NCBI RefSeq assembly: GCF_030646925.1
Contig: NZ_JAUSKL010000103.1
Location: forward strand, 1 to 33,029
DNA: 33,029 nt
Source of the DNA: Candidatus Binatus sp.
GTDB lineage: Bacteria; Desulfobacterota; Binatia; Binatales; Binataceae
Reading direction: 5' to 3'
Within the stretch, counting starts at the first letter, position 1; every line of letters starts with the position of its first letter. The notes under the pieces are model-generated. The model was not told the DNA's origin and ran no database searches. It saw nothing but the letters and a program-made list of their open reading frames with translations. Position numbers and translations under genes: made by a program. Of the stretch, positions 1-33,029 are shown piece by piece.

Positions 1-516
1 ACGCGCAATCTCTCCAATCGGCGCGCTCCGTGCGCCGGGGAGATGCGAGGCCTCGAACTCGGAGTATGGGCGCGAGTCGAGAACGAGCACTGGCTCGCCG
101 CGCTCGATCATCTTATGAAGCACGTCCACCGTCAGTTCGGGAATGTTCTCCTGCACGAGAAGGCGTTCTCCATAGTCCTTGCCGGTTAGCGACCAGCCCC
201 CGTAGGTCTCACCGCCCGCACGCTTCCACGCCTCGAGTCCGCCGGCCAGAATGCTGACCTGCGAGTAGCCCAACTGCTGCGCCGTTGCGGCCGCCAGCGC
301 CGAGCGTTGGCCGTCGTCGCACATTAGCACCAGTCTGACGCTGCGATCTGGAACGAGGAACGGCAGATATTTTTCGAGGCTGCCGCGCGCGATATGCCGC
401 GCTCCCAGAATCTGCCCGAGCGCGAACTCGCCCCATTCGCGGACATCGATCAAGGCAAACGCCCGGTCGGAACGCATTAGCTCCTGAAGTTGGTCAGCGC
501 CGATCGTTTCTGCCAT
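1..516 (-). CDS. Rhodanese-like sulfurtransferase, multi-domain (C-terminus cut by window edge)
   Basis: I translated this frame by hand from ATG at 516; 172 codons run open to base 1. Residues about 8-110 form a rhodanese domain with the active-site loop CDDGQR (C66 to R71, the CX4R catalytic loop) after the CH2A-type segment LIDVREWGEF at 22-31. A second rhodanese domain begins near residue 130, with LVLDSRPYSEFEASHLPGA, and runs off the window. Rhodaneses pass sulfane sulfur between thiols, cyanide or sulfite via a Cys persulfide; the likely site here is cytosolic because no signal peptide is seen. An in-frame ATG at 531 could add five residues. Operator A (559-586) lies 43 bases upstream, so this gene probably belongs to the same regulon. 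Substrate is unknown; the family call is firm. Confidence 0.88.
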   Translation of the reverse strand, partial: MAETIGADQLQELMRSDRAFALIDVREWGEFALGQILGARHIARGSLEKYLPFLVPDRSVRLVLMCDDGQRSALAAATAQQLGYSQVSILAGGLEAWKRAGGETYGGWSLTGKDYGERLLVQENIPELTVDVLHKMIERGEPVLVLDSRPYSEFEASHLPGARSAPIGEIAR

Positions 517-537
517 GATTCGCCGGCTCATCGATGC

Positions 538-566
538 GGAATAGCACACTGGACTCGACGGTACCA
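538..566 (-). promoter_or_regulatory. Possible promoter for the rhodanese gene
   Basis: On the minus strand TGGTAC (566-561) and TATTCC (543-538) are 17 bp apart, with an extended TGC before the second hexamer. The first hexamer lies inside one operator arm, which would fit repression by occlusion. The same arrangement is repeated at 7458-7486. Both hexamers are far from consensus, so this is tentative. Transcription would start close to the ATG at 531, which favours the 516 start or a nearly leaderless message. Confidence 0.3.
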
Positions 567-586
567 GACATTTGACGATGGTACCG
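559..586. promoter_or_regulatory. Operator A: 28-bp dyad CGGTACC-N14-GGTACCG
   Basis: Perfect 7-bp inverted arms (CGGTACC / GGTACCG) have GTAC cores at 561 and 581, exactly 20 bp apart. It is one of seven such dyads in the window, all intergenic. It sits 43 bases upstream of the rhodanese start at 516. It is probably bound by the TetR-type protein encoded at 26575-27336; the binding partner is inferred. Confidence 0.85.
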
Positions 587-741
587 GTGCGATGTCATCA
601 CCGATCACAAAAATGTGTCCAGAACAGGCTACGCGCAACAGTTGCCCCGAGGCGCGAGGAGATTCATCGGCTGGACAGCGTTACAGCCGCCGGTCGATGA
701 AGCGGTGCACTGCGACCGCCGGCGAGGCTATCTATCGATGA

Positions 742-766
742 GAAGCTTTCCCGCCGAAGCTTTCCC
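742..766 (+). repeat. Two tandem copies of GAAGCTTTCCC
   Basis: The 11-bp unit GAAGCTTTCCC occurs at 742-752 and 756-766, just downstream of the minus-strand acyl-CoA dehydrogenase stop. No function is apparent. Apart from this, operator A and the 58-bp repeat, I see nothing in 517-790. Confidence 0.6.
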
Positions 767-790
767 TCTCAATTGTAGAGTCCGCTGAAG

Positions 791-1984
791 CTAACCCTTT
801 GGAAGTCCGAGCACTCTTTCGCCTATGATGTTGTGCTGAATCTCGCTGGTGCCGCCCGCGATGGTGTACTGCCGCGAACTGAGCACGCGATTAAACCATC
901 GCGGCGCGTCGGGAACCTCTGCGGTCGTCTCGTTCATCAACGCATACTCACCCAGCATTTCGGTGGCGAAGCTGGCGATGCGGACACCCAGCTCCGAGCT
1001 GAACAGCTTGAGGATTGACCCCTCGGGCCCAGGCGGCTGGCCCTTGAGCCGCCGTGTCAGGCCGCGCATCCCGGTGTAATGCACGGCTTCGCATTCGATC
1101 ATGAACTGCGCGAGGCGCTGACGCACCCACTCGAGCTCCCATGCGACCCGCCCGCTGATGCGCACCACCTTCGCGAGCTCGGCCAGCCGCCGCACCTGCG
1201 AGGTGTGACCCCCGCCGCCGGCGCCCCCCGCGCGCTCGAACATCAACGTCGTCATCGCGACCTTCCAGCCCTCGTTCATCGGGCCAACCAGGTTTTCCTT
1301 CGGCACCTGCACATTCTCGAAGAAGACCTCGTTGAAATGCGCATGGCCGTTCATCAGCACCAGCGGGCGCACCACGACGCCGGGGCTGTGCATATCGAGC
1401 AGCAGGTAGCTGATACCACGATGCTTGGGCGCGGTGGGATCGGTGCGCGCAAGCAGGAACATCATGTCGGCATAGTGCGCGCCGGAGGTCCATATTTTTT
1501 GTCCATTGACGATGAAGTAGTCGCCGCGATCCTCCGCGCGCGTCGAGAGGCCCGCGAGATCGGAGCCGGCGCCGGGTTCGGAATAGCCCTGACACCAGAC
1601 ATAATCGGCACTGAGAATCCGCGGCAGAAATTTTTGCTTCTGACTCTCGGTGCCCCAATGCATCATCGTCGGACCGCATAGCCCGACGCCCATATAGCCG
1701 GGGAGCACAGGCGCACGCGCGCGGCTGTACTCCTCGTCGAAGATGATTTGCTCGATCAACGGCGCCGCGCGCCCACCGTACTGCTTCGGCCACGAGAGTC
1801 CGACCCATCCGGCGGCCGCGAGCTTGCGCTGCCACGCGCGGCGCTTTTCAAAGACCTCGCGATTGGGCGCGACGCGCTCATCCATCGCGTCATCGACTTT
1901 GAGATCTTCGGGGAGGTTGCTCTTGAGCCAAGCGCGAACTTCGCTACGGAACTGTTCCTGCGCCGGTGTGTATTCAAAATCCAT
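791..1984 (-). CDS. Acyl-CoA dehydrogenase family protein
   Basis: 397 aa, the normal length of the family. It begins MDFEYTPAQEQFRSEVRAWL, has the mid-domain flavin-binding pattern YSEPGAGSDLAGL and IWTSGAHYADMM near residues 135-170, and ends with AGGTSEIQHNIIGERVLGLP. Family members are FAD enzymes that introduce an alpha,beta double bond into acyl-CoA esters and pass electrons to ETF. The Glu of the medium-chain YEGT motif is Gly here (AGGT), so the base must lie elsewhere, as in several FadE-type enzymes, or in a partner subunit. The ATG at 1984 has GAGGTGAGCG before it. It is the last gene after the MerB-like and cupin genes, separated by 173 bases. ETF subunits are encoded at 14914-16729. 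Substrate unknown. Confidence 0.9.
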   Translation of the reverse strand: MDFEYTPAQEQFRSEVRAWLKSNLPEDLKVDDAMDERVAPNREVFEKRRAWQRKLAAAGWVGLSWPKQYGGRAAPLIEQIIFDEEYSRARAPVLPGYMGVGLCGPTMMHWGTESQKQKFLPRILSADYVWCQGYSEPGAGSDLAGLSTRAEDRGDYFIVNGQKIWTSGAHYADMMFLLARTDPTAPKHRGISYLLLDMHSPGVVVRPLVLMNGHAHFNEVFFENVQVPKENLVGPMNEGWKVAMTTLMFERAGGAGGGGHTSQVRRLAELAKVVRISGRVAWELEWVRQRLAQFMIECEAVHYTGMRGLTRRLKGQPPGPEGSILKLFSSELGVRIASFATEMLGEYALMNETTAEVPDAPRWFNRVLSSRQYTIAGGTSEIQHNIIGERVLGLPKG

Positions 1985-2157
1985 CGCTCACCTCACTCCG
2001 GATCTTTCCTCACGGATTTCATCGGATGTCTCTTCAAGAAAACCGGTTCCTGCGCACTTGGTTCGGCATTGGTCTTGGTGCGAGTTTTGGTACGCGCTGC
2101 CGGTAAGCCCCATAGGATAGGAGGGCATTGCCGCCGTTAGCCGACCGGCTATTTTTG
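1985..2157. other. 173-base gap between cupin and acyl-CoA dehydrogenase
   Basis: On the minus strand this contains only a 46-codon open frame (ATG near 2127 to a TGA at the acyl-CoA dehydrogenase ribosome site) with no convincing Shine-Dalgarno and no recognisable motif. I see no terminator or operator dyad, so I read it as an unexplained intra-operon spacer. Confidence 0.4.
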
Positions 2158-2703
2158 TCATTGCGCCATGAGCTGGCGAGCGTAGTCCATAATGAGTTTG
2201 AAATCGTACGGGTGTTCCTCGAACGTGAACGGATTCCACACACTGCGGTTCGAAGTGTCGAGAAAGTCCCCGCCATAGACATGGATCGCGAGCATGGGCC
2301 GGTCGGAGGGATTTTCGATAGCGTGAACAGCGTCTTCGCCCAGCACCACGGTATCGCCAGTTTTCAGGTCTTTCCCGCCGGCCTTCTCGAGAGTTTTGCC
2401 GCTGCGACGGTAAAAGGTGTTGTTCTCCTGGCCGTCGCAGACGCCGATCACCGCCCACATGTGATGATTATGCGGCGGCGTTTTGAACTTGGGCGGTACC
2501 GCGGCCTTCAGGATCGTAAGGGTCGGCGAGCGAAAATAAATCATATCGCCCACTTTGGCTCCCGCGATGTCTTTGCCTTGGGCCACGCTCTCGAGCGCCT
2601 GCTTGACGCTGGCGGGATCGCGCATCGCTTCGGCCAGCAACTCCTTGACGGCAGACGCGGGCTTGCCTTTGCAGGACTCAATGAATTGATCGAGGTTATA
2701 CAT
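2158..2703 (-). CDS. Cupin-fold metalloprotein, thiol/cysteine-dioxygenase-like (COG5553-type)
   Basis: 181 aa, cytosolic. The cupin core carries PPHNHHMWAVIGVCDGQE at residues 76-93, giving candidate metal ligands H78 and H80, with H127 in EDAVHAIE as the third. This HxH...H pattern and the length match the double-stranded beta-helix family related to cysteine dioxygenase, which uses Fe(II) and O2 to oxidise thiols to sulfinates. Activity on cysteine is not shown by the sequence. The start has AAGGAG nine bases upstream of ATG 2703. It follows the MerB-like selenoprotein gene by 38 bases in the same operon, so a role in handling thiols or a released fragment is plausible but inferred. Confidence 0.75.
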   Translation of the reverse strand: MYNLDQFIESCKGKPASAVKELLAEAMRDPASVKQALESVAQGKDIAGAKVGDMIYFRSPTLTILKAAVPPKFKTPPHNHHMWAVIGVCDGQENNTFYRRSGKTLEKAGGKDLKTGDTVVLGEDAVHAIENPSDRPMLAIHVYGGDFLDTSNRSVWNPFTFEEHPYDFKLIMDYARQLMAQ

Positions 2704-2741
2704 GGTTCGGCACTCCTTGCTGTGAGTATTGTCGATCCCGG

Positions 2742-3422
2742 CTATTGCAGTTTGGACATCGTGGCCTGAGCCGCTTTTCTCCCCTCCGCGCTGCGCAGCC
2801 AGGAGATGAAGTCGGTACGATTGCGGGCGCGGAACATCTCGCCGCCGAACACCTCGAGCCAGAAGGAAAGCGGTTTGAGGTGCTTCTGGAAGTCCGGGTT
2901 AAACTTCGTCCATTTGCGCGCGTGCTCTTCCGACCGGAAGAGATTCATCCCCGCTCAGCGAAAGGGCCGGTCTTCCGGCGCGCCGCCTACCGCACTGTAG
3001 GCATAGCCCACGATCGTCGCCGGTTGTAACGAGAGCACCTGTTCGTCTCGCATCTCGACAACGATCGGCTCTCCGCAATCCAGACATGGCGCATCGACCC
3101 GCACCCGCTTGCTCGGAAATAGCCAGCGTACCGCCAGCGCTTCAAACCCTCACTGGGCGAACCATTTCTGCTGGCCGTCGATAGTTATCCGGTACTGCGT
3201 AGGCTGGTTGTTAAAGGGCGGGAACGAGGCGATGTAGTCGGTTTGCGGATGGAGCCAGCCCGGGACGCCTGCGTTCATCAGGTCGGCGATGACTTGACGC
3301 CCCTCCTCGATGCCAACGCCCAGGTCTCCAGCCAGCTCGGTGTAGTGAGGCGCCTGGCCGGTACTGATAAAGTGTTGCATGATATTGTGAAACGCGCGAT
3401 CGAGTATGCCAACGTCGGTCAT
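2742..3422 (-). CDS. MerB-like (organomercurial lyase family) protein with two predicted selenocysteines
   Basis: A single frame of 226 residues from ATG 3422 (AAGGA seven bases upstream) to TAG at 2744-2742. It is interrupted only by TGA at 3152-3150 (codon 91) and 2957-2955 (codon 156). Residues 1-75 form a winged-helix-like domain as in MerB. Then come KWFAQ-U91-GFEAL, DAPCLDCGEP (C113, C116) and PEDRPFR-U156-AGMNLFRSEE. Against MerB (about 212 aa; C96, D99, C159) U91 aligns with C96, E94 with D99, and U156 with C159, with spacing of 65 versus 63. MerB protonolyses carbon-mercury bonds by thiolate attack. Both TGAs have SECIS-like hairpins downstream. A double nonsense pseudogene is unlikely, because both stops are TGA at catalytic positions and the frame is otherwise intact. 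Gene callers would split it into two short ORFs and lose the middle 65 codons. No merA or sel genes are in view. The true substrate is unknown. Confidence 0.88.
2925..2942 (-). promoter_or_regulatory. SECIS-like hairpin after UGA codon 156
   Basis: The minus-strand RNA reads CUCUUCC-GGUC-GGAAGAG, a perfect 7-bp stem with a GGUC apical loop. The loop starts 20 nt after UGA 2955. In E. coli fdhF the SECIS apical GGUC lies about 19 nt after its UGA, so both loop and distance agree with a bacterial SelB-binding element. It also has to encode LFRSEEH, so some of the stem could reflect coding constraint. Confidence 0.8.
3122..3138 (-). promoter_or_regulatory. SECIS-like hairpin after UGA codon 91
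   Basis: The minus-strand RNA reads GCUGGCG-GUA-CGCUGGC, seven pairs of which two are G-U. Opening the top pair exposes GGUAC. The GGU lies 18-20 nt after UGA 3150, matching the second hairpin and E. coli-type SECIS geometry. It is weaker than the hairpin at 2925-2942 because of the wobble pairs. Confidence 0.65.
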
Positions 3423-3498
3423 GATGGTTTCCTTCTCCGAACGGATCGAGTCGTCCACTCTGGCAAGGTGGAGCGCACCGGCAACGAGGCGCTAATGA

Positions 3499-3526
3499 TG
3501 GTACTACTTAAATTCAGTCAGTACCG
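3499..3526. promoter_or_regulatory. Operator C: dyad TGGTACT-N14-AGTACCG
   Basis: GTAC cores sit at 3501 and 3521, 20 bp apart, in the 234-base divergent region between the MerB-like gene (start 3422) and the LLM gene (start 3657). One base of the outer arm differs from a perfect dyad. It could control both directions. The rest of 3423-3656 shows no other feature I can support. Confidence 0.82.
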
Positions 3527-3656
3527 CAACCGATTTGGGTGAAACAAAACGGGACGCAAACTTGCCGAGACCACACCTCTCTGTTATTCGAGCGGTCGAA
3601 GCGCTCGGCCACGCGATTGGGGCGGGCTAATTCGATCGAACCTCGGGAGTGTCATT

Positions 3657-4703
3657 ATGCGCTTCGGCCTATTCACTCTCTTCGATTTTTTCCCCGAAAG
3701 ACAAAACGAAGCTGACTACTATCGCAGGACGCTTGAACTGATCAGCCAGGCCGATGCGTCAGGCATAGACTCGGTGTGGGTAGGCGAGGAACACTTTTAC
3801 TCTTTCGGTATCTGCCCGCGGCCTGCGGTCTTTCTTAGTGCCGTTGCACAGCGCACTCGCCGGATTCGCCTGGGCACGGCAGTCAGCCTGCTGCCGTTTG
3901 ATAATCCGGTGCGCACCGCCGAAGACTTTGCGATGCTCGACATAGTGAGCGGCGGGCGGGTGGACTTCGGCGTCGGCCGCGGCCTCATCCCCGCGCATTT
4001 CGCGGGTTTTGCCGTCGAGCCGGCGGAAAGCCGGGCGCGGATGAACGAGGCGCTCGAAGTGATCGCCAAGGCGTGGACGCAGCAACGCTTCTCTCACGAG
4101 GGCCGCTTCTATCGTTACCCGGAGCTGTCCTTGTCGCCGAAGCCTCTCCAGCGGCCCCATCCCCCAATCTGGGTGGGAGTGACTAGTCCGGAGTCGTTCG
4201 AGCACGCGGGCGTCACCGGACAGAATGTTATGATCGTGCCGTTTCTCAGCGGTCCTTTTCCGCGGGTTAAGGAACGAGTTCAACGCTATCGCACGTTACT
4301 GCGCGAGCACGGCCATGATTCCACGCAGGTCAAGAGCATGTTCGTGTTTTTCCTGTTCGTCGATCCTGAATATCAGACTGCGCTCAGCGAAGCGCGGGAG
4401 GTCAGCGGTCGCTACATCAAGCTGGTACGCAATTATCTTGCAGCTCCCAAGGACGCACCTCACGCGGTGAAAGAGCAGTTCAATCTGGCTTTGCAGTACA
4501 TCGATCGCGTTACCGACGAAATCGAAGAACGGGCGATCGTCGGCACCCCCGCCGATTGCCGCCGCCGCATCGAGGAGTTGCGCCGCGAATTCGGCATCGA
4601 GCACCTCGCCTTTTACCTGCACGCAGGTGCGCGCGACATGGATCGGGCCGGCCGCGCGCTCGAGCTGTTTTCGCGCGAGGTGGCTCCATACTTCCGTGAG
4701 TAG
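3657..4703 (+). CDS. Luciferase-like (LLM class) flavin-dependent monooxygenase
   Basis: 348 aa, a typical single-domain TIM barrel of the bacterial luciferase superfamily. Visible signatures are MRFGLFTLFDFF, SVWVGEEHFYSFGICPRP near residues 40-58, RIRLGTAVSLLPFDNPVR near 72, the barrel motif DIVSGGRVDFGVGRG near 98, and PPIWVGVTSPES. These enzymes use reduced FMN or F420 with O2 or a hydride acceptor. The WVGEEHF type resembles alkanal-type monooxygenases, but the substrate cannot be told. GGGAG precedes ATG 3657. The metallo-beta-lactamase-fold gene starts 16 bases downstream in the same unit, under operator C. Confidence 0.9.
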   Translation: MRFGLFTLFDFFPERQNEADYYRRTLELISQADASGIDSVWVGEEHFYSFGICPRPAVFLSAVAQRTRRIRLGTAVSLLPFDNPVRTAEDFAMLDIVSGGRVDFGVGRGLIPAHFAGFAVEPAESRARMNEALEVIAKAWTQQRFSHEGRFYRYPELSLSPKPLQRPHPPIWVGVTSPESFEHAGVTGQNVMIVPFLSGPFPRVKERVQRYRTLLREHGHDSTQVKSMFVFFLFVDPEYQTALSEAREVSGRYIKLVRNYLAAPKDAPHAVKEQFNLALQYIDRVTDEIEERAIVGTPADCRRRIEELRREFGIEHLAFYLHAGARDMDRAGRALELFSREVAPYFRE

Positions 4704-4719
4704 GAGGAACGACGCGCCG

Positions 4720-5670
4720 ATGTCACACGAGACGATTAATCTGAAAGAGGCGGACGCGGTTGAGATCACCACGGTACTCGACAACACCTGCGACATGCTC
4801 CTAGCCGGCAGCCCGACTGTGCGGCGCGCGTCGCCAGGCGAGAAGGTCGGGCGCAAGGTCCTGGTTGCCGAGCACGGGTTCTCCGCGGTGGTAAAAGTAA
4901 CGGCCGGGAATACCTCGGAGTCACTGCTGTTCGATGCAGGACTGAGCCGCGGGGGCCTGATGCACAATCTCGACGTGCTCGAGATCAAACCTGCGGAAAT
5001 GCATGCGGTGGTGTTGAGCCATGGCCATATCGATCACACCAACGGGCTAACCGGTATGTTGAACCGTCTGGGGTCTCGCCGCATGCCGCTGCTGCTGCAT
5101 CCGGACGCCTTGTTGAATCGCAAGGTGGTGCTGCCGGACGGCCATGAGATGCATCTGCCGCCGCCGAACCCGCGCGCGTGCGCCACGAAGGCGTCGAGCT
5201 TATGGAGGAGGCCGGGCCGTCATCGATGCTGGGAGGGCTGGTCCTGATTACCGGTCAAATCCATCGCACCACCGACTTCGAGACCGGCTTTCCGCTCCAC
5301 TGGGCCAACCGGGGGAAAAAATGGGAACGCGATCCCTTGATTCATGACGATCAGGCGGTGGTTGTTAATGTCAAGTCGAAAGGGTCTGGTGATTCTCACG
5401 GGATGCGGCCATGCGGGCGCGATTAACACCGTGCGCCAGGCGCAGGCGCTCACCGGCGTCGAGCGGGTACATGCGATCATAGGAGGATTTCATCTGTCCG
5501 GGCCGCTCTTCGAGCCGATCATTGCGCCGACCGTGGCCGCGCTTGAAAGCCTCCAGCCGGAACTTATCGTTCCCGCCCACTGCACGGGATGGAAAGCAGT
5601 CCACGCTATCGCCCGCGCGCTACCCCAGGCATTCGTGCAAAATAGCGTGGGTACGCGCTTCGTGCTTTGA
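4720..5670 (+). pseudogene. Metallo-beta-lactamase-fold hydrolase (dihydropterin synthase-like), interrupted by two compensating frameshifts
   Basis: Starts at ATG 4720 behind AGGAGG. The metal motif HGHIDH is at residues 101-106, followed by ILTGCGHAG, IIGGFHL and VPAHCTG. This resembles the MBL subfamily that includes 7,8-dihydropterin-6-methyl-aminobenzene 5'-phosphate synthase. The reading frame changes at a CG dinucleotide run at about 5170-5178 (2 bases extra or 1 missing). It changes back at AAA 5379-5381 (1 base extra or 2 missing). With both corrected the protein is about 315 aa, a normal length, and all ligand motifs are restored. Shifts in a CG repeat and a short A run, with the rest intact, suggest assembly or sequencing error or a very recent inactivation. 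It is co-directional with the LLM gene upstream. Confidence 0.82.
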
Positions 5671-5741
5671 AACGCGCGGCTACGCAATCACGCGTGAGTC
5701 GAATGTAGGCGCTATATAGAGACTTTAGAAGCAGTGTGGAA

Positions 5742-5783
5742 GGCGGCCTGATACAGGCGGAATCCGCTCTGAATCAAGCCGCC
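5742..5783. terminator. Long imperfect hairpin between convergent genes
   Basis: About 17 base pairs: GGCGGC with GCCGCC, TGAT with ATCA, CAG with CTG, and GCGG with CCGC around an AAT loop, with two mismatches and one bulged T. It lies between the end of the MBL gene (5670, +) and the end of the diiron-like gene (5810, -). Position suggests a bidirectional terminator, but no T-tract follows on either strand. Confidence 0.5.
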
Positions 5784-5809
5784 AATCTCATCTTCAGTTC
5801 CGAATGGTC

Positions 5810-6688
5810 TTATGAGCGAAGCGCCTCCGGCCAGTAGGATTCCTCGATACCGATCTGCCGGTAGATATGGCGGGTTCGGGCGGGCAGGTCGATCGGCCAC
5901 TCGAGCATCGCGCGACTCAACCCCAGTTTGTTAATCGCGAAGTTTTCAAGCGAGGCGAGGTCGGCCGTGCGCATCAACGGAAAAAGCTGCTCGTTGTCGG
6001 CGATCAACTGGCGCTTCTTGCGTTCCTGTTCTGCGCGCGGACCGCTGTTGAGATACTCGCGCATCGCCGGAAAGAGGAAAGACAGATGGCCCGCTTCCTG
6101 CTCGATCTCGTGCGGCCCCCATGCGCTCAGCACCGGGTCGAGACCCAACAGCACGTTGTAGATGCCGCCATCCTCGGCCGAATAGGCTTCCGTGTGCAGA
6201 CCGACCACGGCGAAAAACCCGCCAAGGTCTCGCTCCAGGATGCGCTTTTCGTCCGGAGGAACAAGCGTCGCGCTACCATCGACACCGTTCCAGTAGTTCA
6301 CATTGCTGTATCTGCATCCTCGGGTGATAAACGAGGCGGCGTGCTGCATATCCTCGTAAGCCTGCTTGAGGATGCAGGCACGCCACGCAACCGGCATTTC
6401 GTGATGGGTAGCCGCATAGCTGCAACCAAGCACGATATGCTGCATCTCACCCCATCCCACCGCGCCCAACATTCGTCCGAATTGCTGCTTGCGCTCGGCA
6501 TCCCATTCATCGACGGCCACGGCGGGCTGCTGTTGCAGCCGCTCGCTGGCGGCCAGCCAGCGACGGCGCCAACTCGGATCGGCGGCCACCACCTCTGGCA
6601 CTTCGGCGGGAACTTCTGGAAAGGCGCTTTCGCAATACTCCACATCTTTGCGCAGCAGACCGGGCAATGCTTCGTTCAAATCAAACAC
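5810..6688 (-). CDS. Candidate diiron (ferritin-like, all-helical) protein, paralogue of 12864-13745
   Basis: 292 aa from GTG 6688. I prefer this to ATG 6706 because AGGAGGT sits five bases before the GTG, inside the longer frame, and the N-terminus then matches the paralogue (FDLNEALPGLL against FSLEQAVPIL). Conserved acidic and His positions appear in GEMQHIVLGCSYAA, YEDMQHAASF, GLHTEAY and HEIEQEAGHLSF. This gives an E, (E/D)xxxH, E, ExxH arrangement as in ferritin-like diiron oxygenases such as PaaA or BoxB. Diiron binding is inference. No signal peptide or membrane segment is seen. It follows the DsbA-like gene by 36 bases. I do not recognise a named family. Confidence 0.72.
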   Translation of the reverse strand: MFDLNEALPGLLRKDVEYCESAFPEVPAEVPEVVAADPSWRRRWLAASERLQQQPAVAVDEWDAERKQQFGRMLGAVGWGEMQHIVLGCSYAATHHEMPVAWRACILKQAYEDMQHAASFITRGCRYSNVNYWNGVDGSATLVPPDEKRILERDLGGFFAVVGLHTEAYSAEDGGIYNVLLGLDPVLSAWGPHEIEQEAGHLSFLFPAMREYLNSGPRAEQERKKRQLIADNEQLFPLMRTADLASLENFAINKLGLSRAMLEWPIDLPARTRHIYRQIGIEESYWPEALRS

Positions 6689-6724
6689 TTGCGACCTCCT
6701 AGACATTATGCGAATGACGTGACG

Positions 6725-7348
6725 TTACTTCGCGGCGCCTGTTCTCGTGACGTAGCGCCTCATTATTTCGCGCATCATTTCCTCGCTCTGAGCGCCAGTG
6801 AACGAATATTCACCGAGGAAAAACGCCGGCACACCGCTGACGCCAAGTTGATGAGCCAAGCGGGTGTCGCGATTCAGCTTCTCCGCATAGCGCCGGGATT
6901 CGAGCGCGCGATCTAACTCTGAGCGGTCCAATCCCACATCGGTCGCCAGATCGCCCAGCACCGCTTGCATTCCGATGTTCAGTCCCTCGCTGAAGTACGC
7001 CCGGAAAACACGTTCATCAAATGCGCCGCCCTTGCCGTTCTCCCGCGCGAACTCGGCCGCCTCGAGCGCCAAACGCGAGTTAGCAAGAACCTCGGGCGCT
7101 TTCATCGTGACGCCGGCAGCCTCGGCCAGCTCTTGAATATGCGTCCAAATCACGCGGCGCGCTTGCGGATCCATCATGCGCGGGTGCTTCGAGAGTGGCA
7201 GCCCCTCGGCCGGCCATTCCGGATGGATCTGGAAGCCGCGCAGCTCAAGTTCAAAGCCAAACTCCGGTCGAAGCTTGCGCACGGTCTCGAAGCCGATATA
7301 GCAAAAGGGGCAAATGAAATCCGAGAACATTCGAAGCCTGAAAGCCAT
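6725..7348 (-). CDS. DsbA/FrnE-like thioredoxin-fold protein
   Basis: 207 aa with no signal peptide, hence cytosolic. It starts MAFRLRMFSDFICPFCYIG, with the active-site C13-P-F-C16 at the end of the first strand. It ends with the thioredoxin cis-Pro region GVSGVPAFFLGEYSFTGAQ, a FrnE/HCCA-isomerase signature. Family members act as dithiol oxidoreductases or, when they use glutathione, as 2-hydroxychromene-2-carboxylate isomerases. The intact CxxC favours redox. GGAGG lies about 11 bases before ATG 7348. First gene of the B-minus unit, about 130 bases from operator B. Confidence 0.88.
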   Translation of the reverse strand: MAFRLRMFSDFICPFCYIGFETVRKLRPEFGFELELRGFQIHPEWPAEGLPLSKHPRMMDPQARRVIWTHIQELAEAAGVTMKAPEVLANSRLALEAAEFARENGKGGAFDERVFRAYFSEGLNIGMQAVLGDLATDVGLDRSELDRALESRRYAEKLNRDTRLAHQLGVSGVPAFFLGEYSFTGAQSEEMMREIMRRYVTRTGAAK

Positions 7349-7452
7349 TGTCCTTTTGACCTCCGGAAAAATATAAAACTGCGCGTCTGGACCCCCTCAA
7401 AATTCAGCCCTCGGCAGCTCGACGCGAGACCGCGTAGAGCCATGTACTCTTC

Positions 7453-7510
7453 GACACGGAATAGCACACTGGACTCGGCGGTACCAGATGTTTGACGGCA
7501 GTACCGGCGC
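7453..7510 (+). repeat. 58-bp direct repeat, copy 2 (promoter/operator block)
   Basis: Second copy of 533-590, same orientation, nine mismatches by hand count. On the minus strand it carries the same TGGTAC-17-TATTCC arrangement (7486-7458) upstream of the DsbA-like gene. The remainder of 7349-7575 has no gene I can support. Confidence 0.8.
7479..7506. promoter_or_regulatory. Operator B: dyad CGGTACC-N14-AGTACCG
   Basis: GTAC cores are at 7481 and 7501, in the divergent gap between the DsbA-like (start 7348, -) and TauD-like (start 7576, +) genes. A single base departs from perfect symmetry. It is positioned to control both directions. Confidence 0.85.
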
Positions 7511-7575
7511 AGTGGTAGGTTCGCCCTGATAGCTGCTATCTTAACGAACAAGCACTCGGTGGAGGTAACAGTAGT

Positions 7576-8517
7576 ATGGGCGCGCAAAATGCAGTCGGCA
7601 CGAGGTCCGCTTCGGATGTAATCGATCCTTCGAGCCTGATGAGCGGGCTTCGCATTGAGAACCTGCGGCTCCCTCGCGGAGTAACGGTGGAACGCACGGA
7701 CGGTCCGTGCGGTACGATTTTGCGCGGCATCGACCTTGCCGACGATCTTACGGGGGATGTAATCAGTCTTATTCTCACCCTGTTTCATCATTCCGGAGTG
7801 CTGGTGATTCCCGGCCAAAATCGCCTTACGCCGCAGCGGCAGATGGAACTGACAGAATGGTTCGGACGGCCGTACAACCGCGACAGCGAGGGCGGGCTGG
7901 ATGACATCCCTACGGTGGATGGCACACGGGTGCAGAACGTCTCGGGAGGCAGTGAGCTGGCGCCGCACAGCGACGTTCAGGATTACGCGATTCCGCCCGA
8001 CGTGACCGTGCTGCACGGTCTCGAAGTACCGCCGGTTGAAGCGGGAGGCTGCACCCTCTTCGCCAACCTGTTTCAAGCCTACGATGAACTGGACGACGCG
8101 ATGAAGGCGCGCGTCGAGCGGATGAGATGGAAGCCGGCGAGTACCTTGGCGACCGCTTACGGCGTCGGCATGCCGCAGGCGATCGAATACGTCGCCAAGC
8201 ATGGCATGGGAGCCTTGGAGTCCGACGTAACGCATCCCGTCGTGCGTACGCATCCGGTCTCGGGCCGCAAGGCGCTGTGGGTTTCGACCTTCACCGTCAG
8301 GCTCGTCGGAATTGACGATCCCGTGGAAAACAAGCGGCTTATCGCCTTCCTCAAGGGGCACGTCACCCAGGACCATCTCTGGTACACGCATAAATGGGCG
8401 CAGCATGACGTAATCATGTGGGACAACCGCTGCGTGAATCATTGGCGCCAGAACTGGGACCACAAGTATCGGCGCATCATGCATCGCAGCCAGGCCGGGG
8501 GTTCGCGGCCTTTCTAA
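7576..8517 (+). CDS. TauD/TfdA-family Fe(II)/2-oxoglutarate-dependent dioxygenase
   Basis: 313 aa. The facial triad is H131-S-D133 in LAPHSDVQDY and H289 in NRCVNHWRQNW. R300, eleven residues on, is placed to bind 2-oxoglutarate. Family members hydroxylate a carbon next to a heteroatom, as in taurine, 2,4-D or alkyl-sulfate cleavage, releasing succinate and CO2. All catalytic residues are present, so it should be active. Substrate is unknown; sulfonate- or sulfate-like compounds would fit the sulfite oxidase at 16741-17988. GGAGGT lies nine bases before ATG 7576. First gene of a plus-strand unit that continues to 12760. Confidence 0.92.
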   Translation: MGAQNAVGTRSASDVIDPSSLMSGLRIENLRLPRGVTVERTDGPCGTILRGIDLADDLTGDVISLILTLFHHSGVLVIPGQNRLTPQRQMELTEWFGRPYNRDSEGGLDDIPTVDGTRVQNVSGGSELAPHSDVQDYAIPPDVTVLHGLEVPPVEAGGCTLFANLFQAYDELDDAMKARVERMRWKPASTLATAYGVGMPQAIEYVAKHGMGALESDVTHPVVRTHPVSGRKALWVSTFTVRLVGIDDPVENKRLIAFLKGHVTQDHLWYTHKWAQHDVIMWDNRCVNHWRQNWDHKYRRIMHRSQAGGSRPF

Positions 8518-8545
8518 GGTTGCTGCCGGATCTGGTGACCAGCCT

Positions 8546-8579
8546 GCGGCGCTCGCTCATATTTGGAACAACGCGCCGC
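8546..8579 (+). other. GC-rich hairpin in the TauD-carboxyltransferase gap
   Basis: GCGGCGC (8546-8552) pairs with GCGCCGC (8573-8579) across a 20-base loop. It sits between the TauD-like stop and the next ribosome site. It could be a partial terminator or an mRNA processing or stability element. No T-tract is present, so the role is open. Confidence 0.35.
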
Positions 8580-8622
8580 TCGATCGCAATGATGCTTTAG
8601 CTTGCTGACCGGGAGGTTCTGC

Positions 8623-10194
8623 GTGCGCGACGACCATTTGCGCCGGATTGCGGAAATCGAAACCGCGAGGAAAGTGGCGCTGGAAATGGGCGGCGTCGAG
8701 GCCATCGCGCGTCAGCACAAGCGCGGAAAGCTGACTTGCCGTGAGCGGCTCGACCTGTTGCTGGATCCCGGCAGCTTTATCGAGTACGGGATCCTAGCAC
8801 AAAGCGTCGTCGAAGTGCCTGGTAGAACCGCAAAGGTCGCGATGGCCGGCGGCGTGGTGGTCGGGACCGGCTTGATCGAGGGACGCCGGGTATTCGTGCT
8901 CGCCGACGACGCAACCGTAGCCAGCGGCGCGCGCGGTGCAGCCGGCGGCCGCAAAAGTGGCCACGTCATTCATCTAGCCCTCAAGCAGCGCTTTCCGCTC
9001 ATCTCGCTGCTCGAAGCATCCGCCGGGCGGGTGCAGGACATGATGGGTTCGCGCGCGTGGGCAGGTCTCGGATTCGATCCGCATACGACCGGTTTCGGTG
9101 CGATGGTAGATCTGTCGGGGGTCGTACCGATGGTGAGTGCGGCGATGGGCAATACGGTCGGCGGAGCCGCCTTCAACGCGATGCTTTCCGATTTTGTACC
9201 CATGGTGAAGGAGACCAGCTTCATGGCGGTCTCGGGACCGCCGGTCGTGCTGGGCGCGGTGGGTGAGCGGGTTTCCGCTCAGGATCTGGGTGGCGCCGAG
9301 GTGCATCTGGCCGAAACCGGGCAGGCCGATTACGGTGCCGAGAACGACCAAGATTGCATGCGCGTCATCCGCGAATATCTCGGCTACTTTCCTTCGAGCA
9401 GTTATGAACTGCCGCCGCTTCTCCCCACCGAAGACAGCGCCGAACGCCGCTGCGAACGCCTGCTGGACATAGTTCCGAGCAATCAGCGCCGGCCTTACGA
9501 CATGTACGAAGTAATCGAAGACCTCGTCGATGACGGCCGCTACCTGCCGCTCAAGCGCGATTACGGCAGGAGCGTGATCACGTGCATGGCCCGCATCGAT
9601 GGACATTCGGTTGGTATCGTCGCCTCGCAACCAATGCACATGGCGGGAGTGCTGGACCATACGGCGGCCTACAAGGCGATCCATTTCATGGACCTGTGCG
9701 ACGCGTTCCACATCCCGCTGATTTTCCTGGTCGATTGCCCTGGCTTTATCGTCGGCAAAGATTGGGAAAAGCAATCGATGCTGAAGACGGTCGCGCGCGC
9801 ACTCCATGTGCACCGGCGCCTGACGGTGCCGAAGATCACCGTCATTGTTCGCAAGGCTTATGGACTCGCGTACTGGATTCTGGGCGGCAAGGCGATGAAT
9901 CCGGATGCGCTTGCCGCATGGCCCACGGCGTCGTTCAGCCTGATGGCGCCGGAACCAGCGATCAACGTGCTCTACGAGCAGGAAATCGCCGCCTCGCCCG
10001 ATCCCGATCGCCGGCGCGCCGAACTGATGGAACTGTTCTCAGAGGAGTACGCACCTGACAACGCCGCCAAGGACTTTACCCTCGACGACATAATCGATCC
10101 GCGGGACACGCGTGGGTTTCTCGCTCGGTCGCTCGAGGTGCAGCTGAACTCAGCGCGACGAACAGCGCATTTCAAGCATCCGATCTGGCCATGA
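8623..10194 (+). CDS. Acyl-CoA carboxylase beta-subunit-like carboxyltransferase
   Basis: 523 aa from GTG 8623, chosen because GGGAGG (8611-8616) is six bases upstream. The TTG at 8602 has no such site. It has two crotonase-fold halves. The N-terminal half includes KLTCRERLDLLLDPGSFIE and a variant of the SGGAR loop (EASAGRVQDMMG). The C-terminal half includes DCPGFIVGKDWE, VPKITVIVRKAYGLAYW and AWPTASFSLM. Such proteins transfer carboxyl groups between biotin and acyl-CoA. No biotin carboxylase or biotin carrier gene is near, so its partner is encoded elsewhere, or it acts as a decarboxylase or biotin-independent relative. It is followed 37 bases later by a CoA-transferase, consistent with acyl-CoA handling. 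Confidence 0.88.
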   Translation: MRDDHLRRIAEIETARKVALEMGGVEAIARQHKRGKLTCRERLDLLLDPGSFIEYGILAQSVVEVPGRTAKVAMAGGVVVGTGLIEGRRVFVLADDATVASGARGAAGGRKSGHVIHLALKQRFPLISLLEASAGRVQDMMGSRAWAGLGFDPHTTGFGAMVDLSGVVPMVSAAMGNTVGGAAFNAMLSDFVPMVKETSFMAVSGPPVVLGAVGERVSAQDLGGAEVHLAETGQADYGAENDQDCMRVIREYLGYFPSSSYELPPLLPTEDSAERRCERLLDIVPSNQRRPYDMYEVIEDLVDDGRYLPLKRDYGRSVITCMARIDGHSVGIVASQPMHMAGVLDHTAAYKAIHFMDLCDAFHIPLIFLVDCPGFIVGKDWEKQSMLKTVARALHVHRRLTVPKITVIVRKAYGLAYWILGGKAMNPDALAAWPTASFSLMAPEPAINVLYEQEIAASPDPDRRRAELMELFSEEYAPDNAAKDFTLDDIIDPRDTRGFLARSLEVQLNSARRTAHFKHPIWP

Positions 10195-10231
10195 AGGCTG
10201 CTTGCCAGAAACACCGCCGGGGAACTCTTTG

Positions 10232-11437
10232 ATGACGCAATCGATACAAGCACTCGATGACATCCGCATTCTTGACCTGACCCACTTCTACAATGGGCCT
10301 TACGCCACCCTGACGCTCGCGTTTTTGGGCGCCGAGGTCATCAAAGTGGAACCGCCGGGCCGTGGCGAAGCAGGCCGCGCCCTATACAAGGCGCCGGGTG
10401 CGGCCTTGGGACTGCCGTTTGCGATGATGAACTCGAACAAACGGTCAATCACGCTAAACATCAAGTCGGAGCGCGGCAAGGAGATTTTCAGGCGGCTGGT
10501 TTCGCGCTTCGACGTGGTCGTCGAAAATTTCAGCCTCGGCACGATGGCGGCTCTCGGGCTCGGCCACGAGAGTCTTATGGCGCTCAATCCGCGCCTGATC
10601 TACGCGAGCGGAACCGGCTACGGACTCTCGGGACCGTACAAATCCTATCCAGCTTTCGATCCTGTTGTTCAGGCGATGGGCGGAGTGCTGGGAGTCAGCG
10701 GCGAAGCTTCGGGACCGCCGATGAAGGCCGGCCCGGCGATCGTCGATATCTTGGGCGGGATTCATCTGGCCGCCGGAATTTTGGCCGCAATTCGCGAACG
10801 TGATCGCACCGGCAACGGGCTCCTGCTGGAAGTATCGCTGCATGACACGGTGATCCCGACCTTGACCACGCACGTCGGCGCCTACTTCGGTCTTGGCCTG
10901 CGTCAATTGCGCAATGGTAATCGGGCGCCCGGCTCCGCGGTGGCGCCATACAATGTCTATCCCGCGCGCGACGGCTATGTGCTGATCCTTGGTGGCGACG
11001 AGCCGCGATGGGTTCGGCTGTGCGCGCGGATGGGACGTCCGGAGCTGGCGCAGGACCCGCGCTTCTCCTCGCTTGCGGCGCGAGTCAAAAATCAGGACGC
11101 GCTCGACGCCACCATCGGCGAGTGGACCGCGACGGTTGCCAAAGAGGATCTGATGCAAGTGCTGAATGCCGACGACATATTCTGTGGCATCGTCAAGGAA
11201 CTGCCCGAAGTCATGAGCGATCCGCATCTGCACGAGCGCGGCCTGCTGCGCGTAATCGAGCATCCGCTCCACGGACCCGTCACCGTTTTCACCTCGCCGC
11301 TCCGCCTTCACGGCGAGCCGGCCGAAATCCGCAGCCCCAGTCCCGCGCTCGGCGCCGACAATGAAGACTTTTACGCCTCCGAACTTGGTCTCACGCGCAG
11401 CGAGATTGCAGGTCTGCGCGACAGCGGAATTATTTGA
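10232..11437 (+). CDS. Family III CoA-transferase (CaiB/BaiF)
   Basis: 401 aa from ATG 10232, with GGGGA about eight bases upstream. It begins with the family signature IRILDLTHFYNGPYATLTLA and AEVIKVEPPGRGE. The conserved catalytic Asp is D172 in GPAIVDILGGIH, which in formyl-CoA transferase forms the acyl-aspartyl intermediate. The enzyme moves CoA from one acid to another and so would activate a carboxylic acid substrate of this pathway. It sits between the carboxyltransferase and an LLM monooxygenase in the same unit. Length and motifs are normal; the acids used cannot be told. Confidence 0.92.
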   Translation: MTQSIQALDDIRILDLTHFYNGPYATLTLAFLGAEVIKVEPPGRGEAGRALYKAPGAALGLPFAMMNSNKRSITLNIKSERGKEIFRRLVSRFDVVVENFSLGTMAALGLGHESLMALNPRLIYASGTGYGLSGPYKSYPAFDPVVQAMGGVLGVSGEASGPPMKAGPAIVDILGGIHLAAGILAAIRERDRTGNGLLLEVSLHDTVIPTLTTHVGAYFGLGLRQLRNGNRAPGSAVAPYNVYPARDGYVLILGGDEPRWVRLCARMGRPELAQDPRFSSLAARVKNQDALDATIGEWTATVAKEDLMQVLNADDIFCGIVKELPEVMSDPHLHERGLLRVIEHPLHGPVTVFTSPLRLHGEPAEIRSPSPALGADNEDFYASELGLTRSEIAGLRDSGII

Positions 11438-11464
11438 ATACCGCAAGATTTGCGGGAGAACGCG

Positions 11465-12760
11465 ATGGCGAAAAAAATACATCTCACCGGTTTCATGCTG
11501 TTTGCGCCGGCGCCGCACATGATCATGTCGTGGGTCTATCCGCGCGAGAAGATCAAATACCAGTGGTACGAGATTGAGTACTGGGAACACATCGCGAAAA
11601 CGCTCGAACGGGGAAAATTCGACATGTTCTTCTTCGCCGACGGTTGGGCCGGCGGAACCAGTCCCATCGGCGTTCGCTATGCGATCCAGTTTCCCAATCA
11701 CGATCCAGTCAGCCTGGTGGCGTACCTCGCGGCGACGGTCAAGAAACTGGCCTTCGCGGTCACGATGTCCACGACCTTTTATGCGCCCTACATGCTGACG
11801 CGGAAGTTGTCCACCCTGGACCACATCACGAAGGGACGGATCGGGTGGAATATCGTTTCCTCGATCGGCGCGGCCGAGGCGCACAACTTCGGCATGGATT
11901 CGCTGCCGCCGCATGACGAACGCTACGATCGCGCCGACGAGTACATGGAGGTCTGCTACAAGCTCTGGGACAGTTGGGACGATGACGCGATGATGATGGA
12001 TATGGAGCGCGGAATCTTCGCCGATCCCGACAAAATCCATCCCCTGAATTTCAAAGGTAAGTGGTACAAGGTGGAAGGGCCGATGACGGTAATCCCATCG
12101 CCGCAGCGCCGCCCGTATCTGTTTCAGGCCCGCTCGTCTGATCGAGGACGCGAGTTCGCCGCCCGGCACTCGGAGTGCATCTTCGCGAGCGCAATCGGAG
12201 TAGCGGGGATGCGCGAGTTTTGCGAGGACATCGCGGCGCGCGCGGACCGCTATGGCCGCAATCCGAAAGACATCAAGATCATCTGGGGCGCGCAGCCGCT
12301 GGTCGCGCCCAGCGAGTCGGACGCACGCGCCAAGATGCATGAAATCCGCGCCCGAATCCCGTTTGAAGCATCCTTGGCGCTGATGGGCGGGCATTTCGGG
12401 ATCGATCTGTCCAAGGTCGATATCGACAAACCGGTCGGTGACATCGACGCACCGGGCACCAAAGGGATGCTTGACTCGTACCGCAAGGCCAATCCCAACG
12501 TCACCTTCCGCGAAATCGCCAAAACCTACCTGTCAGGAAGCGACGACAATCCGATGGTGGGCACGCCGAAGCAGGTCGCGGACTGCATGCAGTACTTGGT
12601 CGAGGAGGGCGGCGGCGACGGTTTTCAAATCACGCCCGCCTTTTATGCTCCCGATTACTTCGATGAACTGACCGATCAACTCGTCCCGGTGATTCGACGG
12701 CGCGGCGTTCTCCGCACCGAATACGAGGGCCGCACGCTGCGCGATTACATGACTCTCTAG
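11465..12760 (+). CDS. NtaA/SnaA/DszA-family flavin-dependent monooxygenase
   Basis: 431 aa from ATG 11465 (GGGAG six bases upstream; the track-length frame from 11450 lacks a ribosome site). Motifs include MAKKIHLTGFMLFAPAPH, ERGKFDMFFFADGW, LSTLDHITKGRIGWNIVSS and HDERYDRADEYMEVCYKLWD. It ends with RRGVLRTEYEGRTLRDYM, the typical tail of this subfamily. Members use FMNH2 from a separate reductase to attack C-S or C-N bonds (DszA on sulfones, NtaA on nitrilotriacetate). It is the close paralogue of 25079-26356. Last gene of the TauD unit. No reductase gene is nearby. Confidence 0.92.
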   Translation: MAKKIHLTGFMLFAPAPHMIMSWVYPREKIKYQWYEIEYWEHIAKTLERGKFDMFFFADGWAGGTSPIGVRYAIQFPNHDPVSLVAYLAATVKKLAFAVTMSTTFYAPYMLTRKLSTLDHITKGRIGWNIVSSIGAAEAHNFGMDSLPPHDERYDRADEYMEVCYKLWDSWDDDAMMMDMERGIFADPDKIHPLNFKGKWYKVEGPMTVIPSPQRRPYLFQARSSDRGREFAARHSECIFASAIGVAGMREFCEDIAARADRYGRNPKDIKIIWGAQPLVAPSESDARAKMHEIRARIPFEASLALMGGHFGIDLSKVDIDKPVGDIDAPGTKGMLDSYRKANPNVTFREIAKTYLSGSDDNPMVGTPKQVADCMQYLVEEGGGDGFQITPAFYAPDYFDELTDQLVPVIRRRGVLRTEYEGRTLRDYMTL

Positions 12761-12819
12761 AGCGGCGCGATTGTGGGACGTCGGAGCGGCCCGCGGCGCT
12801 GGACTTTCGCGATTCAATG

Positions 12820-12847
12820 CGGTACCAGCTATAGAATCTGAGTACCG
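12820..12847. promoter_or_regulatory. Operator D: dyad CGGTACC-N14-AGTACCG
   Basis: GTAC cores are at 12822 and 12842. It lies only 16 bases before ATG 12864 and touches the ribosome site (GGAGG, 12850-12854). TATAGAAT within the spacer (12831-12838) could be a -10 element, which would place the operator directly over the promoter. It shows that the diiron-like and LLM pair is a separate unit from the genes upstream. Confidence 0.82.
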
Positions 12848-12863
12848 TCGGAGGTTTTCGGAA

Positions 12864-13745
12864 ATGGCATTTTCGCTGGAGCAAGCCGTTCCAATTCTGA
12901 TGCGCAAGGAAATCGACTGGGCGGAAAAAAATTTCCCTGCTGTTCCGGAAAAAATCCCTGACGTGGTGGCAGAGGATCCCGGATGGCGCCGCCAATGGCT
13001 CAACACCAAGCGCTCGATCGATCAGGGCCAGGGCGCGCCCAAGCGTCCCAACGACCCCAAGCGCCGGCGCGACGTCGCGCACTACCTGGCGATGCTGGGG
13101 CATCTCGAATTCGAATTGATCGTGCTCGGATGCTCGTATGCCGCGCGCAACTACGAGATGCCAGCCGCCTGGAAGATGTGCATCCTCAAGCAGGGCTATG
13201 ACGACATGCAGCACGCCGCCAGTTTCATCACGCGGGCGTCGCGCATGATCGAGGAAGACCTGTGGGCCGGGATTCCGGTTCCTTATCGCAAGAGTGTGGA
13301 TCTCTATCGTCCGATTCTCCAGCGCGACCTCGGGGGATTCCTCGCGGCGGTCGGTCTTCACACTGAAGCCTATCCTGCGTGGACCAATTTGAGCGGTGGC
13401 GGCGCGATAACCGATCCGGTGATCGGCGCGTGGTCGCTGCACGAGATTGAAGAAGAAGCCTGGCATCTGACGTTCCTGATGCCGGCGATCAAGCAGTATC
13501 TGCATACCGGCACGGATGAGGAGCAGGATCGGCGAACGCGCCAGATGGTGGCCGATGACCAGTACTTCATCGAGCAGGCGGTGCAGCCGGCGTACAAAAA
13601 CGCCAAGGAGTTCGCCGTCGGCCGTTTGGGCATGAACCCCGAAGTACTGTACGGCTATGAGCACCTGAACGAGCGAACGCAACATATCTACCGCACGATA
13701 GGAATCGAGGAGGGCTACTGGCCGGCGTACCTGAAGAATTCCTAG
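12864..13745 (+). CDS. Candidate diiron (ferritin-like, all-helical) protein, paralogue of 5810-6688
   Basis: 293 aa from ATG 12864, with GGAGG nine bases upstream. Positions shared with the paralogue include E82, D114 with H117 (DDMQHAASF), E168 (GLHTEAY), and E198 with H201 in HEIEEEAWHLTFL. This is an ExxH-type four-carboxylate, two-histidine pattern, as in ferritin-like diiron oxygenases. The family is not one I can name; an O2-activating hydroxylase or an electron-transfer partner of the monooxygenases is inference. It is followed with zero spacing by an LLM gene, so the two are probably translationally coupled. First gene behind operator D. Confidence 0.75.
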   Translation: MAFSLEQAVPILMRKEIDWAEKNFPAVPEKIPDVVAEDPGWRRQWLNTKRSIDQGQGAPKRPNDPKRRRDVAHYLAMLGHLEFELIVLGCSYAARNYEMPAAWKMCILKQGYDDMQHAASFITRASRMIEEDLWAGIPVPYRKSVDLYRPILQRDLGGFLAAVGLHTEAYPAWTNLSGGGAITDPVIGAWSLHEIEEEAWHLTFLMPAIKQYLHTGTDEEQDRRTRQMVADDQYFIEQAVQPAYKNAKEFAVGRLGMNPEVLYGYEHLNERTQHIYRTIGIEEGYWPAYLKNS

Positions 13746-14873
13746 ATGTCATCCGAGGTCGCGATATCGCGCCGCGCGCGGGTCGAAGCCCGCAACTTCA
13801 TGGTCGGGCTGTTCATGCCCTCGATGAGCGGCGGATGGACGGTGTCGCGCGCAACGAATCTCGAATCGCATCGTTACCAGTTCCTGCGCAAGCTAGCGCT
13901 GATTGCCGACGCCTACCGGCTCGACTACGTGTTCATGGGGGGCGGCTACACGCCACCCACCGCAAACCCATTCCGGTTTCGCGACCGAATTACCGACGCG
14001 GTCTCGCTCGCCGCCGCCTTCGGGGCGCTCACCACCAACCCGATGGTGATTGCGACGATCCACATCCTTTATCGGCATGCACCGCTGTTCATCGCTAAAC
14101 TCGCGGCCGGAATCGACGAGATCACGGGTGGAGGCTTCGGAATCAACTTGGTATGCGGCCTGAGCCCGGACGCGCCATCGGTGTTCGACATTCCCGATCT
14201 CGATCACGACGAGCGCTACGCCGCGGCCTCGGAGTTCGTGACGATCCTGCAGCGCCTATGGTCCTCCGATGAGCCGGTGAACTTCGACGGACGCTATTAC
14301 AAGACGCACGGCGCATTTCTCGATACCAAGCCGGTGCAGAAGCCATGGCCGCTGTTGGTCAATGCGGGATTTTCGGAAGCGGGCAAGAACTTCGCCGCCG
14401 CGCAATGCGACTGGATTTTCATAATCTCGGACCGCCCGACGGATTACGATTCGGTCGCGCGGCGCGTCGCGGACATCAAGGCTCGTGCGGCGCGCGAAGG
14501 CCGCGAGGTCAAGGTCTGCATGCATCCCTACGTGATTTGCCGCGAGACCGAACGCGAGGTGCAGGAGGTCCGCGACCACATCGTCAGCAACGTCGATGCA
14601 GCGACGCTCGAACGCCAGTATCAAGCCTATATGGGTCCGCAGGCGATGACGCAGTCGCATCGGCAGACCCAGCGGGTGCGCGAGGATTTCATCTTTCTCG
14701 GCACTTTTCAGGTGTTCGGAACGCCTGCCCAGGTGGCGGACAAGCTTGTACGGCTCCGGCGCGCGGGCTGCGACGGCGTGCATCTGGTATTCTTCGATTG
14801 GGAAAACGACCTGAAGTTCTTCTGCGAGCGTGTGCTGCCTGTGATACGCAGCGAGACGGGCGATCGCGACTAG
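13746..14873 (+). CDS. LLM class flavin-dependent monooxygenase (SsuD/DmoA-like)
   Basis: 375 aa. ATG 13746 directly follows the upstream TAG. An internal ATG at 13801 would start at MVGLFMPSMSGGW, but translational coupling favours 13746. Motifs include LDYVFMGGGYT, IDEITGGGFGINLVCG, DHDERYAAASEFVTILQRLW and PWPLLVNAGFSEAG. These match the alkanesulfonate or dimethylsulfone monooxygenase branch, which uses FMNH2 and O2 to cleave C-S bonds. It is related to 18014-19192 and 30575-31789 in this window. The substrate is not determinable. Confidence 0.9.
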   Translation: MSSEVAISRRARVEARNFMVGLFMPSMSGGWTVSRATNLESHRYQFLRKLALIADAYRLDYVFMGGGYTPPTANPFRFRDRITDAVSLAAAFGALTTNPMVIATIHILYRHAPLFIAKLAAGIDEITGGGFGINLVCGLSPDAPSVFDIPDLDHDERYAAASEFVTILQRLWSSDEPVNFDGRYYKTHGAFLDTKPVQKPWPLLVNAGFSEAGKNFAAAQCDWIFIISDRPTDYDSVARRVADIKARAAREGREVKVCMHPYVICRETEREVQEVRDHIVSNVDAATLERQYQAYMGPQAMTQSHRQTQRVREDFIFLGTFQVFGTPAQVADKLVRLRRAGCDGVHLVFFDWENDLKFFCERVLPVIRSETGDRD

Positions 14874-14913
14874 CGGCTGCTGTGACAGCGCGTCGCTATC
14901 GATGCCGGGTCCC

Positions 14914-15900
14914 TCACTTCGCGGTGCCGGAGTTCTTTAGATTTTCGATTAGAGCGGGAATGATTTCCTTGCAGTCGCCGACGATTCCGTACCGCGCGGC
15001 CTTGAAGATGAACGCTTCGGGATCGTTATTGATCGCCACGATGGTTTTTGCCCCGGCGCATCCGACCATGTGCTGGCTCGCGCCCGAGATGCCGATCGCC
15101 AGGTAGAGATCCGGCGACACGACGCGTCCCGTCAGGCCGATTTGGCGCGTATGCGGATACCATCCGAGGTCGCACGCCACCCGGCTCGCGCCGACTGAGG
15201 CGCCGAGCAGTTCAGCCAGTTCCTCGAGCATCCGAAAGCCCTCCTCGCCGTCGAGACCGCGTCCGCCGGCGACTACAATGCGGGCTGATTCGAGGGCGGC
15301 TTCGTTGCCGCCGCCATCGTTCTTAACAATTTGTTTGCGTGCGATGTAATCCGCCGAGAGTATCGCGATTTTGCCGATCGTTCCGCTGCGAGTCGCGTCT
15401 GCCGTCGCGATCTCCTGAGAGCCGCGCCGTACTGTTGCGACCAGCGGCGGCTTGCGAGTGGAGACCTCGCTCAGCAGCTTTCCGCCGTAGCAGGGGCGCA
15501 GCGCGATGAGGCGGCCGTCCCGCGGTGCGATCGCGACGCAATCCGTCGCGACGCCAGCGCGAAGTTTAAAGGCCAGCCGCGGCGCAACGTCCGCACCAAG
15601 CGAATCGTGCGCCATCAGGATCGCTGTGGGACGAAACTTTTCTGCGATTACCGCGAGGCACCTTGCGAGGACCTCGTCGTCGCAAGTGGATCCCTGCTCA
15701 GCGGCAATTACCGTGTCGGCGCCGTGCCGGATCAGCTCGTTTAGGATCGCATCGTTTTGATCTTCCGGCAGGAACGCGGTGACCGCGCCGCCCCCATGCT
15801 CGCATAGCTTGCGCGCGAGGCTGAGCAACTCCCGAGTCGCGGCCGACGGGGCATCTTCTTGCGTTCTCGCGAGCAGCAAGACTCCAGATTCCGAACTCAT
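14914..15900 (-). CDS. etfA: Electron transfer flavoprotein, alpha subunit
   Basis: 328 aa from ATG 15900, which follows the etfB stop by 13 bases; the longer open frame upstream overlaps etfB and is not used. The N-terminal domain starts MSSESGVLLLARTQ. The C-terminal FAD-binding domain shows RQIGLTGRVVSPDLYLAIG, ISGASQHMVGCAGAKTIVAI and NDPEAFIFKAARYGIVGD, all diagnostic. The ETF heterodimer carries electrons from acyl-CoA and related dehydrogenases to ETF-quinone oxidoreductase, which is not encoded here. It is the last gene of a five-gene unit with etfB, sulfite oxidase, LLM and amidohydrolase. It converges on the LLM gene that ends at 14873. Confidence 0.95.
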   Translation of the reverse strand: MSSESGVLLLARTQEDAPSAATRELLSLARKLCEHGGGAVTAFLPEDQNDAILNELIRHGADTVIAAEQGSTCDDEVLARCLAVIAEKFRPTAILMAHDSLGADVAPRLAFKLRAGVATDCVAIAPRDGRLIALRPCYGGKLLSEVSTRKPPLVATVRRGSQEIATADATRSGTIGKIAILSADYIARKQIVKNDGGGNEAALESARIVVAGGRGLDGEEGFRMLEELAELLGASVGASRVACDLGWYPHTRQIGLTGRVVSPDLYLAIGISGASQHMVGCAGAKTIVAINNDPEAFIFKAARYGIVGDCKEIIPALIENLKNSGTAK

Positions 15901-15913
15901 AAGTACCTGCCGG

Positions 15914-16729
15914 CTAGAGAATCCGCGCGTCGCGCAATCGTTCGACCAGGGTGGAAGCGATCTCGCGCGCCGAGTCCGCACCAATAAACTCGCATTGAAC
16001 GTCGAAGCGGGGAGTGATGAAGCGTTCGATATCGACCATGGCGCCGGCTGCGCCCACGCTCTCCGCACCCAGCCCGATGTCGGCCGGCTTCCACACCGGA
16101 ATCGTCTTTCTCCCCGCGCGCATCATCATGCGCAGAGACGGGTAGCGCGGAGTTCCGAGTTCGTTCGAGACCGTAACCAGCGCGGGCAGATCGGTCTCGA
16201 CAGTCTCGGAACCCTCCGGCAGCGCCCGTTCAACCCGCAAGGTTCGGCCGGCAATCTCGACGCTGCGGGCCATCGTGATCGCCGCCAGTCCGAGCAACTC
16301 GGCGAGACCCGCGCCGACGATCCCGTAATCGAAGTCCGCCGCCTGACGCCCTGCTATGATCAGGTCGAATGGTTCGAGCTTGGCGATCGCCTTGCTCAAT
16401 GCGAGCGCGGTGGCAAAGCTGTCGCTGCCCTCGAAGGCGGTGTCGCACAACAGGATCGCATCGTCGGCGCCCATCCCGAGCGCATGCTTGAGAACCTCGC
16501 GCGCAGACTCACGCCCGAGGCTGATCGCGGTGATCTTCACGCTGGCGCCGCCGGCACCCGCCGCGTCGCGAATCCTGAGCGCCGCTTCCAGCGCCTGCTC
16601 GTCGAACGGACTGATGAGTGATTTCACCGTCGCCGCGACGCTGAAAGAGCGCGCATCTTCGGCCACACGAATCGCCGACGCGGGCGCGTCCGGATCGGGA
16701 ATTTGCTTGATCGGAACTACTATATGCAT
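15914..16729 (-). CDS. etfB: Electron transfer flavoprotein, beta subunit
   Basis: 271 aa from ATG 16729 (MHIVVPIKQIPDP), 11 bases after the sulfite oxidase stop; the upstream in-frame extension has no family similarity. Motifs include SPFDEQALEAALRIRD, ISLGRESAREVLKHALGMGA, LIIAGRQAADFDYG and LPALVTVSNELGTPRYPSL, the AMP-binding ETF-beta pattern. It pairs with the alpha subunit downstream. The location next to a sulfite oxidase is unusual and suggests that electrons from this operon's oxidoreductases enter an ETF pool. Confidence 0.95.
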   Translation of the reverse strand: MHIVVPIKQIPDPDAPASAIRVAEDARSFSVAATVKSLISPFDEQALEAALRIRDAAGAGGASVKITAISLGRESAREVLKHALGMGADDAILLCDTAFEGSDSFATALALSKAIAKLEPFDLIIAGRQAADFDYGIVGAGLAELLGLAAITMARSVEIAGRTLRVERALPEGSETVETDLPALVTVSNELGTPRYPSLRMMMRAGRKTIPVWKPADIGLGAESVGAAGAMVDIERFITPRFDVQCEFIGADSAREIASTLVERLRDARIL

Positions 16730-16740
16730 CCGAGCGCCGA

Positions 16741-17988
16741 CTACTTGACCTCGACTTCGACCGGGACGATGCCGTCGAAGTGCTTGCGCTGAAAGTTCCA
16801 CGGAATTTGTGGCTGCAATCGTCCGTGTTCGTCGGTCGCGCGCGCCATGATGCTATAACGGCCGGGCTGTTCGACCTCCCACGGGGCATAGAAGCGTACC
16901 CACAACCACTTTTCCCGCGGCTCTTCGATAGTCGCTTCGCGCCAGCTTGCTCCGCCGTCGGTGGAGACTTCGACGCGCACGATGCCGCCTTCGCCGCCCC
17001 ACGCAAGCCCGCGGATCGCATGCTTACCCCTCGTCAGTTCGCCTTCCCGAGGCGTCGTAATCACCGATTTTACGCCGAGCGCGGTGCAAGGCTCGCGTTT
17101 CGGACTATCGGGCGAGTCCGCCATCACGAAGTACTGCGTCTGGTAGTAGCAATCGGGCATCCGGTTCATCACCTCGAGCTTCTCGAGCCACTTCACCCAC
17201 CAATTTCCCGACCAGCCCGGAACCACCAGCCGGACCGGAGCCCCATGCACGTGCTGCAGCATCTCGCCGTTGTGCGCCCAAGCGAGGATCGTGTCAGGGT
17301 CGAGCGCCTTCTTCACGGGAAGGCCTTTGTCGTAGTTGATCAGACCGGGCTCCTCGACTTTGAAGTCGCGCCGTCCGGCGGAAAGATAGACCAGCATCGG
17401 ATCCGGTTTGCCGGTATCAAAGCCCTGCGCGCGAATCGCCACCGCCTCGGGCTTGAGGCCGACCTCCTTCAACACGTCGCGCAGCGAGACGCCGGTGAAT
17501 TCTCCGCCGCTGGCATAACCCGAAGTCGGGATGGCGATATCCATGCTCATGGACGCGCCTTTGTTCTGGCCAAGCTTGGCCAGTTCTTTGGCGATTTCGC
17601 TGAAGTCGCGTTCATCGAATCGCTCCGGTTTGCGGCGTCCTTCGTCGCGCAGATAGCTGAAAAATTCCGCGTCGTTGCCTGCGCACTCGGTGACTGCACG
17701 GACGGTGCGCGAAGGTAGATTGCGCAGATCGCGGAAGCTGAGTTCGAGCGGCTTTTCAACTTCGCCGGAGATCGACAGCGACCAGTCGTCGGGATGAATC
17801 GGCTCGGGCATGTCGAGCTGGGCGACGATGTACGACAGATCGGTGGGCGTGATCAGGCCTTCCAATTCCAACGCGGGACTCCGAGCCAGGATGGTGCGGC
17901 CCTGCTGATCCTTGCCCTCGACCAGCATCGCGCGTTTGCGGTCGGGCCAGCCTTTTATCCATTCGCCTTCAGTGTCGTGCTTGGCCAT
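16741..17988 (-). CDS. Sulfite oxidase family molybdopterin enzyme, cytosolic
   Basis: 415 aa from ATG 17988 (GGAGG 12 bases upstream). The Moco domain contains C102 in AVTECAGNDAEFF, the expected cysteine ligand to molybdenum, then GGEFTGVSLRDVL, LAWAHNGEMLQHVHGAPVRL and VPGWSGNWWVKWL. The C-terminal Mo-co dimerisation domain contains IRGLAWGGEGGIVRVEVSTD and ends near PWNFQRKH. The family oxidises sulfite to sulfate. There is no Tat or Sec signal, so it is cytosolic, unlike periplasmic SorA and SoxC. No heme domain is fused. It fits detoxification of sulfite released by the neighbouring monooxygenases or dioxygenase. It could act on another substrate. Confidence 0.9.
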   Translation of the reverse strand: MAKHDTEGEWIKGWPDRKRAMLVEGKDQQGRTILARSPALELEGLITPTDLSYIVAQLDMPEPIHPDDWSLSISGEVEKPLELSFRDLRNLPSRTVRAVTECAGNDAEFFSYLRDEGRRKPERFDERDFSEIAKELAKLGQNKGASMSMDIAIPTSGYASGGEFTGVSLRDVLKEVGLKPEAVAIRAQGFDTGKPDPMLVYLSAGRRDFKVEEPGLINYDKGLPVKKALDPDTILAWAHNGEMLQHVHGAPVRLVVPGWSGNWWVKWLEKLEVMNRMPDCYYQTQYFVMADSPDSPKREPCTALGVKSVITTPREGELTRGKHAIRGLAWGGEGGIVRVEVSTDGGASWREATIEEPREKWLWVRFYAPWEVEQPGRYSIMARATDEHGRLQPQIPWNFQRKHFDGIVPVEVEVK

Positions 17989-18013
17989 CGGATTAAAATC
18001 CTCCGTAAATTTG

Positions 18014-19192
18014 CTACCAGTTCCAGTCCCGTTGTGAGGGATGAATCCAAGCGCCCGATTTCGCGAGCAGCGGCATAACCTGCTCGCCGAAGCGCCGGAT
18101 TTCACGCTCGTGCCAAAGTGGAAAAGTCAACAGCAGGCCGCGGCATCCGGTCTCGCGGCAGAAAGACAGGATTTCACCGGCGACCTTGCCCGGCGGCCCG
18201 CAAAAACGGGCGGCCTTGGGATCCATCGAGCCACCCCACGCGCGGACGACCTGCTCATCGGTGAACCCGGCGAAGGCGTCGCGGATGCTCTGGCTGCTCA
18301 TCACTCCCGCGGCAAAGGCGCGGGCGGCGTCGAGGTCGATATTTTCGGTTATCCAGTTCAATACTTCGTCAGCTTCCCGCTGGGTGTCGCGCACGATGAC
18401 GCGTGCGGCAGTCATCAGCGATAGTTCGTCGGGTCCGCGCCCGCACGCGACGACCTGCTTGCGCGTCTGCTCCATGCGCGCGTTTATCGCCGCCGCCGAG
18501 TTTTCGGTGAGAAATAGATAGTCGCAATGGCGCGCGGCGAGTCGCTGGCCCGCCTCGGACGCACCGGCGTTCACCAGCAGCGGAAACGGCGCCTGCAGCG
18601 GTCCCGGCCCGACCACCGCTCCCTTCATCGTGTAATGCTTGCCCTTCCAATCGACCCAGGCATCTTCTCGGCGCATGCCGTCCCACAGCTTCTTGACAAG
18701 ATCGATCATCTCGACCGCCATCTCGTAGCGCCGATCATGCTCGACCTCGCCCTCGAAGCCGAACATCCGCATTTCCGCTTCCGTCAGGCCGGTCACGACG
18801 TTCCATCCCCAGCGCCCGCCTGACAACCGGTCGAGGTTGGCGCCGATGCGGGCGATATGCGCCGGGTGAAAGTAAGTCGTGTGCAGGGTGGTGATTATTC
18901 CTATCCGTTCGGTGATGCCGATGAGGGCCGCACCCAAAATGAAAGCGGCGAGCATCGGATCCTGATGATGGGCCAGCGTCGAGGCGCGATCGTAAGGCGC
19001 CCATCGATCGGCGAGAAACAGGTAGTCGAGACCGATCTGCTCGGCCGCCTGCGCGATCGCCCGATGCGTAGCCATCTCCATCGGGTCGGGATTCGCATCC
19101 GCCACCGCGCGCGAGGTGACGTGAATTGAAGGGGTGTTCGGATAGAACAGTCCCAATCGTAGCCGCGAATCCGCAGGGTCGAGCTTCTTCAC
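18014..19192 (-). CDS. LLM class flavin-dependent monooxygenase
   Basis: 392 aa from GTG 19192, which lies one base after the amidohydrolase TGA (19196-19194), so translational coupling is likely. Motifs include LRLGLFYPNTPSIHVTSR, LDYLFLADRWAPY, LDRLSGGRWGWNVVTG, EHDRRYEMAVEMIDLVKKLW and FPLLVNAGASEAGQ. These are the FMN-dependent sulfonate or sulfone monooxygenase branch pattern. Downstream by 25 bases is the sulfite oxidase, the expected partner if sulfite is the product. This pairing is the best hint of C-S cleavage in the window. Not proven. Confidence 0.9.
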   Translation of the reverse strand: MKKLDPADSRLRLGLFYPNTPSIHVTSRAVADANPDPMEMATHRAIAQAAEQIGLDYLFLADRWAPYDRASTLAHHQDPMLAAFILGAALIGITERIGIITTLHTTYFHPAHIARIGANLDRLSGGRWGWNVVTGLTEAEMRMFGFEGEVEHDRRYEMAVEMIDLVKKLWDGMRREDAWVDWKGKHYTMKGAVVGPGPLQAPFPLLVNAGASEAGQRLAARHCDYLFLTENSAAAINARMEQTRKQVVACGRGPDELSLMTAARVIVRDTQREADEVLNWITENIDLDAARAFAAGVMSSQSIRDAFAGFTDEQVVRAWGGSMDPKAARFCGPPGKVAGEILSFCRETGCRGLLLTFPLWHEREIRRFGEQVMPLLAKSGAWIHPSQRDWNW

Positions 19193-19193
19193 A

Positions 19194-20645
19194 TCATTTC
19201 GCAGCGAGCGCCTTCTTAACGTCCGACTCGACCCGGGTACCCTTGAAGAAATCCGGGTTCATCCCGCACCACAACTCGACCGGATTAGTGAAGACAAAGT
19301 CCCGGAAGTCTTCCTGCGTGATCAGGCCGTGCTCGACCAGTTCGTAGGCTTCCTCGGTAACTTCGGTCATATCCGGCACGTCCCAATGGCCGATGTCGGA
19401 GCTGAAGATCGCCCGCAAGCGGGCGCCGAACGGGTTTCGCTTGGCGTCGAACGCAGACGCGTTGCCCGGATCGTCCGCTTCGCACCCGAAATAGAAGTTC
19501 TTCACGAACAGATCCCGAATGTCTTCGGCTCGCTCGATACCGCATCGCCACCAATCGTCGATAGTCTTCGGATCTTCGGTGGTTCCGGCGAGCAGTCCAG
19601 TGCTGTTGGCCATATTATCGAGCTTGCCCTTGACCATGTCGCCGCCGTAACGCTCATAGAGCGACAGCAGCATCTCGCGATCGAGGTTGGCCGGGTTGTA
19701 GTTCTCCATCGCCTTGCCGTTGCGCTTCACCCAATGGCCGACGAGATCGCTGTAGAGGCTCGCGCCCCACGCCGTTCCGCCTTCGAGGAACGCGAACTTC
19801 AAGGTCGGAAATCTGCGCGTCACGCCGCCGAAAAACAGCGCCTTGCAGAGCGACTCGCCGGCCGCGCCGAAGTGGCCGATATGGTTGAACATGTAGTTCG
19901 AGATCGAGGTCCTGCTGCCCCATCCCATCCCGCCGGAGTGGAAGGTCGGCGCGATTTTCAGCTCGACGCACTTGGCCCACACCGGGTCGTAATCGTAGTC
20001 GCCGTCGAAGCACAGATTGTCGAACCAGCGTGCGGGACGTCCGCCAGTGCCGGCAGGCTGCGCGCCAGGCATCGGACGCATCACGTGGCCAGGCATCATC
20101 ACGGCCTTCATCCCGAGTTTGCCGACGGCGAATTCGAGTTCCTCGATCGCTTCTTGCGGCGTGTGCATCGGGATTACCGCGACCGGGGTCATCCGGTCGG
20201 CATACTCGCGGAAAATGTCGGAGTGAAACAAATTGAAGGCCCGGCTGACACCGCGACGGGTCTCTTCGTCGTCCATGTGCGGCGCGAACAGGCCAGCGGT
20301 CGGGTACAGCACCGTGAAGTCCAGGCCGATATCGTCGAGCCGCTCGTGCAACAATTTCGGCATGCTCGAGGTCGCGCGATCGAGCGTGTTTTTGGTCGGC
20401 AATGCCCACCACGGCGGTCTCGTCGTGCGCAGTTCGCGGCGCTGCTCGGGGCTCTGCCGATACCAGGCGAACAGTCCGCCCTGGAGCGCGTCATGGTAGC
20501 GTTTGACCATCGCGTCGCCGCCGACTTTTTTGATGTAGTCGAGCAGCGCGGGCTCGAATTCCACCGTGTGGCCATCGGAATCGATCACCGGATGATCGAG
20601 TTTTTCGCGGACGGCTCGCGACTTGGAGATACCGTTATTCGACAT
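19194..20645 (-). CDS. Amidohydrolase-2 family metal-dependent hydrolase/decarboxylase, paralogue 1
   Basis: 483 aa from ATG 20645, preceded by AGAGG. It belongs to a four-member set here. The first metal motif is V-I-D22-S-D24-G-H26 (DxDGH in place of HxH), then FHSGGMGWGSR, FNHIGHFGAAGE, VTRRFPTLKFAFLE and the late Asp in FSSDIGHWDVPDM. The fold is the TIM-barrel family of ACMSD and LigW, which hydrolyse or decarboxylate aromatic and related acids with one Zn or Mn ion. The length exceeds typical ACMSD (about 330-350 aa), with insertions after residue 30 and near 320-370. First gene after operator E. Confidence 0.88.
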   Translation of the reverse strand: MSNNGISKSRAVREKLDHPVIDSDGHTVEFEPALLDYIKKVGGDAMVKRYHDALQGGLFAWYRQSPEQRRELRTTRPPWWALPTKNTLDRATSSMPKLLHERLDDIGLDFTVLYPTAGLFAPHMDDEETRRGVSRAFNLFHSDIFREYADRMTPVAVIPMHTPQEAIEELEFAVGKLGMKAVMMPGHVMRPMPGAQPAGTGGRPARWFDNLCFDGDYDYDPVWAKCVELKIAPTFHSGGMGWGSRTSISNYMFNHIGHFGAAGESLCKALFFGGVTRRFPTLKFAFLEGGTAWGASLYSDLVGHWVKRNGKAMENYNPANLDREMLLSLYERYGGDMVKGKLDNMANSTGLLAGTTEDPKTIDDWWRCGIERAEDIRDLFVKNFYFGCEADDPGNASAFDAKRNPFGARLRAIFSSDIGHWDVPDMTEVTEEAYELVEHGLITQEDFRDFVFTNPVELWCGMNPDFFKGTRVESDVKKALAAK

Positions 20646-20678
20646 TGTTGGTGACCTCTGATTCAGGGTGTTTGTGGA

Positions 20679-20706
20679 CGGTACGCGAATCGCTTATCTG
20701 GTACCA
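20679..20706. promoter_or_regulatory. Operator E: dyad CGGTACG-N14-GGTACCA
   Basis: GTAC cores are at 20681 and 20701, and the outer bases vary slightly from the dyad. It lies 33 bases upstream of ATG 20645 in the 197-base gap 20646-20842, and marks the start of the unit that runs down to etfA. Reversed, it reads GGTACCAG...GTACCG like sites A, B, D and G. Confidence 0.8.
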
Positions 20707-20796
20707 CGGATTGCAACCGGTGGTCAATGAAGGCCGTCACCGGCGCCGACCTCTGGTAGTTTTGGTCTCCGCGCGCGCATATCCCTGCGAAGGCCG

Positions 20797-20833
20797 CGAT
20801 GCCGGCGCGACGATCCGCGTCACGCCGGCATCG
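20797..20833 (-). terminator. Hairpin after amidohydrolase paralogue 2
   Basis: CGATGCCGGCG (20797-20807) pairs perfectly with CGCCGGCATCG (20823-20833), an 11-bp stem with a 15-base loop, ten bases past the stop of the gene at 20843-22312. No T-tract follows. It separates the 20843-26356 unit from the unit led by operator E, so a termination role is likely. Confidence 0.55.
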
Positions 20834-20842
20834 ACAGCTTCA

Positions 20843-22312
20843 CTATGCTGCAGATAGCTTGCGCACCTGGGATTCGACCACCGTGCCTTTGAAAAAGTCG
20901 GAATTCATCTCGGTCCACAAGCGGGCCGGATTGACGAACATGAAGTCGCGCAAATCCTCTTCGCTCATGACTTTATGCTCGACCAGTTCGTAGGCCTCCT
21001 CGACCACCTCGGTCATATCCGGCACGTCCCAGTGCCCGATGTCCGAACTGAAGATGGCGTTGAGCCTGGCCCCGAACGGATTGATGCGAGTGTTGAAGGC
21101 CGAGGCGTTCATTGGGTCGTCGGCCTCACAGCCGAAGTAAAAACTCGGTACAAAGAGATCGCGAATGTCCTCGCGCTTCTCGATTCCGCATCGCCTCCAA
21201 TCGTCGAGCGTCGCCGGGTCTTCCTTGCTTCCCGCCAGAATCCCGTTCTGCGTAATCCCGTCAATTTTGCCCTTGACCATATCGCCGCCGTACTGCTCAT
21301 AGAGCGACAGCAGCAACTCGCGGTCGAGGTTGGCCGGATCATAGTTCGACATCGCCTTGCCGTTGCGCTTCTCCCAATGGCCGATCATGTCGGCGTAGAG
21401 CGAAGCGGCCCAGCCGACTCCACACTCGAGGAAGGCGAACCTGAGGGTCGGGAAACGGCGCGTTACTCCGCCGAAGAACATCGCCTTGCACAGCGCCTCG
21501 CCCGCCGCCGCGAAGTGCCCGATGTGATTGTACATATAAGTCGAGGGCGAGGTGCGGCTGCCCCAGCCCATGCCCGCGGAATGGAAGGTCGGCGAGACCC
21601 CCAGTTCGACGCACTTTGCCCACACCGGATCGTAGTCGTGGTCACTGTCCAGACAGAGATTGTCCAGCCAGTACGCATAGCGCGCCGCGTCGGGTGCGGT
21701 GCGGACGACTTCTGGAATCGGCCGAATCACGTGGCCCGCCAACATCACCGCTTTGAAGCCCAACTGCTTGACCGCGAATTCGAGTTCCTCGGTTGCTTCC
21801 TGCGGCGTATGCATCGGGATGACCGCGACCGGAATCATGCGGTCGGCGTATTCGCGAAAGATGTCCGCGTGAAACATGTTGAACGCCCGGCAGGCGGCCT
21901 TCCGCACCTCTTCATCATCGATATGCGGGGCGGCCAGCCCGAGGCTGGGGTAAAGCACGGTTACATCCAGACCGATCTCGTCCAGCCGTTCGTGCAGCAG
22001 CTTCGGCAGCGTCGAGGTTGCGCGGTCGAGCGTGTTCTTGGTTGGCAATCCCCACCAGGGCGAGCGCGTTGCGCGCTGGGCAACGCGTTGCTCGGGCGAG
22101 AGGCGACTCGAGCCAAACAACGCGCCGAGGCCGGCGTTCATTCCAGCGCTCCAGTGCGTCTTGTAGTGCTCGACCATCCTGCTCCCGCCCACCTTGGCCA
22201 GGTATTCCATCACCGCCGGCTCGAATTCGACCGTGTGTCCGTCAGAATCGATCACGGGATGGCCGAGCTTCGCGTGCACGGCCGCGGATTTGGATGTTTT
22301 CGCGGTAGCCAT
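20843..22312 (-). CDS. Amidohydrolase-2 family metal-dependent hydrolase/decarboxylase, paralogue 2
   Basis: 489 aa from ATG 22312 with AAGGAG upstream. Same architecture as the gene at 19194-20645: HPVIDSDGHTVEFEPA at the N-terminus, FHSAGMGWGSRTSPS, YNHIGHFAAAGEALC and FSSDIGHWDVPDM, ending NSDFFKGTVVE. The metal-site motifs are intact. It is the last gene of a unit of three NtaA-type monooxygenases, so it may process their product. The tandem position next to paralogue 1, in a different transcription unit, suggests an old local duplication. Confidence 0.88.
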   Translation of the reverse strand: MATAKTSKSAAVHAKLGHPVIDSDGHTVEFEPAVMEYLAKVGGSRMVEHYKTHWSAGMNAGLGALFGSSRLSPEQRVAQRATRSPWWGLPTKNTLDRATSTLPKLLHERLDEIGLDVTVLYPSLGLAAPHIDDEEVRKAACRAFNMFHADIFREYADRMIPVAVIPMHTPQEATEELEFAVKQLGFKAVMLAGHVIRPIPEVVRTAPDAARYAYWLDNLCLDSDHDYDPVWAKCVELGVSPTFHSAGMGWGSRTSPSTYMYNHIGHFAAAGEALCKAMFFGGVTRRFPTLRFAFLECGVGWAASLYADMIGHWEKRNGKAMSNYDPANLDRELLLSLYEQYGGDMVKGKIDGITQNGILAGSKEDPATLDDWRRCGIEKREDIRDLFVPSFYFGCEADDPMNASAFNTRINPFGARLNAIFSSDIGHWDVPDMTEVVEEAYELVEHKVMSEEDLRDFMFVNPARLWTEMNSDFFKGTVVESQVRKLSAA

Positions 22313-22347
22313 AGTTTAACTCTCCTTGTTCGGATGCGTGTGCGTTT

Positions 22348-23682
22348 TTATTCCTGCATCAAATGTTCGCGCAGGGTTGTTCCTTCGTAATCGGTGCGAA
22401 AGCGGCCGCGCTTTTGCAGAATCGGCACCACCATCTCGACGAATTCCTCGAGGCATCCCGGCAGGTAGTGAGTGATCAACATGAAGCCGTCGCCGCCTAC
22501 TTCATCGAAGATGTCCTCGAGCTGATTGGCCACCTGCAGCGGCGTACCGACGATCTTCGGCCCGATTCCGCTGCCGTAGAATTGGGCGGCCTCACCGACC
22601 GTCACCGAGCGGCCGATATTTTCCTTCATCAGCATTTTGGCCAAGCCTTGAATGCCAAGCCCATGACTCAGCGCCTGCAACAGACCTTCGCCGTTCTCCG
22701 CCCCGAATTCCTCGAGGGGGGTGTCCAGCGGCACACGCGACAGGTCATACCCGATATGCGTGGATAGCTGCGTGAGACCGCCCAGTTGTGGGACCGCTTC
22801 GATCAGCGCCCGCTCCTTGGCCTTTGCCGCATCCTCGGTCTCTCCCACAATCGGCATCAGTCCCCACAGCACCTTTACATCGCCGGAGCTGCGACCGTAT
22901 TTTTTCGCGCGCGCCTTCACATCATCGTAAACCCGCTTCATCGCCGCGGGAGTTTGATGAACCGCGAATACCGCCTCCGCGTGCCGGGCGGCGAATTCCA
23001 GCCCCCGGTCTGACTGTCCGGCCTGAATGATCACCGGATGACCCTGTGGCGACCATGGAACCTGCGCCGGTCCGGTGACCTTGAAATACTTTCCTTCATG
23101 ATTGACCGGATGCACCTTGGCGGGGTCGGCGTAGATTCCCGATTCACGGTCCATCACCACCGCGTCAGGCTCCCAGCTCGACCACATCTTGCGAAGAACA
23201 TCTAGGTACTCATCCGCCCGATCATAGCGCTCATCGTGGGTGTATTGTTTTAGTGCGTTCTCCAGCGGCGAAGTTACGACGTTCCAGCCCACTCGCCCCT
23301 CGGTAAGATGGTCAAGCGTCGAGAGCAGACGGGCAAGATACTGCGGCGGCAGGTAAGCCGTGGAAATCGTAGCGGCGAGCCCGAGTCGTTGCGTCACCGG
23401 CGCCAGCATCGACACCAGCGGCACCGCGTCATGGGTCGGGCACTGCACGCCGTAGCGGATGGTGGTCTCGATCGAATGGCCGTAGCGGTCCGAGACGCCG
23501 ACGCCGTCGGCCATGAACAGCATGTCGAGCTTGCCTCGTTCCAGAATCCGCGCGATATCTATCCAAAACGCGGGACGCGCGTAGTTGTATCCGACCAGCG
23601 AGCGGGGCAGGCGCCACGACCCGACCGAATGATGCATCGGACAGTTAAGCAGGATCACCGCAAAGTGCATCTTTTTCGACAT
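22348..23682 (-). CDS. NtaA/SnaA/DszA-family flavin-dependent monooxygenase
   Basis: 444 aa from ATG 23682, with AGGA six bases upstream and the upstream gene's stop eight bases before. Motifs include MSKKMHFAVILLNCPMHHS, ERGKLDMLFMADGVGV, LSTLDHLTEGRVGWNVVTS and THDERYDRADEYLDVLRKMW. The tail is KRGRFRTDYEGTTLREHLM. It is a full-length member of the DszA/NtaA subfamily requiring external FMNH2. It is less similar to 11465-12760 and 25079-26356 than they are to each other, so it probably has a different substrate. Confidence 0.92.
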   Translation of the reverse strand: MSKKMHFAVILLNCPMHHSVGSWRLPRSLVGYNYARPAFWIDIARILERGKLDMLFMADGVGVSDRYGHSIETTIRYGVQCPTHDAVPLVSMLAPVTQRLGLAATISTAYLPPQYLARLLSTLDHLTEGRVGWNVVTSPLENALKQYTHDERYDRADEYLDVLRKMWSSWEPDAVVMDRESGIYADPAKVHPVNHEGKYFKVTGPAQVPWSPQGHPVIIQAGQSDRGLEFAARHAEAVFAVHQTPAAMKRVYDDVKARAKKYGRSSGDVKVLWGLMPIVGETEDAAKAKERALIEAVPQLGGLTQLSTHIGYDLSRVPLDTPLEEFGAENGEGLLQALSHGLGIQGLAKMLMKENIGRSVTVGEAAQFYGSGIGPKIVGTPLQVANQLEDIFDEVGGDGFMLITHYLPGCLEEFVEMVVPILQKRGRFRTDYEGTTLREHLMQE

Positions 23683-23690
23683 AGATTTTC

Positions 23691-25013
23691 CTAGCTGTCC
23701 TGTAGCAGATGCTCGCGCTGCGTCTTGCCCGCGTAGTCGCTGCGGAACAGGCCTCTACGCTGCAACACCGGCACGACCATATCGACGAATTCCTCGATCG
23801 CGCCCGGAGTGTAGATCGGGCTGAGCATGAAGCCGTCGCCTCCGGCCGCTTGATAGTACGCTTCCAGTTGATCGACTACCTGCTCCGGGTTGCCGACTAT
23901 CTGCGGCAGGCTAACGCTCTGACCGTGCATCTGGGCCACGTCGCGGACGGTGAGCTGCTTATTGGCCACCTTGCTGTATGTCTTGGCCAGTCCCTGGATT
24001 GCGAACTCCGGCGAATGCTCCATCACCTGGTCGAGGTCGCGGCGTGAAAAGTCATAATCGAGATGGCCCGACAGAATCGTAAGTCCCGCCTCGACCGGCA
24101 CCAGGCTGTTATGAAAGGCCTGCTTCTCGCGGGCCTCTTCCGCGGTGCGTCCGACGATCGGCTGCACGCCGAATAGAATCTTGCAGTGATCGGGATTGCG
24201 CCCGGCGTTCTCCATCCGTCCCTTGACGTCCGCGTAGTACTCGCGCGCTCCGTCGGCAAAGGGCTGCACGGCGAAAATCGCCTCGGCATACTTCGCGGCG
24301 AATGCCCGGCCGGAGGACGACGCGCCGGCCTGAATAATCGCCGGACCGTTCTGCGGCGAGCGCGTGACCGTCAACGGTCCCCGCGACTTGAAGAAGCGGC
24401 CTTCGTGCTCGATACGACGAACCTTGGCAGGATCCGCGAACACCCCGCGCTCGCGATCCATCACCACCGCATCCTTGTCCCAGCTATTCCACAGCTTGAT
24501 GCAGACCTCCATGAATTCTTCGGCGCGCTCATAGCGGAGGTTGTGCTCCATAAGTTCGGCCCCATAGTTCGCCGACTCGTTGTGATTGATCGAGGTTACG
24601 ATGTTCCACGCGGCGCGCCCGCGGGTGAGGTGATCAAGAGTGGCCCACAGGCGCGCGACGTAGAATGGCTGCTGATGGCTGATCGAGAAAGTTCCGCCAA
24701 GACCGATCGTCGAAGTTACTGCGCCGAGCCACGAAAGTAATGGAATAGGATCGTGTGCGGGCGCCTGAGTCGCATAGCGAATCGCAGGCTCGAGCGAACC
24801 TGTGTAGGTGTCCGATATGAAACTCACGTCCGCGAAGAACACCATGTCGAACTTGCCGCGCTCGCAGACCTGGGCAATGTGCTGGTATAGCTCGGGACGG
24901 TCCCAGCTCAAGCTGGAATAGGCGGTGCGCGGATGACGCCACATCGCGAGGCTGTGATAGGTCGGGCTATGCATCAGGAACTGCGCAAGATGCATCTTCT
25001 TGTTGTTCCGCAT
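23691..25013 (-). CDS. NtaA/SnaA/DszA-family flavin-dependent monooxygenase
   Basis: 440 aa from ATG 25013, with GGAGG ten bases upstream. Motifs include KKMHLAQFLMHSPTYHS, ERGKFDMVFFADVSFISD, LDHLTRGRAAWNIVTSINHN and LRYERAEEFMEVCIKLWNSW. The tail is RRGLFRSDYAGKTQREHLL. The AAWNIVTS and TSINHNESANYG stretch is a common form in DszA-like sulfone monooxygenases, in line with organosulfur use, but the assignment is by subfamily only. Second gene of the unit behind operator F. Confidence 0.92.
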   Translation of the reverse strand: MRNNKKMHLAQFLMHSPTYHSLAMWRHPRTAYSSLSWDRPELYQHIAQVCERGKFDMVFFADVSFISDTYTGSLEPAIRYATQAPAHDPIPLLSWLGAVTSTIGLGGTFSISHQQPFYVARLWATLDHLTRGRAAWNIVTSINHNESANYGAELMEHNLRYERAEEFMEVCIKLWNSWDKDAVVMDRERGVFADPAKVRRIEHEGRFFKSRGPLTVTRSPQNGPAIIQAGASSSGRAFAAKYAEAIFAVQPFADGAREYYADVKGRMENAGRNPDHCKILFGVQPIVGRTAEEAREKQAFHNSLVPVEAGLTILSGHLDYDFSRRDLDQVMEHSPEFAIQGLAKTYSKVANKQLTVRDVAQMHGQSVSLPQIVGNPEQVVDQLEAYYQAAGGDGFMLSPIYTPGAIEEFVDMVVPVLQRRGLFRSDYAGKTQREHLLQDS

Positions 25014-25078
25014 AGTTCCCGTTCCTCCAGCCGTGAGGCGTCGTTAGCGTTCTCCTTCAATTCCTGTGGCGCGGCAAT

Positions 25079-26356
25079 TCACTCTTCAAAGGCGTAATCC
25101 CGCAAGGTGTCGCCGCGATACTCCTTGCGAAAGACGCCGCGGCGTTGGAGTTCCGGGATAAGCAGGCGGACCAGATCCTCGTAATAGTCCGGCGCATAGT
25201 AGGGAGGACTCACCTGGAAGCCGTCGCCGCCCATGTGATCAAGCATCTCCTCCATCTGGTCGGCCACCTGAACGGGCGTTCCGACCAGATGCGGCATCAT
25301 GCCGCGCCCGTAGATTTGCGCAGCTTCGCGCAGCGTCACGGGCTCCGCGCGCTTGAAGGACTCGACGATGCCCTGGATGGCGCCGCCCTCGATATCGTTA
25401 ACCAGCGTGTCGAGGCTGTATCGCGTCAGATCCATGTCGAAGTGCGACGACATCAGATGCAAGCCGACTTGGGGCGGGATGCGGTCGAGCACGGACTGTT
25501 CGATCGCCTGCGCTTCAGCTGCAGTTTCGGCGACGATCGGTTGGGCGCCCCAGATGATCTTGATCTTCGAGGGGTCGCGCCCGTGTTTCAGTGCGCGCTG
25601 TGCGAGGTCGTCGGTGAACCATCGGCCGCCCGCGCCAAAAACGCATTCTGCATGCTGGGCCGCGAACTCGCGCCCGCGCTCAGAGGCGCCTGCCTGGATC
25701 AGCAACGGCCGGCCTTGCGGCGACGGAATCACGTCGAGCGGCCCTTGGCAGTTGAACCATTTGCCGCGGAAATTGATGCGATGGACTTTGGCCGGATCGG
25801 CAAAGACGCCGTTCTCCATGTCCATCTTCAGCGCGTCAGGCTCCCAGCTATCCCACAGCCGGTAGCACACCTCCATGAATTCGTCGGCCCGGTCGTAGCG
25901 CTCGTCGTGCGGGATCATCTTGTCGAGGCTGAAGTTGCGCGCCTCGCCATTGCTGAACGAGGTGACGATATTCCAGCCGATCCGCCCATTGGTAATGTGG
26001 TCGAGCGTGGACAACTTCCGCGCCAGCATGAACGGCGCATAGAACGTGGTCGACATCGTCACCGCAAAGCCGAGCTTCTGCGTGAAGCCCGCGAGATAGG
26101 AAATGAGCAGCAGCGGATCGTGAACGGGGAACTGGACCGCGTAACGGACGCTCGCCTCGTTGCCGCCGCCCCAGCCGTCGGCAAAGAACAGCATGTCGAA
26201 CTTGCCGCGCTCCAGCGTCTGCGCGATCGAGCGCCAATACTCGTTCTGATGCCAGTGCCAGCGGATCTTTTCGCGTGGATAAATCCACGACATCATCGTG
26301 TGAGGTGCCGGAGCGTAGAGCACAAAGCCAGTCAGATGCATCTTCTTCTTCGCCAT
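25079..26356 (-). CDS. NtaA/SnaA/DszA-family flavin-dependent monooxygenase
   Basis: 425 aa from ATG 26356, chosen over ATG 26398 because AGAGGA lies nine bases upstream and the protein then begins MAKKKMHLTGF, as in its paralogue. Motifs include FVLYAPAPHTMMSWIYPREK, ERGKFDMLFFADGWGGG, LSTLDHITNGRIGWNIVTS and HDERYDRADEFMEVCYRLWD. It is the close paralogue of 11465-12760, so two units make similar enzymes. First gene of a four-gene unit controlled from operator F. Confidence 0.92.
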   Translation of the reverse strand: MAKKKMHLTGFVLYAPAPHTMMSWIYPREKIRWHWHQNEYWRSIAQTLERGKFDMLFFADGWGGGNEASVRYAVQFPVHDPLLLISYLAGFTQKLGFAVTMSTTFYAPFMLARKLSTLDHITNGRIGWNIVTSFSNGEARNFSLDKMIPHDERYDRADEFMEVCYRLWDSWEPDALKMDMENGVFADPAKVHRINFRGKWFNCQGPLDVIPSPQGRPLLIQAGASERGREFAAQHAECVFGAGGRWFTDDLAQRALKHGRDPSKIKIIWGAQPIVAETAAEAQAIEQSVLDRIPPQVGLHLMSSHFDMDLTRYSLDTLVNDIEGGAIQGIVESFKRAEPVTLREAAQIYGRGMMPHLVGTPVQVADQMEEMLDHMGGDGFQVSPPYYAPDYYEDLVRLLIPELQRRGVFRKEYRGDTLRDYAFEE

Positions 26357-26427
26357 CGGCTGTTTCCTCTTGTGCGCCGGTCCAATCAGTACGGTCAAAA
26401 TCGGAATCGCGCCTAGCTATCCGCTCG

Positions 26428-26455
26428 CGGTACTGAACTGTTCAGGGCGGTACCA
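26428..26455. promoter_or_regulatory. Operator F: dyad CGGTACT-N14-GGTACCA
   Basis: GTAC cores are at 26430 and 26450. It lies 71 bases upstream of ATG 26356 and downstream of the tetR stop at 26575. The spacer contains the small perfect palindrome CTGAACTGTTCAG-like TGAAC/GTTCA. The remainder of 26357-26574 holds nothing else I can support. Confidence 0.82.
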
Positions 26456-26574
26456 CAGATTAATCTCGATGGTCAAACTGGCGGAGGCGCGCGCCGCGCG
26501 GACGGCTCCACGAAAACCAGCAGGCTCGCGCTATTGAGATTCAGTCAGGACAGGCGGCGCGCGGCCACCGATGG

Positions 26575-27336
26575 CTAAGTTGAGTTTCGGCCAGGCTGGC
26601 GGCCGCGCCGATTGTCGCTGCTTCTTGAGACGGCCGCGCCAGGCTCGAACGTCGCCGGCGCGGCCGCGTCTCTCGACCGCGCGCTCGGCGGAGGTTCCCC
26701 CGCGCCTGCCGAACGGATCGCGTCACCTACCGGATCCAGATTCTGACCCGGCAACAACCCGTGGTAGAGCAAGCGTGAGAGTTCTTCGTAGGACTCGGCG
26801 AGTGTGAGTCCGAGCTTGCGCTGGAAATCCGGATCGATGAGGCGGCCTGCGGCCATCAAGATCAGTTCCGCAACCAGCTTTGGGCTTATGTCGTTGAACA
26901 CCTCGGCCTCGATCCCGTCGCGAATCATCTTTTCGAGGCGATCGAAGGTTTGGCGCTGAAGTTGTTCTAAAAGACGCATTCCGGGAGGAAAAATCGCAAT
27001 GTCGCGCAGAAATCTCGCGCTCGCCGGCCGCGATGTTTCCACGATCGCATTCATATAATGCGTCAGTGTGGCGCTTCGATTGGAGGTGTCTTTCGCGATC
27101 TTGGCAAGGTACTCGTCCGTCCTGTTCAGCACCCGGTCGATCACTAATTGCAGCAATCGCTCCTGGGTCGGCGCGAGAGAATAAAGTGCCCGCTTCGAGC
27201 ATCCAAGGCGCCGTGCCAGGGTGGCCGTGTCGAAATGAAGAAAGCCTTCGCCCACGACAATGTGCTCGAGCTCTGCCAGAATGTGGCGGAGCCGTGGCGA
27301 GAGTTTTTCTTCGTTAACGTGGTTGCGTTGCGGCAT
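26575..27336 (-). CDS. TetR-family transcriptional regulator
   Basis: 253 aa. The N-terminal helix-turn-helix spans residues about 33-62, with FDTATLARRLGCSKRALYSL followed by the usual LLQLVIDRVL helix. Residues 75-205 are the all-helical ligand and dimer domain, including FPPGMRLLEQLQRQTFDRLE. The last 50 residues are rich in Pro, Ala, Ser and Arg and probably disordered. TetR proteins usually repress and are released by a small ligand, often a pathway substrate. It is the only regulator in the window, and operator G lies 75 bases upstream, so autoregulation is likely. It is a strong candidate to bind all seven 28-bp dyads. The ribosome site before ATG 27336 is weak. Confidence 0.92.
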   Translation of the reverse strand: MPQRNHVNEEKLSPRLRHILAELEHIVVGEGFLHFDTATLARRLGCSKRALYSLAPTQERLLQLVIDRVLNRTDEYLAKIAKDTSNRSATLTHYMNAIVETSRPASARFLRDIAIFPPGMRLLEQLQRQTFDRLEKMIRDGIEAEVFNDISPKLVAELILMAAGRLIDPDFQRKLGLTLAESYEELSRLLYHGLLPGQNLDPVGDAIRSAGAGEPPPSARSRDAAAPATFEPGAAVSRSSDNRRGRQPGRNST

Positions 27337-27410
27337 CGGAAATCAATTATCCCGGTCGGGGGCTGCAAGCAATCCCTCCTCGTGCCAGTTTGACAATGCC
27401 TGCCCAGCTA

Positions 27411-27438
27411 TGGTACCAGCCGACCTATTGGGGTACCG
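27411..27438. promoter_or_regulatory. Operator G: dyad TGGTACC-N14-GGTACCG
   Basis: GTAC cores are at 27413 and 27433, in the 270-base divergent region between tetR (start 27336) and the amidohydrolase at 27607. The arms are symmetric apart from the outermost base. Classic position for an autoregulatory TetR operator that also controls the divergent catabolic unit. Confidence 0.86.
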
Positions 27439-27606
27439 TCAGGGTAGGGTTTTCAAAACGTCGGGAAGCAAAACGGGACGAAATCACTTTGAGCTGAAAG
27501 AAAAGCCTCCGCGCGGCCGACACCGGTCGCCCGCGGCCAGTTGAAACTGACGGGCCGATCGCCTCCGCCCGCTCCGGTCCAAGCAAGAAAAAGAGGAGAA
27601 GTTCTG

Positions 27607-29079
27607 ATGGGCACCAGCATTCGTACAACCGGCTCACCCTCCAAGTCGGCGCTTTCCAAGTCGGCGCAGGTTCGCGCGCGCCTCAAGCATCCGGTGATCG
27701 ATTCCGATGGCCATACGGTAGAATTCCAGCCTGCGCTGCGCGATTACATCGCTCGGATTGGCGGCCCCAAGCTCGCCGAGCGATACCGCAGCGACGGCGC
27801 CAACTGGTACCGGATGACCGCCGAACAGCGGCGCGCGGAACGTCCGCTCAGGCCGCCCTGGTGGGCGCTGCCGACCAAAAACACGCTCGACCGCGCAACC
27901 GGCACCTTCCCCAAGTTACAGTACGAGCGGCTCGATGAAACCGGAATCGACTTCGCGGTGCTGTATCCGACCGCGGGGCTGGGTGCGCCGCACATTCGTG
28001 ACGAGGAACTGCGGCGCGCATCTTGCCGTGCGTTCAACACCTTCAATGCCGATATTTTCCGCGACTATGCGGATCGTCTGACGCCGGCTGCGGTAATCCC
28101 GATGCATACGCCGACGGAAGCGATCGAAGAACTCGAATACGCGGTCAAGACGCTGGGGCTCAAGGTGATCATGATGGCGGGACACGTACGCCGTCCGATC
28201 CCGGCGATAGCCGAATCGGTCGCGAATCCCACCCGCTACGCCTACTGGCTGGATCTGTTCGGGCTCGACAGCGAGTACGATTACGACCCGGTGTGGGCCA
28301 AATGCGTTGAACTCGGGGTGGCGCCGAGCTTCCATTCCGGCGGCATGGGCTGGGGCAGCCGCTCGTCGATCTCGAACTACATGTTCAACCATATCGGCCA
28401 TTTCGCCGCGGCTGGCGAGGCGACCTGCAAGGCGCTGTTTTTCGGCGGAGTGACGCGGCGCTTCCCGAAGCTGAAATTCGCCTTCCTCGAATGCGGCGTC
28501 GGCTGGGCGGCGAACCTGTACGCCGACCTGATCGGTCATTGGGTGAAGCGCAATCGGAAGGGGATGGAAAACTACGACCCCGCCAATCTGAATCGAGAAA
28601 TGTTCTATGACCTGGCGCGCCGCTACGGAGGCAAGTTGGTCGAGGGCAAGCTCGAGCGGCTGGGCGAGGGATGGGGTCTGAACGGCACTAGGGAAGATCC
28701 CGAGGCGCTGGACGACTGGTCGCGCTGCGGAATCGAAAAGCCCGAGGACATTCGCGATCTGTTTGTGCGGAATTTCTATTTTGGATGCGAGGCTGACGAT
28801 CCGATCAATGCAATGGCCTTCGACTCTAAAAAACTTCCATTGAAAGCAAAGCTGAACGCGATCTTCAGTTCCGACATGGGCCACTGGGACGTGCCCGACA
28901 TCACCGAGATTACAGAGGAAGCCTACGAGATGGTCGAACACGGTCTCGTTTCCAAACACGACTTTCGCGATTTCGTGTTTGCGAATCCGGCGCGGCTATG
29001 GGCCGGCATGAATCCGGACTTTTTCAAAGGCACGCGGGTCGAGGAAAGCGTCAAGCAGCTGATGGCCGACCAGGACTGA
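27607..29079 (+). CDS. Amidohydrolase-2 family metal-dependent hydrolase/decarboxylase, paralogue 3
   Basis: 490 aa from ATG 27607, selected because AGAGGAG precedes it; the frame opens further upstream but without a site. Motifs are HPVIDSDGHTVEF, FHSGGMGWGSRSSISNY, FNHIGHFAAAGEATC and FSSDMGHWDVPDI, ending NPDFFKGTRVE. All candidate metal ligands of the set are present. It is the first gene of the unit divergent from tetR, and probably the most directly regulated. The Ser/Lys-rich first 20 residues vary among the paralogues. Confidence 0.88.
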   Translation: MGTSIRTTGSPSKSALSKSAQVRARLKHPVIDSDGHTVEFQPALRDYIARIGGPKLAERYRSDGANWYRMTAEQRRAERPLRPPWWALPTKNTLDRATGTFPKLQYERLDETGIDFAVLYPTAGLGAPHIRDEELRRASCRAFNTFNADIFRDYADRLTPAAVIPMHTPTEAIEELEYAVKTLGLKVIMMAGHVRRPIPAIAESVANPTRYAYWLDLFGLDSEYDYDPVWAKCVELGVAPSFHSGGMGWGSRSSISNYMFNHIGHFAAAGEATCKALFFGGVTRRFPKLKFAFLECGVGWAANLYADLIGHWVKRNRKGMENYDPANLNREMFYDLARRYGGKLVEGKLERLGEGWGLNGTREDPEALDDWSRCGIEKPEDIRDLFVRNFYFGCEADDPINAMAFDSKKLPLKAKLNAIFSSDMGHWDVPDITEITEEAYEMVEHGLVSKHDFRDFVFANPARLWAGMNPDFFKGTRVEESVKQLMADQD

Positions 29080-29110
29080 GTGTGATGCGACGCGGACGCG
29101 GAGGCTCTTT

Positions 29111-30565
29111 GTGAAAACCAACGGCAAAAGCAAGTCAGCCGAGATTCGGGCGCGGCTGGGGCATCCGGTGATCGATTCCGACGGGCACATGGTCGAATAC
29201 GTGCCGGCATTTTTTGAATATCTGAAAAAGATCGGCGGCGATTCGGTCGTCCGGCGCTATCGCGAGGCCGGATTCGGCTTCGGCTGCACCGCGGATTGGT
29301 ATCGATTATCGCCCGCAGAGCGGACGCGCCAACATGCGGTCCGCCCTCCCTGGTGGGCGTTGCCGACCAGCAATACGCTGGACCGCGCGACCTCGACCCT
29401 GCCCCGGCTGTTGCACGAGCGGCTCGACGAGATGGGGATCGATTTCACCGTGCTTTATCCGAGTCTCGGTCTCGACGCGCCCTACCTCGCTGACGATGAG
29501 GTTCGTCAGGCGGCCTGTCGTGCGCTGAACACGATGTACGCGGAGCTGTTCGCCGAGTTTTCAGATCGCATGACGCCCGCCGGCATCATTCCGATGAACA
29601 CTCCGGGAGAAGCGATCGCAGAACTCGAGTACGCGACCAAGACCTTGGGACTCAAGGCGTTCATGATGGCGACGCACGCCATCCGGCCGGTGCCGCTGGT
29701 TAACGAGAAGGCGCCCGAGTTGAGCCGCTATGCGCGCTATATCGACAATTTTTGCATCGACAGCGCCTACGACTACGATCCGGTGTGGGCGAAGTGCATC
29801 GAGCTGCGAGTCGCGCCGGGCTTTCACTCGTCGGGCATGGGCTGGGGCAGCCGAACCACGTCGAACTACATGTTCAATCACATCGGCCACTTCGCCTCCG
29901 CATGCGAGGCGCTCTGCAAGGGCGCTTTCATCAGCGGCGTCACGCGCCGTTTTCCGAAGCTCCGGCTGGCGTTCCTCGAATGCGGTGTTTGGTGGGCGTG
30001 CGCGCTGTACGGCGACCTGATCGGGCGGTGGGAGAAGCGCAGCGGGGAACAGATTCACAATTACAATCCCGCCAGCCTGAACCGTGAACTCTATGCCGAC
30101 CTGTTCCGCCGCTACGGAGGCAGGCTCGCGACGGCGGAAATGATGGCGCAACTGCCGAGCGTGCTCGAAGGCTCCGATCATCATCCCGAGCAACTCGACG
30201 ATTTGGCCGCCTGCCGAATATCGAAGAAGGAGGACATCCGCGACTTGTTCGTTCCCAACTTCTACTTCGGCTGCGAGGCCGACGATCCGACCAACGCGTT
30301 CGCTTTCGACCGAAAGTGCAACCCGATGGGTGCCCGGCTCAATGCGATTTTCAGTTCCGACATCGGTCACTGGGACGTTCCCGACATGCGCGAAGTCGTT
30401 GAGGAGGCGTACGAACTAGTAGAACACGAAGTCATGAACGAGGACGACTTTCGCGACTTCGTATTCGGCAATCCGGCGCGGCTGTTTACCGAGGCAAATC
30501 CGGATTTTTTCAAGGGCACGCGGGTCGAAGACGCGGTAAAGAAATTCCTCGGCAGCGAGTCATAA
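29111..30565 (+). CDS. Amidohydrolase-2 family metal-dependent hydrolase/decarboxylase, paralogue 4
   Basis: 484 aa from GTG 29111, with GGAGG eight bases upstream. The same motif set occurs: HPVIDSDGHMVEYVPA, FHSSGMGWGSRTTSNY, FNHIGHFASACEALC and FSSDIGHWDVPDM, ending NPDFFKGTRVE. Differences near the second metal region (ASACEAL, ECGVWWACALYG) suggest a changed active-site pocket relative to the other three. It lies 31 bases after paralogue 3 as a tandem pair. Next gene 9 bases downstream. Confidence 0.88.
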   Translation: MKTNGKSKSAEIRARLGHPVIDSDGHMVEYVPAFFEYLKKIGGDSVVRRYREAGFGFGCTADWYRLSPAERTRQHAVRPPWWALPTSNTLDRATSTLPRLLHERLDEMGIDFTVLYPSLGLDAPYLADDEVRQAACRALNTMYAELFAEFSDRMTPAGIIPMNTPGEAIAELEYATKTLGLKAFMMATHAIRPVPLVNEKAPELSRYARYIDNFCIDSAYDYDPVWAKCIELRVAPGFHSSGMGWGSRTTSNYMFNHIGHFASACEALCKGAFISGVTRRFPKLRLAFLECGVWWACALYGDLIGRWEKRSGEQIHNYNPASLNRELYADLFRRYGGRLATAEMMAQLPSVLEGSDHHPEQLDDLAACRISKKEDIRDLFVPNFYFGCEADDPTNAFAFDRKCNPMGARLNAIFSSDIGHWDVPDMREVVEEAYELVEHEVMNEDDFRDFVFGNPARLFTEANPDFFKGTRVEDAVKKFLGSES

Positions 30566-30574
30566 GCGCCGTCG

Positions 30575-31789
30575 ATGGGTTCGATCGGACTACGCGGTAG
30601 GCGGGTTGAGATCACGCGAGGTCCCTTCGATCCGGGCGGACAGCCGCGGGTCGAAAGTGAGAATCCCCTGTTGCTCGGCCTGTTCGCGTGGAACCTGACC
30701 GGAGGATGCACGATCTCCAAGGCGGTGCTCGCCGATCCGGATCGCTACCAGAACTTCTGGCATTGGGATTCGGCGCGGCGGCTGGTCGGCATGGCCGACG
30801 ATATGGGGCTCGAATTCCAGGTGCCTTTCGGACGCTGGCTCGGGCATGGCGGCGCGACCCGCTTCAACGAGGATCAGCTCGATTTCGTCAGCACCGCGGC
30901 GGCGCTGTCCCAAGTAACCAAAAGGATCATGCTGTTTTCGACCGCGCATGTCACCTACGGCTTCCATCCGATCCATTTTGCGAAGATGGGCGCGACCATC
31001 GACTACATCTCGGGCGGGCGCTGGGGCCTCAACGTCGTCACCGGCTGGATCGAGGACGAGCAGGCGCTGTTTGGCCAGAGCTTCCCCGACCACGAGCGCC
31101 GCTATCAGATGGCGGACGAGTTCGTCACGCTCATGAAGTGGGTGTGGTCGAGCGACGAGCCGATCACGTTCGAAGGCGAGTTCTACCGTTCTTACGGCGC
31201 ATACGTCAGCCCGAAACCCGCCCGCAAGCCGCGGCCGTACCTGGTGAACGCCGGCACTTCGCGGGCCGGAACCGACTTCGCCGCTAAGCATTGCGACTGG
31301 ATCTTTTGCCTGGGCGGCGTGGACCAGATGCGGCGCGCGGCGGACGCGGTCACCGAGCAGGCGGCGCACTACGGTCGCCACGTCGATCCGATGACTTTCG
31401 CTTACGTGGTGATTGCGGAAACCGATTCGCGCGCCCACGAAATATTCGACTCGCTCGCCGGCCAGATCGACGAAGAAGCGGCCGACACCTTCATCATGCG
31501 CGGCATGGCGGGCTCGCAGTCCGGCACCCCGCTGGCGGAGTTCACGCTGGACCCGGGCAAGAGCCTTCGCCAGCAGATCGGCGAAGAGCGCTACCTCGGT
31601 TCGGCGCTGGGCCTCGGCGGCCATCATATCGTCGGTTCGCCGCAAACCGTTGCCGAGCAGATTCGATTGCTGCACGAGCAGGGCGGCCAGCGCGGGGTGT
31701 TGCTGTCTTTTTTCGATCCCCTGGCCGGGCTTGAGATGGTGCGCGACGGCGTGTTGCCGATTCTGCGCAAGATGGGTCTGCGCAAGTAA
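30575..31789 (+). CDS. LLM class flavin-dependent monooxygenase (SsuD/DmoA/RutA-like branch)
   Basis: 404 aa from ATG 30575, nine bases past the amidohydrolase stop, so likely translationally coupled. Motifs include LLLGLFAWNLTGGCTISK, LEFQVPFGRWLGHGG, IDYISGGRWGLNVVTGW, DHERRYQMADEFVTLMKWVW and PRPYLVNAGTSRAGTDFAA. The N-terminus carries about 28 extra residues before the barrel. It is related to 13746-14873 and 18014-19192. The enzyme needs reduced FMN made elsewhere. Next to it lies a DszC-like monooxygenase, so two flavin enzymes may act in sequence. Confidence 0.9.
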   Translation: MGSIGLRGRRVEITRGPFDPGGQPRVESENPLLLGLFAWNLTGGCTISKAVLADPDRYQNFWHWDSARRLVGMADDMGLEFQVPFGRWLGHGGATRFNEDQLDFVSTAAALSQVTKRIMLFSTAHVTYGFHPIHFAKMGATIDYISGGRWGLNVVTGWIEDEQALFGQSFPDHERRYQMADEFVTLMKWVWSSDEPITFEGEFYRSYGAYVSPKPARKPRPYLVNAGTSRAGTDFAAKHCDWIFCLGGVDQMRRAADAVTEQAAHYGRHVDPMTFAYVVIAETDSRAHEIFDSLAGQIDEEAADTFIMRGMAGSQSGTPLAEFTLDPGKSLRQQIGEERYLGSALGLGGHHIVGSPQTVAEQIRLLHEQGGQRGVLLSFFDPLAGLEMVRDGVLPILRKMGLRK

Positions 31790-31824
31790 TCTCGCGCGGC
31801 CAATTAGGGGAAGTGAGGATCACG

Positions 31825-33027
31825 ATGACGGAAAATGAACGCGAAGATATTGTGCAGCGGGCGCGGACGGTAGCAGTGGAGAAGCTTGCGCCGCGCGCCG
31901 ATACGCACGATCGCGAAGGCTCGTTCCCGACCGAGAACTTTGCCGACTTGCATCGCGCAGGGTTGCTGGGGCTCCCTATTCCGGTCCGCTACGGCGGTCT
32001 TGGCGGCGGTATCGGCGGCGACCATCGATCCTTTTATCCGGTGGTGCACGAGATCGCACGCGGATGCGGATCGACCGCGCTGATTTACGGACATCATGCG
32101 TACGTGGCCGGATTGGTAGCTCAGCTCGGCACCGAAAATCAGCAACAGCGCTATTTCGAGCAAGTGCTTAAGCGGGGCGCGCTGTTCGCTTCGATTGGAT
32201 CGGAGCCTGCGGGCGGCAATCTTGCTGCGATGAGCACGACGGCGCGGCGCGTTGCGGGCGGTTACGTTTTGAACGGACGCAAGCGCTTCGGCTCAGGCAT
32301 GGGCTACACAACGTTTCACATGATATGGGCGCAACTCGAGGGTGAGTCCAATCTCGAAAAGGGGTTGCTGCTGGCCTTCATCGAGCCGGACAACCCGCAC
32401 ATCAAGATCATCCGCGATTGGAGCTCGATGGGGATGCGGGCGACCGCTACCGACGGCATGGAGTTGACCGAGTGCTTCGTCCCGGACGATGACGTGCTCG
32501 AGGGTCCGGGCGCCTATTTTCGCTTGCCGATACCTGGGCTGTTTTTCCACACCGAGTTCGCCGCCAACTTTACAGGCGTCGCCTCGGGCGCGCTCGACTT
32601 CGCGGTACAATATGTTCGCGAACAGACGCGCCCGTGGATGGGCAGCGACCTCACCCGCGCGATCGACGATCCCTATCTGCAGTATCGTTTCGGCGAGATG
32701 TACTCGCTGCGGGAGGCCTCGCTGTCATTGGTGAACCGCTCGGCCGCGGCGATTCAACGCGCGCAGGATTCCGGCACCCAAAACGATCTTGTGGAAGCGG
32801 CGAAGGCGTCCTGGTCGGCGAAGATCTTCGCCACCGAAGCCAGCGGCAAAATCACCAACATGGTTTTCCAGGTTTGCGGCGCCCGATCAACGCGAATGAA
32901 GTACAACCTCGATCGGTTCTGGCGCGATGCGCGCACCTTTACGCTGCATGATCCGGTGGACGGACGTCGGCAAGCGCTGGGCGCGGTCGTGCTGGGCGCT
33001 CATGAGTATCGCGCGTCGATCATTTGA
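31825..33027 (+). CDS. Acyl-CoA-dehydrogenase-fold flavin monooxygenase, DszC/SfnC-like
   Basis: 400 aa from ATG 31825, with GAGGA six bases upstream; the GTG at 31813 is too close to its own AGGGG. The fold is that of acyl-CoA dehydrogenase (IGSEPAGGNLAAMSTTARR, GRKRFGSGMGYTTF). The C-terminus reads NLDRFWRDARTFTLHDPVD and lacks a dehydrogenase YEGT Glu. The ARTxTLHDPV ending is typical of DszC and SfnC flavin monooxygenases, which use FMNH2 and O2 on sulfur compounds. A true dehydrogenase is the alternative. It ends with TGA two bases before the window edge and appears complete. Last visible gene of the unit that starts at 27607. Confidence 0.82.
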   Translation: MTENEREDIVQRARTVAVEKLAPRADTHDREGSFPTENFADLHRAGLLGLPIPVRYGGLGGGIGGDHRSFYPVVHEIARGCGSTALIYGHHAYVAGLVAQLGTENQQQRYFEQVLKRGALFASIGSEPAGGNLAAMSTTARRVAGGYVLNGRKRFGSGMGYTTFHMIWAQLEGESNLEKGLLLAFIEPDNPHIKIIRDWSSMGMRATATDGMELTECFVPDDDVLEGPGAYFRLPIPGLFFHTEFAANFTGVASGALDFAVQYVREQTRPWMGSDLTRAIDDPYLQYRFGEMYSLREASLSLVNRSAAAIQRAQDSGTQNDLVEAAKASWSAKIFATEASGKITNMVFQVCGARSTRMKYNLDRFWRDARTFTLHDPVDGRRQALGAVVLGAHEYRASII

Positions 33028-33029
33028 AG

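Follow-up and report, generated by a model that had tools for sequence, protein, structure and literature searches.

Organomercurial lyase (MerB) cleaves mercury-carbon bonds with Cys96, Cys159 and Asp99 in its active site, as described in the accessible part of PMC4525700. Selenocysteine has already been reported in this family. The available portion of a 2026 inventory (PMC13188914) lists MerB only as SaoL, a form with a single selenocysteine (Sec) in a Cys-Sec motif, and one MerB-like entry stands in the accessible part of an older selenoprotein table (PMC9312934). As far as the available text of the inventory goes, the vast majority of its 119 families and subfamilies hold a single Sec, and MbdU is given there as a metal-binding double selenoprotein. 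MbdU resembles the protein described here in having two Sec and in being named metal-binding, but it is covered by a separate family model (NF045648) that none of the members scanned matches. A term look-up in the accessible parts of PMC5029168, PMC2398784 and PMC12013277 returned no mention of MerB, and the literature matches listed include no report of a double-Sec MerB; an earlier one in Haft and Gwadz 2023 or in Haft and Tolstoy 2025 is not excluded. MerB relatives with a single Sec (SaoL) are already known; for Sec at both positions we came across no report.

The stretch of DNA analysed here, called the window, comprises 33,029 nucleotides from Candidatus Binatus sp. and carries a MerB-family gene in which both catalytic positions are predicted to be Sec. 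An original prediction had described a frame of 226 codons with only two internal stops, both TGA, at 2742-3422. The frame and its coordinates are correct; the strand had been left unstated, and the gene lies on the minus strand.

2742..3422, minus strand: predicted double-Sec MerB-family gene, ATG to TAG, 226 codons (Pfam MerB E-value 8.1e-20)
3430..3434, minus strand: AAGGA, a putative ribosome-binding-like sequence 7 nt upstream of the ATG (sequence reading only)
3150..3152, minus strand: UGA codon 91, first catalytic position, aligned to MerB C96 (36 members of 40 have TGA and 4 have Cys)
3141..3143, minus strand: codon for Glu94, which stands where MerB has Asp99 (39 of 40 members have Glu and one has Asp)
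3084..3086, minus strand: codon for Cys113, at the place of MerB Cys117, nearly invariant in 35 members
2955..2957, minus strand: UGA codon 156, second catalytic position, aligned to MerB C159 (TGA in 40 of 40)

The start codon begins at 3422 and the TAG occupies 2744-2742, with the two TGAs as the only stops between them. A plus-strand reading of 2742-3422 was rejected; it has two in-frame stops, and the MerB match comes from the minus strand. The TGAs are separated by 64 codons rather than the 65 first claimed. This intervening region looks coding, as had been proposed, because most of the differences that separate it from two relatives are third-position changes (7 of 12 in one comparison, 26 of 38 in the other). 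It had also been expected that an ordinary gene call would leave two short fragments. An ORF list with an 80-aa limit does recover the N-terminal piece (3150-3458, 102 aa), but as one fragment, not two. When the letters of the gene were shuffled 20,000 times, 162 shuffles contained neither TAA nor TAG, and exactly two TGAs were present in 31 of these 162, although this test ignores both the placement of the TGAs on catalytic positions and their recurrence in relatives.

The read-through protein scores 71.5 bits against Pfam MerB (PF03243), exceeding the gathering cut-off of 27. It does not reach the cut-offs of the MerB equivalog NF009710 (37 versus 193), of NF033555 (32.5 versus 200) or of the SaoL model NF040728 (39.8 versus a curated cut-off of 140). 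No model in NCBIfam (June 2026) is passed by the window protein, and the 35 members in our main alignment match these same three NCBIfam models only. That alignment, its profile and the predicted fold cover 35 of the 40 members, five found later being absent. In the profile, with MerB residues counted along the chain, codon 91 corresponds to C96, Glu94 to D99, C113 to C117 and codon 156 to C159. Both sites thus have an in-frame UGA aligned with Cys of homologues, and the residue test for organomercurial lyases (Cys at 96 and 159, an acid at 99) is met if Sec counts as Cys and Glu as Asp.

A structure predicted from the 35 sequences, with Cys in place of Sec, has a mean pLDDT of 92.7. MerB chains fill the top eight places in a structure search (Z 11.0-17.5; best match Z 17.5, rmsd 3.6 over 193 residues), and the next, unrelated structure scores 5.0. 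The fold of this model is that of MerB. Canonical MerB proteins (PDB 3f0o and 3f2f; MerB2, 5c17) share with it the fold, at Z 16-17.5, and the four aligned positions. However, the window protein carries Sec for both Cys and Glu for Asp99, is only 16-21% identical to them in structural alignments, and belongs to a host without MerA over cut-off.

A scan of genome contigs yielded four named relatives, from two Deltaproteobacteria-labelled bins, one member of Dehalococcoidia and one of Proteobacteria. Of 96 sampled genomes, counting that of the host, 21 contained a MerB-like match; one or two TGAs lie inside each of the 7 closest places and none inside the 14 distant ones. When 395 genomes of the phylum (again with the host's own) were searched, 26 matched at E 1e-20 or better, and 27 of the 30 listed places have two TGAs. 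The phylum to which the Dehalococcoidia genome belongs was sampled with 400 genomes; 4 of them carry a total of 6 places, five with two TGAs and one with a single TGA. The counts below are based on 40 members from 34 genomes, the window's included, after leaving out three broken copies (L057, L058 and L059) and three duplicates (L009, L010 and L088, the same genes as L014, L015 and L011).

Codon 91 is TGA in 36 of these members and Cys in 4, with Cys as the sole alternative seen. Codon 156 is TGA in every one of the 40, so that both TGAs occur together in 36. The claim that both catalytic cysteines of a MerB homologue are replaced by in-frame TGA is thereby borne out, together with the C96/C159 profile alignment, and random residues or other stops in homologues, which would have refuted it, do not occur at either codon in these 40 members. 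In a tree, the four Cys-type rows require four separate changes, whose direction depends on an unsure root; two of these rows, L012 and L091, lie on long branches. Two or three double-TGA MerB copies are present per genome in G176, G613, G170, G231, G141, G395 and G466.

Each TGA is followed by a hairpin with strongly constrained codons. In Escherichia coli, SelB contacts the loop GU of the fdhF SECIS element, and the putative elements of the window resemble that hairpin:

3117..3143, minus strand: SECIS-like hairpin 1 with a GCUGGC stem and G22 U23 in the loop (numbering starts at the U of UGA; pairing in 98.9% of 351 cells)
2925..2942, minus strand: SECIS-like hairpin 2 with the apical stem CUCUUCC-GGUC-GGAAGAG and G24 U25 in the loop (pairing in 99.2% of cells)

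Every Sec-type first site (36 of 36) and every second site (40 of 40) has the loop GU, displaced by no more than one base from the position in E. coli fdhF (23-24 from the U of UGA, confirmed on the fdhF sequence, versus 22-23 and 24-25 here). The fdhF element differs in stem sequence, and the window gene holds two elements. All 40 second sites have the loop GGTC. Pairing at the second site drops to 93.2% when the drawn lower helix of three pairs is added, and this helix alone is paired in 78.9%.

As judged from the aligned genes, synonymous-codon constraint is strongest exactly where a bacterial SECIS would be expected. At the second site, positions +5 to +9 show CTC for 33 of 33 Leu (background 0.24), TTC in 40 of 40 and GAA in 37 of 40, along with CGG for Arg in 40 of 40 (background 0.27) and TCG for Ser in 40 of 40 (background 0.18). 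Positions +4 and +5 are the most constrained at the first site, with TCG for 26 of 26 Ser (background 0.18) and CTG for 39 of 40 Leu (background 0.37). A milder bias extends beyond the hairpins to positions -1 and +1 around the second TGA (GCC for 19 of 21 Ala, AGC for 25 of 28 Ser), and codon constraint is therefore not confined to the stems. The binomial figures for codon bias ignore shared descent.

Compensatory changes are found at two pairs of the second-site apical stem. The number of doubly changed pairs was reached by 32 of 500 shuffles and the 6 doubly changed cells by none of 500, although the covariation score is equalled by a slide of +2, which weakens this evidence. No covariation was found at the first-site stem in the alignment of either double-Sec clade (the second is described below), because these stems hardly vary; pairing there appears consistent with a hairpin but is not proven by compensation. 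Folding energies of the window hairpins are unremarkable for the first (z 0.03) and modest for the second (z -2.47), and since the first-site value is weak we rely on codon constraint and pairing instead. Hairpin models score 62.1 bits at the first site (R2) and 66 bits at the second (R1), but the window is a training row of both, and E-values are flattered for such rows. A scan of the window with Rfam at gathering thresholds matched no family, so the hairpins rest on comparison and not on a curated family. The loop GU of the first site is lost in two of the four Cys-type members and kept in the other two, a loss as expected from decay of an unneeded element. The two that lack it, L012 and L091, retain an intact second-site hairpin and form a natural control. 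Codon constraint, pairing and the loop GU together support a SECIS-like hairpin 3′ of both TGAs, which the original prediction had left to be checked.

The host genome encodes tRNA-Sec (anticodon UCA, 74.2 bits), selA (580 bits), selB (334 bits, or 365 with a neighbouring match) and selD (383 bits), and so the absence of Sec machinery, which would have counted decisively against two Sec codons, is ruled out. selA passes the cut-off in all 33 other host genomes and in 29 of 33 relatives without a match to the protein. It was rejected as a predictor of the gene because it is not specific; the host machinery is permissive. The host selD (L082, G000:C58:64690-65616) has its own in-frame TGA close to the N terminus, the place at which SelD selenoproteins carry Sec. 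Two Cys tRNAs with anticodon GCA and a Trp tRNA with CCA were seen, in a set of 8 loci only and not the whole genome. A 91-nt tRNA called as Cys (GCA; L003, G000:C84:26566-26655) is of a size seen more often in tRNAs for Ser or Sec, and is perhaps a miscalled tRNA-Ser or perhaps an unusual tRNA.

Pfam MerB identifies 60 places in 50 of the 395 phylum genomes: 36 with two TGAs, 7 with one TGA, one with a TAA and 16 with no internal stop. Of the 43 that hold TGA, 29 had been found by the E 1e-20 search, and the other 14 were read individually. These include a second double-Sec clade (L094-L102) from 9 genomes, with proteins of about 250 aa, all nine of which have Asp at the position of D99. Its first-site hairpin differs, with GU at 31-32, and its second-site hairpin keeps the register, with U-A replacing C-G as the loop-closing pair in 5 of 9. 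The alignment with the clearest covariation (A6) joins the 9 second-clade genes to 8 family members hand-picked partly for variety, and is not a fair sample.

Five places combine a first-site Cys with a lone TGA, located at the second site. Two of them (L103 and L106) pass the SaoL cut-off, which places the Sec of SaoL, an SAO system selenoprotein, at what would be the second site of the window protein. The other three, L104, L105 and L107, score 54.8, 48.2 and 34.5 bits versus the same cut-off of 140; L105 and L107 may be incomplete. SaoL resembles the window protein in belonging to the MerB family and, as read from L103 and L106, in having Sec at the second catalytic position. It differs in having Cys at the first site, whereas the window protein has Sec at both and Arg before the second.

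A tree of 20 of the 40 members, the 9 second-clade genes and the 5 single-TGA rows separates the two double-Sec clades (support 100/99 and 100/100), but its deep forks reach only 92/78. The simplest reading is that Sec at the first site arose twice, but the deep forks behind it are weak. A wider scenario, which we put forward tentatively and would not yet rely on, is that Sec was gained stepwise, at the second site first, as in SaoL, and then separately at the first site in two clades with unrelated first-site hairpins, and that double-Sec enzymes make up a large class of organometal lyases that work independently of MerA and that surveys of methylmercury breakdown have missed because gene callers split them.

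A Pfam scan covered ten ORFs of the window that lie between 794 and 13742, and the gene nearest downstream of the MerB-family gene is the following:

2158..2703, minus strand: cupin-like gene, separated from the MerB-family gene by 38 nt (Pfam Cupin_2 23.0 bits; the cut-off of 27.2 is missed)

This gene adjoins the MerB-family gene in only three of 35 loci compared (the window, G003 and G038) and is a possible partner in the nearest relatives only. No conserved operon was found among the 35 loci, 18 of which are flanked by no more than about 1.5 kb; the neighbour cluster with the broadest spread comprises 4 loci with acyl-CoA dehydrogenases at various distances. MerA was not found over cut-off in the host genome (best 374 bits versus 454.45; assembly 98.37% complete). 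The protein behind this best hit, a MerA-like oxidoreductase (L086, G000:C30:56958-58310), has a CxxxxC redox motif and lacks the C-terminal Cys pair. Without a MerA over cut-off or widely shared neighbours, mercury as substrate receives no support from the host context. The earlier proposal that Sec occupies both attacking positions for mercury is supported for the Sec sites, while the organomercury function remains an inference.

We favour, with reasonable though far from complete confidence, a MerB-family protein with Sec at both active-site positions and an organometal lyase mechanism, in which selenium, substrate and catalysis are inferred. The computed support consists of the conserved double TGA, the hairpins, the host machinery, the fold and the residue alignment. 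SelB, guided by the hairpin directly after each UGA, would insert Sec at codons 91 and 156. The two selenolates may then grip an organomercury or other soft organometal(loid) cation, and Glu94, in the role of MerB Asp99, would deliver a proton to the metal-bound carbon. After protonation the hydrocarbon would leave, and the metal ion might be passed to small thiols or another acceptor. The parts of this reading are not equally firm: Sec at both sites is very likely, by calculation and without selenium data on the protein, and organometal lyase activity, for which there is no assay, is probable but unproven.

The complete explanation is held no more firmly because room must be left for the same double selenoprotein acting not as a lyase but as a soft-metal binder or chaperone, or as a redox protein with a diselenide between the two sites. 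We consider this unlikely but still a serious competitor. The lack of recurrent neighbours and of MerA over cut-off fits it, and up to three double-TGA copies per genome suggest diverse roles. NosL, a nitrous oxide reductase accessory protein, handles copper. A reference title in the available part of PMC8261052 describes NosL as homologous in structure to MerB; NosL does not appear among the matches listed by the structure search, although this carries no weight as a test. By chemical reasoning, release of product from Hg(II) held by two selenolates could be slow, a further point against a lyase. However, the general acid is kept (Glu in 39 and Asp in 1 of 40 members, Asp in 9 of 9 second-clade proteins), and a pure binder would not obviously need it.

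Readings without selenium fare far worse. UGA might be decoded as Cys or another residue by a different tRNA; natural Cys tRNAs that read UGA have been described, and Cys is the sole alternative at the first site. We nevertheless regard this as highly improbable, given a host with tRNA-Sec, selA, selB and selD, a GU-loop hairpin after each UGA, Cys and Trp tRNAs with the anticodons GCA and CCA in the 8 loci seen, and relatives in some of which TGA apparently ends the gene itself. Still less credible is a pseudogene or a sequencing error, even though three fetched copies are broken (L057-L059) and a TAA interrupts one phylum MerB (G309). The internal stops across the 60 phylum places are TGA in 43 and TAA in one, and differences remain concentrated at third positions both between the TGAs and beyond them. 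Sequencing error as the source of the TGAs is judged very unlikely on comparative grounds, because both recur in 36 of 40 members.

Sec at both sites of an organometal lyase, our preferred reading, would be unusual, as Sec would then provide both catalytic residues of a metal enzyme. Because TGAs are the sole internal stops in 43 of the 60 phylum MerB places, we infer that standard gene calls probably break TGA-holding MerB genes and that MerB surveys undercount them. The existence of natural Sec, mixed and Cys forms makes the role of selenium directly testable. If these proteins do cleave carbon-metal bonds, the window would encode an organometal enzyme that relies on selenium, in a bacterium with no recognised MerA. 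The finding hints at an unexplored selenium-based metal chemistry in uncultured bacteria.
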